A stretch of DNA of 64,000 bases from Bacteroidales bacterium (lineage in GTDB: Bacteria; Bacteroidota; Bacteroidia; Bacteroidales; UBA932): NCBI GenBank assembly GCA_017616655.1, contig JAFZXU010000060.1, positions 26,472 through 90,471 on the forward strand, given 5' to 3'. Of this stretch, positions 1 through 64,000 are shown in pieces. A program made the translations under genes and the position numbers. Position 1 is the first letter of the stretch, and each line of letters opens with the position of its first letter. The notes under the pieces were generated by a model. The model saw only the letters and a program-made list of their open reading frames with translations, searched no databases and was not told where the DNA came from.

Positions 1-2
1 TG

Positions 3-1037
3 AGCGGTTCAGGGTGGATTCCGCTTGACAATCCCCGGGAACCGGCATTCTCCGGCCTTTATCACGCCATATTTAATAATTATGCGGTACTTGAACCGCC
101 TGCAGGAGGGTTCCAGCCGGGTGTCGAATATCTGCTGTCCGCCATTCCGGCCGACTTGCGTTACGGCTTCACAATCAGGTTTACGCGCCAGAGTGACTCG
201 AAAGTCGCCGTCAGGAAGTTCACGAAGCCCCAGGTGATACGCCGCTCCGTTTTCGCACGTATCTCCGGTTTCGATTCCGACCTCCAATGGGTGGAAGAGC
301 GGTCGGATGACAGGACCGAACTCATAACCGGGCAGTGGAAGGATGCCCAGGGCAATATTTATGACTTCAACAAGACTCTGAGAGGCTGCATCGTCAGGTG
401 CACCGTCGACGATCCCTCGTTCATGTTCGCAACCAGCCAGGAATTCACCTCTGCAACCCAGGTTTCCGTATTCGGAGATATCGAGGTGAAGAAGGGAAAT
501 ACAACCTATGTCACCTTCATCGAGTTGTCCGGCAATCGCGGAAAGCTCTATGTGAACGGTGACGGCCTCGGTCCGGCAGACGTCCGTGAAGTGACCGCCG
601 TAAATCCTCCCATTGCCTTGACGCCCAAGGATATAGCTCTCCTGATTGATGATGTCAGGTATCGGGTGCAGTCCAATAATGAAAATGACTTCGCAAAGTT
701 CAGGAAGATTGCCGACGACAACGGCGGAGGACTTCCCGTCATCTATATCGATGCCTATGGCACTGCCTCCGACTTCGCCGGAACCGATGTCGCAGGAAAG
801 GTGGCGATAGTCAACCGCGGCGAAATCACCTTCGAGGAGAAGGCCCTGAATGCGCAGAAAGCGGGGGCCATAGGGATCCTTTTCGTCAACAATGCGGAGG
901 GCGTACTCTATCCTGCACTGGGCTCAGCGGCGATTCCCGGCGCCATACTGCCGATGGAAATCAAGTCGCATCTTCCCGGCAAGACCTGGCTGCAATGCAC
1001 CCTGCCCGCCTCAGTTGCCGGAACGTATATTTTCTGA
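3..1037 (+). CDS. PA-domain secreted protein, C-terminal part (5' end outside window)
   Basis: The reading frame is open from the window edge to the TGA at 1035-1037, so this is the last ~345 residues of a larger protein whose start lies upstream; no convincing internal start was chosen. The C-terminal ~90 residues match a protease-associated (PA) domain: a GKVAIVNRGEITFEEKA strand-helix, then NAQKAGAIGILFVNN. The preceding ~200 residues look like beta-rich Ig/Fn3-type segments. PA domains sit in subtilases (C5a-peptidase/lactocepin type) and some aminopeptidases, so an exported S8-type protease is plausible, but no catalytic residues lie in the visible part. The next gene starts 27 bp downstream on the same strand. 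Confidence 0.6.
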   Translation, partial: SGSGWIPLDNPREPAFSGLYHAIFNNYAVLEPPAGGFQPGVEYLLSAIPADLRYGFTIRFTRQSDSKVAVRKFTKPQVIRRSVFARISGFDSDLQWVEERSDDRTELITGQWKDAQGNIYDFNKTLRGCIVRCTVDDPSFMFATSQEFTSATQVSVFGDIEVKKGNTTYVTFIELSGNRGKLYVNGDGLGPADVREVTAVNPPIALTPKDIALLIDDVRYRVQSNNENDFAKFRKIADDNGGGLPVIYIDAYGTASDFAGTDVAGKVAIVNRGEITFEEKALNAQKAGAIGILFVNNAEGVLYPALGSAAIPGAILPMEIKSHLPGKTWLQCTLPASVAGTYIF

Positions 1038-1063
1038 TAAGTACTTAACCAATTCACAATACT

Positions 1064-2614
1064 ATGAAAATCAAGCATATCGTAATGGTTGTGATGCTGT
1101 TCCTCGCCGCAGGGGCTGTGGCGGATGCGCAGATCAACCTGAAGGGCCTCAAGGAAAAGGCCCAGAATGCCGCCAAGAAGGCTGTAGGAACCGCTACCGG
1201 CAACTCCGGGACCACGACGTCATCTTCTTCTTCCGGTTCCGCCCTGTCTGGCGCGATGAACAAGGTCTCCTCTTCAGTTCCCGCAGGCAAGGGCAAGACC
1301 TATTACGTGAGCGCAACCACAGGTTCCGCCCGTGCTGACGGACTCTCGGCAACCACTCCGATGAAGGACCTCCAGAAGGCCATCGACGCTGCGGAGGACA
1401 ATGACGTCATCTATGTCGCCGAGGGCAACTATCTCGGCAATCTTGACCGCGGTTATATCGAATGCGGCCGTTTCGGAAACGCAACCCACGAATTGGGCAA
1501 GTTCATAAGCATCTACGGAGGCTATTCCACCGATTTCAGCGAGCGTGACGTCATCAGGCACGTCACAAAACTCCAGCCTACCAGCCAGGGCTTCATCGCA
1601 CCCCTCTTCAACCTCAACGCAAGAAGGCCCTACGGTTACACCGGCCCCGTGGGTACGGTAGTCATCGACGGCCTTACATTCGATCTGGGCGAGAACAACC
1701 GCTACTGTGTGGCAAATGTCGATCTCGACATCACCGGTACTCCCAATAAGGGTGTGCTGACCGGCCGGTTCCTGGAGCCTGATGCGAATCCACAGTGCCC
1801 TATCGAGGGATACTCCAGCGGCGACGAGTACGGACTGCATCTCGATGTCGAGGGTAATGTCCGAATCTCGAACTGCGTCTTCGTGAACTGCCGCGACTAT
1901 GGCATCTCGGCCCTTATGGGCAAGGGCCACATAGAGGTCAGCAACAATATCTTCATCGCCTGCCGCTATGCTGCCTGCCAGGTCAAGGGCAACGTCAAGG
2001 ATGCCGATATCCCCGAGGTTTCGTTCGAGTTCCATCACAACACGGTCCTCTTTACCTGGACACGCACCAAGGCGTTCGAGGATATGGGCCAGGGTTTCCG
2101 CTTCATGAACGGCATCAGGACCATCGACGTGCACAACAACATCTTCGGATGCAACAGCAACTGCGCTGTCGAAAGGGTCTTTTATGAGTCGAATCCGGCA
2201 ATGGAGAAGGCCAAGGTCAGCAACCTGTATGACAACTACTTCTTTGCCAACAAGCGCGACCTAGAGCTTGCTTCGGCAGGAGCGGCTACTATTTCAGTAC
2301 CCGCAGCCAGGATCGAGGAAGCCGAGCAGATCGGTCCCAAATACGAGGGCAATATGGAACTCCCCGCGGGCAACGATGCATTCCTCAATGCCATTGACCA
2401 GTCTTATCTGCAGGGCTATATGAACCTCTCGATAGTCACCTCCCAGAGCTACGATCCCAACTCTGCTGCCAACCAGATCAACCGTATCTTCGGCCAGAAC
2501 CAGCGCGGCACCGAGATCGTCCGCCCCAATATGTACTGCAACAAGTACCCCTGGGAGAAGGCAAAGGACCTCTTCGGAAAGGTACCCGGCTACGGCGCCC
2601 AGATACCGGAATAA
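1064..2614 (+). CDS. secreted right-handed parallel beta-helix protein
   Basis: 516 residues with a clear signal peptide (MKIKHIVMVVMLFLAAG..AVADA). A Lys/Ala-rich segment and a Ser/Thr/Gly linker (about residues 46-68) are followed by a classic beta-helix entry: TYYVSATTGSARADGLS, then MKDLQKAIDAAEDNDVIYVA. Short repeating strands with Asn ladders follow (IRISNCVFVNCRDYGIS, IEVSNNIFIACRYAA). This pattern is typical of DUF1565/pectate-lyase-like extracellular proteins that bind or cleave polysaccharide, but no catalytic triad could be assigned. It follows the PA-domain gene closely and may be co-transcribed. Substrate unknown. Confidence 0.78.
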   Translation: MKIKHIVMVVMLFLAAGAVADAQINLKGLKEKAQNAAKKAVGTATGNSGTTTSSSSSGSALSGAMNKVSSSVPAGKGKTYYVSATTGSARADGLSATTPMKDLQKAIDAAEDNDVIYVAEGNYLGNLDRGYIECGRFGNATHELGKFISIYGGYSTDFSERDVIRHVTKLQPTSQGFIAPLFNLNARRPYGYTGPVGTVVIDGLTFDLGENNRYCVANVDLDITGTPNKGVLTGRFLEPDANPQCPIEGYSSGDEYGLHLDVEGNVRISNCVFVNCRDYGISALMGKGHIEVSNNIFIACRYAACQVKGNVKDADIPEVSFEFHHNTVLFTWTRTKAFEDMGQGFRFMNGIRTIDVHNNIFGCNSNCAVERVFYESNPAMEKAKVSNLYDNYFFANKRDLELASAGAATISVPAARIEEAEQIGPKYEGNMELPAGNDAFLNAIDQSYLQGYMNLSIVTSQSYDPNSAANQINRIFGQNQRGTEIVRPNMYCNKYPWEKAKDLFGKVPGYGAQIPE

Positions 2615-2615
2615 C

Positions 2616-2948
2616 CTATAGAACCGCTGCCTTTACGGCGCGCTTGATGAATTCGTTGAGGCTGATGCCCTGTGCATCAGCCTTTTCTGCTGCCAGTCCG
2701 TGAAGCTCTGACGGCAGGCGGAGGACAAACTTTCCGCTGTAGGGTTTTTCGGGCTCTACGCCCCGTTCCCTGCAACTGTCGAGATAATAATCGATGGACT
2801 CTTCAAAGTCTTTCCGGAGGGCCTCGACGGTTTCGCCTTCATAGATAATTCCGGCTTTTCTAAGTCCAAGTACTCTGCCTACGAAACACTTGTCTTGTTC
2901 GAAATACTCGGCATTGCCGACGTATCCTTTATAATGGAGAAACCCCAT
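2616..2948 (-). CDS. hicB: HicB-family antitoxin
   Basis: 110 residues. The N-terminal half has the HicB partial RNase H-like fold (YKGYVGNAEYFEQDKCFVGRV, then YEGETVEALRKDFEESIDYYL). The C-terminus is a ribbon-helix-helix DNA-binding segment (KFVLRLPSELHGLAAEKA, then ISLNEFIKRAV). Both are standard for HicB, which neutralises HicA and represses its own operon. It lies 1 bp after the hicA stop, in the usual toxin-first order. It converges with the beta-helix gene, whose stop is 1 bp away. Confidence 0.88.
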   Translation of the reverse strand: MGFLHYKGYVGNAEYFEQDKCFVGRVLGLRKAGIIYEGETVEALRKDFEESIDYYLDSCRERGVEPEKPYSGKFVLRLPSELHGLAAEKADAQGISLNEFIKRAVKAAVL

Positions 2949-2949
2949 A

Positions 2950-3201
2950 TTACACTAGTTTTCTGAGTTTTAGCTCTAAGTAAATATATTTCATAGCACC
3001 TCCGCCAAAGACGTTTCCTGGATGAGGTTTATGACAAATGATGCTGTCACCGTCTTTAATGAACTCCACTCTCGATCCAGAAGTCTTCCCCTTATTGCTT
3101 AGAACGTAGCCAAAATAAGCCATAAGGCTGACCAATTCATCAAAGGTAAAATCGTTCGGAAGACGTTTGAAACGTCTCTTCAGTTTTTCTTTCGTACTCA
3201 T
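2950..3201 (-). CDS. hicA: HicA-family mRNA interferase toxin
   Basis: 83 residues with the small dsRBD-like fold of HicA: N-terminal helix (LPNDFTFDELVSLMAYFGY), a GSR turn, then the IICHKPHPGN segment. HicA toxins cleave mRNA. In the E. coli type the catalytic His is in GSHH. Here that turn reads SGSRVEF and the histidines sit in HKPHP, a variant I recall as common in Bacteroides relatives. The gene is first in the hicAB operon. A well-spaced Bacteroidetes promoter ends only 2 bp before the ATG. Confidence 0.86.
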   Translation of the reverse strand: MSTKEKLKRRFKRLPNDFTFDELVSLMAYFGYVLSNKGKTSGSRVEFIKDGDSIICHKPHPGNVFGGGAMKYIYLELKLRKLV

Positions 3202-3203
3202 TG

Positions 3204-3235
3204 CAAAGATACTAAAAATGATACTATTCTACAAA
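3204..3235 (-). promoter_or_regulatory. Bacteroidetes-type promoter of hicAB
   Basis: On the minus strand, TTTG (-33) is followed by exactly 20 bp and TATCTTTG (-7, TAnnTTTG consensus). The -7 box ends 2 bp before the hicA ATG, so the transcript would start at or just inside the start codon. Confidence 0.6.
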
Positions 3236-4782
3236 TCGGCGATATTGCGTCGGTCGAGAGCGCGGAACGAGGCGGCCTCCATCAGGTGGGCGGGGAGGAT
3301 ATCGGGCCTTCCCTCCAGATCTGCTATCGTGCGGGCGACCTTCAGTATGCGCGAATAGGCGCGGGCAGAGAGCCCCATAGTATCGATAATCTTCTCCAGG
3401 GTCTCGCGGCACTCTTCCGAAAGTGGGCACCACCGCCTGAGGTGGCGCTCCTTCATCATTGCGTTGCAGAAGATTCCTTCGCCTTCGAACCGTGTCTCCT
3501 GAATCGCCCTGGCGGCCGAAACGCGTGCCGCAATAGCCTCGCTGGACTCCTCCTCGCGGCGCCCTTTCGCGCCTTCTCCGCCCAGCAGTTCTGCAGCCGT
3601 CAGACTTCGCACCCAGATGTGCAGGTCCAGGCGGTCCAGGACAGGGCCTGAAAGACGGTTCATATAGGAGATGATCTGCTGCTTTGAGCAGGTGCATCTG
3701 CCGTTCTCGTCGCCGTAATGGCCGCAGGGACAGGGATTCATCGAGGCGGCGAGCATGAACGAAGCGGGAAAGGAGACCTTGTAGCGGGCCCTCGAGATGG
3801 TCACCTTCCGGTCCTCCAGAGGCTGACGCAGCGCATCCAGCGCCGACCGCGGGAATTGCGCAATTTCATCCAGATACAGCACTCCGTTATGCGAAAGCGA
3901 TATTTCGCCCGGAGACGCCATCGCTCCGCCGCCTATCAGTGAGGGGATGCTGGCGCTGTGGTGGGGTGAGCGGAAGGGCCTTTCCCGCATCAGTCCGGTG
4001 CGGCCGCGGCTGTTCCCCGAGATGGAGTATATCTTGCTGGTTTCCACTGATTCCGCCCTTGTCATCGGAGGCAGGATGGAGGGGAGGCAGGCCGCCATCA
4101 TCGACTTCCCGCTGCCGGGTGAACCCACCAGGATGATATTGTGTCCGCCCGCGGCCGCGATCTCCAATCCCCGCTTCGCTACAAGCTGCCCCTTGACATC
4201 CTTGAAATCGTTGACATAGACAGGTTTGGCCTCCGCTCCGGGACCGGGCCTGACCAGCAGGTGCGACATATCCGTATTGCCGGCCAGGATATCAATCACT
4301 TCGCTCAGGCGGCTGACCCCGTAAACTGAGATACCGTCGATGTCGGCCGCCTCGCGGGCGCATATTTCCGGGAAGATGCACCCCTTGAATCCGGAATCCT
4401 TTGCATGGATCGCGGCCGGCAGTGCCCCGTTGAAGGGCCTTATCTGCCCGTCCAGGGCCAGCTCTCCCATTATCAGGTAGTCTCCGCAGCGCGGGGCCTC
4501 GATCTGCTCCGAGACGGCCAGGATTCCCACCGCGATGGCCAGGTCGAACGAAGAGCCCTCCTTGCGGATGTCGGCCGGGGCCAGATTCACAACCAGGCGC
4601 CTGCCCGGAATCCTGAATCCGTAGCTTGTCAGCGCCGTTATAACCCTCAGCAGACTCTCCCTTACCGCGCTGTCCGGCAGCCCCACCAAATGTATCCCTA
4701 TTCCGTTGGAGATATCTACCTCCACAGTTACCGTTACGGCATCTATCCCGATGCAGGCGGCGCAGTATGTCTTGAAAAGCAT
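3229..4782 (-). CDS. yifB: YifB/ComM-family AAA+ ATPase (Mg-chelatase-like)
   Basis: 517 residues, the full usual length. The N-terminal ChlI-like domain (about 1-170) reads LVGLPDSAVRESLLRV and LVVNLAPADIRKEGSSFDL. The AAA+ core has Walker A GSPGSGKSMM (about residue 220) and Walker B VLYLDEIAQF. The Mg_chelatase_C part carries MNPCPCGHYGDE and ends SARAYSRILKVARTIADLEG. ComM is a hexameric branch-migration helicase in natural transformation; YifB proteins are widespread outside competent species. Upstream is a promoter-like TTG-N20-TATCTTGG. The gene ends 27 bp before the hicA start and is probably monocistronic. Confidence 0.93.
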   Translation of the reverse strand: MLFKTYCAACIGIDAVTVTVEVDISNGIGIHLVGLPDSAVRESLLRVITALTSYGFRIPGRRLVVNLAPADIRKEGSSFDLAIAVGILAVSEQIEAPRCGDYLIMGELALDGQIRPFNGALPAAIHAKDSGFKGCIFPEICAREAADIDGISVYGVSRLSEVIDILAGNTDMSHLLVRPGPGAEAKPVYVNDFKDVKGQLVAKRGLEIAAAGGHNIILVGSPGSGKSMMAACLPSILPPMTRAESVETSKIYSISGNSRGRTGLMRERPFRSPHHSASIPSLIGGGAMASPGEISLSHNGVLYLDEIAQFPRSALDALRQPLEDRKVTISRARYKVSFPASFMLAASMNPCPCGHYGDENGRCTCSKQQIISYMNRLSGPVLDRLDLHIWVRSLTAAELLGGEGAKGRREEESSEAIAARVSAARAIQETRFEGEGIFCNAMMKERHLRRWCPLSEECRETLEKIIDTMGLSARAYSRILKVARTIADLEGRPDILPAHLMEAASFRALDRRNIADL

Positions 4783-4853
4783 AGCTCTTTTTTGCCGCCA
4801 AGATAGAGTGCCGAACTCCCTTTGTCAAGCAAAACGATGACAAAAAACGAAGC

Positions 4854-4891
4854 AAAGCCGATTTTTGTCATTGACGGCAAAAATCGGCTTT
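4854..4891 (-). terminator. rho-independent-like terminator
   Basis: Perfect 14-bp inverted repeat (AAAGCCGATTTTTG / CAAAAATCGGCTTT) with a 10-nt loop, lying in the 146-bp gap after the glycosidase-like gene on the minus strand. A T-rich stretch follows a few bases beyond the stem on that strand. Orientation is inferred from the neighbours. Confidence 0.6.
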
Positions 4892-4928
4892 TTGCGGGCT
4901 TGAGCCCCAATTCCGTGATTGTCAGGAA

Positions 4929-6347
4929 CTAGAGAGGCCTGACGTCCCAGCCGGAGATGATGTTTCCGTAGGTGATGAAGAGCACCTTGAAAGACTTGCC
5001 GCTGGCGGCGTCGGTCACCTTGTACTCCTTCAGGCGGTCGGTTTCGCGCACGAGTTCGAATTCGCCGAGCTCCAGGTCGGGATAAACCTTCGCCGGATCG
5101 TCCTTCACCATTCCGTTGACGCTCTTCTCGTGGATCGGCTCGCCTGCCGCCACGCGCTGGATGTTGCGTTTGACGACATTCATAAGGGTCTCATTTGCAA
5201 AGGGATCCATATTGGCTGCATCTGCCGGGGTGAAGGGGACCACTCCGCCGTTGGCTGCTCTGAGGGCGCGCAGGCTGTCGGCGTACACCTTGAATCCTGC
5301 CCTCAGTTCGGGAGTGTCGAGACCTTCTATGGTGTAGAGCGAGATGCCCTGGGCACCGGCTGCAAAGGCGTAGTTCATCTTGTCGATGGTGGTGGCGGGG
5401 TCGCCGCCGAGTTCGGTGTCGATGCCGCAGAAGAGGGTAGTGCCCGCTCCCTTGGCCTTGTTGTTCTCAACCGTAGCATCGTAGGCGAAGGTGCCGTTCA
5501 TCGTGTAGAAGTCGGTGTAGTTCATCGGGAAGACCATATCCAGATCCCACTTGCCCCACTCCTGGAAAACCATGAACTTGGCCACTCCGGCTGCGGAGAA
5601 GGGGGATGCGGAGACTGTCTTGCCGTAGGAATGGGCCACCTCCGCCATCATGTTGGCCACCTCGGTGACCTGGTCGCAGCGGAACTGGCACCACCTCTCG
5701 TCGCGGGAAGGATCCTCGAGGGTGCGCGGGTCGTAGCCGAATTCGGCAACGAATTTCTCTATCATCGCGGGATGGTAGCCGAAGTCATACTCCGACCACA
5801 CATCGGTGTCCTGCTTCAGGTTGTAGTTGTAGCTCAGCGCCATGGGCAGCACGCAGTCTACCAGTCGGCAGTAGTCGAGGCAGATTCCCTCCACGCCGTC
5901 GATTTCGCAGATGGTCTTCACCTTCTCCTTGAGGTATTCGCGCACCTCGGGAAGTGCGGGGCAGAGGAACTTGTAGGAGTTGACGTAAGCCTTGAACTCG
6001 CTGAGGCTCTGTCCGTTGCGGTTGACGCTGAACCAGTCGGGATGCTCCTCGAGCATGGTCGGGCGCTCCTGGCGCGGAGGGTTGAGGGTCCATACCCAGG
6101 CCCATACGCGGATGCCGTGGCGGTGTGCGATTTCAACATCCTTGACATAGTCCTCCACCGATGCGGCGTGAAGCATCACGGCGTCGAGGCCGGCCTCCTC
6201 CATGTGGGTGAAGGCGCTCTCCATATCTATCGAAGGGATGTCCTCGAGCCAGGTCCAGAACATGGGATAGGGCTCGGCAGCCTGCCTGCATCCTCCTGCC
6301 AGCATCACTGTTGCAACTAGGGAAATAATCGTGTATAAACGTTTCAT
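4929..6347 (-). CDS. glycoside-hydrolase-like (GHL10/DUF187-type) lipoprotein
   Basis: 472 residues with a lipoprotein signal (MLAGGC lipobox), so anchored in the envelope. The body resembles the GHL10 TIM barrel family: FWTWLEDIPSIDMESAFTHM, HRHGIRVWAWVWTLN, EEHPDWFSVNRNGQ and GVEGICLDYCR, followed by later strands SPFSAAGVAKFMVFQEWGKW and DMVFPMNYTDFY. GHL10 proteins are putative glycosidases with Asp/Glu at strand ends; D and E are present here (GICLDYCR) but substrate is unknown. It starts 20 bp after the S9 peptidase stop and is likely the last gene of an operon with it and the phosphoesterase. Confidence 0.75.
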   Translation of the reverse strand: MKRLYTIISLVATVMLAGGCRQAAEPYPMFWTWLEDIPSIDMESAFTHMEEAGLDAVMLHAASVEDYVKDVEIAHRHGIRVWAWVWTLNPPRQERPTMLEEHPDWFSVNRNGQSLSEFKAYVNSYKFLCPALPEVREYLKEKVKTICEIDGVEGICLDYCRLVDCVLPMALSYNYNLKQDTDVWSEYDFGYHPAMIEKFVAEFGYDPRTLEDPSRDERWCQFRCDQVTEVANMMAEVAHSYGKTVSASPFSAAGVAKFMVFQEWGKWDLDMVFPMNYTDFYTMNGTFAYDATVENNKAKGAGTTLFCGIDTELGGDPATTIDKMNYAFAAGAQGISLYTIEGLDTPELRAGFKVYADSLRALRAANGGVVPFTPADAANMDPFANETLMNVVKRNIQRVAAGEPIHEKSVNGMVKDDPAKVYPDLELGEFELVRETDRLKEYKVTDAASGKSFKVLFITYGNIISGWDVRPL

Positions 6348-6367
6348 AACGGATAACTATCTATAAA

Positions 6368-8857
6368 TTAGTCGTTGTTGAGTTCTTCGATGTCCACCTG
6401 GGCGCGGTGGCTGCTGCCGAGGAGCCACTCGCTGTAGTAGTCTGCCATACGCCAGAAGAAGTATTCGTTCATATCGCCGAAAGCGTGGCGCTGTCCGGGC
6501 AGCATCAGCATATCGAAACGCTTGTTGGCGCGGATCAAGGCGTCGATCACGCGGATCGAGTTGGCGGGATGCACGTTGTTGTCGATGTCGCCAAAGACTA
6601 TCATCAGGTGGCCCTTCAGGTTCTTGGCGATAGTCTGGTTCTTGTCGATGCTGTACTTGAATGTGGTGTCGCCCTTTGCGGAGATCTCCTCCAGGATGCC
6701 GTGGTGCTGCTCGCTCCACCAGCGGTTGTAGATGCTGTTGTCGTGGTTGCCGGCGCAGGAGACAGCCACCTTGAAGAAGTCGGGATACTTCAGGATGGCC
6801 GCGGTGGACATAAAACCGCCGCCGCTGTGGCCATGGATACCAACGCGGTTGATGTCGATGAAGCTGTGGCGGGATGCCAGCTGCTGGATCGCATATTTCT
6901 GATCCTCAAGACCATAGTCGCGCAGGTTGCCGTAGCCGTAGTTGTGGTACCACTTGGAACGGTTGGGATGTCCGCCGCGGTTGCCGACGGTCACCACTAT
7001 GAAGCCGATCTGGGCGAGGCGGTCCTTGCGCAGGAAGCCGCTGCTCCAGGCTTCGGAGTTGCCCTCTACCTGCGGTCCGGGATAGACGTAGTCCAGGATC
7101 GGGTACTTGCGGGTGGAATCGAAGTCGAAGGGCTTGTACATATAGCCGTAGAGGTCGGTCACGCCGTCCGCAGCCTTCACCTTGAAGGGTGTCGGGAACT
7201 GATATCCTGCCTGCAGAAGCAGCGAGAAGTCGGCCTCCTCGAGATCGGCTATCTTGCGGCCGGTGTTCTCATAGAGTGCAACCTTCGGCGCGCAGTCCAC
7301 GCGCGAGTAGGATGTCACCACGTAGCGGGAATCGTCGCTGAAGCTGTTCGTGGTGGCGTTCCAGTCGCCCTGGTCGAGCTGCTTCATCCCCTTGCCGTCG
7401 AGACCTACGCGGTAGATGTGGCCGTTGTAGGGGTTCTCGTCCTTGTTGACACCCATCGCCAGGAAATAGACCACTCGCGCCTTCTCGTCCACGGAGAGTA
7501 TCGCATCCACGTGGAAGGGGCCCTCGGTGATATTGTTCTTCAGCTTGCCGTCGGCGCCGTAGAGATAGAGGTTGGCCCAGCCGTTGCGCTCGCTCCACCA
7601 TATCATCTCGGAGCCGTTGTTGATCAGCCTGAGGTCCTGAGTCTCAACATAGGTGTTGAGGCGCTCCTCGATTACGGGGCGTGCGATTGTGTCGTTGAGA
7701 GCCACGGAGCAGACGTCAACCCTCTTGAGGTCGCGGCTGGTGCGGTAGATGTAGAACTTCTCGGCGTCGCCGAGCCACTGCCTAACGCGGTATTCCTTGT
7801 TTGCGTCCTTCTTGAGGGCAGGTTTGGTCTGGATGTCGAGGGTCTGGTCCTTGAACGCCGCCACTCCGATCTCCTTCAGGCTGCCGTCCTCGATGTCACC
7901 GATGAAGAGATGCTCCACCGCGCCAGGTTCGCCCGGCATCTGGTAGTGATAGGTCTCCAGGGTGGGGCGGGGCTGCGCGACGGAGTTGATGACCCAGAGG
8001 TCCTTGATCATATCGGTGTCATATTTGATGACGGCAAAATGCCTGGAATCGGGGGACCAGATGATTCCGGCGCCCATTCTGGCGGTGGTGTCCTTGACGG
8101 TCGTACCGCGGTAGGAACCGCCTCCGTAGTAGGAATCCTTGGTGGCGTCGGTGGTTATCTGATGCTCCACGACGGTGGAGTCCTTCTTGTCCTCCTGCAG
8201 CTTGCGCACATCCTCCATCGACATCCACCAGAGGTTGCGGTTCTTGGTGTAGATGGCCTTGGTGCCGTCTGGGGAGACATTCGCCCACATCGGGAATGCC
8301 TTCTTCTCGGGGTCGTCGGTCACATCCTTCAGCGTGCCGGAGGCGATGTCGTATTCGAAGCGGAAGATCTTGTTCTCCTTCTTTCCCTTCTTATCATCCT
8401 TCTTCTTCTCATCGCCAGCCGCGTCGCTGCCGTCGTCGCCCTTCTTGTCTTTCTTTTCCACCATCTCGGTGCTCTTTATCTCGAAGGTGAAACATTTGTC
8501 ATCCTCGGAGAGTTTGAATTTCTGGAAGGGGATATGCTTGGCATCGAAGGGATCCTTCACGATTTCGGAGAGCTGCATCGCCAGCTTCTCCATATCGAAT
8601 ACGGCCTTCTTGCTGCCCGTGGCGGGGTCAACGATATAATATTGCGTCCCTTCGGGAGATTTCCACTGGTACCAGAAGCGGTCGCTGTTGCTGAACCAGT
8701 TGGGGGTTACGCTGAGCGAGCCGATCATGTTGGAGACCTTCTTGGCGGTGAACTGTTCCGCGAGTTCGTAGTTGGGTTTGACGGGCCTGCTATACTGTGC
8801 GGAAAGCAGGAGGCAGGAAGCCGTAAGTCCGACAATTAGCGTCAGTATGCGTTTCAT
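6368..8857 (-). CDS. S9 family (prolyl oligopeptidase / DPP IV-like) peptidase
   Basis: 829 residues with a signal peptide (LIVGLTASCLLLSAQ), so probably periplasmic. The N-terminal two thirds form a beta-propeller like DPP IV. The C-terminal alpha/beta-hydrolase carries the triad: nucleophile Ser678 in GIHGHSGGGF, Asp in VFGDIDNNVHP, and His in LPGQRHAFGD. A strongly charged Lys/Asp insert (about residues 134-165, KKDKKGDDGSDAAG region) interrupts the propeller and looks like a disordered loop. S9 enzymes release dipeptides, often after proline. Gaps to the upstream phosphoesterase gene (33 bp) and the downstream glycosidase-like gene (20 bp) suggest one operon. Confidence 0.9.
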   Translation of the reverse strand: MKRILTLIVGLTASCLLLSAQYSRPVKPNYELAEQFTAKKVSNMIGSLSVTPNWFSNSDRFWYQWKSPEGTQYYIVDPATGSKKAVFDMEKLAMQLSEIVKDPFDAKHIPFQKFKLSEDDKCFTFEIKSTEMVEKKDKKGDDGSDAAGDEKKKDDKKGKKENKIFRFEYDIASGTLKDVTDDPEKKAFPMWANVSPDGTKAIYTKNRNLWWMSMEDVRKLQEDKKDSTVVEHQITTDATKDSYYGGGSYRGTTVKDTTARMGAGIIWSPDSRHFAVIKYDTDMIKDLWVINSVAQPRPTLETYHYQMPGEPGAVEHLFIGDIEDGSLKEIGVAAFKDQTLDIQTKPALKKDANKEYRVRQWLGDAEKFYIYRTSRDLKRVDVCSVALNDTIARPVIEERLNTYVETQDLRLINNGSEMIWWSERNGWANLYLYGADGKLKNNITEGPFHVDAILSVDEKARVVYFLAMGVNKDENPYNGHIYRVGLDGKGMKQLDQGDWNATTNSFSDDSRYVVTSYSRVDCAPKVALYENTGRKIADLEEADFSLLLQAGYQFPTPFKVKAADGVTDLYGYMYKPFDFDSTRKYPILDYVYPGPQVEGNSEAWSSGFLRKDRLAQIGFIVVTVGNRGGHPNRSKWYHNYGYGNLRDYGLEDQKYAIQQLASRHSFIDINRVGIHGHSGGGFMSTAAILKYPDFFKVAVSCAGNHDNSIYNRWWSEQHHGILEEISAKGDTTFKYSIDKNQTIAKNLKGHLMIVFGDIDNNVHPANSIRVIDALIRANKRFDMLMLPGQRHAFGDMNEYFFWRMADYYSEWLLGSSHRAQVDIEELNND

Positions 8858-8890
8858 AGTCGTTTATAAATGTTTAAAATGAATAATTCT

Positions 8891-9379
8891 CTATTTGGGC
8901 CATTCACCGACCTCCATGTCACGGATGTCGCCCTCCTCGATACGGAAGCGCAGCGCGGTGCGGACCAGATGGAATCCGAACTTGCCTGCAGCTCCGGGGT
9001 TGAGCACCAGCATTCCGCGCTGACGGTCGTTTACCACCTTGAGGATGTGGGAGTGGCCGCAAACGAAGATGTCGGGGCGGTGGGCCTCGATCAGCCTCAG
9101 GGCGTTGTAATCATAGCGGCCGGGATAGCCGCCGATATGCATCATCAGAATCTTCTTGCCGGCGACCTCCACCAGCTGGATGTAGGGATGCACCTTGCGG
9201 ACATCCTGCCCGTCGCAGTTGCCGTAAACCCCCTTCAGGGGCTTGAATGCCGCGATTGCGTCAGCAGTCTCGATGTTGCCGAAGTCCCCCGCGTGCCATA
9301 TCTCGTCCACCGGCTCGAGGAACCTTTTCAGGGGCTCGTCGAACAGGCAGTGGGTGTCAGAAATCAGTCCGATGTACAT
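8891..9379 (-). CDS. YfcE/MJ0936-type metallophosphoesterase
   Basis: 162 residues, normal for the family. Calcineurin-like metal motifs are in order: IGLISDTHCLF, WHAGDFGN, GNCDGQD, MMHIGGYPG and VCGHSHILK. Relatives are cytoplasmic phosphodiesterases of uncertain physiological substrate. It is the first gene of a probable operon with the S9 peptidase. A TATATTTG box (9385-9392, minus strand) lies 5 bp before the ATG, suggesting a very short or absent leader. Confidence 0.86.
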   Translation of the reverse strand: MYIGLISDTHCLFDEPLKRFLEPVDEIWHAGDFGNIETADAIAAFKPLKGVYGNCDGQDVRKVHPYIQLVEVAGKKILMMHIGGYPGRYDYNALRLIEAHRPDIFVCGHSHILKVVNDRQRGMLVLNPGAAGKFGFHLVRTALRFRIEEGDIRDMEVGEWPK

Positions 9380-9491
9380 GATTGCAAATATAATAAGAAT
9401 ACGAAACAGTTTGTATTATCATGGAATTCAGTTTTGAATTTGGATTTTTCTTTTTTTTTATTAAAATTGCGGGACTAAATACTGTGAAGCT

Positions 9492-11003
9492 ATGAGAAGA
9501 AAACATCTGTTTCCATTTGTGTTGATTGCTTTGTCCTGTATTAATTTTTCATGCTCCGAATATGTTCAAAGCTATCAAGACGAGGATCTTACCAGGAGTT
9601 CTGTCTCCGGAGATTTTTTCGTTTCCAAAACCGATGCTTTTTTGTATGTTGTTTACAAGGCAACGGGAAAGAGTGTTGATCTGACAAAATCAATTAATCA
9701 GAGTTATGCACCGGCAGACAGGGTCGTTTTCGATCCATCAAAGACAGAGATTAAATCTTATCCGGATGAAGGAACACCCTCCTTCTACATACTCAATTAT
9801 CCTACCGGCAAATGGGAAATAATATCTGCCGACATGAGGACAGTTCCGGTGATAGCTGCCGGCAACGGCCGCTTCATTATGGATAAAGTGTCTCCCAATT
9901 TGGCAGGGTGGATCAAATCTCTTGCAAAGGAAATTGCGGAATTGCAAAAATATCCTTATCAAGTGAAGAACGGTGAAGCCCGTTTGGCCGAGTGGAATGC
10001 TATTCTGAGCTTTTCAAAACGATTCTCTACTCATGATGGCAGTGGTACCGCACCTTACCACCTGATCCATCCCGGGTACGAAACCCGCTCCGGGGCTCAA
10101 CCCGATACCTCCAGCCATCCTGTCCCGGGACATTATGAGTTGGTTATCGGTGAGCAATACGATTTGTGTCCCAACGTTGTCAGCCATCTGACAAGTACCA
10201 GGTGGGGAGAGAATGCTCCTTTTAATCAGTATTGCCCTATAAACAGGGATATTCCCGGCAACAGGGCTCCCGCAGGAAGTGAAGCGGTAGCAGGCGGCCA
10301 GATGGTTTATTATATGCATTATTCTTCAGATGCTTGTCCTGCTGTATATGGCTCAGCGTTTTGTACTGCATATATCGATGATGATCCAATGGATTGGACC
10401 AATATGGGACAGTTCGACAAAAATGCGTCGAACTGGGCAAATTTCCAGACTTCGGACTCTACCCGTATGGCGGCTGTACTTCTTGCCAATATTGGCTCTA
10501 CGATGCAGATGACATATGGCGTCAATTATTCTCATGGGGATTTCGATGCCCTTCAGAGTGTGTTACTAAGCGAATATGATTTGGAGAGTTACTGCGTTTC
10601 CTTTGCGGATGTCACTGTCAATCCTTATGAAGAGATACGCCTTATGCTTGATGAAGGCATACCCTCCATAGTTCATTCAAATGGCGACAATACCACCAAT
10701 CCATATACCTTTATCGTGGATGGTTATAAAAGTGGTACGCATTATACTTCGGCATACTATACCTTCATCCCTGACGATCAGATCAATAACAGTCAATATT
10801 TCTCGTTGCATACTGATATTTTTATAATGGAGTCTCCTATTACCTATTTCTGTATGAACTGGGGCGATAATGGAGGTTGGAGCAATGTGTGGCTGGTTGA
10901 CTCAGGTGACTGGCATATAGGGAATCTAAACTATGATGACAGGGAAGCCCTTCTCTCTTTCCGTATGGACGGTTCTACTCCTTGGGGTGGAGACCAGGAC
11001 TAG
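9492..11003 (+). CDS. C10 (streptopain)-like exported protein, catalytic residues replaced
   Basis: 503 residues, exported (N-terminal hydrophobic segment ending near NFSCS, possible lipobox). The architecture matches Bacteroidales C10 peptidases: a pro-region (about 40-180), then TSTRWGENAPFNQYCP, the active-site helix and a C-terminal NWG segment. The helix reads APAGSEAVAGGQM, so the catalytic Cys of the usual AGCVATAMAQ is Ser263. The usual GHAWVIDGY strand reads NPYTFIVDGY, so the catalytic His is Tyr405. Both changes are in clean codons in a full-length gene, which argues for an inactive family member rather than decay. Codon use is AT-richer than its neighbours. A terminator follows. 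Confidence 0.75.
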   Translation: MRRKHLFPFVLIALSCINFSCSEYVQSYQDEDLTRSSVSGDFFVSKTDAFLYVVYKATGKSVDLTKSINQSYAPADRVVFDPSKTEIKSYPDEGTPSFYILNYPTGKWEIISADMRTVPVIAAGNGRFIMDKVSPNLAGWIKSLAKEIAELQKYPYQVKNGEARLAEWNAILSFSKRFSTHDGSGTAPYHLIHPGYETRSGAQPDTSSHPVPGHYELVIGEQYDLCPNVVSHLTSTRWGENAPFNQYCPINRDIPGNRAPAGSEAVAGGQMVYYMHYSSDACPAVYGSAFCTAYIDDDPMDWTNMGQFDKNASNWANFQTSDSTRMAAVLLANIGSTMQMTYGVNYSHGDFDALQSVLLSEYDLESYCVSFADVTVNPYEEIRLMLDEGIPSIVHSNGDNTTNPYTFIVDGYKSGTHYTSAYYTFIPDDQINNSQYFSLHTDIFIMESPITYFCMNWGDNGGWSNVWLVDSGDWHIGNLNYDDREALLSFRMDGSTPWGGDQD

Positions 11004-11030
11004 AACAGTTGTTTATTTAAAAACCAAGAG

Positions 11031-11060
11031 ACGCTGCAGATTTTTCTGCGGCGTTTTTTT
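11031..11060 (+). terminator. rho-independent terminator after the C10-like gene
   Basis: Stem ACGCTGCAG / CTGCGGCGT (one G-U pair), loop ATTTTT, followed by a run of seven T. Confidence 0.8.
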
Positions 11061-11082
11061 GTGATTTTGTATTTTTGCGGAT

Positions 11083-11814
11083 ATGGAACTATTCTTTTGC
11101 AAAGAGATATCTTCGGGTTCGACTGTCCTTGACAAAGAGGAGTCGAACCATTGTGTCAAGGTGTTGCGCCACCGCAAGGGCGACGAGATAAACATTATCG
11201 ACGGGGCGAGCACGCTCTACCGCTGCGTCATCGTGGACGACGACCCCAAGAAGGTCTGCTTCGAAGTCCTCGAAAGGGTGGAGGACTACGGCTCGCATCC
11301 CTATCACCTGCATATGGCGGTGGCCCCGCCCAAGAACATCGACCGCTTCGAATGGTTCGCCGAAAAGGCCACCGAGATAGGCGTGGACGAGATTACCCCG
11401 CTTTTCGGGGACTATTCCGAGCGCAAGGTCTTCAAGCCTGAAAGGGTTGAGCGCCTGCTGGTCTCGGCTGCCAAGCAGTCTCACAAGGGGGCCGTCCCGG
11501 AGCTTCACGAAGCTGCGAAAGTGCGTGATTTCATCGCCGCCCAGTCGGGCTCCGACGCCTTGAAACTGATCTGCTATTGTGATGAGACTGAGGCCCTCGG
11601 GCGTGAAAAGATTTCCATCCGCAAGGCGCTGACAGGGCTGGAGGCTAACCGCGATGTAATTATAATGATTGGCCCTGAAGGCGACTTCTCCCGTTCCGAG
11701 ATGGTGGCGGCCGTTTCCGCCGGCTGGCAGCCCGTCAGTCTCGGCGAGAGCCGCCTGCGCATCGAAACCGCCTCCCTCACCGCCGTCGCAGCTGTCTATC
11801 TTGAATTCTGCTGA
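11083..11814 (+). CDS. rsmE: 16S rRNA m3U1498 methyltransferase RsmE
   Basis: 243 residues, typical. The N-terminal PUA-like domain (NHCVKVLRHRKGDEINIIDG) precedes a SPOUT fold with the knot signature IMIGPEGDFSRSEM and VSLGESRLRIETASLTAV. RsmE methylates U1498 of 16S rRNA in the assembled small subunit using SAM. The start is set by ATG at 11083. A TATTTTTG box (11070-11077) ends 5 bp upstream with no clear -33, so the mRNA may be leaderless. It converges with asnA. Confidence 0.95.
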   Translation: MELFFCKEISSGSTVLDKEESNHCVKVLRHRKGDEINIIDGASTLYRCVIVDDDPKKVCFEVLERVEDYGSHPYHLHMAVAPPKNIDRFEWFAEKATEIGVDEITPLFGDYSERKVFKPERVERLLVSAAKQSHKGAVPELHEAAKVRDFIAAQSGSDALKLICYCDETEALGREKISIRKALTGLEANRDVIIMIGPEGDFSRSEMVAAVSAGWQPVSLGESRLRIETASLTAVAAVYLEFC

Positions 11815-11824
11815 GCCGTCCCGG

Positions 11825-12835
11825 TCAGACTATCTCTATTCCGCGGCTGCGGCATTCGGCCACCATCTCCTCCGGCCAGATACTGGCCTGAATCTCACCG
11901 ATATGCGCCTTGCGCAGCAGGAACATGCAGAGGCGTGACTGCCCGATTCCGCCGCCGATGGTCTGGGGCAGCCTGCCTTCGAGCAGCATCCTGTGGAACA
12001 TGAGCGACTCCTTGTATTCCTGAGAACGCTCGCGCAGCTGCCTGCGGAGTGCAGCCTCGTCGACTCGGATACCCATGCTTGAAACCTCGAATGCGTGTGA
12101 CAGTACGGGATTCCAAAGAATGATGTCTCCGTTGAGGGTCCAGTCATCATAGTCGGCGGCGCGTCCGTCATGAAGGGTTCCGTCGGAGAGCTTTCCGCCG
12201 ATTCCGATGACGAATACCGCACCGAATTCCCTGGTTATCAGGTCTTCACGCTCTTTCGCGCTCTTCCCGGGATAACGCTGCAGCAGTTCTTCGGCAGTGA
12301 TGAAGTGAATCTCTTCCGGCAGCACCGGTTCAATCTGCGGAAACTCCACGTATATCTTGTTTTCGGTCACCTTGATGGCTTCGTAAATGCGGCGCACGAT
12401 TTTTTTGAGGAAGTCGAGGTTGCGGTCCTCCTTGCGGATGACCCTCTCCCAGTCCCACTGGTCCACGTATATGGAATGAATATTGTCCAACTCCTCGTCC
12501 GGACGCAATGCGTTCATATCTGTATAGATGCCCCTTCCGGCGGGCAGACCCATCTCCGCGAGTTTCAGGCGCTTCCATTTGGCAAGGGAATGTACCACCT
12601 CGGCATGGCGTTCCGACATGTCTTTCACAGGGAATGTTACGGGTCTTTCAACCCCGTTCAGGTCGTCGTTAAGGCCGGTGCCGGAGAGCACCACGATGGG
12701 CGCGGTGACGCGCAGGAGCGCCAGCTGGGCGCTCAGGTTGGCCTGGAACATGTCTTTCACGGCCTTTATGGCCTTTTCTGTCTCCTCAACGCTATTGAGC
12801 AGGTTGCGGTAGTTTTCGGGAATGATGACTGACAT
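11825..12835 (-). CDS. asnA: aspartate--ammonia ligase
   Basis: 336 residues, full length for AsnA (class II aaRS-like fold). Characteristic segments are FQANLSAQLALLRVTAPIV, ERPVTFPVKDM, HSLAKWKRLKLAEMG, DNIHSIYVDQWDWE and the C-terminal GGGIGQSRLCMFLL. It makes asparagine from aspartate, ammonia and ATP in the cytoplasm. A TATATTTG box lies on the minus strand at 12856-12863, giving a leader of about 15-20 nt. The stop is 10 bp from the rsmE stop. Confidence 0.97.
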   Translation of the reverse strand: MSVIIPENYRNLLNSVEETEKAIKAVKDMFQANLSAQLALLRVTAPIVVLSGTGLNDDLNGVERPVTFPVKDMSERHAEVVHSLAKWKRLKLAEMGLPAGRGIYTDMNALRPDEELDNIHSIYVDQWDWERVIRKEDRNLDFLKKIVRRIYEAIKVTENKIYVEFPQIEPVLPEEIHFITAEELLQRYPGKSAKEREDLITREFGAVFVIGIGGKLSDGTLHDGRAADYDDWTLNGDIILWNPVLSHAFEVSSMGIRVDEAALRRQLRERSQEYKESLMFHRMLLEGRLPQTIGGGIGQSRLCMFLLRKAHIGEIQASIWPEEMVAECRSRGIEIV

Positions 12836-12868
12836 AGCGCAAAAGTTTATACCGACAAATATAATCTA

Positions 12869-12899
12869 TTTGCAAAAGAAAAAATAATTCATACCTTTG
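12869..12899 (+). promoter_or_regulatory. promoter of the tRNA-Gln/tRNA-Met pair
   Basis: TTTG (12869-12872), 19 bp, then TACCTTTG (12892-12899), 9 bp before the tRNA-Gln 5' end. Confidence 0.65.
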
Positions 12900-12908
12900 C
12901 AGTCCCAT

Positions 12909-12979
12909 TGAGGTATGGTGTAATGGCAGCACAAGAGATTCTGGTCCTCTTAGTGGCGGTTCGAATCCGTCTACCTCAA
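12909..12979 (+). tRNA. tRNA-Gln (CTG)
   Basis: Acceptor arms TGAGGTA and TACCTCA pair fully. The T-arm GGCGGTTCGAATCCGTC is present. The anticodon loop TTCTGGT gives anticodon CTG. The 71-nt span includes the discriminator A; CCA is not encoded directly after it. Confidence 0.93.
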
Positions 12980-13000
12980 CAACCAGTAGATAAGGTTTAG

Positions 13001-13074
13001 GGCGGGATAGCTCAGCTGGTTAGAGCGCATGATTCATAATCATGAGGTCGCCAGTTCAATCCTGGCTCCCGCTA
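13001..13074 (+). tRNA. tRNA-Met (CAT)
   Basis: Acceptor GGCGGGA pairs with TCCCGCT (one G-U). D-stem GCTC/GAGC, anticodon stem CATGA/TCATG with loop TTCATAA (anticodon CAT), and T-arm GCCAG/CTGGC are all present. CAT could also be an Ile tRNA read after lysidine modification; overall sequence fits elongator Met better. It is 21 bp after tRNA-Gln and probably co-transcribed. Confidence 0.9.
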
Positions 13075-13086
13075 CAAAGACTCGCG

Positions 13087-13111
13087 CCGCAGGAAACTGC
13101 GGTGTTTTTTT
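13087..13111 (+). terminator. terminator of the tRNA unit
   Basis: CCGCAG-GAAA-CTGCGG stem-loop followed by a seven-T run, 12 bp after tRNA-Met. Confidence 0.85.
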
Positions 13112-13113
13112 GT

Positions 13114-13264
13114 GCCGCGCTGAGAAGCGCCAAAGCTAGCTTTGCGACTTCTCGGCGTGGCGCAAAAAAAGCGTGCCGGCGCTATGCGCCAAGCACGCGT
13201 TTGTCTTTGTAAAGCTACCCGCGGTAGCGGCCAGGAAAAAGCCGCGTCAGCGGCTTAATCCTGG
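13114..13264. repeat. array of four consecutive inverted repeats between tRNA-Met and the CDF gene
   Basis: Four hairpins lie back to back. 13114-13161: 14-bp stem with two G-U pairs (GCCGCGCTGAGAAG / CTTCTCGGCGTGGC) extended inward by CGC and AAAG pairs. 13171-13198: GCGTGC/GCACGC enclosing GGCGC/GCGCC, with seven A on its left, so it reads as a terminator for the minus-strand CDF gene. 13214-13228: GCTACC/GGTAGC. 13231-13264: CCAGGA/TCCTGG enclosing AAGCCGC/GCGGCTT. Only the second needs to be a terminator; the others are unexplained. Confidence 0.7.
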
Positions 13265-13273
13265 ATCCCGAAC

Positions 13274-14185
13274 CTAATTGCAACTATAATCATTACATTT
13301 GTGGCCCTCGGCTTCGGTTTCGAGGGTCGCATGGTGGATTCCGGCCTCTTTCAGGGCCTGCTTCACCTTCCTGACGACATCGCCGGCCTCGGCATCCCGA
13401 CAGACTGTGATATGTGCGGTCAGCGCCGTTTCCGTGGTGCTGATAGGCCAGATATGGATATGATGGACATCGTTCACGCCCGGGACAGCCTCTATCTTCT
13501 GTTGAATCTCGTCGAAATCGATATGCTCGGGAACGGCGTCGATGCTCATCTTTATGCTGTCTGAAAGCAGTTCCCAGGTGCTGACCAGAATCACGACAGC
13601 TATTACGATTCCAATCACAGGGTCGATGAACGCCCATCCGGTAAAGTGGATTATTATGCCTGAAATCACGACACCCACCGATACCAGCGTGTCCGCCGCC
13701 ATATGGAGGAAGGCTCCGCGGGTATTGATGTCGTTCTTCTGGTGCTTCATCAGCAGCAGGGTGGTGATGCCGTTGACCAGAATTCCTATTCCGGCTGTCC
13801 AGGCCACCGCGGCGCCGTCGATCGCAACGGGATTGCGTAACTTATGGACGCTCTCGACCAGGATGGCGCCGACCGCCACCAGCAGTGTCACTGCATTCAG
13901 CAGGGAGATCAGGACCGATCCTTTGCGGTAGCCGTAGGTGAATCGCTTGTTGCCGTGGGTGAGGATGAGCCTGAAGGCGATCAGGGCTAGAATCAGGGCG
14001 AAGACGTCGCTGAGGTTGTGCCCGGCGTCGGAGAGAAGGCCCAGCGAGCCTTTCCAGAGTCCTACTCCGGCCTCTACCAGTACGAATGCCAGATTCAATG
14101 CGATGGATATCAGATATATACCCTTGAGGGACGCCACGTCGGCTTCCTCTCCGTGATGATGGTGGTGATGATGTTCGTGTGCCAT
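13274..14185 (-). CDS. cation diffusion facilitator (CzcD/ZitB-type) metal exporter
   Basis: 303 residues from the ATG at 14185. This start is chosen because a TAACTTTG promoter box lies just upstream (14194-14201) and the protein then opens with a metal-binding MAHEHHHHHHHGEE. A longer reading exists but would begin before the promoter. Hydrophobic spans hold the two CDF metal-site helices, LLSDAGHNLSDVFAL and HMAADTLVSVGVV. A cytoplasmic C-terminal domain (VNDVHHIHIWPISTTETALT) follows. Members export Zn2+ or Co2+ from the cytoplasm using the proton gradient. It is divergent from the ECF sigma gene. Confidence 0.93.
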   Translation of the reverse strand: MAHEHHHHHHHGEEADVASLKGIYLISIALNLAFVLVEAGVGLWKGSLGLLSDAGHNLSDVFALILALIAFRLILTHGNKRFTYGYRKGSVLISLLNAVTLLVAVGAILVESVHKLRNPVAIDGAAVAWTAGIGILVNGITTLLLMKHQKNDINTRGAFLHMAADTLVSVGVVISGIIIHFTGWAFIDPVIGIVIAVVILVSTWELLSDSIKMSIDAVPEHIDFDEIQQKIEAVPGVNDVHHIHIWPISTTETALTAHITVCRDAEAGDVVRKVKQALKEAGIHHATLETEAEGHKCNDYSCN

Positions 14186-14258
14186 AACGGGTGCAAAGTT
14201 AGCACACCGCAGGCCTCGCGTCCATACCAATATGTTGGTAAATCTACAGAGAGAACTA

Positions 14259-14290
14259 TTTGATAATAAACCGGATATTGTGTAACTTTG
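14259..14290 (+). promoter_or_regulatory. promoter of the ECF sigma gene
   Basis: TTTG (14259-14262), exactly 20 bp, TAACTTTG (14283-14290). The ATG at 14296 is 5 bp beyond, so transcription should start almost at the ATG. Confidence 0.7.
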
Positions 14291-14295
14291 TGGAG

Positions 14296-14880
14296 ATGGA
14301 TGCTGCCGGTTCATATGATAGTTTGCTTCTTGAAGTTGTTCACCGCTGGGATGATGAGTCGCTGACTGTGCTATACCGGCACTTCTACAGGGCTTTGGTC
14401 GCCTATTCAGACCGGATGGTCAGCGACCGCTTCGTTGCCGAAGAGATAGTCCAGAACACTTTCCTTAAGATGTGGCAGAAGCACAATGTATTCCAGAGCG
14501 AAGCAGCCCTTAAGGCCTATCTCTACAATTCCGTCCGGAACGGAAGTATCTCCCATCTGCGTCACGCAAAGGTTGACAGCCGCCGGATTAAGAACGTCAC
14601 TGCAGAATTCGCTGAAATCGGCATCGAACGTCAGGGGGATCCTGTGCTCCAGCGGGAGGAGGTGTTCCGTCAGCTTCTCCGTGCCATTGACCGTCTGCCA
14701 GAGAGGCAGAAGGAGATTTTCCTCCTCTCAGTCGAGGGCAAGGGTTCCGCCGAAATCGCGGTAGAGCTGGGTATCAAGCCCGAATCGGTAAAGAAGCAGC
14801 GCCAAAGGGGCTTCGCCCGCCTGAGAGAGCTTCTTCGCCCCGAAGATTTCCTTCTGCTTGTAATGCTGGTAATAGAATAG
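14296..14880 (+). CDS. ECF-type RNA polymerase sigma factor
   Basis: 194 residues from ATG 14296. An upstream TTG at 14260 keeps the frame open but overlaps the -33 box, so it is rejected. Region 2 reads LTVLYRHFYRALVAYSD, VAEEIVQNTFLKMWQ. Region 4 reads IDRLPERQKEIFLLSVEGKG, AVELGIKPESVKKQRQRG. Bacteroidales ECF factors of this kind pair with a FecR anti-sigma and a TonB receptor carrying an N-terminal signalling domain, exactly the order found here. It likely activates the downstream SusC/D genes when substrate binds. It is divergent from the CDF gene. Confidence 0.92.
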   Translation: MDAAGSYDSLLLEVVHRWDDESLTVLYRHFYRALVAYSDRMVSDRFVAEEIVQNTFLKMWQKHNVFQSEAALKAYLYNSVRNGSISHLRHAKVDSRRIKNVTAEFAEIGIERQGDPVLQREEVFRQLLRAIDRLPERQKEIFLLSVEGKGSAEIAVELGIKPESVKKQRQRGFARLRELLRPEDFLLLVMLVIE

Positions 14881-14946
14881 GTTCCTGTTTTTTACTGTCC
14901 CCCGATTCCCCTTTTTTGCGTTATAATGATGTGAAAAGGAGGAATC

Positions 14947-15984
14947 ATGGAAGATTTATTCAAGAAACTCAAAGAACTGATGCTGCTGGGAGATATCGGT
15001 GGGGATGAACTCTCCAGCCGGTATCGCACCTATTCCGAAACCGACGAGGAGAAGGCCTTGGCCGACTTCAGGTGCCGTATAGCGGCAGGGAACGGCAAGG
15101 CGGCTTCCACTGCATCCCTAAAATGGATTTGCTATGCAGCGGCCGCAGCGGTGGTTATTCTGATATCAACCATCGCATTATTGCTTCACAGGCCCGGTGA
15201 CGGGAAGCCTACGCTTTCACAGGATACCCGTCTGGCGATGGAGCAGAGCGGCAAGAGCGGTAAGCAGGAGGCCGGGGTTACGGTGCTGACAGAAGATGCT
15301 CTCGCAAAGGCGGTCAGGGCAAATGCGGCGAACGCGGAGACTTTCGCATCTGCGCGGCGCGTCACCACGGAGCAGACCAAGGAGTACTGGCTTACGCTGG
15401 ACGACGGCTCCGTCATCCACCTGAACAACGATACATATTTAATCTATCCCGAAAGGAATGACGCCAGGACCCGCGAGGTGATTCTTGACGGAGAGGCCTA
15501 TTTCACGGTGGCCAAAGAGGCCTCAAGGCCTTTCATCGTCCATACGAAGAGGGGTGATATCCGAGTCTATGGCACCGAGTTCAACGTCTCTACCCGTGAG
15601 GCGGGAGGTACTACAGAAGTAGTGCTGGTTGAGGGCAGCGTAAGCATCACTCCCACCGGTGGCGCCGAACGTCGAATAGAGCCCGGCCAGAAAGCCACCA
15701 TCGGCAGGACTATGACGGTTGAATCAGTCGACGTGGAGCAATATGTGGCATGGAATACCGGTCGTTTTGCCTTTAAGGACTGGCCGCTTGGCAAGGTTCT
15801 GGAGGTCATCTGCCGCTGGTATGGGGTAAGCGTCTCATATGCGGACGAATCTCTCTCCAGGCCCAAGATTTCTGGAAACTTCGACCGCTATGAGGACCTC
15901 TCGACCACGATAGAATCACTGTCCACCGTTACCGGGCTCCAATTCGATCTCTCTGAAGACAATCTCTTCATACACAGACCATAA
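14947..15984 (+). CDS. FecR-family anti-sigma factor
   Basis: 345 residues. A cytoplasmic N-terminus (about 1-60) is followed by one membrane segment (YAAAAAVVILISTIALLL). The periplasmic FecR domain reads TLDDGSVIHLNNDTYLIYP, EVILDGEAYFTVAKEASRPF, and GTEFNVSTREAGGTTEVVLV. A C-terminal DUF4974-like segment reads FKDWPLGKVLEVICRWYGV. A strong Shine-Dalgarno-like GGAGGA precedes ATG 14947. It sits between the sigma factor and the STN-containing SusC, and should bind the former and sense the latter. Confidence 0.93.
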   Translation: MEDLFKKLKELMLLGDIGGDELSSRYRTYSETDEEKALADFRCRIAAGNGKAASTASLKWICYAAAAAVVILISTIALLLHRPGDGKPTLSQDTRLAMEQSGKSGKQEAGVTVLTEDALAKAVRANAANAETFASARRVTTEQTKEYWLTLDDGSVIHLNNDTYLIYPERNDARTREVILDGEAYFTVAKEASRPFIVHTKRGDIRVYGTEFNVSTREAGGTTEVVLVEGSVSITPTGGAERRIEPGQKATIGRTMTVESVDVEQYVAWNTGRFAFKDWPLGKVLEVICRWYGVSVSYADESLSRPKISGNFDRYEDLSTTIESLSTVTGLQFDLSEDNLFIHRP

Positions 15985-16005
15985 TACAACCAAACACAAA
16001 ACCAT

Positions 16006-19000
16006 ATGAAAACCTATTGTTTCAAGAAAGCGCTGCTCGCCCTTGCGGTGACCATGCTGACGGTCGCTACGGCGGCGGCTGCGCCAGATCTGGACACGAA
16101 GATTTCGGTCGGATTCCGTTCGGCTCCGGTAGAGGACGTCCTGGCCTCGATACAGGAACAGACCGGCCTGAACTTCGTCTACTCATCCGACCTTGCCAGG
16201 AAATGGCCCAATGTGACAATCCAGGCCCGCAGGCGCTCCGCTGAGGAGGTCATCGCCGACCTTGTCAGCTTGATTGAATGCCAGTACACGGTCAAGGGCA
16301 ACATAGTCAGCATCAGCCCGCAGCAGCTCAGCGGCCGCACCCGCAACATAAAGGGTTATGTTCGGGATGAGAACGGCGATCCGCTTCCCGGAGCCCCTGT
16401 CAGCATCGGCGAAGCCAGGGTCCTGACCATCACGGACAACAACGGTTTCTACTCCTTCCCGATTCCCGTGGAGAGTACGACCCTCAAGTTCACGTACCTC
16501 GGAATGACCGACACCTACGTGATGTTGGAACCGGGAGACAAGGATTTGACAAGGAATATCGAGATGCAGTCGAACCTGGTTCTCGATGAAGTGATGGTGA
16601 TCGCCTACGGTACTACCACGAAAGCTTCCTTCACCGGAGCGGCCGGCAAGGTCGACGGCGACAAACTCGAACTCATCCCCTCCGCCAACCCCCTGAACAC
16701 CCTCAACGGCACCACTCCTGGCCTCAGGCTTACCTCTGCGAACGGACAGCCCGGTACGGAGGCCACGATAACCATCCGCGGTATCGGTTCGATCAACGGT
16801 AACAACGATCCCCTTATCGTCCTCGACGGAATGATCTATTCCGGCAACCTTGCCACAATCCCTTCAACTGACATCGAGCAGATTACCGTCCTCAAGGATG
16901 CAGCTTCGACGGCCCTCTATGGTGCCCGCGCTGCAAACGGAGTCATTATGATCACCACCAAGCAGGGCAAGGGCGAGATTCCCAAGATCAATGTCAAGAT
17001 CGCCCACGGATTCGTCTCCCGTGAGCAGAAAGACTATGAGACGATGGACCTCAAGGGGTATATGGAAAACTATTGGCAACAATTGTACAATAACAGCATC
17101 CTTGACGGCAAGGGTAAAGACGAGGCTGCACGGATTGCTTCGAATACCGTGGTCACATCACTCGGTTATTCCGATAATTACTACCCCTGGAAGGGCAGCG
17201 TCGCCATTGACAATGTGGTGGGGACCGACGGCAAATACAATCCCTCTGCAAAGATGCTCTGGGCCGACGATACCGACTGGATCGGAGCCACGGAGCGAGT
17301 AGGCCAGGTCCAGGATTATACTATCTCCGCATCGGGCAAGGGCAAATACACCTCCTATTTCGGATCCGTCAATTTCCTCAACAATCCGGGATATATGGTC
17401 GGAACCGCCTTCGAGAGATATACCGCCCGCGCAAATGTCTCCTTCGAGAAGAAATGGCTGAAATTCGGAGTGAACTCCTCGGCATCCATAAGCGACCAGT
17501 CCGGAAACCTTACCACCTCCACCGGTAACATAAGCAACCCTTATCACGTGGTGCTCAAGATTGTCCCGACCTATCCGATCCATCTCCACTACTCCGACGG
17601 TTCGTATATCACCAACAGCGCAGGAGAGAAGCTATATGATTTCGGCGAAGGCTATGTCGGCAAGTATGATGAGGACATTCCAGCCAGGAACGGCTTCAAC
17701 TACAACGTGGTGGCTTACCAGAACAAGCGTTTCAGTCACTACAACAGGAATATCATCAATGTCAAGCCCTTCGTGGAGATAACTTTCCTGAAGGATTTCA
17801 AACTCTCAGCGAATGTCGCGCTCTACAACAGCAATTACAGAAGTCACAGTGCGACGCCCCATTTCCCCGAATACACCTCATCGTCGACCTCCGTCACCAT
17901 TACCCAGTCGCAGACCCGCACCCTGACGGCCAACCAGCTGCTTACCTGGAACCATGCTTTCGGAGACCATCATCTCGATGCCCTGCTGGGCCATGAGACC
18001 CACAAGTACACCTATGATTATGAGACTTCAGGCAAGAAGAACCAGATAATCATCGGTGACAACTATCAGTTCAACAACTACTCTATCTCCTCTTCCGATC
18101 CCCAGGGCTACAAGGATACATATACCACCGAGGGTTATTTCGCACGTTTGAATTACGACTATTCGGGCAGGTATTTCCTTTCCGGTTCGATCCGCCGCGA
18201 CGGAAGTTCCAAGTTCTACAAGACCTCCCGCTGGGGCAACTTCTGGTCGGTCGGCGCTTCCTGGATTATCTCCAACGAAGAGTTCCTGCGCGGTAACGCG
18301 TTCATCAACATGCTGAAGTTCAGGACTTCGTACGGAACTGTCGGAAACGACCTCGTAGGCGACGGCTACTATCCCTGGATGGGAGTCTATGCTCTCAAGC
18401 AGAACGATACACAGCCCGGTTACGTACAGGATATGACCTCCCCGGGCAACCTGAATCTCCACTGGGAGGTGTCGAAGAACTGGGATGCCGCAATCGAGTT
18501 CGCAGCCTTCCTAAACAGACTTACCGGTAGCGTGGAGTATTTCAACAGGTCTTCTTCAGAGCTCCTGATGTCGGTGACGCTTCCATCGTCTTCCGGTAAT
18601 ACATCCTATCCCACAAACGACGGAGGCCTCGTCAACAGGGGATGGGAGCTGCAACTTGCCTACGATATCGTAAAGACTAAGAAAGCGACCTGGAACCTCG
18701 GTGCGAATGCATCCATCCTCAAGAACAAGGTGACCCATCTGCCTATCGATCCCTACACCTTCAATTCCGACTTCAACAAGATGCAGGAGGGACACTCGGT
18801 GTATGAATGGTGGCTCTACCAGTGGCGCGGAGTAGATCCCGCAACGGGTGTGAACTACTTTGAATTGGGAGACCGCTTCTTCAAGGAAGACGGCTCCTAC
18901 ATCGACGGAATTGCCGATGACGCCGACGTTCTGACAATCGATGGCAAGTACTATACTACTGCTATCGCCAAGTCGAAGGAAGATTTCAGCGGATCGTCGA

Positions 19001-19533
19001 TACCCAAGGTTTACGGAGGCATCACCTCCGACCTTTCGATTGGAAGGTTCTCGCTGGCCATCAATCTGTACTATCAGCTCGGAGGAAAGGGATATGACCG
19101 TGGTTACTCCAACATCATGCAGCAGGGTACCATCGGTGACAACAGCCCCTGGATCAACCGCCATGTGGATGCTGCGAAATCATGGACTCCCGAGAACCCC
19201 AGCACAGAGTTCGCCATCTGGACCACCAGCACAAAGGCTCTCGGTTCGTCCACCTATGCCGCAAACACCACGGCAACCCGTTCCACAAGATGGCTTACGA
19301 ATACCAACATGCTTGAGATCAACAACATCACGGCATCGTACAACTTTTCCAAAACGGTATGCAATACCCTCGGAATCGACGGCCTCAGGGCCTTCGTATC
19401 GGCCGATCACCTCTATCTGCTCAATTCTCGAAGGGGATATTTTACCAACTATTCCCTAAGCAATTACACTGCGAACGCATCGTACTCGAAACCTGCGCGG
19501 ACAATCATGATAGGTCTCGATTTCACCCTTTAA
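16006..19533 (+). CDS. SusC/RagA-type TonB-dependent receptor with STN signalling domain
   Basis: 1175 residues with a signal peptide (ALLALAVTMLTVATAAAA). The domain order is STN secretin/TonB N-terminal domain (about 30-105, SVGFRSAPVEDVLASIQEQT), a carboxypeptidase-like domain (about 118-200, IKGYVRDENGDPLPGAPV), plug (about 210-330, VLKDAASTALYGARAANGVI), and a 22-strand-type barrel ending in aromatic IMIGLDFTL. The STN marks a trans-envelope regulator that signals to FecR and the ECF sigma factor upstream. It forms an outer-membrane importer with the SusD partner downstream. No degrading enzyme accompanies it, so the substrate (glycan or peptide) is not predictable. Confidence 0.95.
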   Translation: MKTYCFKKALLALAVTMLTVATAAAAPDLDTKISVGFRSAPVEDVLASIQEQTGLNFVYSSDLARKWPNVTIQARRRSAEEVIADLVSLIECQYTVKGNIVSISPQQLSGRTRNIKGYVRDENGDPLPGAPVSIGEARVLTITDNNGFYSFPIPVESTTLKFTYLGMTDTYVMLEPGDKDLTRNIEMQSNLVLDEVMVIAYGTTTKASFTGAAGKVDGDKLELIPSANPLNTLNGTTPGLRLTSANGQPGTEATITIRGIGSINGNNDPLIVLDGMIYSGNLATIPSTDIEQITVLKDAASTALYGARAANGVIMITTKQGKGEIPKINVKIAHGFVSREQKDYETMDLKGYMENYWQQLYNNSILDGKGKDEAARIASNTVVTSLGYSDNYYPWKGSVAIDNVVGTDGKYNPSAKMLWADDTDWIGATERVGQVQDYTISASGKGKYTSYFGSVNFLNNPGYMVGTAFERYTARANVSFEKKWLKFGVNSSASISDQSGNLTTSTGNISNPYHVVLKIVPTYPIHLHYSDGSYITNSAGEKLYDFGEGYVGKYDEDIPARNGFNYNVVAYQNKRFSHYNRNIINVKPFVEITFLKDFKLSANVALYNSNYRSHSATPHFPEYTSSSTSVTITQSQTRTLTANQLLTWNHAFGDHHLDALLGHETHKYTYDYETSGKKNQIIIGDNYQFNNYSISSSDPQGYKDTYTTEGYFARLNYDYSGRYFLSGSIRRDGSSKFYKTSRWGNFWSVGASWIISNEEFLRGNAFINMLKFRTSYGTVGNDLVGDGYYPWMGVYALKQNDTQPGYVQDMTSPGNLNLHWEVSKNWDAAIEFAAFLNRLTGSVEYFNRSSSELLMSVTLPSSSGNTSYPTNDGGLVNRGWELQLAYDIVKTKKATWNLGANASILKNKVTHLPIDPYTFNSDFNKMQEGHSVYEWWLYQWRGVDPATGVNYFELGDRFFKEDGSYIDGIADDADVLTIDGKYYTTAIAKSKEDFSGSSIPKVYGGITSDLSIGRFSLAINLYYQLGGKGYDRGYSNIMQQGTIGDNSPWINRHVDAAKSWTPENPSTEFAIWTTSTKALGSSTYAANTTATRSTRWLTNTNMLEINNITASYNFSKTVCNTLGIDGLRAFVSADHLYLLNSRRGYFTNYSLSNYTANASYSKPARTIMIGLDFTL

Positions 19534-19552
19534 CACAGAGGAGGACTAGAAA

Positions 19553-21169
19553 ATGAAGAAAATACACATAATTGCCTTGTTCCTGGCATTTGCCGGCATG
19601 ACGGCTGCTTGCTCTTCCGACTTCCTTGAGACGGCGCCTACGAGCGACGTGGCAGAATCCAGCATCTTCAGCAATACCGAGACAGCCCTGATGGCCATAG
19701 ACGGCATTGCCCGCATCATGCACGATTGCTCAAGTTCGTGGGTCAGCCAGGGCAGCTATCCCACCTTCTGTCTGCATCTTGCGATGATGTCCGACGATGT
19801 CATCTATACCTATACACACACGCAGTGGAAGGATTCCCAGAACTGGGTGCGCCACCGCGACCTGACCCACAAGTACTTCGATATCAATTACTATTGGAAG
19901 GTCTTCTACAGGGTTATCAGCAACGCCAACAAGATCCTTTATTACATCGACGATATCCCCGGAGACGAGACCACCCGCCAGTGGATCAAAGGCCAGGCTT
20001 ATGCCTATCGCGCCTTCTGTCACCTGCAGCTGGTCCAGGCCTGGGCTCAGCGCTATGACGCGGCCGGCAACAACACCCAGTTAGGTGTCATAATCCGCAC
20101 CGACAACGACGGCAGTCCCAAGGCGCGCTCCACTGTCGAGGAGGTCTATACCCAGATTCTTTCCGACATCAATGCCGGCATCACCTGCCTGGAAAGCGCA
20201 GCCGCTTTCAAGAAGCACGATAAGTCGAATATCGACCAGTGGGTCGCAAAGGGCATAAAGGCCCGCGTCCTGCTGAATATGGGCAAATGGGCTGAAGCGG
20301 CTTCCGTAGCTCAGGATGTGGTGGATCACTCCGGCGCTGCACTGGCTGTTTCCACTTACACCGATACGGATCAGGAAAACCGTTTCGGAGAGGCCTCCAA
20401 CAGCGAGTGGCTGTGGGCGTGCATCTCTTCGAGAACCGACTATTCGCAGTTCGGCGGCAACCGCCGCTGCTGGCACGACCACATTTCAAACAACCCTACG
20501 ACGGATAACAATACCACGCCGAAGACCATCAATGCCCTTCTATACCGCACCATTCCCGATACCGACGTAAGGAAGGCGATGTGGCTTGAAGATCCATATT
20601 CCGCTCCCAAGGTCTATATCGCAGCAGCTGGCAAGAAGGCTATGTTCATGTCTCAGAAGTGGCTGGTCGACGATATCGTCACCAAATATGCGGAGCGTGA
20701 CGTTCCCTATATGAGGCTTCCTGAAATGATGCTCATCGCCGCCGAAGGTTATGCGAAGAGCAACAATCCCGAGAAGGCCCGGCAACTTCTCTACGATCTC
20801 GGACATTTCCGTGATCCTGCATACGCGATGCCTACTGAAAGCGGCGACGCACTCTGCGAGAAGATAATGTGGCAGCGCCGTGTCGAACTCTGGGCAGAAG
20901 CCGGACTGCGCTGGCTCGACCTCAAGCGACTGAATCTGCCTTGCGACCGCGGTCCCAAGCCACGTGCAGGCTACAACCAGGGCCCCTGGAAGAATTCCGA
21001 CAAGGTGGCACCCGCCAATATCGACCCTGAAGCATCGAACTATGACATGTACGGGTCGGCACTTGGCGATAATGCGCGCGTGATACCCGCAGGCGACAAG
21101 AGGTGGCAGTGGCTGATTCCGACCCAGGAAATAAGCGCGAACCCCCTTTGCGAACCTAATGAATTGTAA
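19553..21169 (+). CDS. SusD/RagB-family nutrient-binding lipoprotein
   Basis: 538 residues. A lipoprotein signal (GMTAACSSDFLETAP) places it on the outer-membrane surface. The SusD fold is recognisable from DFLETAPTSDVAESSIF, GQAYAYRAFCHLQLVQAWAQ (TPR-like helices) and the C-terminal MWQRRVELWAEAGLRWLDLK. It caps the SusC barrel and captures ligand. It starts 20 bp after SusC and is followed by a hairpin, closing the ECF-FecR-SusC-SusD unit. Confidence 0.95.
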   Translation: MKKIHIIALFLAFAGMTAACSSDFLETAPTSDVAESSIFSNTETALMAIDGIARIMHDCSSSWVSQGSYPTFCLHLAMMSDDVIYTYTHTQWKDSQNWVRHRDLTHKYFDINYYWKVFYRVISNANKILYYIDDIPGDETTRQWIKGQAYAYRAFCHLQLVQAWAQRYDAAGNNTQLGVIIRTDNDGSPKARSTVEEVYTQILSDINAGITCLESAAAFKKHDKSNIDQWVAKGIKARVLLNMGKWAEAASVAQDVVDHSGAALAVSTYTDTDQENRFGEASNSEWLWACISSRTDYSQFGGNRRCWHDHISNNPTTDNNTTPKTINALLYRTIPDTDVRKAMWLEDPYSAPKVYIAAAGKKAMFMSQKWLVDDIVTKYAERDVPYMRLPEMMLIAAEGYAKSNNPEKARQLLYDLGHFRDPAYAMPTESGDALCEKIMWQRRVELWAEAGLRWLDLKRLNLPCDRGPKPRAGYNQGPWKNSDKVAPANIDPEASNYDMYGSALGDNARVIPAGDKRWQWLIPTQEISANPLCEPNEL

Positions 21170-21195
21170 CCTTTTGTACGTTTCTTTATACCGCG

Positions 21196-21223
21196 GAGGC
21201 TGGCCGGTTATCCGGTCAGCCTC
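21196..21223. terminator. hairpin between converging susD and creD
   Basis: GAGGCTG/CAGCCTC outer stem with an inner CCGG/CCGG stem and TTAT loop. It overlaps the creD stop codon. No strong T run follows on the plus strand, so terminator function is tentative. Confidence 0.5.
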
Positions 21224-22430
21224 TGCTTTCAAGGTTGCGGGTCAGGTACATTATGAAACAGAGTATCACGAAGAGCAGAAGGGTGCCCGCCAGGAAGGCG
21301 AAGGTCTCCATCTGCAGCAGGATATAGATGACAGAGTAAGCGATTGCTACCAGTGCAGTAAGGAGATATGCCCACTTGCCCTTGACGATGGCGATGAAGT
21401 AGGCTCCGAGCGCCACTACGGTCATTAATGCCGCAATCAGATATGAGAGGCTGAAGGCGAGGAAGTCTGAGAATGCCAGAAGCAGGGCGTAGAAGAGCAC
21501 CAGCGAGGCGCCTATGACCAGATACTGTATGAGATTGATGGATTTCCTGGAGATCATCTCCACTGCGAATCCCGCAAAGAAGACGAGGAAGATGACAAGT
21601 ATGCCGTATTTGAGGGCCCTTTCAGTCTGGCGGTACTGCGTCACGGGCTTGACCAGCCGGACTCCGAAACTGTCGGTGGAGGGGCTGGCAAGAGTTATCT
21701 GCGACACCTCCCATTTGGCGGTGAAGCCGTCCTCGCGCACATCCCTCTCAAGCGGCAGGAAGTCGCCGGAGAAGGAAGGGTCCGGGTAGTCGGAAGTCAT
21801 ATCTACAGTGGTCAGGTTGCCGATGGGCTTGAAATAGAGGGCGTCGGACCCGTTTATCTTTATGGTGACGCAGAATGGGAAAGAGTCTCCCTCCGCCGCT
21901 CCTGCGGGAATCTTGACCTCAGCGGTGATGGTATTGCCGTTGGCCTTGATTTTCAGAGGCTTGCCGTTGAATGTAAACTCCGGATTACCCTGGATGCCCT
22001 TGAGGTCCAGGAGTTCGAGCGCAAGCTCAGTCGATTCGCTCGAGACAATCTTCCCTTCAAGTATGAAATTGCCCTCCACGGTAATGTCGGCGGTGTATAC
22101 CTGCACGTCGTAGATCGACCTGTGAAGCTCCTTCGAGGTGGTATTGACGGTATAATGGAGATTGTCCGGAAAGAGGGTGCCGGCAGCGGTCTCAAACTCT
22201 TTGCTCTGGTTTTTCTCCTTAAGATATTTATAGGTGATGAACGGGCCGTTGAGGGTCTGCGTGGTTCCCCAGCTGCGGGTGATGTCATAGATGGCTTCAT
22301 CGTGGCTGCGTTCCCTTCCCCTGATCTGGGAACGGACCATTTCCAAGGGTATGAGCATTGCAAGAGAGGCCAGTCCGATGAAGATGACCCTCATTAACTG
22401 GCTGTGCCAGAAATCCTTTTTTTCTTCCAT
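21216..22430 (-). CDS. creD: CreD-family inner-membrane protein
   Basis: 404 residues from the ATG at 22430 (MEEKKDFWHSQLMRVIFIGL). A longer in-frame reading adds a basic, AT-rich N-terminus unlike the family and was not used. One N-terminal membrane span (VIFIGLASLAMLIPLEMV) is followed by a large periplasmic domain (RSWGTTQTLNGPFITYKYL) and a cluster of C-terminal spans. CreD is the membrane product of the E. coli creABCD regulon and affects envelope integrity and colicin tolerance; its biochemical role is unclear. Slightly shorter than the E. coli protein. No creBC genes are nearby. Confidence 0.88.
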   Translation of the reverse strand: MEEKKDFWHSQLMRVIFIGLASLAMLIPLEMVRSQIRGRERSHDEAIYDITRSWGTTQTLNGPFITYKYLKEKNQSKEFETAAGTLFPDNLHYTVNTTSKELHRSIYDVQVYTADITVEGNFILEGKIVSSESTELALELLDLKGIQGNPEFTFNGKPLKIKANGNTITAEVKIPAGAAEGDSFPFCVTIKINGSDALYFKPIGNLTTVDMTSDYPDPSFSGDFLPLERDVREDGFTAKWEVSQITLASPSTDSFGVRLVKPVTQYRQTERALKYGILVIFLVFFAGFAVEMISRKSINLIQYLVIGASLVLFYALLLAFSDFLAFSLSYLIAALMTVVALGAYFIAIVKGKWAYLLTALVAIAYSVIYILLQMETFAFLAGTLLLFVILCFIMYLTRNLESRG

Positions 22431-22528
22431 AAAGCAGATGTGGTTACGGCGTGAAATACAACAAAAACCAAGCCGCAGTATGCTTTTCGGCGGGAGAATA
22501 AAAATTTTCGAAAATTTTTCAAAAAATA

Positions 22529-22558
22529 TTGTTTTGCGATAATTTTTTATTATCTTTG
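22529..22558 (+). promoter_or_regulatory. promoter of the NfeD-flotillin operon
   Basis: TTG (22529-22531), 19 bp, TATCTTTG (22551-22558), in a very AT-rich tract of the creD/NfeD divergent gap. It supports ATG 22601 over longer readings. Confidence 0.6.
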
Positions 22559-22600
22559 CCTCCGGAAACCAGAAACGACAAACCAATAAACAATACTGCT

Positions 22601-23254
22601 ATGATACTTGCTTGGTGGACTTCCCTTACACTCTTTATGAAAATCCTCTGGACCATTACGCTGGTCTCTTCGCTGATTTTCATCATCCAGAGTATTCTGA
22701 CATTCATAGGCGCCGATGCCGGAGACGGCGGAATCGACACTGACTTCGGCGGTGCAGATGCCGGAGGCTTCGATTCCGGAGTGGGCGGCGATTTCGACGC
22801 AGACACGTCGGGCGACATCCCCGATATGGGCAGCGGCCTGAATCTCCTCACCTTCCGCAACTTCGTCAATTTCTTCCTGGGCTTCGGCTGGACCGCGGTT
22901 CTCTTTGCCGGGGAGATCAAATCCACCGGACTCCTGATGCTTCTCTCCATCGCTGTCGGAGTGGCGCTCGTCTTTGCCGTGATGTATCTCTTCAAATGGC
23001 TCAGCAGCATGCAGCAGACCGGCACCATCAACGTCTATACGACCGCGGTGGGATGCACCGGCAAGGTCTATCTCACAATCCCTGCGGCCCGCAGCGGCGA
23101 GGGCAAGGTGCAGATTACCATCAACAACTCCGTGCGCGAGTATGACGCACTCACCGACGGCGACGAACTCCCCACCGGCACCAATATCAAGGTGCTCGAA
23201 GCGGTAGATGCCCACACCCTCCTCGTGGAGGGACTTGATTCCCTGATTATCTGA
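22601..23254 (+). CDS. NfeD/YuaF-like membrane protein with OB-fold domain
   Basis: 217 residues from ATG 22601. An N-terminal membrane segment (MKILWTITLVSSLIFIIQ) is followed by a Gly/Asp-rich loop (about 38-80), two further spans (NFFLGFGWTAVLFAG, LLMLLSIAVGVALVFAVMY), and a C-terminal beta-barrel/OB-type domain (TAVGCTGKVYLTIPAARSGE). NfeD-type proteins are genetic partners of SPFH/flotillin proteins and are thought to help organise membrane microdomains. The flotillin gene follows 35 bp downstream. Confidence 0.82.
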   Translation: MILAWWTSLTLFMKILWTITLVSSLIFIIQSILTFIGADAGDGGIDTDFGGADAGGFDSGVGGDFDADTSGDIPDMGSGLNLLTFRNFVNFFLGFGWTAVLFAGEIKSTGLLMLLSIAVGVALVFAVMYLFKWLSSMQQTGTINVYTTAVGCTGKVYLTIPAARSGEGKVQITINNSVREYDALTDGDELPTGTNIKVLEAVDAHTLLVEGLDSLII

Positions 23255-23289
23255 TATTCCTGAAACAACAATCATAAACAATAACTATT

Positions 23290-24678
23290 ATGGAACTCTA
23301 TCTCATTGTAATCATTGTTTTCGTCCTGTTCGTCACCTTCGCGGCGATCCTCAAGCGCTATCGCAGGTGCCCGTCCGACAAGATCCTCGTAATCTACGGT
23401 AAGACCGGAAGGAACAACTCGGCGAAGTGCATCCACGGAGGTGCAGCCTTCATCTGGCCTGTCTTCCAGAGCTACTCCTACCTCGACCTGACCCCCATCA
23501 GCATCGAGTGCAACCTGACCAACGCCCTTTCCAAGCAGAACATCCGCGTGGACGTTCCGTGCCGCTTCACGGTCGGTATCAGCACCGAGGCCGACAGTAT
23601 GACCAACGCCGCCGAGCGCCTGCTCGGCCTCAACACCGAGGACATCCGCAACATCGCCACCGATATCCTCTTCGGACAGCTCCGTCTGGTCATCGCTACG
23701 ATGGATATCGAGGAGATCAACGCCGACCGCGACAAGTTCCTCGCAAACGTCTCCACCAACGTGGAGGCCGAGCTCCGCAAGATCGGTCTGAAGCTCATCA
23801 ACGTCAACGTAACCGATATCCGCGACGAGTCGGGCTATATCGAGGCTCTCGGTAAGGAGGCTGCCGCAAAGGCAATCAACGACGCCAAGAAGAGCGTGGC
23901 CGAGCAGAACCGTTACGGTGAAACCGGTAAGGCTCTCGCAGACAAGGATACCCGCGTCAACGTGGCTTCCGCAGACGCAGATGCAGTCAAGGGTGAGAAC
24001 AACGCCAAGATCGAAATCGCCAATTCCGACGCTCTCCGCCGCGAGAAGCAGGCAGAGGCAGAGCGCCTTGCAGTGGCTGCCGAGAAGGTGCAGGCCGCAA
24101 AGGCACTCGAGGAGGCGTACAAGAGCGAGCGTGACGCCGAGCTTGCACGTGCCGCACGTGAAGAGGCTACCCAGAAGGCAAACATCGTGGTCGCCGCACA
24201 GATAGAGAAGGAGAAGATGATAATCGAGGCAGAGACAGCGGCAGAGAGGCTTCGTCGCGAGGCGAAGGGTGAGGCTGACGCTATTTTCGCAAAGATGGAC
24301 GCCCAGGCACGCGGTGCATTCGAGATTCTCTCGAAGCAGGCTGAAGGTTTCAACCAGCTGGTTTCCGCTGCAGGCGGAAGCGCGAAGGACGCCATCACGA
24401 TGCTCATCTCCGACAAGCTGCCCGAGCTGGTCAAGACCCAGGTGGAGGCCGTCAAGGGCATCAAGATCGACAAGGTTACCGTCTGGGACGGCGGAAACGC
24501 CAAGGACGGCAAGACCGCTACCTCGAATTTCATCTCCGGAATGATGGGCTCCGTTCCGCCGCTCCAGGACTTGTTCAACATGGCAGGAATGGAACTCCCC
24601 TCATACCTCAAGGGAAAGCCCGCCGAGGCCCCTGCAGTGCAGGATGTCAAGGTTGAGGAGCCTTCCAGGGAAGAATAA
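23290..24678 (+). CDS. flotillin-family SPFH protein
   Basis: 462 residues. An N-terminal membrane anchor (LIVIIVFVLFVTFAAIL) precedes an SPFH/Band-7 domain (about 40-220: IHGGAAFIWPVFQSYSYLDL, NVDVTDIRDESG-like NVTDIRDESGYIEALG). A long Ala/Glu/Lys coiled coil (about 220-360) with flotillin EA repeats follows, then a Gly-containing tail. Bacterial flotillins oligomerise at the membrane and define ordered domains. The YuaF-YuaG/YqiJ-YqiK style NfeD-flotillin pairing supports the call. A small HTH gene follows 5 bp later. Confidence 0.93.
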   Translation: MELYLIVIIVFVLFVTFAAILKRYRRCPSDKILVIYGKTGRNNSAKCIHGGAAFIWPVFQSYSYLDLTPISIECNLTNALSKQNIRVDVPCRFTVGISTEADSMTNAAERLLGLNTEDIRNIATDILFGQLRLVIATMDIEEINADRDKFLANVSTNVEAELRKIGLKLINVNVTDIRDESGYIEALGKEAAAKAINDAKKSVAEQNRYGETGKALADKDTRVNVASADADAVKGENNAKIEIANSDALRREKQAEAERLAVAAEKVQAAKALEEAYKSERDAELARAAREEATQKANIVVAAQIEKEKMIIEAETAAERLRREAKGEADAIFAKMDAQARGAFEILSKQAEGFNQLVSAAGGSAKDAITMLISDKLPELVKTQVEAVKGIKIDKVTVWDGGNAKDGKTATSNFISGMMGSVPPLQDLFNMAGMELPSYLKGKPAEAPAVQDVKVEEPSREE

Positions 24679-24683
24679 GTATC

Positions 24684-24893
24684 ATGCCCATAATCATCAA
24701 CATAGACGTGATGATGGCCCGCAGGAAGATGTCCTCCGGTGAGCTCGCCTCGAAGGTGGGCATCTCCGCGGCCAACCTTTCAATCCTGAAAAACGGCAAG
24801 GCCAAGGGCGTGCGGTTCGCAACCCTCGAAGCTGTCTGCAAGGCCCTTGACTGCCAGCCTGGAGATATCCTGGAGTTCAGGCAGGACGAATAG
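24684..24893 (+). CDS. small XRE/Cro-type HTH regulator
   Basis: 69 residues, essentially one Cro/C1 helix-turn-helix: MMARRKMSSGELASKVGIS, AANLSILKNGKAKGVRFATL, EAVCKALDCQPGDIL. This matches the YozG-like group of short DNA-binding proteins. It starts 5 bp after the flotillin stop and is probably co-transcribed; its target is unknown. Its stop abuts the converging glycosyltransferase stop. Confidence 0.85.
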   Translation: MPIIINIDVMMARRKMSSGELASKVGISAANLSILKNGKAKGVRFATLEAVCKALDCQPGDILEFRQDE

Positions 24894-26045
24894 TTATCGG
24901 GTGGAGGCGGCCGCCTCGAACATCCTGATAAGTGCAGAGATGGACTTGGATATGTCGTATTCCTCGGTGGATTCGGCATATTTCCAGCCCATCTCTTCGC
25001 GTTCTACGGGGTGGTCGAGCCAGTAGTCGATGCAGGAGGCGAGCGCCTTTGCGTCGTGGGTGGGGAAGAGGCTCCTCTCGTCGAGCGCGAACTGCGAAGT
25101 GGCGGTCAGGTCGCCCTCCGCAATGACGGGCACGACCGCCTGCTGAAGCGCCTCAAGTGCCGAAAGTCCCTCTACCTCTACGGTTGCGCAGTGGATATAG
25201 AGGTCGGCTTTTGCGGCCAGTTGGCGCAGTCCGTCGCGGTCGTGGAACCTGAAGATGGGCTCGTAGGCCACGATGCCTTCGTCGTAGAGAGCCTTTGCCC
25301 GTGCCTTGATTGCATCCGCTTCGGGGCCGCGGCCCGCAAAGTAGAGTTGGATGCGCTTTGCGTACTTCGAGTATTTCATCGCCTCGAGCAGGGTGGGCTG
25401 GTCCTTCTCCACCGCGAGGCGTCCGATGCAGACCACCAGGAAGGGCCTGTCGGGGTCCTCGTCGGGCTTCTGCGGCCTGATGCTGGCGTCGGGTATGATG
25501 CCGTTCGATATAAGGTGCAGCCTCGACTTGAAACCGAAAGCCCTGAGCCTCTCCATCACGTTCTCGGTAGGGCACTGTATGTCGGTGCAGAGGTTGAACA
25601 CCATATCCCTCCAGATACGCAAAGTGTTGGAGTTGAGGAATTTCCAATCTCCCAGATTGATGGAGCAGAAGAGGTTCTCCGGGTGCAGGTGGTAGGTTCC
25701 GGTGCAGGGCACTCCGAAGTGCCTGGCTATCCTGACGGTGACCATCTGGAGGATGAAAGGCTCCTCGAGATGCACCACGTCGGCCCATTTGACCGCCTCC
25801 TCTATGACCGCGATGTCGGCCTTCGCGAACTTGTAGCCGTGCGACTGGACAAGGGCGTCGAATACCGGTACCTTGAAATCCTTGAGAACATATTCAGGCT
25901 GGGGCGTCTCCGCCTCGTGGTTGCGTCCGGAGAGCACGCGGACATCCAGCCCGGCCTCCTTGAGATACTTGACAGTGCGCCTTGCCGAGGCCGAAAGGCC
26001 GTTTCCGGAGGCGTAATAGTTGTTGACTACGAAGAGTACTTTCAT
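24894..26045 (-). CDS. family 4 glycosyltransferase
   Basis: 383 residues. GT-B fold with N-terminal VNNYYASGNGLSASARRTVK and a C-terminal nucleotide-sugar domain: VVCIGRLAVEKDQPTLLEAM, LYFAGRGPEADAIKARA and the E-x7-E region VEGLSALEALQQAVVPVIAE. Such enzymes transfer sugars to glycans or lipids at the inner face of the membrane; donor and acceptor cannot be told. It is the third gene after the esterase and PCMD genes (10-bp gap), so a cell-surface glycoconjugate role is possible. Confidence 0.88.
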   Translation of the reverse strand: MKVLFVVNNYYASGNGLSASARRTVKYLKEAGLDVRVLSGRNHEAETPQPEYVLKDFKVPVFDALVQSHGYKFAKADIAVIEEAVKWADVVHLEEPFILQMVTVRIARHFGVPCTGTYHLHPENLFCSINLGDWKFLNSNTLRIWRDMVFNLCTDIQCPTENVMERLRAFGFKSRLHLISNGIIPDASIRPQKPDEDPDRPFLVVCIGRLAVEKDQPTLLEAMKYSKYAKRIQLYFAGRGPEADAIKARAKALYDEGIVAYEPIFRFHDRDGLRQLAAKADLYIHCATVEVEGLSALEALQQAVVPVIAEGDLTATSQFALDERSLFPTHDAKALASCIDYWLDHPVEREEMGWKYAESTEEYDISKSISALIRMFEAAASTR

Positions 26046-26055
26046 ATCTGCATCA

Positions 26056-26835
26056 TCAATAGTTGAATTTCAGTTCGTCGAGATAAAGAACGCTGCCGCT
26101 CGCGCCCGTGAAATATGCACCATAAAGGCTCGAAGCGGCGTTGATCACGATATATCCGGGCTTCTTGCCGTTTCGGTATTCAAAGGGAATCTCAAAGTGT
26201 ACGTATCCGTCGGTGGCCCTGTCGATAATCAGGAAGGCCCTTCCGATGACGTGCGGGTCCGTGGCTCCGTCCATGAACTCCTCCTGCGTGGTATCGACGT
26301 GGTAGGGCTTGCTCCAATCTGTGAGGATCACCTCGATGCGTCCCTTGTCAAGGCTCCCCTTCAGCTTTTCATAGGGTGCTTTTGCGAAGTTTATCCTCTT
26401 GGGAATGTAGTGGTAATAGCCCGAGATGCTCTTTGGCCTGCCCGTGAAAGGAACTCCCATATCCATGTCGGCCCCCGAGAAGTCCACCACTTTGTTGAAG
26501 GTGCCTGTGAAGAGATTCCCCGCGACGAAGGCCCACATCACCTTGACGCTGCTGATTTTTGCCGCAGCCTTGCCTTCGCCCTCGACCGCCAGGTGCTTGT
26601 ATTCGGGCACAGTGCAGTTCACTCCGATGACGCTCAGCCCCTTGTTGGCGCTGTCCCATACTTTCTGCGCCTTGCTTGCCCCCTTGGGATAGGGATACCA
26701 GGCGCCGGAATGTTTCGACCAGGCGTCAAAACTCATATTGTAGAGCTGCGGTCCTTCCTGGGCGGCGATGATTCCGCTGGAAAGAAGTGTCAAGGCGATG
26801 GTGAGGATGTGTTTAATTCCGTGATCCATAGTCAT
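26056..26835 (-). CDS. PCMD-domain (putative carbohydrate metabolism) exported protein
   Basis: 259 residues from ATG 26835, which overlaps the upstream stop as ATGA; a second ATG at 26829 is an alternative. Signal peptide: HILTIALTLLSSGIIAAQ. The rest fits the Bacteroidales PCMD family: YNMSFDAWSK, GKAAAKISSVKVMWAFVAGN, GVPFTGRPKSISGYYHY, and the terminal SVLYLDELKFNY. PCMD proteins are beta-sandwich proteins of glycan-utilisation loci with unknown biochemical role, probably carbohydrate binding. Translational coupling with the esterase is likely. Confidence 0.8.
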   Translation of the reverse strand: MTMDHGIKHILTIALTLLSSGIIAAQEGPQLYNMSFDAWSKHSGAWYPYPKGASKAQKVWDSANKGLSVIGVNCTVPEYKHLAVEGEGKAAAKISSVKVMWAFVAGNLFTGTFNKVVDFSGADMDMGVPFTGRPKSISGYYHYIPKRINFAKAPYEKLKGSLDKGRIEVILTDWSKPYHVDTTQEEFMDGATDPHVIGRAFLIIDRATDGYVHFEIPFEYRNGKKPGYIVINAASSLYGAYFTGASGSVLYLDELKFNY

Positions 26836-27722
26836 TTGAAGAAGAGTTGAAGGACTCGGGTATAGTAGTCGCTCCAGTTGGGCCAGTCGTGCCCTCCCGG
26901 GGTGGTGAGCCACATATGTTCATACCCCTTTTTCTTGAGATGCCGATGGAGGGACACCGCCCCGACGCAGAAGTAATCGCCCCTTCCCGTCATCAGGTAG
27001 TAGCCCTTCGGGGGCTGCATAAGGAACTGTGCGTCAAGCTTCTGCTCGAATCCGCGATAGAATGTCCGGTATCTGGAGTTCCGCCCCTTGACCGGCATGT
27101 AGGTGGAGAAGGAGGCTACATAGCCGTAGTTGTCCGGCTCGTTGGCTGCGAGGGTGATGCTCTGACGCCCGCCTATCGACATTCCCGCAATGGCGCGGTG
27201 CTCCCTGTCGGGAATGGTCCTGTAGTGGCTGTCCACCCATGAGACGATGTCTTCGGTGAAGTGCCACTCCGCGATTCCGTCCACCTCGAAAATGGACTCC
27301 AGCGCCCCTTTGGGCCGGGAATCGGCAAAATCGGCGTCATTGTCATACTGGTTCATGTTGGGCATCACCACTATCGCGGGCACCGCCAGGCCGCTGCGGA
27401 AGAGGCTGTCGGTAATCTGGAGCATACGCCCCTTGCGGATCCAGGATGTCTCATGGCCTCGCGCCCCGTGAAGCAGGTAAACCACAGGGTAACGCCCTTC
27501 GCCGTTGTCGTATCCTTCAGGCAGATAAACAATCATCCTGCGGTGGGTGGGGCCGGGAACGGAGCAGGGATAGACCACCTCCTCGACCCTGCCGAGCGGC
27601 TCGTAGCCTTCTGAAACGGGGGCGGGGGCGACGTGCGATGCCACCCTGCGCGGCCCGAAGACCCCGCAGGAGGCGGCGGAAAGCATCGCCGCCAGAAGGA
27701 ATAATATGCTCAGTTTCCTCAT
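26832..27722 (-). CDS. esterase (CE1/esterase D-like) lipoprotein
   Basis: 296 residues from ATG 27722; lipobox LSAASC. Alpha/beta-hydrolase motifs: YLPEGYDNGEGRYPVVYLLH, oxyanion-side HGARGHETSW, nucleophile Ser in IAGMSIGGRQS, and the late His in TTPGGHDWPNW. These are the marks of CE1 enzymes that remove feruloyl or acetyl groups from plant glycans, though other esters are possible. A TAACTTTG box (27732-27739, minus strand) sits 9 bp before the ATG and favours this start over an ATG four codons upstream. First gene of the three-gene minus-strand operon. Confidence 0.87.
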   Translation of the reverse strand: MRKLSILFLLAAMLSAASCGVFGPRRVASHVAPAPVSEGYEPLGRVEEVVYPCSVPGPTHRRMIVYLPEGYDNGEGRYPVVYLLHGARGHETSWIRKGRMLQITDSLFRSGLAVPAIVVMPNMNQYDNDADFADSRPKGALESIFEVDGIAEWHFTEDIVSWVDSHYRTIPDREHRAIAGMSIGGRQSITLAANEPDNYGYVASFSTYMPVKGRNSRYRTFYRGFEQKLDAQFLMQPPKGYYLMTGRGDYFCVGAVSLHRHLKKKGYEHMWLTTPGGHDWPNWSDYYTRVLQLFFK

Positions 27723-27768
27723 TTGTAAGTGCAAAGTTAACTCTTTTGAAAAAAAAGGTTACCTTTGT

Positions 27769-27948
27769 GCCCGGTTTCGGTGCCGGAGGCCCTTGCCGGG
27801 CCAAGGGTGAAAAGGGAATCAGGTGTGAATCCTGAGCAGACACCGCTGCTGTATGTTCCGAGAAACGCTTCGACATTCATAAGCCACTGCGCGTAGCGCG
27901 GGAAGGCGTCGGAGCAGGAACGAGCCAGAAGACCTGCCGCAACCGGAT
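27769..27948 (+). promoter_or_regulatory. cobalamin (AdoCbl-type) riboswitch
   Basis: Core elements appear in order: AAAAGGGAATCAGGTGTGAA, CCTGAGCAGACACCGC, CTGTA, CCACTGCGC, GCGGGAAGGCG, and the B12 box GCCAGAAGACCTGCC (27924-27938). The outer CCGGTT (27771-27776) pairs with AACCGG (27941-27946) to close P1. A TACCTTTG box (27760-27767) precedes it. Downstream AAGCTTT/AAAGCTT repeats before the receptor ATG may form the expression platform. It should switch off the receptor operon when B12 is plentiful. Confidence 0.93.
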
Positions 27949-27987
27949 GTTTTTGAAGCTTTCGGGTAATAAAAGCTTTATTGAACG

Positions 27988-30147
27988 ATGTTATTCAGGC
28001 GCCTATTGTCGATAATCCTTGCGCTGGCCTCCTGTTGCGTATGTGCGCGCGGGCAGGATACGCTCGGCGTGTGGGGTATGCTCAAGGATACCGTCACCCT
28101 CGAAAGCGCATCAGTCACTGCCAAGAGCAAGGAGCAGCGCCTCCGCGAAGGTGCCTACGCAGTGAGTGCGGTGGGCATCAAGGCGCAGGCTGCAACTCTT
28201 CAGTCCCTTACCCAGGCCATCGACCGCACCTCCGGCATCCGCATCCGCGAGGAGGGGGGAGTGGGCTCCGATTTCGACCTCTCGATCAACGGAATGTCGG
28301 GCAATTCGGTGCGCTATTTCCTCGACGGAATGCCGCTCGACGCCAAGGGCAGCGGCATGACCCTCTCAAACCTGCCTGTCAACATCATCGAGAGCGTAGA
28401 GATATACAAAGGCGTCATTCCGGCAAGTTTCGGCAGCGACGCCCTCGGCGGAGCCATCAACATAATCACCAACCGCCAGAGCCGCAACTATATCGACTTC
28501 TCTTGCGGCGCGGGCTCCTTCCATACTTATAAGGCCGACTTCAGCGCCCGCTACGGTAGCAGGAAGACTGGCATCGTCTTCAAGCCCGTCATCAGCGCAA
28601 ACTACTCCAAGAATGATTATCTGATGCGAGGCGTAAAGGTCCGCAACGAAGACCATACCGCCTTCGTAATCAAGGATCTGCCCCGTTTCCACGACGACTA
28701 TCTCTCCCTCTTCGCCCAGATGGAGGCCGGAGTCGAGAACCGCTCGTGGGCGGATGCCTTTTTCCTCTCGGCGTCGGTTTCGAAGATCGACAAGGAGCTG
28801 CAGACCGGCGCCAACCAGGCGAATGTCATCGGAATGGCGGAGCGCCACACCCGGTCGCTCAACCTGTCGGCACGCTATGACAAGGCCGGTTTCCTGACGG
28901 AAGGCCTGAATGCCCATTTCTCCGCTTCGCATACCTGGGACAACTCCCAAACGATAGACACCACCTACCGCCGCTACTACTGGGACGGCACCTATATCAA
29001 CGGCTCCTACAGCGAGATACGCCACCGCGGCAAGACCCTGCGCCTCTATGAGAGGCCTCTTACCGTGCTCCGAGGCAATCTCGACTACCGCCTTGCAGAA
29101 GGTCACAACCTCGGCCTGAACTACCAGCTGAACCGTATGGGAAACAGGCAGGAGGACCTTTGGGACGAGGATTTCGGAAAGACCGACGATGTGCTAGCAA
29201 AACATATAATCGCACTTTCCTACGAGCAGTCGCTTATGGAAGGAAAGCTCGACAACGCCTTCTTCGTCAAGGATTACATCAACCATCTGAAGGTGGGGCA
29301 GAACGAATTGCCTTCCACCACAGGTGCCTCTGAGGTTAAGGACTCCGATACGAAGAACTATCTCGGCTACGGTATGGGTTCCCGCTACATCTTTTCCGAA
29401 CCGCTGGCCGTCAAGGGCTCCTATGAACACAGCGTTCGGCTTCCCATCTCCCGCGAGGTGCTTGGAAACGGCTCCACCGTCTATCCCAACGTGGCGCTGC
29501 AGCCCGAGATAAGCGACAATTTCAACCTGGGATTCTTCGGCACCGTCGATTTGGGCGGAGGGCATCTGCTCTCCTATGAGACCAACGGCTTTATGCGCCT
29601 GGTTGACAATTATATACAGGCTACGGTGATGGAGACTGAAGGTATGATGCAGTATGTGAATGTGGCTGCCGTCCACATCAAGGGAGTAGACGGCGAGGTG
29701 CGTTATGACTGGGCCGGAAAGCTCCACCTGGCGATGAACGCCAGTTACGACGACAGCCGCGACATGCGCGAATTCACCCAGGCGGGCCAGCCCTCCATTA
29801 CCTATAAGAACCGCACTCCAAACCGCCCCTGGACCTACTGCAACGCGGAGGCTGCATATACCTTCCGTAACGTGGGGCTGAAGGGGAGCAGGCTGCGCCT
29901 CTCCTGTGATTACCAGTGGGTTCACTGGTTCTACCTTACCTGGGCGGCTTACGGTTCGGCCAGCAGCAAATCGAAGGTGCCTACCCAGCACATCACCAAT
30001 GCGTCGATTCTCTACGCCTGGGCGCAGAACCGCTACAATGTCTCCCTCGAGTGCACCAACCTCTTCAACGTTCTGGCGTACGACAACTATATGCTCCAGA
30101 AGCCGGGAAGGGGTTTTTACCTGAAATTCAGAATGTTCTTACAATAA
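27988..30147 (+). CDS. btuB: TonB-dependent outer-membrane corrinoid receptor (BtuB-like)
   Basis: 719 residues with signal peptide (LLSIILALASCCVCARG). Plug domain: LQSLTQAIDRTSGIRIREEG, FLDGMPLDAKGSGMTLSNLP, VEIYKGVIPASFGSDALGGA. The remainder is an outer-membrane barrel ending in an aromatic (FYLKFRMFLQ). It lacks the STN and carboxypeptidase-like domains of SusC. Control by the cobalamin riboswitch 40 bp upstream and the B12 genes downstream identify the substrate as a corrinoid. The lipoprotein 12 bp downstream is its likely surface partner. Confidence 0.9.
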   Translation: MLFRRLLSIILALASCCVCARGQDTLGVWGMLKDTVTLESASVTAKSKEQRLREGAYAVSAVGIKAQAATLQSLTQAIDRTSGIRIREEGGVGSDFDLSINGMSGNSVRYFLDGMPLDAKGSGMTLSNLPVNIIESVEIYKGVIPASFGSDALGGAINIITNRQSRNYIDFSCGAGSFHTYKADFSARYGSRKTGIVFKPVISANYSKNDYLMRGVKVRNEDHTAFVIKDLPRFHDDYLSLFAQMEAGVENRSWADAFFLSASVSKIDKELQTGANQANVIGMAERHTRSLNLSARYDKAGFLTEGLNAHFSASHTWDNSQTIDTTYRRYYWDGTYINGSYSEIRHRGKTLRLYERPLTVLRGNLDYRLAEGHNLGLNYQLNRMGNRQEDLWDEDFGKTDDVLAKHIIALSYEQSLMEGKLDNAFFVKDYINHLKVGQNELPSTTGASEVKDSDTKNYLGYGMGSRYIFSEPLAVKGSYEHSVRLPISREVLGNGSTVYPNVALQPEISDNFNLGFFGTVDLGGGHLLSYETNGFMRLVDNYIQATVMETEGMMQYVNVAAVHIKGVDGEVRYDWAGKLHLAMNASYDDSRDMREFTQAGQPSITYKNRTPNRPWTYCNAEAAYTFRNVGLKGSRLRLSCDYQWVHWFYLTWAAYGSASSKSKVPTQHITNASILYAWAQNRYNVSLECTNLFNVLAYDNYMLQKPGRGFYLKFRMFLQ

Positions 30148-30159
30148 AAAAACGAAGAA

Positions 30160-31473
30160 ATGGAAACGATCAGAAAAATCCTTATGATGATGGCGGTTGT
30201 CGCCGTCGCAATGTTTTCGATGGCCGCAAGCTGCGAAAAGCAGCCCGAGCCCGAACCGGAACCCGAGGTCAAGGAGTATAACTTCGACCTTTATGTATGC
30301 GCCGTCAAGCACGGCGGAATGTCGAAGAACAAGAACGGCACATACGTGCGCAGCGTTCCCGCCCTCACGGCTGACCAGCCCCGCGTGGAGTTCACCGGAA
30401 AGGGTATCGACATTACCGAGGACTATACCCTCGAGAGCATCACCCGCGGCAAGTATTACTATCAGGTTCCCCAGAAGGCTACCGGCGGCTTCGTGAAGTT
30501 CCATATCGAAAGGAACGCTTCAGGCGAAGAGACAATAGTGGAGGATGCCGAGGTGCCTTTCAAGACAAATGTTTTTGACGCCCGCAAGTACACCCACGCC
30601 TGGATCGACGACGGCGCTACTCTCGTGCTCATCGGAACAGATGCCAAGCATACCAGTGTTTTCTGGACCAAACTCGCAGAGTCGAACCTGGCAGTCCAGA
30701 GCGAAGGTACTTTCAACTTCACCCTGCCCGAGAATTACGGTTCTTTCTCCACCGCAGGCCTGCTCACCTATCGCAAGAGCGACAATAAGCTCTTCTACTT
30801 CTATATGGATAAAGTGAAGTCCGGTATTACCGATGCCGCCACTTCAGTGACCCATATCACCGTAATCGACCCCGCTACGATGAATGTGGAATCCAATACC
30901 ACGGTTCCTGGCGAGATTATGGAAGAGACCGCCGGCAGCGCATACGGCGAGCTTATGCAGAGCATGATCGTGTACGACGAGGCTGACAATATGTATGTGG
31001 CCGGTCTTCGCACTATCGACGGCAAGGAGATGGGTATCCTGCGCCGCATCAAGGCCGGTTCCAAGACCTTCGACACCACCTGGAACGGCTTCCCCAATCC
31101 CGAAGGCAAACTCCTCACCATCCAGTATCTCGGCGAAGGCAAGGCGCTCTGCTACTCCCGCGACGAGGCTCTCGGCACCAAGATCGACAGCAAGAGCCAT
31201 TTCTACTCCATCATCAATCTTTCCGACTGTTCCCGCCAGAGGGTGAAGTACAACGGACAGGATCTGCAGTACTGCGGCGGCCGTTTCTCGCAGCGCAGCG
31301 CAGTTGTAGGCGGCAAGGCCTATATCGGTGTCGGCGGCGAGACCGAAGGCCTCGAGGAGGCAACCTATCCGACCATCTACATCTACGATTGCAAGACCGG
31401 TGCTGTCGAGAAGGGCGTCGAGCTCTCTAAGGGCTTCTGCTTCGACATCATCCGTGCTATGGAAGCAAAATAA
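30160..31473 (+). CDS. BtuG-like (DUF4374-type) beta-propeller surface lipoprotein
   Basis: 437 residues. Lipoprotein signal (MAASCEKQPEPEPEPE) with an acidic Pro/Glu tether. Repeating blade-like strands occur (THAWIDDGATLVLIG, FSTAGLLTYRKSDNKLFYFY, AVVGGKAYIGVGGE). This fits the DUF4374/propeller lipoproteins paired with TonB receptors in Bacteroides; BtuG plays that role for B12 capture. Being in the riboswitch-controlled unit immediately after the receptor supports a corrinoid-binding role; direct homology to BtuG itself is not certain. Confidence 0.72.
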   Translation: METIRKILMMMAVVAVAMFSMAASCEKQPEPEPEPEVKEYNFDLYVCAVKHGGMSKNKNGTYVRSVPALTADQPRVEFTGKGIDITEDYTLESITRGKYYYQVPQKATGGFVKFHIERNASGEETIVEDAEVPFKTNVFDARKYTHAWIDDGATLVLIGTDAKHTSVFWTKLAESNLAVQSEGTFNFTLPENYGSFSTAGLLTYRKSDNKLFYFYMDKVKSGITDAATSVTHITVIDPATMNVESNTTVPGEIMEETAGSAYGELMQSMIVYDEADNMYVAGLRTIDGKEMGILRRIKAGSKTFDTTWNGFPNPEGKLLTIQYLGEGKALCYSRDEALGTKIDSKSHFYSIINLSDCSRQRVKYNGQDLQYCGGRFSQRSAVVGGKAYIGVGGETEGLEEATYPTIYIYDCKTGAVEKGVELSKGFCFDIIRAMEAK

Positions 31474-31491
31474 TCAACCTTTGTTCCGCGC

Positions 31492-31568
31492 TGTCCCTGC
31501 TGAAAAGGCCCTCCCACTTCGTGGGCCCCTCCCCGTCTGCCGGGGACGCAGACTTTTCAGCAGGGACA
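31492..31568. repeat. 77-bp palindromic element with predicted three-way junction
   Basis: Perfect 16-bp terminal inverted repeats (TGTCCCTGCTGAAAAG at 31492-31507 and its complement at 31553-31568) enclose two small hairpins, CCCAC-TTC-GTGGG (31513-31525) and CCCCG/CGGGG (31531-31545). It lies in the 146-bp gap between the BtuG-like gene and cbiA, just before a TATCTTTG box (31596-31603). It could terminate transcription or be a small palindromic mobile element; no T run follows it. Confidence 0.75.
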
Positions 31569-31619
31569 CCGACTCCACAAGGTGATTATTTTGGCTATCT
31601 TTGTCGATAGTAGTCAGCT

Positions 31620-32906
31620 ATGATTCCACAGTTATTGATAGGCGCATTGAGTTCCGGAAGCGGAAAGACCACCGTAACGATGGGGCTGTTGAGGGCCCTG
31701 CGGCGGCGGGGGCTCAATGTGCAGCCTTTCAAATGCGGTCCTGATTACATAGACACCCAGTTTCACGCCATCGCCTCCGGGAGCGGGTCCGTCAATCTCG
31801 ACACCTGGCTCTCATCCGAATCACACCTGCTCGACCTCTACGCCCGATACGGCGTGGAGGCCGACGCCTGTGTGGCGGAAGGAGTGATGGGCCTTTTCGA
31901 CGGCTACGACCGCATGAAGGGGAGCAGCGCGGAGATTGCCCGGCTCCTGGGCATTCCGGTCGTTCTGGTTGTAAACGGCAAGTCGATGGCCTACACTGTG
32001 GCCGCGCAGCTTGCCGGAGTGCGGGATTTCGCTCCGGGAGTGCGGATTGCCGGAGTCATCTTCAACCGCGTCTCCTGCGGCAGGCACGCCGGATTCATGC
32101 GCCAGGCCTGCGAGGATGTGGGCCTGCCGTGCTTCGGAACCATACCGCAGATTGAGGGGCTGGAGATTCCCTCGCGCCATCTCGGACTGACCCTCTCCGC
32201 GAAGGCGGAGATGGATGCCCTCTGCGACAGGGCAGCTGATGCTGTTGAGGCCAATATCGATATCGACGCCCTTCTGAAGTCGGTTTCGATGCCGTTCAAA
32301 GTTCCTTCGGCCGGGACTGAGCCCACTTCATCCGGCTCCGGTTTGAGGATTGCCGTTGCCCGCGACGAGGCCTTCAACTTTATCTATCGTGAAAATCTGG
32401 CTCAGCTCAAGAGGCTCGGAAAGGTAAGCTTTTTCAGCCCTTTGGCAGGGGAGCCGCTGCCTCCTGCGGACCTGCTTTATCTGCCCGGAGGCTACCCTGA
32501 GCTCTTTGCGGAGCAGCTCTCGCAGCAGCGCGTCACTATGGCGCAGATCCGCGATTTTGCGGAATCGGGCGGCCGCATCCTTGCCGAGTGCGGAGGAATG
32601 ATTTATCTTTGCAAAGGAATAGAGGAATACCCGCTTTGCGGGGTGCTGCCGATGACTGCGACAATGGAGGGGGCTCGGCTCCATCTGGGCTACCGCCGCG
32701 TGGCGATGCCCTCCGGAACTCAGTGGCGCGGCCACGAATTCCACTATTCCAAGCTGACGGGGGAGAATGCGCTTCCCTCTGTGGCACAGCAGTTTAATGC
32801 GCAGGGGGAGGAGGTGTCCACGGCCCTCTTCCGCTACAAGAACACAATAGCCGGCTACACCCATCTCTATTGGGGCGAGGCCGACATTTTGAAACTATGG
32901 GAATGA
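31620..32906 (+). CDS. cbiA: cobyrinate a,c-diamide synthase
   Basis: 428 residues, normal for CbiA/CobB. N-terminal ATPase P-loop (GALSSGSGKTTVTMGLLRAL) and PFKCGPDYIDTQFH; C-terminal class I glutaminase-like domain with its Cys in ILAECGGMIYL and the late GHEFHYS His. It amidates the a and c side chains of cobyrinate using glutamine and ATP. The next gene overlaps by ATGA, indicating coupling with the btuFCD genes. Confidence 0.96.
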   Translation: MIPQLLIGALSSGSGKTTVTMGLLRALRRRGLNVQPFKCGPDYIDTQFHAIASGSGSVNLDTWLSSESHLLDLYARYGVEADACVAEGVMGLFDGYDRMKGSSAEIARLLGIPVVLVVNGKSMAYTVAAQLAGVRDFAPGVRIAGVIFNRVSCGRHAGFMRQACEDVGLPCFGTIPQIEGLEIPSRHLGLTLSAKAEMDALCDRAADAVEANIDIDALLKSVSMPFKVPSAGTEPTSSGSGLRIAVARDEAFNFIYRENLAQLKRLGKVSFFSPLAGEPLPPADLLYLPGGYPELFAEQLSQQRVTMAQIRDFAESGGRILAECGGMIYLCKGIEEYPLCGVLPMTATMEGARLHLGYRRVAMPSGTQWRGHEFHYSKLTGENALPSVAQQFNAQGEEVSTALFRYKNTIAGYTHLYWGEADILKLWE

Positions 32907-34066
32907 AAAGAGTCTTTTTTGCGGCCCTTGCGGCCCTCCTTCTCGTAATCTGCCCCTCCTGTAAACAGGGCGCCGGGCAAAAGCAGTCAGCTGCCGATAC
33001 CAAGACTACCAGGTCCGGCTGGGCCGGAATCGGCGAAGTCAAGGTCGAGTATGCAACCGGCTTCAGCGTGAAATATACAGACTATGGCGTTTTTGTGGAT
33101 ATCTGCGATCCCGAGAGGGAACAGAGCCAGGTTTTCCATTATATGCTGATTCCCAACGAAACCGAGGCTGAGAAGGTTCCGGAGGGGTATGAGATAATCG
33201 AGGTGCCCGTCGAGAGCGTCATCTGCATGACCTCCCTGCAGCTCTCCAATTTCATCAAGCTGGACGAACTGGACCCCGTGGTCGGCATCACCAGCACCCG
33301 CCACCTCTTCAATCCGGATATGAAAGAGCGGCTTGCCGACGGCCGCACCAAAAAGATCGGCATCGAGGGCAACTTCGACAGCGAGGTGATTCTCGGCATC
33401 AATCCCGACCTTATCCTCATCTCGCCCTTCAAGCGCGGCGGGTACGAGGCCCTCAAGAATGTCGATATCCCGCTCATCCCCCATCTCGGCTATAAGGAGA
33501 TGACCCCGCTCGGGCAGGCTGAATGGATCAAGTTCGTCGGTCTGCTTATCGGTGAAGAGGATAAGGCGAACAGGATATTCGACTCTATAGCAATCCGTTA
33601 CAACGAGCTCAAGGCGCTCACCGAGAAAGTCTCCGAGCGGCCCGTCGTGCTCAGCGGAGAGCTTCACGGCGGCAACTGGTACGTAAGCGGAGGACGCGGT
33701 TTCCTGGCACAGATCTTCCGCGATGCGGGCGGCGAGTACTTCCTGCCCGACGACGAGACCACCGGCGGCAAGAACCTCGATTTCGAGACCGTTTACAGCC
33801 GCAGCGACGAGGTGAAATACTGGCGCATAGTCAACAGCTATGACGGAACCTTCTCCTATGATGCGCTCAAGGCGGAGGATGCCCGCTACGCCGACCTCTA
33901 CGCCTTCAAGAACAAAGGTGTGATCTACTGCAACATGCGCGAGAAGCCCTTCTACGAGAGCATGCCGGTGATGCCCGAAGTGGTGCTCGCCGACCTGATA
34001 CACATCTTGCATCCCGAGCTGCTTCCCGCTGATTATCAGCCTGTCTTCTACGAACTGCTGCAATGA
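32903..34066 (+). CDS. btuF: corrinoid ABC-transporter substrate-binding lipoprotein (BtuF-like)
   Basis: 387 residues from the ATGA overlap at 32903; an in-frame ATG at 32897 is an alternative. Lipobox: LLLVICPSC. The type III periplasmic binding fold is seen in ESVICMTSLQLSNFIKLDEL, VVGITSTRHLFNPDMKERL, VILGINPDLILISPFK and LIPHLGYKEMTPLGQAEWIK. It carries corrinoid from the outer-membrane receptor to BtuCD. The family also binds ferric siderophores; the B12 gene context decides the assignment. It overlaps the permease gene by 4 bp. Confidence 0.88.
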   Translation: MKRVFFAALAALLLVICPSCKQGAGQKQSAADTKTTRSGWAGIGEVKVEYATGFSVKYTDYGVFVDICDPEREQSQVFHYMLIPNETEAEKVPEGYEIIEVPVESVICMTSLQLSNFIKLDELDPVVGITSTRHLFNPDMKERLADGRTKKIGIEGNFDSEVILGINPDLILISPFKRGGYEALKNVDIPLIPHLGYKEMTPLGQAEWIKFVGLLIGEEDKANRIFDSIAIRYNELKALTEKVSERPVVLSGELHGGNWYVSGGRGFLAQIFRDAGGEYFLPDDETTGGKNLDFETVYSRSDEVKYWRIVNSYDGTFSYDALKAEDARYADLYAFKNKGVIYCNMREKPFYESMPVMPEVVLADLIHILHPELLPADYQPVFYELLQ

Positions 34067-35100
34067 GACGCTCCGTCCTCACCGGGATGGTGCTGCTGGT
34101 CCTCTCCATCCTCGTCTTCTTTTTCCTGAACCTGCTGCTGGGCTCCGTTTCGATTCCGGCCGCATCGGTGTGGGATATCCTCTTCGGAGGAGACGGGGAG
34201 AATCAGATATGGCGTAACATAGTGATGAAATCCCGTCTGCCCCAGGCTGTTACAGCCCTTGTGGCGGGCGCGGGACTCTCGGTCGCCGGCCTTCAGATGC
34301 AGACCGTCTTCCGCAACCCGCTGGCGGGCCCTTCGGTGCTGGGCGTCAGCTCCGGAGCCAGCCTCGGCGTGGCCTTCGTGGTGCTGCTTTCCGGCCGCCT
34401 CGGAGGCGTTGCCCTGAGCCGCCTCGGCTATATGGGCGAAATCGCTATGACGGTCTCCGCAATAATAGGCGCGATGGCGGTAATGGCGCTGATAGTCTAT
34501 GTGGCGCAGAAGGTACGCGGCAACGTCACCCTGCTGATTATCGGCGTGATGATAGGTTATGTGGCGACGGCTATAATCGGAGTGCTGAAGTTCTTCAGCG
34601 CCGAGGAGGACGTCCGCGCCTACGTGGTCTGGGGCCTCGGCAGTTTCGCCCGCGTTTCGGGCGGCCAGGTGGCCACTTTCGCCGTCATTATGGCTGTGCT
34701 TCTGCCCCTTTCGATGCTGCTGGTCAAGACTTTGAACCTCCTGCTGCTGGGCGACGGATACGCCCGCAACCTGGGCCTTGACGTGAGCCGCGCACGGCTT
34801 GCGGTCATCTCCTGCGCCGGCATTCTGGTGGCGATAGTTACGGCATACTGCGGCCCGATTACCTTCCTGGGACTCGCGGTGCCGCATCTCTGCAGGGCCA
34901 TATTCCGCACATCCGACCACCGCGTGCTGATGCCGGCTTCCCTGCTTGCAGGCGCCTCGCTGGCCCTGCTGTGCAATCTCATAGCGCGTCTGCCGGGTTT
35001 CGAAGGGGCCCTGCCCGTCAATTCCGTCACCGCCCTGATAGGCGCTCCGGTGGTGGCGGTGGTACTCTTCAGGCGCAGAAAGGAGGAGACGGCGGAATGA
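34063..35100 (+). CDS. btuC: FecCD/BtuC-family ABC permease
   Basis: 345 residues, highly hydrophobic throughout. Family signatures: RLPQAVTALVAGAGLSVAGL, PLAGPSVLGVSSGASLGVAF, ISCAGILVAIVTAYCGPITF and GLAVPHLCRAIF. It forms the inner-membrane channel for corrinoid import with BtuD and BtuF. ATGA overlaps occur with both neighbours, consistent with one co-translated transporter unit. Confidence 0.93.
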   Translation: MRRSVLTGMVLLVLSILVFFFLNLLLGSVSIPAASVWDILFGGDGENQIWRNIVMKSRLPQAVTALVAGAGLSVAGLQMQTVFRNPLAGPSVLGVSSGASLGVAFVVLLSGRLGGVALSRLGYMGEIAMTVSAIIGAMAVMALIVYVAQKVRGNVTLLIIGVMIGYVATAIIGVLKFFSAEEDVRAYVVWGLGSFARVSGGQVATFAVIMAVLLPLSMLLVKTLNLLLLGDGYARNLGLDVSRARLAVISCAGILVAIVTAYCGPITFLGLAVPHLCRAIFRTSDHRVLMPASLLAGASLALLCNLIARLPGFEGALPVNSVTALIGAPVVAVVLFRRRKEETAE

Positions 35101-35882
35101 GTTGCATCGAGACCATACGCGTTGAGAACCTGGCCATCGGCTATACCGGTAAAAACGTTTATAAACGGGTAGCAACGGGTATTTCGGACACTATCCGCAG
35201 CGGCGAGCTGACCTGCCTGCTGGGTCCCAACGGAGCCGGAAAATCCACCCTCCTGCGTACCCTGTCGGCATTCCTGCCTCCCCTGGAGGGCAAGATTTCG
35301 ATTCTCGGAAAACCCCTTGAAGAGTACAGCGAGAAGCAGCTGGCCAGGATAATCGGAGTGGTGCTGACCGAACGCAGCTCCATCCAGAACATGACGGTTG
35401 ACGAGCTTGTCGGGATGGGCCGCAGCCCCTATACCGGATTCTGGGGCCGCCTCTCTGCAGAGGACCGCGCTCAGGTGGATGCCGCCGTCGAGATGGTGGG
35501 AATCGCCCCGCTGCGCTCCAGAATGGTCCAGACGCTGAGCGACGGCGAGCGCCAGAAGGTGATGATAGCCAAGGCTCTGGCCCAGGAGACGCCAATCATC
35601 TTCCTGGATGAACCCACGGCTTTCCTCGACTATCCCAGCAAGGTGGAGATACTCCATCTGCTTTACCGTCTCGCACACGAAGAGGGCAAGACGGTATTCC
35701 TCTCCACCCACGATCTCGAACTCGCCCTGCAGGTCGCCGACCGCATCTGGCTGATGGCCGAAGGGGGAGAACTCCATACCGGAACTCCCGAAGAACTGAC
35801 CCGGGACGGCTCGCTGGAGCGTTTCATCAACCTCCCCGACAGCGAAAAACGGGTCAGGATACATTTTGATCTCAACAAATAG
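35097..35882 (+). CDS. btuD: ABC-transporter ATPase (BtuD-like)
   Basis: 261 residues from the ATG overlapping the btuC stop. Walker A LGPNGAGKSTLLRTLS, Q-loop region GVVLTERSSIQNMTVDELV, ABC signature TLSDGERQKVMIAKALAQ, Walker B IIFLDEPTAFLDYPSK and the H-switch VFLSTHDLELALQVADR are all intact. It powers uptake through BtuC. The exported CbiK gene begins 4 bp after its stop. Confidence 0.94.
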   Translation: MSCIETIRVENLAIGYTGKNVYKRVATGISDTIRSGELTCLLGPNGAGKSTLLRTLSAFLPPLEGKISILGKPLEEYSEKQLARIIGVVLTERSSIQNMTVDELVGMGRSPYTGFWGRLSAEDRAQVDAAVEMVGIAPLRSRMVQTLSDGERQKVMIAKALAQETPIIFLDEPTAFLDYPSKVEILHLLYRLAHEEGKTVFLSTHDLELALQVADRIWLMAEGGELHTGTPEELTRDGSLERFINLPDSEKRVRIHFDLNK

Positions 35883-35886
35883 CGTA

Positions 35887-36729
35887 ATGAAACGTTTATT
35901 GATTGCCGCACTTATGCTTATGGCAACTCTTCCAGCCTTCTCACAGGATAAATCAGCCCTTCTTATGGTGCACTTCGGCACCTCCTACGACGACACACGC
36001 GCAAAGACCATCGACGCGATAAATGCCGCCGCCCGCACGGCCTTTCCTGACATGGAAGTGCGCGAAGCCTGGACTTCGCGCATGATTATCAAGAAGTTGA
36101 AGGGCAGGGGAGTGGAGAAACTCCTTCCCGAGGATGCGTTGCTGAAACTCCGCGCGGAGGGCTTCAAGAGTATCATAGTGCAGCCTACCACACTGCTTGA
36201 CGGAGCCGAGATGGCACTTCTGCGCAGCGACATCGAGCGCGTCAGACCGTTTTTCAAGGAGATCAGAATCGGCAATCCGCTCCTCTATTCTGTGGAGGAC
36301 TGCCGCAAGGTGGCGGATATCCTTATGACGCGCCACGCAGCGTGCGTAAATGCCAAAAAGCACGCGCATCTGGCATTCGTAGGCCACGGCACCTATACCC
36401 CTGCCACAGCTTCCTATAGCCAGATGGAGCATCTGATGCAGCGCAGCGGCGGAGTCCTTTTCCACGTCGCGACGATAGAGGGCTATCCCACGCTCGAGAC
36501 CCTGATTGCCGACCTCAAGGCTGCCAAGGCCCGCAAGGTCACCCTCGTCCCGATGCTTTTCGTAGCCGGCGACCATGCCACCAACGACATCTCCGGCGAA
36601 TGGAAAGAGGCCCTCGAAGCCGAAGGCCTTGAGGTGGAGGTGGTCCTGGAAGGCCTCGGCGAAATCCCTGAAATCCAGGCTCTCTATCTTGACCACGCCC
36701 GCGCGCTCCTGCAGCCGGTTTCAGAATAA
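35887..36729 (+). CDS. cbiK: exported CbiK-type cobalt chelatase
   Basis: 280 residues from ATG 35887. Unlike cytoplasmic CbiK it opens with a cleavable signal peptide (LLIAALMLMATLPAFSQ). Metal-site residues known from Salmonella CbiK are conserved: His167 (AFVGHGTYTP), Glu198 (HVATIEGYPT) and His230 (VAGDHATNDISGE). CbiK inserts Co2+ into sirohydrochlorin in the anaerobic B12 pathway; exported forms are known in Desulfovibrio. Its place after btuFCD suggests a periplasmic role in tetrapyrrole or metal handling. The cytoplasmic precursor would need another chelatase or a route to the periplasm. Confidence 0.88.
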   Translation: MKRLLIAALMLMATLPAFSQDKSALLMVHFGTSYDDTRAKTIDAINAAARTAFPDMEVREAWTSRMIIKKLKGRGVEKLLPEDALLKLRAEGFKSIIVQPTTLLDGAEMALLRSDIERVRPFFKEIRIGNPLLYSVEDCRKVADILMTRHAACVNAKKHAHLAFVGHGTYTPATASYSQMEHLMQRSGGVLFHVATIEGYPTLETLIADLKAAKARKVTLVPMLFVAGDHATNDISGEWKEALEAEGLEVEVVLEGLGEIPEIQALYLDHARALLQPVSE

Positions 36730-36733
36730 AAAA

Positions 36734-36760
36734 CACCCGGCACAGATCAAATGCCGGGTG
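36734..36760 (-). terminator. terminator between the converging chelatase genes
   Basis: Perfect 9-bp stem CACCCGGCA/TGCCGGGTG with a 9-nt loop. Six A on its left give a T run on the minus strand, so it suits the minus-strand cbiK-like lipoprotein gene and may serve both directions. Confidence 0.75.
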
Positions 36761-36787
36761 ATTCACACAATAAGATAAGAAAAGTAC

Positions 36788-37918
36788 CTACTCCGGATTC
36801 TTGGAGTGGTAGTAGTCTAGAGGTTCGCCGTTGATGGCGTCCTGTGTATGATTTATCCAGATCTGACGGATTGAAGTGAGTTCCAGCAGACCCTTCTCGA
36901 TCATAGTAGAATTGTCGCAGACGAAGCCTGAGCCCTTTGCGCCGAAGAATACCTTCCAGCTGCAATCCTCGACCTCGCCCTCGTCATTGGCCTCTGCGAG
37001 GAGGTCGGCGATGGTGTAGCTCTTGCCCTCGAACTTCTCGGGAAGGTCGTCACCTGCCATATCGTTGTGGCCGTGGTCGCCGTCGATCGACATCAGAGGG
37101 TGGAGATAGACCTTCTTGCTGCCCGTGTTGAGGCCGGCGGCTACCATCCTTTCATATACGTGGGTCTTGAAGTTTTCCATCATATCGACGGTGCCGACAA
37201 AGTAGTTGGGGCTGAGCGCCTGGAGAGCCTCTTCAAGCTGGGTGTAGCGGACGTTTGCCTTGTAGGTGTCATAGGAGTCGGGGTTTCCGTGGCCCATGAA
37301 AGCTACGACGTCCTTGGATGCCTGGTTCTTGTAAAGGTCGTTGAGCGCCTTGGCCACATCCTTCACGTCCTTCTCCTCGTCCTGGAGAAGGGGAACACCG
37401 AGCTTGAGGACCACCTTCGACAGATATTCGTCGCTGATGTCGCCGTTGGCATTGTTGGCGAAGTCCTTGATGTAGTTGATCACGCGGGTGTACTCCTCGC
37501 CGGGGATAACCTGCAGCGACTGGACTACGATCTCCTTGTACTGCACGCCTTTCTGTGCGAAAGCGTTGAGCCAGAACGGCGGAGCGTAGTAGTTGCGCAC
37601 CTCTGCACCGTCAGCTGCGTTCTCGCCTGCAGCAGCGCGGTTGATGCAAATCGCAGAAGAGTAGGAGAGGAACACGTCGTAGCCGCTGAACTTGCTCTTG
37701 TAAGCAGCGACGGTCTCGTCAAAGGCGTCGAATGCCTGCTGCCAGGTCGAGCCGAAAGCGACGAGGAGGATGACCTTGTCGCTCTTCTTCTCCTTCTTTA
37801 CTGTCTTGTTGACTGCGTCCTGGTAAACCGCGTAGTTGTTACCGGGATTGATGTCGGAGCAGGATGCCGCCATCAGGAGTGCCATCATTGCGATGGCAAG
37901 TGATTTAATTGTCTTCAT
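36788..37918 (-). CDS. CbiK-like lipoprotein (second extracytoplasmic chelatase homologue)
   Basis: 376 residues with lipobox LLMAASCSD, so membrane-anchored outside the cytoplasm. It has the CbiK fold: KVILLVAFGSTWQQAFDAFD, VQSLQVIPGEEY, VAFMGHGNPDSYDTY, VGTVDMMENFKTHVY, LMSIDGDHGHNDMAGDD. The two metal-site histidines are kept, but the Glu of the usual T-V/I-E-G-Y motif is Asp (TVDMM). It is longer than CbiK. The ATG overlaps the end of the btuB gene by 14 bp, so it is under the cobalamin riboswitch. Possible roles are metal insertion, removal or binding of tetrapyrroles at the envelope. Confidence 0.82.
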   Translation of the reverse strand: MKTIKSLAIAMMALLMAASCSDINPGNNYAVYQDAVNKTVKKEKKSDKVILLVAFGSTWQQAFDAFDETVAAYKSKFSGYDVFLSYSSAICINRAAAGENAADGAEVRNYYAPPFWLNAFAQKGVQYKEIVVQSLQVIPGEEYTRVINYIKDFANNANGDISDEYLSKVVLKLGVPLLQDEEKDVKDVAKALNDLYKNQASKDVVAFMGHGNPDSYDTYKANVRYTQLEEALQALSPNYFVGTVDMMENFKTHVYERMVAAGLNTGSKKVYLHPLMSIDGDHGHNDMAGDDLPEKFEGKSYTIADLLAEANDEGEVEDCSWKVFFGAKGSGFVCDNSTMIEKGLLELTSIRQIWINHTQDAINGEPLDYYHSKNPE

Positions 37919-40055
37919 TTGACTGTTTGTTTGAATCTGTTATGTTGGATTTGATCTTGCCGAATTTCTTGCCCTGGCTGAACCTGACCGACATCGAGAC
38001 GTAAAATGTCCTGCCGGGGGTGGTGGTGCCCAGGTGCAGGCCGTGCGGGGCGCGGTCCACATAGTTGAATATGTTGTCGATGCCGGCCTCCGCCCGCAAG
38101 GTGGTCTTCTTGAAGCTGCCGAAGTCGTGCGAGGTGGTCAGGCGCCATATCTGATACCCCTTTCCGTTGCCGTTGTCCTGATAGTAGCGCATCGACGACA
38201 TCCTGCCGTGAAGGCCGGTGCCGAGCGCATACACGGGTGAGAACCGGTGGTTCCAGGTGAGGGAGAATGTGCCCTTGTGGTGCGCCGTGCCGTCGATTAT
38301 CACCTGATGCATCCTGTCGTGGCCCGAATCGTACTGATTGGCGTCGGTGTCGAGCCAGCTGTATCCCAGCGAAGTGGCGAACTCCTTGAAACTGTAGCGG
38401 ATATTGAAATCCACCCCCTTGGTGCGTGCGTCTTCCACGTTCTGGTACTGACGCGTCTTTATGGGGTCGTACTGGATGATATACTCCGCAGGAGCCTGGT
38501 AGTTGGGAATCGTTACGAGGGTGATCATATCCTTGACGGAGTTGTAATACCCCGTCACCGTAACCATGAGGGATCGCAGGGTGTACTCCCCGCTGAGTGA
38601 GAAATAGTCGCTGGTCTGCGGCCTGAGGGAGAGGTTGCCCAGATAGAGCCAGGTGCCTCCCATCTGCTTCACATAGCGGTAGTGGAGCTCCTTGGGCGTA
38701 GGGGTCTTGAATCCCTCGCTCCAGGTGGCACGGATGCGCCAGGGTTTGCCCAGTCCGAGCATCGCCGAGAACTTGGGAGTAAAGCTGAATCCGAACTGCC
38801 GGTTCAGGTTGAAGCGCACGCCGCCTGCGAGATAGATAAGGTTGCCCTTTCCGAATTCCCGCTTCCATTCATCCTGAGCATAGATCGCTCCTGTCCAGTC
38901 CGCCACCTTCTGTCCCTCCACGCGGGTGGGAGCGTTCAGCCAGTCGTAGCGGAACTCCCCGCCAGTATTGAGCAGATTGCCGCCGGGCAGCGAAAAGACG
39001 CCCTTCAGGTTCGCCATGGTGCGCTGCTGGTCGCTCTGAAGCTCGGTCTGGTCAGGCAGATATGGGTAGTAAGGATAATAAATGGTGCCTTTGCTCTTCT
39101 CGTAATCTTCCACCAGTGTGGTGGCGGTGAAGTAATACATATAGGCGTGTCGGTTCCAGTCGAGGTCGAAACTCACATAGTCATTTCCCTCGAGCGCCAG
39201 TTTGCCTCCCATGGAAGCGGAGGCGTTGCGGTACTGCAGGTCGTAGGTATGGACGTCGAAGCGGGCATATTTGCCGCAGGGGCGGTAGATGCGCTTGCCG
39301 TAGATGCTTCCCCCGGCATAGAGCTCCAGATCCTTCTTCGGCTTCCAGGTGAACTGCTGCGCGAGCTGCGCATTGGTGTGGCGGTTGACCGTCTTGTTGG
39401 CGGAGTCGTAGATGGGCGGCTCGGTGCCGGTGGTGTATTCGGTGGCGGTATTCTGCCAGCCGTCGGAGTGCTGCAGCTGGAAGTTGGTAAGGGAACTCAG
39501 TTTGCCGAAGTTGAGCCCTATCGCGTTGTGCTGCCTGATATCGTTATATGAGCCGTAACGCGTGCTGTTCTCCAGCAGAAGACCTTCGTTGCGGTGCTTG
39601 CGTGTTATGATGTTGATGACTCCGGCTATGGCGTCGCTGCCGTAGAGGGCGGAGGATGCGCCTTTGACTATCTCGATCTTCTCGATGTTCTGCGGGTCGA
39701 TGAGCGAAAGGTCGTTCTCGCCTCCCACGTCGCCGTGGATGCGTTTTCCGTCAATCAGTATGAGGATGTAACTGTTGCCGAGGCCGTTCATCTGGAGGTG
39801 CGAACCCATGTCGTCCTCGCTGAAGGCGAACGATGCCGCCAGGCCGCCAAGGATCTCCTCTATGGAGCGTCCCGAGTAGTTGCGGAGCATCTTCGAGGTG
39901 ATGACTTCCGTCTGAACCGGGGCGTCCTTGAGCAGATGGTTGGTGCCGGTGGCCGTAATTACGACCTCCTGAATAGTGTCATTTACGAATGACTGCGCCG
40001 ACAAAGTCCGGGCAAGGCACAACAGGGCCAGACCCGCCAATAATCTGAATTTCAT
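37905..40055 (-). CDS. btuB: TonB-dependent outer-membrane corrinoid receptor (BtuB-like), second copy
   Basis: 716 residues with signal peptide (LLAGLALLCLARTLSAQS). TonB-box-like NDTIQEVVITATG, plug RSIEEILGGLAASFAFSEDD, ILILIDGKRIHGDVGGEN, IEIVKGASSALYGSDAIAGV; then barrel strands. The region after the barrel ends in a Lys/Asn-rich tail rather than an aromatic residue. A cobalamin riboswitch lies upstream on the same strand. It differs clearly from the receptor at 27988 and may prefer another corrinoid or cobinamide. Co-transcribed with the CbiK-like lipoprotein. Confidence 0.9.
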   Translation of the reverse strand: MKFRLLAGLALLCLARTLSAQSFVNDTIQEVVITATGTNHLLKDAPVQTEVITSKMLRNYSGRSIEEILGGLAASFAFSEDDMGSHLQMNGLGNSYILILIDGKRIHGDVGGENDLSLIDPQNIEKIEIVKGASSALYGSDAIAGVINIITRKHRNEGLLLENSTRYGSYNDIRQHNAIGLNFGKLSSLTNFQLQHSDGWQNTATEYTTGTEPPIYDSANKTVNRHTNAQLAQQFTWKPKKDLELYAGGSIYGKRIYRPCGKYARFDVHTYDLQYRNASASMGGKLALEGNDYVSFDLDWNRHAYMYYFTATTLVEDYEKSKGTIYYPYYPYLPDQTELQSDQQRTMANLKGVFSLPGGNLLNTGGEFRYDWLNAPTRVEGQKVADWTGAIYAQDEWKREFGKGNLIYLAGGVRFNLNRQFGFSFTPKFSAMLGLGKPWRIRATWSEGFKTPTPKELHYRYVKQMGGTWLYLGNLSLRPQTSDYFSLSGEYTLRSLMVTVTGYYNSVKDMITLVTIPNYQAPAEYIIQYDPIKTRQYQNVEDARTKGVDFNIRYSFKEFATSLGYSWLDTDANQYDSGHDRMHQVIIDGTAHHKGTFSLTWNHRFSPVYALGTGLHGRMSSMRYYQDNGNGKGYQIWRLTTSHDFGSFKKTTLRAEAGIDNIFNYVDRAPHGLHLGTTTPGRTFYVSMSVRFSQGKKFGKIKSNITDSNKQSNEDN

Positions 40056-40099
40056 CAGTTTTCCGCTCTCGCTTTTTCCTGAACGCGCGTAAAAAAATA

Positions 40100-40302
40100 T
40101 GTCTTGGCAGGTCTTCTGGCTCTCCCCGGATTTCCTGTGTCTTCCCGATAGACGCTCTCTTGATCCTCAGAGGAGAGTGCGGTTCTCAGTGACTTTCGGC
40201 TCAGGCAATCCTGTTTGCGGGGATTACAGCTGCAGGTACAGCCCCGGATTTCCACCGGGTTCCCTTGCACCGGCGCGGCGTCATCCGCCCGGTTACCAAA
40301 AT
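40100..40302 (-). promoter_or_regulatory. cobalamin riboswitch of the second btuB operon
   Basis: Read on the minus strand: GCAAGGGAACCCGGTGGAAA, CCGGGGCTGTACCTGCAGCT, CCCGCAA, and the B12 box GCCAGAAGACCTGCC (rc at 40106-40120). A T run follows shortly after the box (within 40091-40099), 40-45 nt before the btuB ATG, and may mark transcriptional termination when ligand binds. Confidence 0.92.
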
Positions 40303-40308
40303 TGAGTG

Positions 40309-40345
40309 CAAATATAGCATAAAAAACAAAGATTGGTTAACTTTG
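40309..40345. promoter_or_regulatory. divergent -7 boxes for the riboswitch/btuB and pduO units
   Basis: Minus strand TATATTTG (40309-40316) directs the riboswitch transcript; plus strand TAACTTTG (40338-40345) lies 14 bp before the pduO ATG. Neither has a well-spaced TTTG at -33, so the assignment rests on position. Confidence 0.45.
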
Positions 40346-40359
40346 CATGAGTTACTGCA

Positions 40360-40938
40360 ATGAAAAGAATCTATACCAGAACCGGCGACGGCGGGACTAC
40401 CGGAATCCACGGCGGAAAGCGAGTGGCGAAGGATGATATCCGCATTGAAGCCAACGGCGCTTTGGATGAGCTGAACTGCCATATCGGCCTCATCCGTTCC
40501 GTCATGCCTGCTGAGGCGGGCATCGCCCTCGACGCCATCCTTCAGAGCATCCAGTCCAACCTTATGGCAGTGATGAGCCTGGTGGCGACTCCTTCTGCGG
40601 AGAGGGAAAGCAACCCTAACCAGCTCCCCGACAATCTGGTGGAGGAGACAGAAGCGGCCATCGACAGCCTCACCGCACAGGCGGGAGAGAGCGGCCATTT
40701 CCTCCTTCCCGGCGGCACTCCCCTTGCGGCCCATCTCCAGGTGGCAAGGGCAGTCTGCCGCAGGGCTGAAAGGCGCCTCTGGACTCTCAATCGCGAGGAT
40801 CCCGTGCCCGAGTCGGTTATCCGCTATATCAACCGCCTCTCCGACCTCCTGTTCGTAATGGCGCGCATCGAACTGCAGCGCAGCGGATTCGAGGAGGAGC
40901 GCTGGAAGGCTTTCAACTATAAGAACAAGGCGAAATGA
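40360..40938 (+). CDS. pduO: PduO-type corrinoid adenosyltransferase
   Basis: 192 residues. PduO signatures: KRIYTRTGDGGTTGIHGGKR (ATP-binding N-terminus), IEANGALDELNCHIGLIRS, and the C-terminal AERRLWTLNRE, VIRYINRLSDLLFVMAR. It transfers the adenosyl group of ATP to cob(I) corrinoids. Its stop overlaps the cbiP start (ATGA), placing it in the cbiP-cobD-cbiB operon where adenosylation precedes amidation by CbiP. Confidence 0.95.
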   Translation: MKRIYTRTGDGGTTGIHGGKRVAKDDIRIEANGALDELNCHIGLIRSVMPAEAGIALDAILQSIQSNLMAVMSLVATPSAERESNPNQLPDNLVEETEAAIDSLTAQAGESGHFLLPGGTPLAAHLQVARAVCRRAERRLWTLNREDPVPESVIRYINRLSDLLFVMARIELQRSGFEEERWKAFNYKNKAK

Positions 40939-42428
40939 GCGTGCTGCTCCACCCTATAATGCTTGCCGGAACAGGGAGCGACGTGGGCAAAAGCGTGCTT
41001 GCCACCGCCCTCTGCCGCATCTTCCTGCAGGACGGCTACGCACCTGCGCCCTTCAAGGCGCAGAATATGGCGCTGAATTCATATGCCACCCCGGAAGGGC
41101 TGGAAATAGGCCGCGCTCAGGCCGTGCAGGCCGAGGCGGCAGGCATTCCCTGCCATACCGACATGAACCCGCTGCTTCTCAAGCCGCAGAGCGACCACAC
41201 TTCGCAGGTGGTGCTCAACGGCCGCCCCGCAGGCAACCGGGATGCCTACGACTATTTCCGCAAGGAGGGCCGCGAGGAACTGAGGGCAGAAGTCAATGCC
41301 GCTTTCGACCGACTCTCCGTCCGTTTCAATCCCATAGTTATGGAAGGCGCCGGCAGCCTGGCGGAGATCAACCTCCGCGACAGCGACCTCGTGAACATGC
41401 CGATGGCGATTCACGCCGGAGCGGATGTCATCCTTGTGGGAGATATCGACAGGGGAGGAGTCTTCGCAAGTGTATACGGCTCAATGATGCTGCTCCCCGA
41501 GGAGGAGAGGAAGTATATCAAAGGCATAATAATCAATAAATTCCGCGGCGACCTGAGGCTTTTCGAGGAGGGGCGCAGGATGCTGGAGGATCTCTGCGGA
41601 GTCCCTGTTCTCGGCGTGGTGCCCTATTTCAAGGATATCCATATCGAGGAGGAGGACTCGGTGGCGCTTGCCGCCAAGGCGGCGGCTTCCCGCAGCGGAA
41701 AAGTCAATGTGGCGGTGGTGCTTCTGAGGCACATCAGCAACTACACGGATTTCGACTCGCTCGAGCGCGACCCGAGGGTGCACCTCTTCTATACCGACAA
41801 TGTGGAAGAGATATCCAAGGCCGACATCGTCATTCTGCCAGGCTCCAAGAGCACTCTGGCCGACCTGTATGAACTGAGGCGCAACGGCGTGGCGCAGGCG
41901 GTGCTGCGTGCCCGCAGGGAGGGTGCGACTGTGCTGGGCATATGCGGAGGCTACCAGATGATGGGACGGATGATTCGCGACCCTCATCACGAGGAGGGTG
42001 AAATCGAATCTATGCCCGGGCTCGGGCTTCTCCCCGTGGAGACGGAACTCCTTCCCGAGAAAGTGACCCGCCAGGTGCGTTTCACCGCGGTCGAAGGTGG
42101 CGTGCAGATGGAGGGCTACGAGATACATATGGGCGTCACGCGGCCCGCGGAAGGATGCCCCGAGGCGCCTCTCAATCTACTGGAAAATGGCCAGAGGGAT
42201 GGCTGCAGGGCAGATGAAAAGTGTATGGGAACCTATATTCACGGCATTCTCGACAACGCCGCCTTCATTGATTCGCTGCTCGCTCCCCATTCGGCAAAAC
42301 TTACCGCCGGCGCAGAAAAGTTCGACTACCGCCGGTTCAAGGAGCGGCAGTACGATTTGCTGGCCGACCACGTGCGCAGACATGTGGATATTCCTCTTCT
42401 TTACAAGATACTGAAAGGCGAAAGATGA
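40935..42428 (+). CDS. cbiP: cobyric acid synthase
   Basis: 497 residues. N-terminal MLAGTGSDVGKSVLATALCR, PFKAQNMALNSYATPEGLEI and VEGAG-type VMEGAGSLAEINLRD; C-terminal glutaminase domain with Cys in VLGICGGYQMMG and YEIHMGVT. CbiP/CobQ amidates side chains b, d, e and g of adenosylcobyrinate diamide. ATGA overlaps link it to pduO before and the aminotransferase after. Confidence 0.97.
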   Translation: MSVLLHPIMLAGTGSDVGKSVLATALCRIFLQDGYAPAPFKAQNMALNSYATPEGLEIGRAQAVQAEAAGIPCHTDMNPLLLKPQSDHTSQVVLNGRPAGNRDAYDYFRKEGREELRAEVNAAFDRLSVRFNPIVMEGAGSLAEINLRDSDLVNMPMAIHAGADVILVGDIDRGGVFASVYGSMMLLPEEERKYIKGIIINKFRGDLRLFEEGRRMLEDLCGVPVLGVVPYFKDIHIEEEDSVALAAKAAASRSGKVNVAVVLLRHISNYTDFDSLERDPRVHLFYTDNVEEISKADIVILPGSKSTLADLYELRRNGVAQAVLRARREGATVLGICGGYQMMGRMIRDPHHEEGEIESMPGLGLLPVETELLPEKVTRQVRFTAVEGGVQMEGYEIHMGVTRPAEGCPEAPLNLLENGQRDGCRADEKCMGTYIHGILDNAAFIDSLLAPHSAKLTAGAEKFDYRRFKERQYDLLADHVRRHVDIPLLYKILKGER

Positions 42429-43486
42429 TACAGGGACACGGCGACGACGCATACCGCTACGGGCGGCCCATTGTGGCCAATTTCAGCTCGAACGTTTACA
42501 ACAGGGTGGATATCTCCGCCCTGAAGGAGCATCTGCGCTCGCGCCTGGATGTCATCGGAAGCTATCCGGAACCGGAGCCTTATACCCTCGAGGCGAGGAT
42601 TGCCGCACTCCACGGCCTCCCGGACCCCGCTTCGGTATGCGTCACCAATGGCGCCACGGAGGCGATATACCTGATTGCGCAGGCCTTCAGCGGCAGCCGC
42701 TCGGCGGTGCTCCAGCCCACCTTCAGCGAGTATGCGGATGCCTGCCGGATTCATAAGCATATTATAAGCGAGCGCAGTTGCGGGCGGGATTTGGATTGCG
42801 AGCTTTTTTCTGCGAGCAAGACGAATCCCGGAGCAACGGAGCGAGCTATGGTTTGGCTCTGCAACCCCAACAATCCCACCGGAGGCGTGGTGCCGAAGGC
42901 TGAGTTGGAGGCACTGATAGATGCGCATCCCGACACCGTTTTCGTCATCGACCAGTCCTACGGCTTCTTCACCCGCGAGCCGCTGCTCACCCCCGCCGAG
43001 GCTGCCATAAGGCCCCATGTCATCCAGCTTCATTCGATGACGAAGCGCTATGCGGTGCCTGGGCTGAGGCTGGGGTACATAGTGGCACATCCTTCGCTTA
43101 TGGAGCGGGTCAGGGAGTATAGGATGCCCTGGTCGGTCAACGCAATCGCCATAGAGGCGGGCCTTTACCTCACCGAGCATCCCGAAACGGCTCCCATCGA
43201 CCTGGATGCACTTCTTGCAGAGACTTCCCGTCTCCAAAGGCTTCTGCGTGGAATTCCGGGTGTCGCGGTATGGGATACCTCCACCCATTTCATGCTCTGT
43301 CATCTCGTATCGGGAAGCGCCGGCGATATGAAAGATTGGCTTGCGCGCGGGAAGGGACTCCTCATCCGTGACGCCTCCAATTTTACGCTGCTCGGCAGCG
43401 AGTTTTTCCGTATCGCGACGCAGACTCCCGAGGAAAACGACCTGCTTGTAGCGGCTGTGCGGGGATATATGGAGGGCCGCCCGTGA
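42425..43486 (+). CDS. cobD: CobD-like threonine-phosphate decarboxylase (class I/II aminotransferase fold)
   Basis: 353 residues. PLP fold type I: NFSSNVYNRVDISALKEHL, CVTNGATEAIYLIAQAF, WLCNPNNPTGGVV, FVIDQSYGFFTREP, and the PLP lysine in HSMTKRYAVPGLRLGY. Related to HisC; the position between cbiP and cbiB argues for L-Thr-O-3-phosphate decarboxylase, which makes aminopropanol phosphate for CbiB. Residues about 116-141 (ISERSCGRDLDCELFSASKT) look like an extra loop before WLCNPNNPTG and coincide with an imperfect DNA palindrome. Overlaps both neighbours by 4 bp. Confidence 0.85.
   Translation: MIQGHGDDAYRYGRPIVANFSSNVYNRVDISALKEHLRSRLDVIGSYPEPEPYTLEARIAALHGLPDPASVCVTNGATEAIYLIAQAFSGSRSAVLQPTFSEYADACRIHKHIISERSCGRDLDCELFSASKTNPGATERAMVWLCNPNNPTGGVVPKAELEALIDAHPDTVFVIDQSYGFFTREPLLTPAEAAIRPHVIQLHSMTKRYAVPGLRLGYIVAHPSLMERVREYRMPWSVNAIAIEAGLYLTEHPETAPIDLDALLAETSRLQRLLRGIPGVAVWDTSTHFMLCHLVSGSAGDMKDWLARGKGLLIRDASNFTLLGSEFFRIATQTPEENDLLVAAVRGYMEGRP
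42777..42837. repeat. imperfect palindrome inside cobD
   Basis: GTTGC (42777-42781) and CGGGATT (42785-42791) pair with AATCCCG (42824-42830) and GCAAC (42833-42837) around a loop carrying GCGAGC repeats. It falls where the protein seems to have extra residues relative to related enzymes. It is not the same sequence as the repeats in the cbiG-cbiF and cbiJ-cbiD genes. Confidence 0.45.
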
Positions 43487-44442
43487 CACGCGTTTTCTCC
43501 CTTCTGGCCGGCTGGCTTCTCGATCTGCTGATGGGCGATCCCGCCTGGCTGCCCCATCCCGTGGTGGGGTTCGGCAAATTGATTTCGGCAGGGGAGAAGC
43601 GCTGGAACAAAGGGGATAAACGCCGTCTGAAAGGGGCTCTGATGGCCATTGGGCTGGTGCTGGGAGCATTTGTCGTTACCGCTTCCCTGCTCTGGTCGGT
43701 GCGCCTGCTTTCACTTCTTCTGCCAGCCTGGGGCCGCGTTGCGCTCAATGTGGCGGTCGAGGCGATTCTGATTTTTTTCTGCCTGGCCGGGACCACCCTG
43801 ATCCGCGAGGTGCGTGAAGTGTTCCGTGCCGTGGACCGTTCCCTGGAAGAGGGACGGACGCAGGTGGCCCGCATAGTGGGCCGCGACACTTCGGAGCTCT
43901 CTGCGCAGGAGGTGCGCACAGCGGCTCTTGAGACCCTGGCGGAGAATCTAAACGACGGCGTGATTGCGCCGCTTTTCTGGCTGGCGCTGCTCGGCGTCCC
44001 GGGAATGGTGGCGTACAAGATGATCAATACTCTCGATTCGATGATAGGTTACCGCAACGAGCGGTATCTCGAGTTCGGCCGGTTCGCAGCACGGCTCGAC
44101 GATGTGGCGGGATGGATTCCGGCCCGTCTGACGGCATTCCTTATGTTGCTGGTTTCCGGCAAGTTGAGACTCCTGCCGTTCGTCCGGAAGTACGGCCGGG
44201 CGCACCTGAGCCCCAATTCAGGATATCCCGAGTCGGCTCTCGCAGGCATCCTCGACTGCCGTTTCGGCGGCCCCCACAATTATTTTGGCGAAGAGGTCTA
44301 TAAGCCCTACATCGGCGAGGTCGACCGCCCCCTGACCACCTCCGACATGCTCCGCTCCGTCCGCATCAACCGCCTGGTAGAAGTGGTGATGGTGGCGGTA
44401 GTTTTGGTAACCATTTTGGTATCCAATTTGGTAACCAAATAA
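43483..44442 (+). CDS. cbiB: adenosylcobinamide-phosphate synthase
   Basis: 319 residues, membrane protein. CbiB signatures: LLAGWLLDLLMGDPAWLPHP, VVGFGKLISAGEKRWN, ETLAENLNDGVIAPLFWLAL, MINTLDSMIGYRNERYLEFG, RLDDVAGWIPARLTAFLM. It condenses adenosylcobyric acid with aminopropanol (phosphate). The final codons (VVLVTILVSNLVTK) are built from the 12-bp repeats that also form the control region of the following toxin-antitoxin operon. Last B12 gene before the inserted ~12-kb island. Confidence 0.95.
   Translation: MTRVFSLLAGWLLDLLMGDPAWLPHPVVGFGKLISAGEKRWNKGDKRRLKGALMAIGLVLGAFVVTASLLWSVRLLSLLLPAWGRVALNVAVEAILIFFCLAGTTLIREVREVFRAVDRSLEEGRTQVARIVGRDTSELSAQEVRTAALETLAENLNDGVIAPLFWLALLGVPGMVAYKMINTLDSMIGYRNERYLEFGRFAARLDDVAGWIPARLTAFLMLLVSGKLRLLPFVRKYGRAHLSPNSGYPESALAGILDCRFGGPHNYFGEEVYKPYIGEVDRPLTTSDMLRSVRINRLVEVVMVAVVLVTILVSNLVTK
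44402..44437. promoter_or_regulatory. three tandem 12-bp repeats, candidate operator of the TA operon
   Basis: TTTTGGTAACCA (44402-44413), TTTTGGTATCCA (44414-44425), ATTTGGTAACCA (44426-44437): exact 12-bp period, each holding a GGTAACC-like dyad. The third repeat contains the -33 TTTG of the promoter that reads into the antitoxin gene. This is the geometry expected for cooperative antitoxin binding. The repeats lie in the cbiB 3' end. Confidence 0.65.
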
Positions 44443-44458
44443 TCTTTTCATATCTTTG
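44427..44458 (+). promoter_or_regulatory. promoter of the yefM/yoeB operon
   Basis: TTTG (44427-44430), exactly 20 bp, TATCTTTG (44451-44458), 26 bp before the antitoxin ATG. Confidence 0.7.
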
Positions 44459-44484
44459 CGGTGTATTGAAAATGCACATAGGAT

Positions 44485-44742
44485 ATGGTTATTATCAATA
44501 GCAGGCAGTTTCGCGCTAATCAAAGCAGGTACCTTGAGATTGCATCTCAGGGCGGAGGTGTCATCCTTCGTTCCCGCAGTTTCGGGTCTTTCAAGATAGT
44601 CCCTGTAACTGAGGATGATACACTCATAACCAAAGAAGAGTTCTTCCGTAAGGTGGATGAGGGGATAAGGCAGATTGAAGAGGGGAAAGGGACAGTCGTC
44701 CATACCCCCGAGGAGTTGGATGAATTCTTTGAGAGCTTATGA
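44485..44742 (+). CDS. yefM: YefM/Phd-family antitoxin
   Basis: 85 residues. The Phd/YefM N-terminal DNA-binding fold reads VIINSRQFRANQSRYLEIAS, followed by VILRSRSFGSFKIVPV, and an acidic C-terminal toxin-binding tail (EEGKGTVVHTPEELDEFFES). It neutralises the YoeB toxin whose gene overlaps its stop by 4 bp. Repression of its own promoter through the upstream 12-bp repeats is likely. Confidence 0.88.
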   Translation: MVIINSRQFRANQSRYLEIASQGGGVILRSRSFGSFKIVPVTEDDTLITKEEFFRKVDEGIRQIEEGKGTVVHTPEELDEFFESL

Positions 44743-45014
44743 TTTATGAAATAACGATCTCTCCGCAGGCGAAAGAGGATCTTCGAAAACTAAAGGAAAA
44801 CGAACCATGGGCTTTCAATAAAGCCAGAAGGATAATTCAGGAATTACAGTTTCATCCGAGAAATGGAACAGGCAAGCCGGAGCCGTTGTCGGGTAATCGT
44901 TCCGGACAATGGTCCAGGCGTATTACTCAGAAACACAGACTTATTTATTCGATTCTTGACGATGTCGTAAAGGTGTACGTGCTCTCCTCTTGGGGGCATT
45001 ATGGTGATAAGTAA
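44739..45014 (+). CDS. yoeB: YoeB/Txe-family ribosome-dependent mRNA interferase
   Basis: 91 residues with the RelE fold in Txe/YoeB form: ISPQAKEDLRKLKENEPW, GTGKPEPLSGNRSGQWSRRI, and the catalytic C-terminus KHRLIYSILDD, VYVLSSWGHYGDK. YoeB cleaves mRNA in the ribosomal A site. ATGA overlap with yefM is typical. A palindromic repeat region begins just after its stop. Confidence 0.92.
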   Translation: MIYEITISPQAKEDLRKLKENEPWAFNKARRIIQELQFHPRNGTGKPEPLSGNRSGQWSRRITQKHRLIYSILDDVVKVYVLSSWGHYGDK

Positions 45015-45024
45015 CCTTTTCGTC

Positions 45025-45110
45025 ATGCCCGACCTGATCAGGCATCTGTTAGCGGAGGCGGGACCCTCAATGCTCGTCACTCCCGCGGAGGCGGGAGTCT
45101 CAATCTTCGT
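45025..45110. repeat. REP-like palindromic and tandem repeat
   Basis: An ATGCC/GGCAT inverted repeat (45025-45045) around the 10-bp palindrome CCTGATCAGG is followed by two direct copies of a 26-bp unit (45052-45077 and 45085-45110; begin GCGGAGGCGGGA, 22/26 identical). The second forms ACTCCCGC-GGAG-GCGGGAGT with the preceding bases. It fills the gap between yoeB and the converging lipoprotein and runs into that gene's stop codon. Confidence 0.7.
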
Positions 45111-45918
45111 GGGATTTCTCGGATACAATCGGCAATTCTTGCTCAAATACTATCAGATCGCCTTCCTGGGTGACGGTTACGCATTGTTTGTCAAAGAAGA
45201 TAGAGGAACCGTTTACGAGGTTGTTGAAACGCTTCGGAGAGTAGATAACCAACTTCTTTTCGATAACTTTTTCGCCTTCGTCGGATGTGAGCTTATGACT
45301 CTCCTCGAGAAGACTGCATTTCTCGTCAAAACGCCAATTCAGCCAGTTCTCCAAAGAGTCTGCAAAGGCAGCGGACTCTTCTGAGAACCCTTCCTTTAGG
45401 ACAATCGGGTATTCGACTGTTTCTCCTTCAAGATGGTTCTCCCGGTCGACCTTTATACACACTTTCTGGACGGAAGTGTCTGTAAAGGAATACTTTATAA
45501 GGCTGCCTCCATCGATGTCACAACGCCAGTCGCCTTCATAAGGATTATCAAAGCGCATTTCTGCCAGATGATTTCCGAACTCGGCATAATTGGAATATGT
45601 TCCGTACTCGAAGACTCCTGGGGCAATTTCGATTCCCATTCCCATAAGAGGGTCGAAGTACTCATCCGTTTTCAATGATAGAATCATCTCCCCGTTTTCA
45701 TCAGTTGTAACCGTAAAGGGATAATCAAGATAACTCCCTATCTCTTCCGCCGTCAGCGCCCTCCGCGACCCTTCGATCTCCGGCGCCTCCCATTCGTGAG
45801 AATACGGCCTCAGCCTGTCGAAAGAGTTACGGCACGAAGTAGTCAATAATATGGTCAAGATTCCGGTGAGAAGGGCCAGAAGCGGAGTAACGTAGTGTTT
45901 ATGGTTAAGTGAGGTCAT
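45100..45918 (-). CDS. hypothetical lipoprotein
   Basis: 272 residues. Lipoprotein signal: LLALLTGILTILLTTSCRN. The body is acidic and beta-rich (YPFTVTTDENGEMILSLKTD, FEYGTYSNYAEFGNHLAEM) with no family I recognise. A TACCTTTG box (45942-45949, minus strand) lies 23 bp before the ATG. Its last codons come from the neighbouring palindromic repeat (ending SEKSHED), so the present C-terminus may be recent. Accessory gene at the left side of the island. Confidence 0.65.
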   Translation of the reverse strand: MTSLNHKHYVTPLLALLTGILTILLTTSCRNSFDRLRPYSHEWEAPEIEGSRRALTAEEIGSYLDYPFTVTTDENGEMILSLKTDEYFDPLMGMGIEIAPGVFEYGTYSNYAEFGNHLAEMRFDNPYEGDWRCDIDGGSLIKYSFTDTSVQKVCIKVDRENHLEGETVEYPIVLKEGFSEESAAFADSLENWLNWRFDEKCSLLEESHKLTSDEGEKVIEKKLVIYSPKRFNNLVNGSSIFFDKQCVTVTQEGDLIVFEQELPIVSEKSHED

Positions 45919-46091
45919 AAATAGCTGATATTATATTAATACAAAGGTAGTAATTGTAGAAATATAGTGCTATTCTAATGACAGGTCTATGAAATGAACC
46001 ATTGAATAAGCTTTGAGTTGTGCGGATGAACTGCACATTTTGCATGTCTATAAAGCAATTATTCTTATATTTGTCAAGTTATTGTTTATTT

Positions 46092-47159
46092 ATGGCCGGC
46101 AACAAACACGCTCTGACTCGTTATCGAATTCTGGATGCCTGTTTCAGCAACTCGATGAAAAAGTATTATGCCGAGGACCTCATCAAGAAGTGCAATGAGG
46201 CCCTGGTTGAATACTATGGAAAAGAAGAGTCTGGCATTAGTCGCCGCACTTTTTTTGACGACCTGAACGACCTGGATGAGATAGTCGGAGAATATGGGGT
46301 TGAGATCCTTCGCCTCAACGACGGCCGCAAGAAGTACTACCGTTACGACAAAGAGGGTTTTTCTCTCTTCACTAAAGGTTTTACTGAGGACGAACTTCGG
46401 GTATTGAAAGAGAATGTCCAGACACTTCAACGGTTTAAGGGCCTTCCCACTTTCCAGTGGATGGACTCTTTGGTCAATAAACTGGAGGACAAACTGACGA
46501 ATAAATCCTCAGTCGGTGATATCCTTAGTTATGAAGAAAATACCGGTTATGTGGGTATTGAGTGGCTCAAGGATGTGTTTGACGCAATTATCGGTCAACA
46601 ACCTATCCAGGTTGACTATCGCAGTTTTGAGGACAAGGAGTTCCACTGGACAATCCATCCTTATTACATCAAACAGTATAATAATCGCTGGTTTCTGATT
46701 GGTTATAATCCAGAGTACGAAGGCCTGTCAAATGTTCCTCTTGACCGTATAGACGATATCATTCCGCTTCATATAGAGTATATTCCAAATACTGACATCG
46801 ATTTCGACCAGTATTTCAGTAACGTTATTGGCGTAACAGTCAGGAAGGAGAAGCCCGAGCCCATCAAACTCCGCTTCACTCCTTCTCGGCTACATTACGT
46901 TTTAACAAAACCGATTCATCATTCTCAGAAATGCTCGAATGCTGAAGAGGGTATTGTCACGCTTGACTTGATCCCCAATCGGGAATTCGAGGCATTATTG
47001 CTTTCATACGGGCCTGACGTAGAGGTTTTAGAACCAGAATCGCTCAGAAAGCTGGTTCGAGAGAAAATAGAACAATCCTATAAGAAGTATTGTTTCGTGC
47101 AGACTGGCTGCACAACTTCGCCATACCTTTGCACCGTCGAAACCAAAAAAGGAGAATGA
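46092..47159 (+). CDS. HTH-WYL transcriptional regulator
   Basis: 355 residues from ATG 46092 (MAGNKHALTRYRILDACFSN). A TATATTTG box at 46066-46073 precedes it, and an upstream ATG before the box is rejected. The N-terminal winged helix (GISRRTFFDDLNDLDEI) precedes a WYL domain (about 185-255: PIQVDYRSFEDKEFHWTIHP, RWFLIGYNPEYEGLSNVPLD) and a WCX-type C-terminus. WYL regulators such as BrxR and CapW control defence operons by ligand or nucleic-acid sensing. The 3' end (CTTSPYLCTVETKKGE) overlaps the TACCTTTG box of the next gene, which is the expected target. Confidence 0.88.
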   Translation: MAGNKHALTRYRILDACFSNSMKKYYAEDLIKKCNEALVEYYGKEESGISRRTFFDDLNDLDEIVGEYGVEILRLNDGRKKYYRYDKEGFSLFTKGFTEDELRVLKENVQTLQRFKGLPTFQWMDSLVNKLEDKLTNKSSVGDILSYEENTGYVGIEWLKDVFDAIIGQQPIQVDYRSFEDKEFHWTIHPYYIKQYNNRWFLIGYNPEYEGLSNVPLDRIDDIIPLHIEYIPNTDIDFDQYFSNVIGVTVRKEKPEPIKLRFTPSRLHYVLTKPIHHSQKCSNAEEGIVTLDLIPNREFEALLLSYGPDVEVLEPESLRKLVREKIEQSYKKYCFVQTGCTTSPYLCTVETKKGE

Positions 47160-47161
47160 CT

Positions 47162-49636
47162 ATGGCACAGAAGAACACCACTACCGCACTTTCCGCTAAC
47201 GCTAAGGCTATCGTTGACGCCTATATCCACCAGAACATTTTTGAACCTCATCGGGCCAAAGCTCTTGTGATTGGGCTCTACTCCCGTAGAAAGAATGCCA
47301 ATCAGGAGATTATTTCGGTATTAAAGGAGAGTATCCCTACATATCCTCTTTCTTTTACTGAGGAAGAATTCGCAATACTTGATAAGGAGTATAATGAAAT
47401 TGTGAAGTATTGCCACAATTTCATCGTTGGTCTTGAAAAGGCTGAGGTTAATGCCGGAAATGTACATTTCCCCTCCGAATTGGTTGAGCTTTGTTCGAAG
47501 ATAATCGCGAGCACGGAAGAAGACTCTTTATATCTTCCATTTGCTGGCTATTGCGATATGGCTTTTGCTCTCGAAGCAAAATCTGTTTCCGGCTTTGAAG
47601 CCAACTTGAGTTCTGTTGCATTTAGCAAGATCTTGTTTGATGCCTACGGAATCAACGGTGCAATCTCCAGCAGCGATACTTTTGCGCCGAAGTTCGAGGG
47701 TGGGGAATACTATGACCACATCATATCCTTCCCGCCTCGTCTTTCTTCCAAGGATAACAGGCAGATTGCCCAGTATACGCTTGATCTTCTCAGGGGGGGA
47801 CTATCTGACGGCGGTGATATGAGCCTCATTCTTCCCCAAGGTGATTTGTCCTCTTTACACTGGACCTCTTTCCGGCGTTACCTTATGGAGAACAAGACGA
47901 AGTTCAACGTCTTGACTATCTCTCTTCCCGCCGTTTTTATGCCAGTTACGGGCGTTAAGTACAGCCTTATGTTTATCGAGAAGAGAGAGAATCCTGACGG
48001 TACCTTCTTCTTCATGGATGCCGATCGCCAGGAATTCTTCACTGTCTCCAAAGAGAATCGCAAGCAGCCGCAGCTGAAGGTTGAATCCATTCTGGAGTCG
48101 CTGAAGGTCCGTGACGAGAGGTATGTTCGCGAGATCGACACGGAGAATAATTTCCTTGTGAATTATCATTCGTTTTCACCATCCAGATGTTTTGTTTATA
48201 ATGATCTTCCTAAACTAACAGATGGTGCTGATTATTTCAAACTGGGAGATCTTGTTGATGATCTTCGAGAGGAGGGATGTATGGATAGCGATTTTGAGAT
48301 GCAGGGTTTACCCCAACGCTATGTTCGAACAAGTCATTTGTTTGATGATTATATGAGTTGTTCTATTGATTATGATGCCATTTCTCTAGCACCTGATCAC
48401 TATAATTATTTTCCTTCAGTTTATTCAGCATATGCAAATGGAGGTTTTGCCGCCTATGTGAATGGCACAATTAAGGTCGGACAAATATCTGGGATGTACA
48501 ATCCTAATGGTTTCTTTACTAATAATCCTCATAGCAATTCAAAACTAATCGGTGTCGATCCATATGTTGCACATTTTGCGCCGAAAAGATATGGGAAAGC
48601 GCAACTTGATTACGTTTTGAGAGAACTCACAAAGCAATACGTCATTCAGCAGGCTAAGAAGCTAGCTGTTGGAACCGTAATGCAGCAAATGAGGAGCGAA
48701 GACTTCTTCAAATTGAAGATTGCGGTTCCTTCTATTGAGCGCCAGGATGAGATCTTGAAACAGGATCGTATCGCTGCTGTTGAAAAGGCGGGTGTCAAAG
48801 TGGATGAACTGAACGAGAAATTCCGTAAGGACATCCATATGATGAAACACGCGCTTGGGCAGACTGTCTTTAATCTGTCCAACTGGATGCAGGTACTTAA
48901 CCAGGCACGCAAAAAAGGGAATGGAATCCTGGATGAAAAAGCACAAATTGGTGGTCTTGTAAAAGTCAGCACCGGGGAGGTGTTCGATAATATCGAGATT
49001 GCCATTAAGGTCTTATCTCGTCAGGTGTCATCTTTTGATGTTGGATACGGCATGAAAGTTAGTCAATTTTCTTTGGCTGACTTTATAGATAAGTACATTG
49101 AAACGCATCCGCGTCCCAATGTGAAATACGACTTTGCATCTGCCCAGTATCGCGCGGATTACGAGGTCCCTAATGTAGATGTTGATGATTCCGATCCAAA
49201 TAACTTGAAGGTTATTGAGATTCCTGGAGAACCGGTTGTGCTGAAGGGCGAAGCCTTGGACTATGTGGAGTTCCCGGAGGAGGCCCTTTCTATTATCGTG
49301 GACAATATCGTCTCTAATGCAGTATCCCATGGTTTTAAGGACCCCGAGAAAGTGTACACAATCCACTTTGAGTTCAAGCCTGAAGGGACGAGTTACATTC
49401 TCTCTATCTCAAATGATGGCGAGCCTCTGCCAGCAGACAAGGATCCGGAAGACGTCTTTGTCTTGGGACACACTTCAGGAGGTGGAGATCATGCCGGCAT
49501 AGGCGGCTATCAGGTCCGCAGTCTCATGGAGGATTTTGGCGGAAAGGCCGAAATCGTCAGTACTCCTGGTGAAGAATTCAAGGTGACATATAAGCTCACC
49601 TTCACCAAAACTAATCTCATTGACCTGACACTGTAA
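47162..49636 (+). CDS. HsdM/HsdS-like module fused to a histidine-kinase ATPase domain
   Basis: 824 residues from ATG 47162, with AAGGAG 9 bp upstream. Residues about 105-275 resemble N6-adenine methyltransferases of type I systems: LYLPFAGYCD at motif I, HIISFPPRL where NPPY belongs, LPQGDLSS, LTISLPAVFMPVTGVKYSL. The SAM and catalytic motifs are degenerate. Residues 340-540 look like a specificity-subunit repeat (FFKLKIAVPSIERQDEILKQ). A helical stretch with KDIHMMKHALGQTVF (His559, His563) resembles a DHp helix. Residues 700-815 are a HATPase: N box IIVDNIVSNAVSHGF, G1 SNDGEPLP, G2 HAGIGGYQV. The receiver gene follows 4 bp later. I infer DNA recognition coupled to phosphorelay. Confidence 0.75.
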   Translation: MAQKNTTTALSANAKAIVDAYIHQNIFEPHRAKALVIGLYSRRKNANQEIISVLKESIPTYPLSFTEEEFAILDKEYNEIVKYCHNFIVGLEKAEVNAGNVHFPSELVELCSKIIASTEEDSLYLPFAGYCDMAFALEAKSVSGFEANLSSVAFSKILFDAYGINGAISSSDTFAPKFEGGEYYDHIISFPPRLSSKDNRQIAQYTLDLLRGGLSDGGDMSLILPQGDLSSLHWTSFRRYLMENKTKFNVLTISLPAVFMPVTGVKYSLMFIEKRENPDGTFFFMDADRQEFFTVSKENRKQPQLKVESILESLKVRDERYVREIDTENNFLVNYHSFSPSRCFVYNDLPKLTDGADYFKLGDLVDDLREEGCMDSDFEMQGLPQRYVRTSHLFDDYMSCSIDYDAISLAPDHYNYFPSVYSAYANGGFAAYVNGTIKVGQISGMYNPNGFFTNNPHSNSKLIGVDPYVAHFAPKRYGKAQLDYVLRELTKQYVIQQAKKLAVGTVMQQMRSEDFFKLKIAVPSIERQDEILKQDRIAAVEKAGVKVDELNEKFRKDIHMMKHALGQTVFNLSNWMQVLNQARKKGNGILDEKAQIGGLVKVSTGEVFDNIEIAIKVLSRQVSSFDVGYGMKVSQFSLADFIDKYIETHPRPNVKYDFASAQYRADYEVPNVDVDDSDPNNLKVIEIPGEPVVLKGEALDYVEFPEEALSIIVDNIVSNAVSHGFKDPEKVYTIHFEFKPEGTSYILSISNDGEPLPADKDPEDVFVLGHTSGGGDHAGIGGYQVRSLMEDFGGKAEIVSTPGEEFKVTYKLTFTKTNLIDLTL

Positions 49637-49640
49637 GAGT

Positions 49641-50942
49641 ATGGAAGAGATTATTTATAAAGTCCTTTGGATAGACGACCAGCCTGAAATCGTTCAAGGT
49701 TATCAACTCCTTGCCGGTCTCAGGAACATTCAGCTGATTCATTTTGAAAACTGGAAGGATGCTCAACCCACTCTGGAGAGAGAGTTCGGGGAGCTGACTG
49801 CCATTATCTTGGATGCCAACTGCAAACTGGATGCATCCCAGCAGGCACCATCGGAGAGGTTCCTCGGAAATGTGCTTTCTTCATTGATGAAGATGTTCGG
49901 CGATCGACATCGTGAAATTCCCTGGTATATCCTTTCTGCAGGTACGATGACCAACTTTGATACAATTACCAATGTTCTCATCAGTGAAGATCGCCGCTCT
50001 CGGGAAGCGGACTGGGGAGAGACTGTTTATTATAAAGACAAAATCGCTTCTCAGAAAGAGCAGAATGCACTTTTTGAGAACATTATCCGCACTGGTAACA
50101 GCCAAAGCAATAATATAGTTCTCTATCGTCACCGGAGTGCTTTCGAGTACATGGGACAGGACGCTCTCATCAGTGATGAGGCCCGCAAGATTATGTTGAA
50201 GGCTCTCGCTGTGTTGTATTATCCAGAAGAGAATCTCAATTATGAGTTTGCCGGCAATCCTATCAGAAAGGTCGTTGAATATATGTTCAAGGCGGCCTAT
50301 AAGTATGGGTTGCTGACTGATGCCTTTTTGGATGACAAAGGCTTTATAATTCTTTGGCACTCCATGGAGTATTTGTGTGGTATGGAATCGAAGAAGATTC
50401 CTTACCGCTTTGGGAAAAGAGGGGTCAAACCGGATTATTCAGATAATGAGAGTGTTCTTCCTTCAACGTGCTACAATACGTTTAAAGGGCTCTTGAACTA
50501 CGTCAATGTTGATTCCCATACGCTAGGTGAGGAAGATGACTCTCCCTATAAGATTGATGCTGAGAGCAAAGACCTCTTCTTCGCCTACGTTATTTTCCTT
50601 TGCCATGTCATCACCTGTTTCGGAAAGTATGTTGAGCGACACCCAAGTATTGAAGAAAACAAGGCCAAACTGACACCCACCGCTGATAAGAAGCTAGCCA
50701 AGGAGCCCCAGGTAACGAAGACGGCTGTGGAGTTTATTAAAAATGAGACTGCGGCCTCATTCATTGGCAAAGAGTTTACTGCAATCAACGCAGGAAGTTT
50801 TCTTACTCTTGGAGGTTGTAAGGTCTCTAAAGACTTGGGGGTAAAAATGCTCCAGCGTGCTCGTATCGACGAAGTAATCGCTAATACTGCAGACGACTCA
50901 AAGAAATATCCATTCATCGTAACAAAGGTCTCGCTTCTGTAG
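49641..50942 (+). CDS. response-regulator receiver protein with uncharacterised C-terminal region
   Basis: 433 residues. The N-terminal ~135 residues form a receiver-like domain: acid pair Asp12/Asp13 in VLWIDDQPEIVQGY, phospho-acceptor Asp58 in TAIILDANCKL, switch Ser99 in WYILSAGTM, and Lys132 or Lys134 after VYYKDK. The remaining ~300 residues are mostly helical with no recognised DNA-binding or enzymatic domain (LLNYVNVDSHTLGEEDD; tail FLTLGGCKVSKDLGVKM). It starts 4 bp after the kinase-like gene and is its obvious partner. The unknown C-terminal domain is probably the output. Confidence 0.72.
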   Translation: MEEIIYKVLWIDDQPEIVQGYQLLAGLRNIQLIHFENWKDAQPTLEREFGELTAIILDANCKLDASQQAPSERFLGNVLSSLMKMFGDRHREIPWYILSAGTMTNFDTITNVLISEDRRSREADWGETVYYKDKIASQKEQNALFENIIRTGNSQSNNIVLYRHRSAFEYMGQDALISDEARKIMLKALAVLYYPEENLNYEFAGNPIRKVVEYMFKAAYKYGLLTDAFLDDKGFIILWHSMEYLCGMESKKIPYRFGKRGVKPDYSDNESVLPSTCYNTFKGLLNYVNVDSHTLGEEDDSPYKIDAESKDLFFAYVIFLCHVITCFGKYVERHPSIEENKAKLTPTADKKLAKEPQVTKTAVEFIKNETAASFIGKEFTAINAGSFLTLGGCKVSKDLGVKMLQRARIDEVIANTADDSKKYPFIVTKVSLL

Positions 50943-50973
50943 CGGAAGAACGTGTTTGAACATGTGATTATTC

Positions 50974-51996
50974 ATGCTTGTAAAGAAACAGTTCATACAG
51001 CGCGAGAACGGAGAAATGGTCCCTGCCCAGTTCCCCGTCATCGTTTCCGCCAGTAGGAGCACGGATATCCCGGGCTTCTATGCTGACTGGTTTCTGCACC
51101 GGCTGAAGGTCGGCTATTCGGCCTGGACTAATCCATTCAACGGAGTTCAGTCCTACGTGTCGTATAGGGACACCAGGCTGATTGTCTTCTGGTCAAAGAA
51201 CCCTGAAACTCTCCTGAAGGACGGTGGTCTCCTGGACTATCTGGAGGAGAAAGGCATCCACTGCTATATCCAGTATACCCTCAACGATTACGTTGCTGAG
51301 AAACTAGAGAAGGGCGTTCCCTCTGTCGAGAAAAGGATTGACATCTTCAAGCGCCTGGTTGACCGGCTTGGCGTTGGGAAGGTAATTTGGCGCTTTGATC
51401 CGCTCATTTTGACGGACGAGATCAGTGTTCAGGATCTTCTGCAGAAAGCAAAGAACAATGGCGACCAACTAAAGGGCTACACAGAGAAGATGGTCTTCAG
51501 CTTCGCAGATATCGCTGCCTATAGGAAGGTTCGCGCCAACCTCGTCAACAACAATGTCCACTATCGTGAATTCACTGAACAGGATATGCTGGAGTTCGCT
51601 GCTGGTATCCAGCAGTTGAACCAGGATTGGGGCTACTCACTGGCCACCTGCGGAGAGAAGATTGATATTAAACAGTATGATATCGACCACAACAAATGTA
51701 TCGATGACGACCTGATGATTCGTTTCTTCTCGGATGATGCCCTCCTGATGGAATTCCTCGGCGTTGAGATCACCGGTGGAGACCTATTCAATCCAGAGAA
51801 GACCGTCATCAAGCACCGGAACAATAAGGATAAAGGCCAGCGCCAGTTCTGCGGCTGTATCGTCGGCAAAGACATTGGCGAATACAACACCTGCGCCCAC
51901 CTTTGCGAGTACTGCTATGCCAACAGTTCAAAGGAGATTGCGTTAAGGCACCTTCGTGAACACAAGTCCAATCCTTTCGGAGAGACCATCTATTAG
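50974..51996 (+). CDS. DUF1848 family protein, probable Fe-S enzyme
   Basis: 340 residues. DUF1848 pattern: FPVIVSASRSTDIPGFYADW, AWTNPFNGVQSYVSY, VFWSKNPETLLKDGGLLDYL, HCYIQYTLNDY, VIWRFDPLILTDEI. A Cys-rich C-terminus reads QFCGCIVGKDIGEYNTC, AHLCEYCYAN. The family is TIM-barrel-like and recalls radical-SAM/spore-photolyase relatives, with the cysteines likely binding an Fe-S cluster; no reaction is established. It lies 31 bp after the receiver gene and 4 bp before the helicase gene, so it belongs to the same transcript. Confidence 0.8.
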   Translation: MLVKKQFIQRENGEMVPAQFPVIVSASRSTDIPGFYADWFLHRLKVGYSAWTNPFNGVQSYVSYRDTRLIVFWSKNPETLLKDGGLLDYLEEKGIHCYIQYTLNDYVAEKLEKGVPSVEKRIDIFKRLVDRLGVGKVIWRFDPLILTDEISVQDLLQKAKNNGDQLKGYTEKMVFSFADIAAYRKVRANLVNNNVHYREFTEQDMLEFAAGIQQLNQDWGYSLATCGEKIDIKQYDIDHNKCIDDDLMIRFFSDDALLMEFLGVEITGGDLFNPEKTVIKHRNNKDKGQRQFCGCIVGKDIGEYNTCAHLCEYCYANSSKEIALRHLREHKSNPFGETIY

Positions 51997-52000
51997 CGAG

Positions 52001-54610
52001 ATGTTTACAGTTGACAATATCATATCCGACAGCCGTCGGCAGATAACCTGGAACCAGCGCTACGAGCTTAAGGAGTCCCTGAATCACGGGAAAAACATCC
52101 TTCAGACGGAGGATCAGCTTGCCGCATATCTCAGCTGGTATGGGGAAATGCACAAGGTCAAATGCAACATCGCAGCCCAAAACTTTCCTTACCAGGAACT
52201 CGGAATGCGGATTCATATTGTTGACTGGGGGTGCGGACAAGCTATTGCTTCACTTTGCTTCCTGGAATCGCTTGAGCAACGCGGCCTGCTTTCCTACGTG
52301 AGAAGAGTAACGCTGATTGAGCCATCCAAAGCCGCCCTCAGTCGCGCAAAAAGGAATGTTGAGCAGGCGCTCAACGGCCATTCTGTAGAGATTGTATGTC
52401 TCAACCAGAAACTGCCTTCTAATGGAACGGACAACGGGGCTTTTGGACTTAGCCTCAACGAGACCACCACAGTTCACCTTTTCTCCAATATCCTTGACTT
52501 GGTGGACATTAGCTTAAGGAAAACGGCCGAAGTGATTGAGAATGGAAAAGGAACACAATATGTGCTGTGTATGGGGCCGTGCAATGGGAACAAAAGCCGT
52601 ATTGATGACTTCTGTAGCTATTTCACGGATCGCGTTGAATTCTCCAATGTTGAGGACCGGTGCATAGCCCATACTTCTGACACCAACTATCCTATTACCT
52701 GTAAGACCCGCTGTTTTTTCATTCAGACGGGCCTCAGCCATATTGACACATCGTTCAGGGAGGGTAAATATGAAGCGGCCGGCGCTTACGATGATTATGA
52801 CACCGCTGGGCTTATCAAAAATGGCCTTCTTACTGAAAAACTCGTCCGTGTGTACAACCATATAAGCCGGAATATGTCGGCCTATGACCGGGTATATCTG
52901 AAGCCGGAAATGGGCGGGGATACGCCTGATCTGGTTATCGTTCGCAGGTGGAAGGGCATTGTCGTGATGAATGTCTTCGAGGGAGACTTGGGGAATTGTC
53001 TCTATGATGGAGAACGAGGCTTTGTATGCGATGATGTTCCGATGGCTTCACCTCTGTCAACGGTCATAGGATACTGTGAGAACATTCTTACAGAAAAATC
53101 CTCCACATTGCTCCGGAATGCCATCAAGGAAAAGAATGGTTGGTTTGCCGTTCGTCCTGCAGTATGGTTCCCGGACGCTACAAGGGTTCAACTCGGTTCA
53201 GTATTCAATACCGACAATGAGAAGAGCAAGGTCCTGATTCTTGGTGCAGAAGATTTCAATAAAGATATCCTGGATGTTTTGGATCTGAGACGTTCACGCA
53301 GCAGTTTCACGGATGAAGCCTATAACGAATTTATCGGTCAATTGAAAACCGGTTGGCACACATTCCGAGATGGAGACCCGTCTTTGAAACTTCGTCCGGA
53401 GCAAGCTCCTCTGGCAGAAAGCGTTGAGGGCCGTCGGCAGAAAATCAAGGGCGTTGCAGGTTCAGGAAAGACCCAAGTGCTGGCATCGCGAGCGGTCAAC
53501 TGCCAGCTTCGCACAGGCGGAAACATCCTGATATTGACCTACAATGTCACACTGGTCAACTATATCCGTTATCGCATAGGCAGAATTCCTGCCGACTTTC
53601 TTTGGAATAAATTCACCATTTCAAACTACCACAGGTTCTTTGTATCCCAGGCGCGAAATCATCATATAAAAATGAGCCTTACGTGCTTTGAGAATGAGGA
53701 TTTCTTCGAGTTTGATAAAGATGATTTGCCAAAGTATTCTGCCATCCTGATAGATGAGGTGCAGGATTATCAGTATTCCTGGCTAAAGATCCTGGAAAAA
53801 TACTTCTTAGCCGAGAATGGAGAATTTGTCCTTTTTGGTGACGCAAAGCAAAACATATACAGACGTGCGCTGGATGAGCAGCACGAAATAAGGACACCAA
53901 TCTCCGGTAGATGGACCGAACGTCTGAATCAAGGACAGCGTTTTGACAATCCCAGGATTGCGTCTCTTGCCATGTCCTTCCAGCGGTATTTCTTCGCGGA
54001 TCAAGTAGCTGATGATATCCAGACTCAGTTGGAATTCGGGTTCGCATCAGAGAGAGATGTTTTCTATGAGACCTTCTTGGCAAACGCCACAGCAAAGGAG
54101 ATGGCGGATGCCTGTCTGAAATTGATTGCAGATAACAACCTAAACAAAGGAAGGACAGTCATTGTCTCCCAGACATATCCTCTCTTGAGGTCGCTGGAAC
54201 AGCAAATCCGGATTGCCCAGGGAAGTCCTTGTATGACTACATTTGAGACGCAGGAGGTGTATGACAAGATTTTGGCCGAGAACAATGGCGACACCAAAAG
54301 CGAGCACTTTATCGATACCATCAAGGATATCCGGGATAACAAGAAACTCCACTTCACCATGGATACTGAGCAAATAAAGGTCTCATCTATCCATAGCTAC
54401 AAAGGTTGGGATGCTGATAATGTCATATTGATCATTCAGCCGAAAAATGATTTCGAAGTCCCAAGCGAGGATTCTCCTGTCGGGCATCCCGAACTCATCT
54501 ACACAGCCATTACTCGAGCAAAACAAAATCTGTTCGTTCTCAATATGGGCAACTACATATTTGAGAACTTTTTTAAAGAAGCACTAATTAATAGGGTGCA
54601 AACAAGATAA
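52001..54610 (+). CDS. methyltransferase-like / NERD-like / SF1 (UvrD-type) helicase fusion
   Basis: 869 residues from ATG 52001, 4 bp after the DUF1848 stop; a longer reading overlaps that gene and is not needed. Residues 60-240 contain a class I SAM-binding signature (IHIVDWGCGQAIASLCFLES, VTLIEPSKAALSRAKRNV). Residues 300-400 resemble a NERD-type nuclease fold (TPDLVIVRRWKGIVVMNVFE), though the catalytic Lys is not evident. Residues 465-869 are an SF1 helicase: Walker A GVAGSGKTQVLAS (about 484-496), AILIDEVQDYQYSW, FGDAKQNIYRR, KVSSIHSYKGWDADNVILI, ELIYTAITRAKQNLFVL. Similar helicase-nuclease fusions are effectors in defence islands. Last gene of the cassette. Confidence 0.82.
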   Translation: MFTVDNIISDSRRQITWNQRYELKESLNHGKNILQTEDQLAAYLSWYGEMHKVKCNIAAQNFPYQELGMRIHIVDWGCGQAIASLCFLESLEQRGLLSYVRRVTLIEPSKAALSRAKRNVEQALNGHSVEIVCLNQKLPSNGTDNGAFGLSLNETTTVHLFSNILDLVDISLRKTAEVIENGKGTQYVLCMGPCNGNKSRIDDFCSYFTDRVEFSNVEDRCIAHTSDTNYPITCKTRCFFIQTGLSHIDTSFREGKYEAAGAYDDYDTAGLIKNGLLTEKLVRVYNHISRNMSAYDRVYLKPEMGGDTPDLVIVRRWKGIVVMNVFEGDLGNCLYDGERGFVCDDVPMASPLSTVIGYCENILTEKSSTLLRNAIKEKNGWFAVRPAVWFPDATRVQLGSVFNTDNEKSKVLILGAEDFNKDILDVLDLRRSRSSFTDEAYNEFIGQLKTGWHTFRDGDPSLKLRPEQAPLAESVEGRRQKIKGVAGSGKTQVLASRAVNCQLRTGGNILILTYNVTLVNYIRYRIGRIPADFLWNKFTISNYHRFFVSQARNHHIKMSLTCFENEDFFEFDKDDLPKYSAILIDEVQDYQYSWLKILEKYFLAENGEFVLFGDAKQNIYRRALDEQHEIRTPISGRWTERLNQGQRFDNPRIASLAMSFQRYFFADQVADDIQTQLEFGFASERDVFYETFLANATAKEMADACLKLIADNNLNKGRTVIVSQTYPLLRSLEQQIRIAQGSPCMTTFETQEVYDKILAENNGDTKSEHFIDTIKDIRDNKKLHFTMDTEQIKVSSIHSYKGWDADNVILIIQPKNDFEVPSEDSPVGHPELIYTAITRAKQNLFVLNMGNYIFENFFKEALINRVQTR

Positions 54611-54641
54611 AAATGATTGTTTTGTTGCGACATTATTATAA

Positions 54642-55136
54642 ATGACTAAGCATATCACCATGACCCACAAACACTTAACCATCATCTCCCTCGTTGCCGT
54701 CATTTTCCTGGCGGCGGGGTGCACCAGCGCGCCGAAGAAACTGGACAGGTTCGTTGAGAAGACCGAGATCAACTGCGACAATTACGAAACGGAGGACTGG
54801 GATAAGTCTATGCAGCAGTACAAAAAGCTGGTTGACGAGTACAAGAATTCAGACAAGGAGTACACCGATGAGGAGAAGAAAATGGCCCTCAAGGCGATGG
54901 GGCGCTATCATGCGTTGCTCATCAAGAAGGGACTCGAGAAGTCCGCTACGTTTATCGAGGAGTTTGGAGCGGCACTTCCGTCCTATCTCGATGGGATTCT
55001 CGACGGCATGAAGGAGAATACCGAAGGCTTCGGCAAGTCACTGGAAGAGATGTTCGACGGCGAAAAGATCGACAAGGCCCTTTCCGATTTCTCGGACAAG
55101 TTGGAGGAAATCTTCAGCGGGAAGGAAGAGAAGTGA
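54642..55136 (+). CDS. small lipoprotein (DUF6565-like), function unknown
   Basis: 164 residues from ATG 54642; ATG 54660 (MTHKHLTIISLVAVIFLA) is an equally good start. Lipobox: FLAAGCTSAPKK. The mature part is helical and highly charged (KYEN-rich, DEEKKMALKAMGRYHALLIK, SLEEMFDGEKIDKALSDFSD). Bacteroidales genomes hold many such helical lipoproteins, with no known role. It lies 31 bp after the helicase gene but is probably not part of the cassette's mechanism. Confidence 0.7.
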   Translation: MTKHITMTHKHLTIISLVAVIFLAAGCTSAPKKLDRFVEKTEINCDNYETEDWDKSMQQYKKLVDEYKNSDKEYTDEEKKMALKAMGRYHALLIKKGLEKSATFIEEFGAALPSYLDGILDGMKENTEGFGKSLEEMFDGEKIDKALSDFSDKLEEIFSGKEEK

Positions 55137-55145
55137 CTCAGCCTT

Positions 55146-55484
55146 CTATAGCTTGGCCAGGGCCTCCTTGTCCAGACCGGTACATTGGGCGATGGTCGCG
55201 AGAGGGATGTCATTGGCCTTCATGTTCCGGGCTGTCTCGAGTATGCCTTCCTTCTTGCCTTCCTCACGATAGTCATAAAGCGTTGCTTCGTATTCCCAGC
55301 TGTTCATGATAGCGTTTTTATAATCTTTGATATCTTTTTCCGAATAGAGGTCCAGGTCGGCTGCTTTGTAAAGACTCACTAAATAATCATCGTTCATCAC
55401 ATCCGGTCTGTCTTCACTAGTGCTCAAGGCCTTAAGAGCGACAGCGAATCGTCTTCTGGCCGTGAAGGCAAGTTGATGCCGCAA
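55146..55484 (-). pseudogene. Rpn-family (PD-(D/E)XK recombination-promoting nuclease) C-terminal remnant
   Basis: 112 residues matching only the C-terminal third of Rpn/transposase_31-type proteins: the YDYREEGKKEGILETARNMK helix, then ANDIPLATIAQCTGLDKEAL. Full-length members are ~280-300 residues with a nuclease domain, absent here. The upstream (5') side runs straight into REP-like palindromes starting at 55504, suggesting truncation by rearrangement next to the RAYT element. Confidence 0.6.
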
Positions 55485-55503
55485 AACCCCAGCATGGTAT
55501 AAA

Positions 55504-55584
55504 GAAGGCGCATGGCGGTAGTGATAGATTACTATTGAAGGGTGTTGCGTGCGCCTTCTGGGTCGAAAACGTGGAGAAGGCGCA
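55504..55584. repeat. REP-like palindromes, 3' side of the RAYT gene
   Basis: GAAGGCGCA occurs at 55504-55512 and 55576-55584; its complement TGCGCCTTC at 55550-55558. The last two form a 9-bp stem with a 17-nt loop. The same 9-mer words flank the RAYT gene on its other side. The remaining sequence to 55628 shows no gene. Confidence 0.75.
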
Positions 55585-55628
55585 GGCGAGATGCTTCAGA
55601 GCCAAGTCGCAGGGTATATCCTTGCGCC

Positions 55629-56525
55629 CTATCTGATGTATCTGAAGATTTCCTCTTCCGGAAGCCGGACCAAGGTCGCCAGTTGCCTGACGGAAAGGTT
55701 GTGATTACTCCGCAGTTGCTTCGCCAGGGCAAGTCGCTGTTCCCCGGATAGATTCTTGGTATCTGAAACACCGAAAGAATTCTGGCATTCTATTCTGCAT
55801 ATAATCATCGCCTCGTTGTCATCCAGCCGGATGCCCCTCGACTTCGCCATTTCCTGAAGTATTTCGTTGTCTTTATTCCGTCCTGAGGCCAGAAAGGCCC
55901 TGTAGCAGTTATGAGTCCGGTAAATCCTTTCGAAATGCTTGACATCGACATAGCTTTCGGGCAACAGGATTCCTTGGCATACCAGCCAATCCTGAGGCAC
56001 TTTCTTTTTTGAATGAAGAATCCGGGCCTGTTCCCTGGCAGATATCGATTCCAGTTTAACGGGGTGAACTATTCCTCTCTTCTTGTCGAAGTACCATATC
56101 GGGATATGATTTTCATCCCTGAAATACATTGATCCCGTGCCCCATTTGTAATCGAAGGGCATTACGGCCTTACCATCTTTTGTCGGCTGACAGATGACAT
56201 ATGTTCCGGCATTCCTCAGGTAGTCGGCATTGTCGATTGGAAATACTTCCATTCTGAATACTACTCCGTCCGCTCCGCCCCGGCTGGTGACAATGTGACG
56301 GAAATATGTTATTTGATAGCAGTTTGAGAACAGAAGACATTCTTCCAAAGAGCCATACCCTAATATATGGGGGTGCGAATCTTCAATCGAGAATGCCAGC
56401 ACGGTGAATCCTGAAGCAGCTGCGCTCACTCCGATAGTATTGAACGCAGCGTAATAATCGGTTTCAGAAACAATGAATCTGCGGGTGATGCGTCCGTCGG
56501 AACAGATGTGAAAATATCGCTTCAT
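55629..56525 (-). CDS. RAYT-like Y1 (HUH) transposase
   Basis: 298 residues. HUH motif in FSIEDSHPHILGYG (His-x-His) and candidate catalytic Tyr in DYLRNAGTYVICQPTKDG, with the family's following MPFDYKWGTGSMYF. N-terminal ITRRFIVSETDYYAAFNTIG matches the usual RAYT entry. The C-terminal ~40 residues are a helix-turn-helix (LSVRQLATLVRLPEEEIFRY). RAYTs are domesticated IS200/IS605 relatives that nick and mobilise REP palindromes; REP-like copies lie on both sides here. Complete, with normal start and stop. Confidence 0.82.
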   Translation of the reverse strand: MKRYFHICSDGRITRRFIVSETDYYAAFNTIGVSAAASGFTVLAFSIEDSHPHILGYGSLEECLLFSNCYQITYFRHIVTSRGGADGVVFRMEVFPIDNADYLRNAGTYVICQPTKDGKAVMPFDYKWGTGSMYFRDENHIPIWYFDKKRGIVHPVKLESISAREQARILHSKKKVPQDWLVCQGILLPESYVDVKHFERIYRTHNCYRAFLASGRNKDNEILQEMAKSRGIRLDDNEAMIICRIECQNSFGVSDTKNLSGEQRLALAKQLRSNHNLSVRQLATLVRLPEEEIFRYIR

Positions 56526-56584
56526 ACCTACCTCCTCTAATCTTTTTTTCGATACAAATATAATAGGTCTTGTCCGGAATTGTA

Positions 56585-56713
56585 CAAGGCGCAGAGTGTA
56601 TGCTCAGGAATCATTTATGAGAGTGCGGGCTTGCGCCTTCGCGGCCTCTAAGATGAGGAAGGCGCAGACAATATGCAGTCAAAGGAGGCGCGAAGGCAGT
56701 TCGATGCGCCTTC
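56585..56713. repeat. REP-like palindromes, 5' side of the RAYT gene
   Basis: CAAGGCGCA (56585-56593), TGCGCCTTC (56632-56640) pairing with GAAGGCGCA (56658-56666) and an inner CCTC/GAGG, a degenerate GGCGCGAAGG (about 56687), and TGCGCCTTC (56705-56713). These are the words found on the other side of the RAYT gene. The rest of the 226-bp gap holds no gene; a TATCTTCG box at 56738-56745 precedes the cbiH-cbiC ATG. Confidence 0.75.
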
Positions 56714-56751
56714 TGAAGAATTCTCGCTGAAATTGTGTATCTTCGCAGGAT

Positions 56752-58188
56752 ATGAGCAATGCGAAGATTATCGTGGCGGGAATCGGGCCGGGGAGTCAGG
56801 AGGATATCACTCCGGCGGTGCTCGAGGCCGTCAGGGAGGCCGACGTAATTATCGGCTACAAGTATTATTTCCAGTTCGTCGAGCCTTATCTGAGGCCTGG
56901 GACCGAATGCGTCGATACCGGGATGAAGAAGGAGCGCGAGCGGGCCGAGGAGGCCTTCGAGCAGGCTGAAAGCGGCAAGGTGGTATGTGTGGTAAGTTCC
57001 GGAGATGCAGGAGTTTACGGAATGGCGCCCCTTATCTGGGAGATGAAGCGCGAGCGCGGCAGCAGCGTCGAAGTCGAGGTTCTTCCCGGCATCAGCGCCT
57101 TCCAGAAGGCGGCATCGCTGCTCGGAGCGCCGGTCGGTCACGACTTCTGCGTCATCTCGCTTTCCGATCTGATGACCCCCTGGGAACGCATCGAGAAGCG
57201 GATTGTCGCGGCTGCGATGGCCGATTTCGTGACGGCGGTCTATAATCCCAGGAGCCACGGCCGCTACTGGCAGCTCTACCGCCTCCGCGAAATCTTCCTG
57301 AAGCACCGCAGCCCAGAAACCCCGGTGGGATTTGTCCGCCAGGCGGGACGCGAAGATCAGGCGGTGACAGTCACTACACTCGGGGAGTTCGACCCCGAAA
57401 AGGTGGATATGTTCACTGTTGTAATTATCGGAAATTCACAGTCTTACATATATGAGGGACGCTTCGTCACACCGCGCGGCTATTACCGTGAAGAGGCCTG
57501 CAAGGCGGCTTGCGGGCAGGTGGCCGAGGCGGAAAAGCCAGGCGTCGGCCGCGAGATAATGACGGAGAGTTTCCGCACCATTTCGGCCGAACTGCGCCAT
57601 CCTGACATCCCGATAGGGAAGAAGTGGCCGCTGCTGCACGCCATCCACACCACGGCCGATTTCGAGATGGAAATAATACTGAAGGTGGACGACGGAGCGG
57701 TGGAGAAACTCTATGAAGGTTTCGCGTCGGGCCGCATCAGGACCATCGTGACCGATGTGACGATGGTCGTGGCCGGAATCCGCAAGGGTGCACTGGCTCG
57801 TCTCGGAGCCGAAGCGAAGTGCTACCTTGGCGATCCGCGGGTAGCGCAGATGGCTGCGGATCAGGGAATTACCCGCACTCAGGCGGGGATAAGGCTGGCC
57901 GTTGAGGAGCATCCCGACGCCCTCTTCGCATTCGGCAACGCGCCCACTGCGCTGATGGAACTCTGCAGCCTGATCCGCTCCGGAAAGGCAACTCCCGCGG
58001 GCATAATCGCCGCCCCCGTGGGCTTCGTCCATGTGCGCGAAAGCAAGCATATGGTGAAGCCGTTCACTGATATACCGAAGATAATTGTCGAGGGACGCAA
58101 GGGCGGAAGCAATCTCGCGGCGACCCTCGTAAACTCCATACTCTGCTTCGACGATGCGGAGGCCCTGGCACCCGGACGCGATGTGTAA
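56752..58188 (+). CDS. cbiHC: CbiH-CbiC fusion: cobalt-precorrin-3 C17-methyltransferase / precorrin-8X methylmutase
   Basis: 478 residues. Residues 1-250 are a tetrapyrrole methylase of the CbiH/CobJ type (IIVAGIGPGSQEDITPAVLE, CVVSSGDAGVYGMAPLIWEM, LPGISAFQKAASLLGAPVGH, AVYNPRSHGRYWQL). From about 274 a CbiC/CobH domain follows (FRTISAELRHPDI, LHAIHTTADFEMEIIL, TIVTDVTMVVAGIRKGALA, AAPVGFVHVRESKH). The first ring-contracts and methylates C17; the second migrates the C11 methyl to C12, making cobyrinate. It overlaps the next gene by 8 bp. First B12 gene right of the island. Confidence 0.95.
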   Translation: MSNAKIIVAGIGPGSQEDITPAVLEAVREADVIIGYKYYFQFVEPYLRPGTECVDTGMKKERERAEEAFEQAESGKVVCVVSSGDAGVYGMAPLIWEMKRERGSSVEVEVLPGISAFQKAASLLGAPVGHDFCVISLSDLMTPWERIEKRIVAAAMADFVTAVYNPRSHGRYWQLYRLREIFLKHRSPETPVGFVRQAGREDQAVTVTTLGEFDPEKVDMFTVVIIGNSQSYIYEGRFVTPRGYYREEACKAACGQVAEAEKPGVGREIMTESFRTISAELRHPDIPIGKKWPLLHAIHTTADFEMEIILKVDDGAVEKLYEGFASGRIRTIVTDVTMVVAGIRKGALARLGAEAKCYLGDPRVAQMAADQGITRTQAGIRLAVEEHPDALFAFGNAPTALMELCSLIRSGKATPAGIIAAPVGFVHVRESKHMVKPFTDIPKIIVEGRKGGSNLAATLVNSILCFDDAEALAPGRDV

Positions 58189-59365
58189 GAAGTTCACAGT
58201 CATAGGGTTGACCGACGGACGCGAGCCGTTTCTCGAGCCGGGGGCGCTCCGTGCGATAGCCTCCGGAAAGGTCTTTTCCGGTGGAAAACGCCATCACGAA
58301 ATAGTGGCTGGCTTGCTGCCCGGTGGGGCCAGGTGGATCGACATCACAGTGCCGTTGGAGGCAGTTTTCGAAGCCTACAAAGAGTGCGATGAGGTGGTGG
58401 TTTTCGCCTCCGGCGATCCGCTTTTCTACGGCTTCGCGGGGACTCTGCGCCGCCGCCTGACGGATGCCGAAATCCGCGTCTTTCCGGCACCGAATTCGCT
58501 TCAGATGCTTGCACACCGCATCTGCCTGCCCTATGAGGAGATGCGCTGCGTCTCGCTCACCGGCCGCCCCTGGGACGGCTTCGACAAGGCCCTGATCGAG
58601 GGCAGCAGGCTGATAGGTGCCCTGACCGACCGCCACAAGACTCCTGCGATGATAGCAGCCAGGATGCTGGAATACGGCTACGATAATTACAGGATGACTG
58701 TGGGGGAGTCGCTCGGAAACGAAACCGAAGAGCGGGTCCGCACCCTCAGTCTCAATGAGGCCCCAGCAGCCGATTTTACCTTCCCTAATTGCCTGATATT
58801 GGAGCGCTTGGAGGAGCGTCCCCGGCCTTTCGGAATTCCCGAGTCGGAGTTCGAACTGCTGGACGGACGCGCCAAGATGATAACCAAGATGCCCATCCGC
58901 CTGATGACCCTTCAGGCGCTCGGGCTGAGAAGCCGCAGTTCCTTCTGGGACATCGGTTTCTGCACCGGCTCGGTATCGATTGAAGCAAGGCTGCAATTCC
59001 CTGATCTTCAGGTGACTGCATTTGAAATAAGGGAGGAGGGACGCGAGTTGATGGAGCATAATTCCCGCCGCTTCGGCGCCCCCGGAATCACCACCGTTAT
59101 AGGCGATTTCATGGAGGCGGACCTGAGCGCCTTGCCGGCCCCCGATGCAGTTTTTATCGGCGGTCACGGAGGCAGGCTCAGAGAGATGCTTCAGCGTATC
59201 GACAAGGTGCTGCTGCCGGGCGGCGTTATAGTCTTCAACAGCGTCTCGGCGGAGAGTCTCGCTCTCTTCGAAGAGGGCATAGAGGTCATCGGGCGCCATA
59301 TTTCCGGCCGTACGCGGGTGGCAATAGACGAGTTCAACCCCATAACGATACTTAAGGCGGAATGA
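58181..59365 (+). CDS. cbiET: CbiE-CbiT fusion: precorrin-6Y C5,15-methyltransferase (decarboxylating)
   Basis: 394 residues from ATG 58181, overlapping the previous stop. CbiE part (1-~225): FTVIGLTDGREPFLEP, VVVFASGDPLFYGFAGTL, FPAPNSLQMLAHRICLPYEE. CbiT part (from ~232): KMITKMPIRLMTLQALGL, SAM site FWDIGFCTGSVSIEARLQF (the usual GAGTG is GFCTG, as I recall from Bacteroidetes homologues), and VFIGGHGGRLREML. It methylates C5 and C15 and decarboxylates the C12 acetate. ATGA overlap with the next gene. Confidence 0.94.
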   Translation: MCKKFTVIGLTDGREPFLEPGALRAIASGKVFSGGKRHHEIVAGLLPGGARWIDITVPLEAVFEAYKECDEVVVFASGDPLFYGFAGTLRRRLTDAEIRVFPAPNSLQMLAHRICLPYEEMRCVSLTGRPWDGFDKALIEGSRLIGALTDRHKTPAMIAARMLEYGYDNYRMTVGESLGNETEERVRTLSLNEAPAADFTFPNCLILERLEERPRPFGIPESEFELLDGRAKMITKMPIRLMTLQALGLRSRSSFWDIGFCTGSVSIEARLQFPDLQVTAFEIREEGRELMEHNSRRFGAPGITTVIGDFMEADLSALPAPDAVFIGGHGGRLREMLQRIDKVLLPGGVIVFNSVSAESLALFEEGIEVIGRHISGRTRVAIDEFNPITILKAE

Positions 59366-61287
59366 GAACAGCAATAATACTTGTTTCGGAATCTTCGCTG
59401 CCACTGGCACAGATGCTCAAAAGAGAGTTGCTTTCGCTCTACCCACGCGCGGCAGAACCTTTCCCGCCAGCGGCGCTACCGCCGTGTCGGGAAGAACCTG
59501 CCGCTCCACAACGCCCTCGCACTGCCTCGGATGATAGTGTAGCCATTTGTGTAAAAACAGATATTCCCGGATGCGATGCAGTCGGGAATTATACGACTTT
59601 CCTGCTGGATAATTGGCAAGAACTTGATTCTGTGATATTTATAGGGGCTTTGGGGATATGTGTTCGTAGCATCGCTCCGGCGCTGAAAAGCAAATATCGT
59701 GATCCTGCGGTGGTCTGCGTGGACAGTACCGGGAAGTACGTGATACCGGTGGTCTCCGGCCACATCGGCGGGGCCAACGACCTTTCCCGCAGGATAGCCG
59801 CCATTATCGGCGGCGAAGCGGTGATTACTACCCAGAGCGACAATGAGGGACTCTGGGCCCTGGATACCCTGGCGCAGCGCTTCGGATGGCAGGTGGACGC
59901 TACTCCGGCGCAGATGCAGAAGGCTGTTTTCGCCTTCGTGGGCAAGCGTCCCACGGCACTTTTGCTTGAGGTGCGTGACCGCGGGACGGCGGAACTTGAA
60001 CGGACCCTTCCCCCGCACGTGAAATGTTTCCACAGCCGGGAAGAGTTGGATCTGACCGGTATCGAAATGTTTATAAACGTTTCTCACCGGCTATTGCCGG
60101 AGCTCCCCGAGGGTATCGCAGCCATCTCTTACCGTCCGCCGGTGCTCCATCTGGGAGTGGGCTGCCGCCGCGGCTGCGACCCTGCCGGAATACCCGATTA
60201 TATGGCATCCAGGTTGCTGAAGGCCGGTTTTTCGCCCAAATCCATAGCAACAGTCGGTACGGTGGAAATCAAGAAGGACGAGCCTTTGATGGCGGCTCTT
60301 CTGGAGCATTGGCCGCAGGCTTCGCCGGAGATCCATTCCGCTATGGAACTCGATGCGGTGGAGGTCCCGAATCCTTCGGAGAAGGCCTTCGAGGCGGCGG
60401 GAACACACGGGGTGGCGGAAGCTGCCGCGATTCTCGATTCGGAAGGCGGCAAGTTGCTGATAGAGAAGCAGAAATGCCGTTTGAGCGAAGGGAACGATTT
60501 TACATTTGCGCTGGCTCAGAAGGCCTCCTTGATCCCGGGCGGACATATCGAAATAGTGGGCGCGGGCCCCGGCGATCCGGAGCTGGTCTCGGTGCGCGGA
60601 AAGCGTTTTCTCGAGCAGGCGGATCTCATCCTCTATGCCGGAAGCCTTGTGCCTGAGGAACTTACCCATTATGCGAAGCCGGGCTGCGTGGTGCGCAGTT
60701 CCGCCAGCCTCGATCTCGAGGAGCAGTTCGCTCTTATGAAGGAGTTCTACGACCGCGGCGCCCTGGTGGTGCGGCTCCATACCGGTGACCCCTGCATCTA
60801 CGGGGCTATCCAGGAGCAGATGGCCTTCTTCGACCGCTTCGGTATGAGTTATCATATCACCCCGGGCATCTCCGCTTTCCAGGCTGCAGCTGCCGCCCTG
60901 CGCTCGCAATTCACTATTCCTGAGAAGGTTCAGACCATCATACTTACCCGCGGAGAGGGACGCACTCCGATGCCGGAACGCGAGCAGCTGCACAAGCTGG
61001 CGCAGTCGCAGAGCACGATGTGCATCTACCTGAGCGCCGCGATTGTTGAGGAGGTGCAGGCCGAACTGTTGAAGGCATATCCGCCCGAAACGCCTGTGGC
61101 CGCCTGCTACAAACTCACCTGGAAAGAGGAGAAGATATATCGCGGGCAGTTGAAGGACCTGGCGAAAATGGTGCGGGACAACAACTTGACGCTCACCACC
61201 TTGCTTGTGGTGGGCGAGGCCATAGGAAACCGCGAAGGACTCTCCCGGCTCTACGCTCACGAATTCAAGCATCTCTTCAGGAAATGA
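59362..61287 (+). CDS. cbiGF: CbiG-CbiF fusion: cobalt-precorrin-5A hydrolase / precorrin-4 C11-methyltransferase
   Basis: 641 residues. Residues 1-~390 are CbiG: IGALGICVRSIAPALKSKY, SGHIGGANDLSRRIAAIIGG, VGCRRGCDPAGIPDYMA. From ~394 a CbiF/CobM methylase follows: HIEIVGAGPGDPELVSVRGK, LILYAGSLVPEELTHYA, VRLHTGDPCIYGAIQEQM, ITPGISAFQAAAAALRSQFT. Residues 29-53 (RAAEPFPPAA to EPAAPQRPR) are encoded by a 75-bp palindromic repeat inserted in frame in a variable surface region; the same element occurs in cbiJ-cbiD. CbiF methylates C11; CbiG opens the lactone and removes acetaldehyde. Overlaps both neighbours by 4 bp. Confidence 0.93.
   Translation: MRTAIILVSESSLPLAQMLKRELLSLYPRAAEPFPPAALPPCREEPAAPQRPRTASDDSVAICVKTDIPGCDAVGNYTTFLLDNWQELDSVIFIGALGICVRSIAPALKSKYRDPAVVCVDSTGKYVIPVVSGHIGGANDLSRRIAAIIGGEAVITTQSDNEGLWALDTLAQRFGWQVDATPAQMQKAVFAFVGKRPTALLLEVRDRGTAELERTLPPHVKCFHSREELDLTGIEMFINVSHRLLPELPEGIAAISYRPPVLHLGVGCRRGCDPAGIPDYMASRLLKAGFSPKSIATVGTVEIKKDEPLMAALLEHWPQASPEIHSAMELDAVEVPNPSEKAFEAAGTHGVAEAAAILDSEGGKLLIEKQKCRLSEGNDFTFALAQKASLIPGGHIEIVGAGPGDPELVSVRGKRFLEQADLILYAGSLVPEELTHYAKPGCVVRSSASLDLEEQFALMKEFYDRGALVVRLHTGDPCIYGAIQEQMAFFDRFGMSYHITPGISAFQAAAAALRSQFTIPEKVQTIILTRGEGRTPMPEREQLHKLAQSQSTMCIYLSAAIVEEVQAELLKAYPPETPVAACYKLTWKEEKIYRGQLKDLAKMVRDNNLTLTTLLVVGEAIGNREGLSRLYAHEFKHLFRK
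59446..59520 (+). repeat. 75-bp in-frame palindromic repeat, copy 1 (in cbiG-cbiF)
   Basis: Begins CGCGCGGCAGAACCTTT and ends CTCCACAACGCCCTCGC. Stems: GCGGCAG/CTGCCGC (59449-59455, 59498-59504), TTCCCG/CGGGAA (59461-59466, 59488-59493), CGGCG/CGCCG (59471-59475, 59480-59484). 68 of 75 bases match copy 2. It has no stop in this frame and adds exactly 25 codons. Confidence 0.9.
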
Positions 61288-63149
61288 TACTGATTCTGGG
61301 AGGCACTACAGAAGGAAGGCTTGCGGTCCGCGTGGCGGATGCGGCCGGAAATCCCTACTTCTACTCTACAAGAGGGGAGGGGCAGCAGGTGGAGTGCCTT
61401 CACGGGAACCATATTTCCGGTGCGATGGACTCCGCAGCCATGGCGCGTTTCTGCGCAGAAAACGGCATCCGGCTTATTGTGGATGCGGCGCATCCCTTCG
61501 CGAGTGCGCTGCACGCCACTGTCGCGGAAGTTTCCGAGGAACTGGACCTCCCTGTGGTTCGTATCGAAAGGCGCTATCCAGACGAGGAATCCCTTTCGGA
61601 CGTGCGCTGGTGCCTTGATTACGAGGATGCCATCCGCCGGCTCGAAGAGGACGGAGTCACAAAGCTGCTGGCCCTCACCGGGGTGCAGACCATCGGGGCC
61701 CTGAAACCCTACTGGAGCCGCCATGAATGCCGGTTCCGCATATTGCGCCGCCCGGAGTCTCTGCAACTGGCTCTGGATCACGGAATTGACTCTTCGTCCC
61801 TGCTTTTCTGGGATGAGGATTCGGATGACGAAATCCTGCAAAAATATGCTCCGCAGGCCATCCTGACCAAGGAGAGCGGCCTTTCAGGGGGCTTTCTTGA
61901 GAAACTGGAAGCCGCCCGCCGCGCAGGGATTCCGCTATATGCGGTAAGGCGTCCCGCAATGCCGAAAGGTTTCATCACCGTGACGGGCGAGATCGGGCTG
62001 AGGAAGGAGATCGAGCGCCTTGTGCCCGGATTCTTCCCTCTGAGGACCGGTTTTACCACCGGTGCCTGCGCCACCGCTGCCGCAAAGGCCGCCCTGCTGA
62101 CCTTGCTCGGCCGCCCCGTCGGCGAGAGCGTCGAAATTCTGTTCCCAAACGGCGAATCGCTTGCTTTGCCCATTGCCTCGGCCTTCCTTCGCGCGGCAGA
62201 ACCTTTTCCGCCAGCTGCGCAAGCGCCCTGTCGGAAAGAACCAGCCGCTCCACAACGCCCTCGCTCGGCCGAGGCTGTCGTCATAAAGGATGCCGGGGAC
62301 GACCCGGACGTCACCAACGGCCGGGAGATAGTGGCGACGGTTGCATTCAGCGATACACCGGGAATTCACTTCCTGCAAGGGGAGGGGGTTGGGCGCGTCA
62401 CACTCCCCGGACTTGGCATCCCGGTCGGCGAACCTGCCATAAACCGCGTGCCCCGCGAGATGATAACCCGCGAACTCTCGGCGCTTTACGACGGCGGACT
62501 CGATGTGACAGTCTCCGTTCCCGGAGGCCGCGAACTGGCGCAGAAAACCTTCAATCCCAAGCTCGGAGTGGTGCACGGAATCTCCATCATCGGCACCTCC
62601 GGCATAGTCAGGCCCTTCTCCAGCGAGGCCTTCGTCGAGGCCATCCGCAAGGAGATGGAAGTGGCCATTGCCCTCGGCATCAAACATATAGTCATCAATT
62701 CCGGTGCGAAGAGCGAGGCCTTCCTGAAGAGCCGTTTCCCCGACCTGCCGCCACAGGCCTTCATCCACTACGGCAACTATATCGGCGACACCCTTTCGCT
62801 GGCCTCCTCCCTCGGCATTCCCGAAGTGACGATGGGCATAATGCTCGGCAAGGCGGTGAAACTCGCCGAAGGCCACCTCGATACCCACAGCCGCAGCGTG
62901 GTGATTAACAGGGAGTTCCTGCAGAAAGTGGCCGCCGCGGCGGGCTGTTCTCAAAAAGCAAGTGATATCATCGGCTCCCTTACCCTGGCCAGGGAGCTCT
63001 GGAAAGGCCTTCCTGCCGTGGACCTGCGCCGTTTCCTCGGCCGTCTGATGACGCTCTGTCGCGAGGCCTGCAGCACCGTCTATCCCGCTCCACACGGCGA
63101 AGGCCGTCTTGAAATCATCCTTCTCGATGAAGAAGGAAACAATTTCTGA
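61284..63149 (+). CDS. cbiJD: CbiJ-CbiD fusion: precorrin-6A reductase / cobalt-precorrin-5B C1-methyltransferase
   Basis: 621 residues. Residues 1-~245 are CbiJ/CobK: ILILGGTTEGRLAVRVADAA, LIVDAAHPFASALHATVAEV, TKLLALTGVQTIGALKPYW, ILTKESGLSGGFLEKLEAAR. From ~252 CbiD follows: LRTGFTTGACATAAAKAALL, FPNGESLALPIA, VIKDAGDDPDVTNGREIVA, GISIIGTSGIVRPFSSEAF. CbiD methylates C1; CbiJ reduces the ring. Residues 303-327, between the ELPIA-type strand and VIKDAGDDPDVT, are encoded by the second in-frame copy of the 75-bp palindromic repeat. Last gene of the B12 run. Confidence 0.94.
   Translation: MILILGGTTEGRLAVRVADAAGNPYFYSTRGEGQQVECLHGNHISGAMDSAAMARFCAENGIRLIVDAAHPFASALHATVAEVSEELDLPVVRIERRYPDEESLSDVRWCLDYEDAIRRLEEDGVTKLLALTGVQTIGALKPYWSRHECRFRILRRPESLQLALDHGIDSSSLLFWDEDSDDEILQKYAPQAILTKESGLSGGFLEKLEAARRAGIPLYAVRRPAMPKGFITVTGEIGLRKEIERLVPGFFPLRTGFTTGACATAAAKAALLTLLGRPVGESVEILFPNGESLALPIASAFLRAAEPFPPAAQAPCRKEPAAPQRPRSAEAVVIKDAGDDPDVTNGREIVATVAFSDTPGIHFLQGEGVGRVTLPGLGIPVGEPAINRVPREMITRELSALYDGGLDVTVSVPGGRELAQKTFNPKLGVVHGISIIGTSGIVRPFSSEAFVEAIRKEMEVAIALGIKHIVINSGAKSEAFLKSRFPDLPPQAFIHYGNYIGDTLSLASSLGIPEVTMGIMLGKAVKLAEGHLDTHSRSVVINREFLQKVAAAAGCSQKASDIIGSLTLARELWKGLPAVDLRRFLGRLMTLCREACSTVYPAPHGEGRLEIILLDEEGNNF
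62190..62264 (+). repeat. 75-bp in-frame palindromic repeat, copy 2 (in cbiJ-cbiD)
   Basis: Same ends and same reading frame as copy 1; peptide 22/25 identical. The central stem TTTCCG/CGGAAA differs from copy 1 by a paired C-G to T-A change (62207 and 62235), keeping the pairing. Flanks add GCCTCGGCC (62175-62183) and its complement GGCCGAGGC (62267-62275), so the palindrome here extends to about 100 bp. Confidence 0.9.
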
Positions 63150-63179
63150 TTGGTTTTGGGCATTTATTTGCTATATTTG
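63150..63179 (+). promoter_or_regulatory. promoter of the fimbrillin-like unit
   Basis: TTG (63150-63152), 19 bp, TATATTTG (63172-63179), 44 bp before the small ORF. It starts right at the end of cbiJ-cbiD. Confidence 0.55.
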
Positions 63180-63223
63180 TCCCAAATTGGCTTTTTGCGT
63201 CAACTATTCAAGTACAACTCAAT

Positions 63224-63391
63224 ATGAAAAATCACACCAACGGCAGTTACGCAGCGCCTGAAGTCTGCGTAAAGACAATCCTCCCGGAGAGCTTCATCGC
63301 CGGTTCCGGCGGCACGGAGAACTCCGGATCGATTCCCGGAAAGTACGACAAGGCTTTCGACTGGAGCGATTTCGAGAACTTCAAATTCTAG
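63224..63391 (+). CDS. small hypothetical protein (55 aa) preceding a fimbrillin-like gene
   Basis: ATG 63224 to TAG 63391. Composition is polar with a Gly/Ser-rich middle (FIAGSGGTENSGSIPGK) and an aromatic, acidic C-terminus (FDWSDFENFKF). It has no signal peptide or recognised domain. It is preceded by a promoter and followed after 11 bp, with a GGAGGA ribosome-binding site, by the lipoprotein gene, so translation is plausible. Short proteins with a similar layout are often seen before surface-protein genes in Bacteroidales (family recall, not verified). Confidence 0.6.
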   Translation: MKNHTNGSYAAPEVCVKTILPESFIAGSGGTENSGSIPGKYDKAFDWSDFENFKF

Positions 63392-63402
63392 GAGGAGACG
63401 CT

Positions 63403-64000
63403 ATGAAGAAATTATTGTTCACAATGGCAGTTGCAGCGGTCGCTATCGTGGCTGGCTGCACCAGGGTTGACGAAAACGGATTCCCGTTCGGCAAGAACAC
63501 CCTGCACGTAACCTCCGACGAGGCAACCCGTACCGAAATCGTCACCGACGACAATGTGACGTTCCGTCACAACTGGGTCGCAGGCGACGCGATCGCGCTG
63601 TTCGACGCAGGCAAGGAACTCAAGTATGAGCTCGTGGGCGAAGGCGGCAGCACTACAGGCGACTTCACCGGTCCCGCACCGGCCGCTCAGACCCCTCCCT
63701 ACTATGCGTTCTATCCCTACTCCGAGAACATCGACATCTACAACGACCCGGGCGTGCAGTCGAAGTTCCTCTACGAGTTCCCTTCGGAGATCGAGTATGA
63801 GGGCGGCCAGACCGTGGGCAGCAACGTGATGATCGGCTTCACCGACAACAACAGCCTTACGATGAAGAACGCCTGCAGCTACGTGCGCGTGGCCATCTCC
63901 TCGCCGTTCCTGGCATACCTCGACGAGATCGAGATCATCGCCCGCGGCGGAGAGAACATCGCGGGTCCCCACCTGGTGGGCATCACCCCGCAGGGCGTTC
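63403..64000 (+). CDS. fimbrillin-like lipoprotein, N-terminal part (3' end outside window)
   Basis: Starts ATG 63403 after GGAGGA and stays open to the window edge (199 residues visible). Lipobox: AIVAGCTRVDENG. The mature start is followed by a strand rich in Thr/Arg (LHVTSDEATRTEIV) and the WVAGDAIALFDAGK / YYAFYPYSENI pattern seen in Bacteroidales fimbrillin (Mfa1/FimA-like) proteins, whose Arg-containing N-terminal strand is cut by the gingipain-type protease before pilus assembly. Probably the first gene of a surface-protein locus continuing to the right. Confidence 0.72.
   Translation, partial: MKKLLFTMAVAAVAIVAGCTRVDENGFPFGKNTLHVTSDEATRTEIVTDDNVTFRHNWVAGDAIALFDAGKELKYELVGEGGSTTGDFTGPAPAAQTPPYYAFYPYSENIDIYNDPGVQSKFLYEFPSEIEYEGGQTVGSNVMIGFTDNNSLTMKNACSYVRVAISSPFLAYLDEIEIIARGGENIAGPHLVGITPQGV

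Follow-up and report, generated by a model that had tools for sequence, protein, structure and literature searches.

The window, by which we mean the whole 64 kb stretch of DNA that was analysed, contains a cobalamin operon that is split by a 12.3 kb insert (44443-56751). The five insert genes considered here form two modules: module A, consisting of a WYL regulator and two proteins termed MSK and REC, and module B, consisting of a DUF1848 protein and a methyltransferase-helicase fusion termed MNH.

44443..56751, no strand: inserted island between cobD and cobJ, carrying modules A and B; the site is empty in the relatives L188, L191 and L194
46092..47159, + strand: WYL/WCX transcriptional regulator, 355 aa, likely the operon repressor (Pfam WCX 2.4e-14, WYL 4.6e-11)
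47162..49636, + strand: MSK, 824 aa; HsdM-like pseudo-methyltransferase, HsdS-like recognition/helix part and DHp/HATPase histidine kinase
49641..50942, + strand: REC, 433 aa; receiver domain, helical HEPN-like domain and tail
50974..51996, + strand: DUF1848 protein, 340 aa, module B (Pfam DUF1848 9.2e-87)
52001..54610, + strand: MNH, 869 aa, module B; class I methyltransferase, NERD-like domain and SF1 helicase

A previous annotation based on the bare letters, here called the sequence-only reading, had described five same-strand genes with gaps of 2-31 bp in an AT-richer part of a variable island, and all of this was confirmed. The ORF coordinates give gaps of 2, 4, 31 and 4 bp in gene order, and the GC content of the five-gene stretch is 0.44-0.50 vs about 0.55-0.60 on the flanks. 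In three of the ten same-genus relatives fetched (L188, L191 and L194), cobD is followed by cobJ-cobL-cbiG, the aligned ends lying about 60-100 bp apart, and cobJ was not found in the fetched stretch of the other seven; the insertion site of the modules is empty in some relatives. MSK itself was found in one of 40 same-genus genomes. Regarding the toxin-antitoxin genes proposed for the island, a YoeB toxin is present at 44739-45014, but the match of the antitoxin at 44485-44742 is weak, and the gene at 55629-56525 that had been called a RAYT gave no match in Pfam, PADLOC or NCBIfam.

MSK joins parts of a type I restriction enzyme to a histidine kinase. Pfam recognises N6_Mtase and HATPase_c (1.2e-8) in this protein, with Methylase_S at an E-value of 0.12, under the cut-off. 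When a profile of ten MSKs was compared with solved structures, it matched the M protein of EcoR124II (7bst, 1.2e-40) and, in the following segments, HsdS (5ybb_D, 3.5e-9) and then histidine kinases (9m08_C, 3e-7, and weaker ones), so that the architecture HsdM-like, HsdS-like, histidine kinase is well supported. Despite a median pairwise identity of 20% among the 23 aligned MSKs, the kinase residues, i.e. the DHp histidine H563, the N-box residue N719 and the G2 residue G779 (window numbering), are kept in all 23. These domain matches and conserved residues agree with the earlier proposal of a two-component pair built on a restriction-modification (R-M)-like recognition protein. The methyltransferase motifs I and IV, on the other hand, are both kept in none of the 21 MSKs having that domain, compared to 17 of 17 plain HsdM proteins used as controls (L085 was left out of this set); in the window they read LPFAGYC and FPPR. 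The broken motifs rule out MSK as an active methyltransferase, and it seems that a dead restriction-type DNA methyltransferase became the sensor of a histidine kinase. Two members (L109 and L110) carry an HNH-like domain at the place of the methyltransferase. The family-wide loss of these motifs had escaped the sequence-only reading.

The window REC has no Pfam match. According to the predicted model, residues 3-160 fold into a receiver domain with D13, D58 and K132, the first two of which are invariant in ten REC rows and the third of which is kept in nine. Residues 160-346 form a helical HEPN-like domain with the triad R209, E213 and S292-H293, and the tail beyond is poorly modelled. In this domain, the R and the H are invariant in 20 of 20 rows, the E and the S preceding the H are kept in at least 90%, and 63-86 residues separate the E from the H in the 20 complete rows, with 79 in the window protein. 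Rows that are 11-46% identical to the window protein retain R, E and H, which suggests an active site. No arginine is found 4-6 residues before the conserved H (the Rx4-6H motif) in any of the 20 complete rows shown. A possible output domain of HEPN type had not been noticed before.

The best VIA rows for the C-terminal model were 2hsb (titled HEPN), 3mfn and 1ufb, the latter two of which we take to be HEPN structures, followed by Csm6, which lends weak support to a resemblance to HEPN folds. A profile alignment of the REC C-terminus with RloC-type C-termini scored 12.5, while 30 column shuffles gave 6.4 or less, and places the R-x3-E motifs, as well as the H residues, opposite each other; homology to PrrC/RloC is weakly supported by this alignment. 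Searching the sequences of solved structures with the C-terminal profile returned nothing credible (best E-value 0.21), and Foldseek found no match of the C-terminal model at E<=0.001 in the PDB and viral libraries. The RloC-type protein, searched against solved structures, matched in its ABC-ATPase parts only. REC was rejected as a PorX-type effector: PorX proteins are the top Foldseek rows, but the VIA matches span only the receiver domain.

We examined 24 MSK loci, 23 from Bacteroidota and one from a 'Bacteriophage sp.' record, the only phage record found with MSK. REC lies directly 3' of MSK at all 23 loci whose contig continues, and a related WYL gene of the same family is found within 200 bp of MSK at 18 of the 24. 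MSK-REC recurs as a unit of its own, in most cases together with WYL. A scan of genome contigs yielded 12 loci, of which two (L059 and L060), both from Bacteroidota, are of full length. None of the viral contigs searched carries MSK. The plasmid search with the window MSK gave no match, and in the one with the L102-type MSK only three Myroides records reached 80% coverage.

Type I R-M genes are nearby at ten of the 24 loci, in nine cases as an HsdM directly 3' of REC and in the tenth (L032) as HsdR plus an HsdM fragment; L104 has a type III pair. This neighbourhood, together with the WYL gene in the operon, would fit an MSK-REC pair that regulates the adjacent R-M system by restriction alleviation or expression control, with the pseudo-methyltransferase monitoring host methylation and REC adjusting R-M levels as a non-catalytic, RNA-binding HEPN-like regulator. 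HEPN domains without Rx4-6H, such as that of REC, are indeed thought to bind RNA, according to the available part of a published survey (PMC3710099). We consider this explanation unlikely, albeit the most serious of the alternatives, as module A also occurs where the examined stretch lacks type I R-M genes (the window, L060, L103, L105 and L107, among others), the scanned REC proteins have no DNA-binding domain by Pfam, and the conserved R, E and H speak for catalysis. HsdR is present in some relatives; the 64 kb window has no match to HsdR profiles.

A general signalling pair that recruited a DNA-binding input and controls responses to mobile elements or DNA damage rather than phage defence appears improbable to us. 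One MSK locus lies on a mobilizable Myroides plasmid near an S24 peptidase, a Y-family polymerase and a recombinase, L103 adjoins a near-threshold integrase-domain match, and the case for defence is an indirect one, but R-M genes and WYL repeatedly accompany MSK-REC.

Module B is an independent neighbour of module A. Its DUF1848 protein contains a radical-SAM-like cysteine motif (CAHLCEYC), a Cys motif that is present in six of six proteins compared, and MNH matches a UvrD-type helicase in Pfam and the NERD+UvrD model of PADLOC (1.7e-30), with a degenerate E-x-K in its NERD-like domain by motif alignment. DUF1848-MNH occurs without MSK at L129, L139 and, with one ORF in between, L130, whereas no DUF1848 or MNH match was found in the stretches, some of them short, around 22 other MSK loci or among the annotated genes near the plasmid MSK. 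The single five-gene cassette of the sequence-only reading thus dissolves into two units: its full gene order was seen only in the window among the stretches examined, and the part that recurs is MSK-REC, at every testable locus. Same strand, short gaps and a shared insert notwithstanding, a five-gene system is rejected as the conserved unit, the modules occurring apart in the stretches examined, and control of DUF1848 and MNH as effectors by MSK-REC is very improbable.

Module A is probably a bacterial immune module. More specifically, we give an even chance to the reading that it is a phosphorelay gated by a DNA target which switches a HEPN-like output, probably against phages. Such a module would be a cytoplasmic two-component system with a type I restriction-like DNA-recognition unit as input. 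MSK would read a DNA target through its HsdS-like part and the catalytically dead HsdM-like domain, and the helical spacer of the HsdS recognition domains would continue, by a presumed replacement of HsdS by DHp helices, into a dimer of DHp type whose His563 accepts the phosphoryl group. The right target, e.g. phage DNA with the wrong methylation, or disturbance of an R-M complex would trigger autophosphorylation of MSK; Asp58 of REC would then receive the phosphoryl group, which would release the C-terminal HEPN-like domain (R209, E213, H293). This output would most likely act as an RNase to stop translation, like PrrC beside its type I R-M enzyme, and the WYL protein may keep the operon low until infection. 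With clearly less assurance, we propose that MSK-REC represents a new class of immune receptors, in which a sequence-specific DNA-recognition complex with dead methyltransferase and live kinase couples foreign or wrongly methylated DNA, via a His-Asp phosphorelay, to an anticodon-nuclease-like HEPN effector, resulting in abortive infection without DNA cutting; the HNH-like form of L109 and L110 would then be the DNA-cutting version.

Histidine kinases are mostly known to sense small molecules, light or the state of the envelope. If the phosphorelay reading is true, it would show how the reading head of a restriction enzyme may serve anew in immune sensing, and one minimal unit would unite R-M with two-component signalling and HEPN effectors. 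Since the models of PADLOC-DB 2.0.0 barely match REC (none for the window protein and, among ten members, two models with one member each, at E-values of 0.0034 and 0.035), surveys built on such models could overlook MSK-REC. RefSeq labels the pair on the Myroides plasmid 'N-6 DNA methylase' and 'hypothetical protein'.

Ten island proteins were scanned with PADLOC (for MNH, the best 25 of 40 matches were considered), and the matched models comprised WYL, Cas3c-like WYL, MTase_I, MTase_II and Specificity, weakly mad2 and mad5, NERD+UvrD, GajB-like, helicase and RT-associated ones. The signature sets of BREX, DISARM, MADS and other PADLOC systems were absent from these matches; the sequence-only reading, too, had not recognised the gene set as a named system. 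The likeness to MADS consists of the weak matches to its mad2 methyltransferase and mad5 specificity proteins (3.2e-6 and 3.0e-5), but no other MADS protein was matched among the ten. MSK shares HsdM and HsdS domains with type I R-M systems, but has lost the catalytic motifs, is fused to a kinase and has no match to HsdR profiles beside it in the window. Detocs is a two-component phage defence system of histidine kinase and receiver with a nucleotide hydrolase as effector; it is not known to sense through a unit that recognises DNA.

In the literature searched, we found no published description of MSK-REC, the closest systems being HEF_HK/Response_reg_2 and PrrC. The former (PF19191/PF19192), as far as the available part of its description goes, pairs a soluble histidine kinase-like protein with an adjacent divergent receiver, is linked to R-M loci, predominantly of type II, and is speculated to control them; its sensor is usually a paraMORC-type HATPase_c_3, and 69.8% of the sequences are from Proteobacteria (Bellieny-Rabelo 2021, PMC8011034). 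MSK-REC is likewise an R-M-linked soluble kinase with an adjacent receiver, but its sensor is HsdM-HsdS. Membership in this family was ruled out: PF19192 has no match at E<=0.001 in this genome, in none of 18 MSK genomes does PF19191 exceed the cut-off (a match within an MSK was obtained for L105 alone, at 11.9 bits), and none of four Response_reg_2 proteins examined has the C-terminal domain of REC. PrrC, in the accessible portions of two papers, has its gene within a type I R-M locus and is set free by disturbance of the R-M enzyme, PrrC and RloC are regulated by an ABC ATPase domain, and the RloC/PrrC motif reads R-X3-E-Xn-(S)H with an E-H distance of 36-52 residues (PMC2610378, PMC3710099). 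As compared with these portions, REC has a receiver instead of the ABC ATPase at its N-terminus and a longer E-H spacing (63-86 vs 36-52), but shows the same R-x3-E...SH order of the triad.

The five genes lie at the following positions of the window:

46092-47159, WYL regulator
47162-49636, MSK, a fusion of HsdM-like, HsdS-like and histidine kinase parts
49641-50942, REC, a receiver protein with a possible HEPN-like C-terminal domain
50974-51996, DUF1848 protein
52001-54610, MNH, a class I methyltransferase with NERD-like domain and SF1 helicase

The tight packing and AT-richness noted in the sequence-only reading are real, with intergenic gaps of 2, 4, 31 and 4 bp and a GC content of 0.44-0.50 in the insert versus about 0.55-0.60 in the flanks. 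The insert interrupts a cobalamin operon. In 3/10 same-genus relatives fetched (L188, L191, L194), cobD is followed by cobJ-cobL-cbiG with ~60-100 bp separating the aligned ends; the stretches fetched for the other seven, two of which (L189, L190) end early, yielded no cobJ. Within the genus, MSK turned up in one of 40 genomes, 13 being ≥90% complete. The cassette has thus been inserted at a position that some relatives leave unoccupied. Regarding the toxin-antitoxin genes read in this island (44485-45014), the YoeB-type toxin was recovered and the YefM-like antitoxin gave a weak match. The supposed RAYT (55629-56525, 298 aa) had no match in Pfam, NCBIfam or PADLOC; a 58% identical copy of this protein lies near cobalamin genes of L191.

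The proposed HsdM/S-kinase fusion was borne out by a profile built from ten MSKs and searched against solved structures, in which positions 10-417 matched HsdM proteins (EcoR124II M, 1.2e-40), positions 521-589 HsdS (3.5e-9) and positions of about 577-837 histidine kinases (3e-7 and weaker). In Pfam, the window MSK matched N6_Mtase (6.1e-6), HATPase_c (1.2e-8) and Methylase_S (0.12), and all three parts passed the cut-off in the MSKs of loci L105, L036 and L102; in L105 and L108, MSK additionally has a HARE-HTH domain at its N-terminus. The other window proteins matched WYL plus WCX, DUF1848 (gene 4, 9.2e-87) and a UvrD-type helicase (MNH; top PADLOC model NERD+UvrD), and REC matched no Pfam family. 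PADLOC gave no named system for the window proteins, the matches of MSK to MTase_I, Specificity_I, mad2 and mad5 all being weak.

Including the window, 24 MSK loci were collected: 8 from a phylum draw of 395 genomes (12 matching places fetched), 11 from an order draw of 393 genomes (matches spanning the HsdM and kinase parts, or most of the kinase), 2 from named genome contigs, 1 from a 'Bacteriophage sp.' record and 1 from a Myroides plasmid (three near-identical records). These counts are lower bounds, because at least 196 of the 393 genomes matched in the order draw and the other matches listed, mostly covering the HsdM part, were left out. The median pairwise identity among 23 MSKs was 20%, with two close pairs, L031/L059 (89%) and L109/L110 (70%). 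'Bacteriophage sp.' records L031 (MT835483.1) and L139 (MT836254.1) carry module A (WYL, MSK, REC) and module B (DUF1848, MNH), respectively; as the L031 MSK has its 89% identical counterpart on a Bacteroides contig (L059), both may derive from bacteria or integrative elements and not from phage.

In 22/22 testable loci, REC lies directly downstream of MSK in the same orientation, with a spacing of -26 to +15 bp (L101, whose contig ends inside MSK, was left out); on the Myroides plasmid the distance is 4 bp. No REC-family ORF occurred without MSK among the loci compared, most of which were collected by MSK search. A same-family WYL gene lies within 200 bp of MSK in 18 of the 24 loci (in 15 it is in line with MSK and in 3 divergent; L102 has only a fragment, located where the contig ends), is more distant in L105 and L037, and was not found at L033, L036, L109 and L110. 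HsdM immediately follows REC in 9/24 loci, which also contain an HsdS-profile gene; HsdR and a fragment of HsdM are present in L032, and a type III pair in L104. At L132:7593-10882, a stand-alone NERD helicase comes before a WYL gene belonging to the window's family, with no MSK match in the surrounding stretch.

The predicted phospho-accepting histidine of the DHp domain, the N-box Asn and the G2 glycines are kept in all 23 aligned MSKs. In L109 (4762-6963) and L110 (3381-5615), an HNH-like domain (Pfam 0.008, below cut-off, and 1.2e-4, above it) precedes the recognition-kinase part in place of the HsdM-like one, and REC still follows. Methyltransferase motifs I and IV are both kept in none of the remaining 21, motif IV alone surviving in L036 (NPPW) and L101 (NPPF), with the alignment uncertain in the most divergent rows; plain HsdM proteins from the same searches kept both in 17/17 (one of 18 left out, wrong ORF). 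Judged from these residues, methylation has thus apparently been lost and the kinase retained across the family, which fits a sensor.

The single five-gene cassette of the sequence-only reading was not supported, as among the stretches examined all five genes were found together only in the window. Near full-length MNH relatives were found at L129, L130 and L139, all lacking MSK; DUF1848 sits immediately before MNH in L129 and L139, and is separated from it by a single ORF in L130. Other proteins sharing MNH's methyltransferase domain are likewise preceded by DUF1848, with no (L136), one (L134) or two (L138) ORFs between. DUF1848 near a methyltransferase-domain protein is a separate recurring module (window 50974-54610; L129, L130, L134, L136, L138, L139). 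The motif DWGCGQ is kept in the window, L134, L136 and L138; the NERD-like E-x-K is intact in the stand-alone NERD helicases L113, L132 and L140, and not in the window, L129, L130, L139 and L131. Several methyltransferase-domain proteins near DUF1848 carry helicases, and module B of L129 lies near genes that, by eye, we take to resemble ZorA/ZorB. A C-terminal, radical SAM-like CxHxCxYC cluster is common to all six DUF1848 proteins in the comparison; radical SAM profiles matched the window protein (50974-51996) only weakly.

Building on the established architecture and linkage, the insertion site, the retained signalling residues and the loss of the methyltransferase motifs, we propose that MSK would sense a DNA target or its methylation state and phosphorylate REC, which would then act on RNA so that infection is stopped. 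Published work describes repression of defence operons by the WYL proteins BrxR and CapW (PMC12255303), and a PrrC that is kept silent by the type I R-M enzyme to which it is linked and activated by a phage anti-restriction factor (PMC2610378, PMC3710099). No description of the MSK-REC combination was recognised in the literature searched, including the accessible portions of PMC12839542, PMC12255303, PMC8011034, PMC13092281 and PMC7159879; its novelty is provisional, because most subscription papers and preprints lay outside this search. HATPase and REC domains occur among the predicted, unvalidated systems of DefensePredictor, with which MSK-REC may overlap, the member genes not being visible in the accessible part of that source (PMC13092281). 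PF19192 had no match in the window's genome, and PF19191 stayed below the cut-off in all 18 MSK genomes scanned. The nearest known system, as far as the accessible text of PMC8011034 describes it, is HEF_HK/Response_reg_2, likewise a kinase-receiver pair close to R-M loci, which usually has a paraMORC-type domain.
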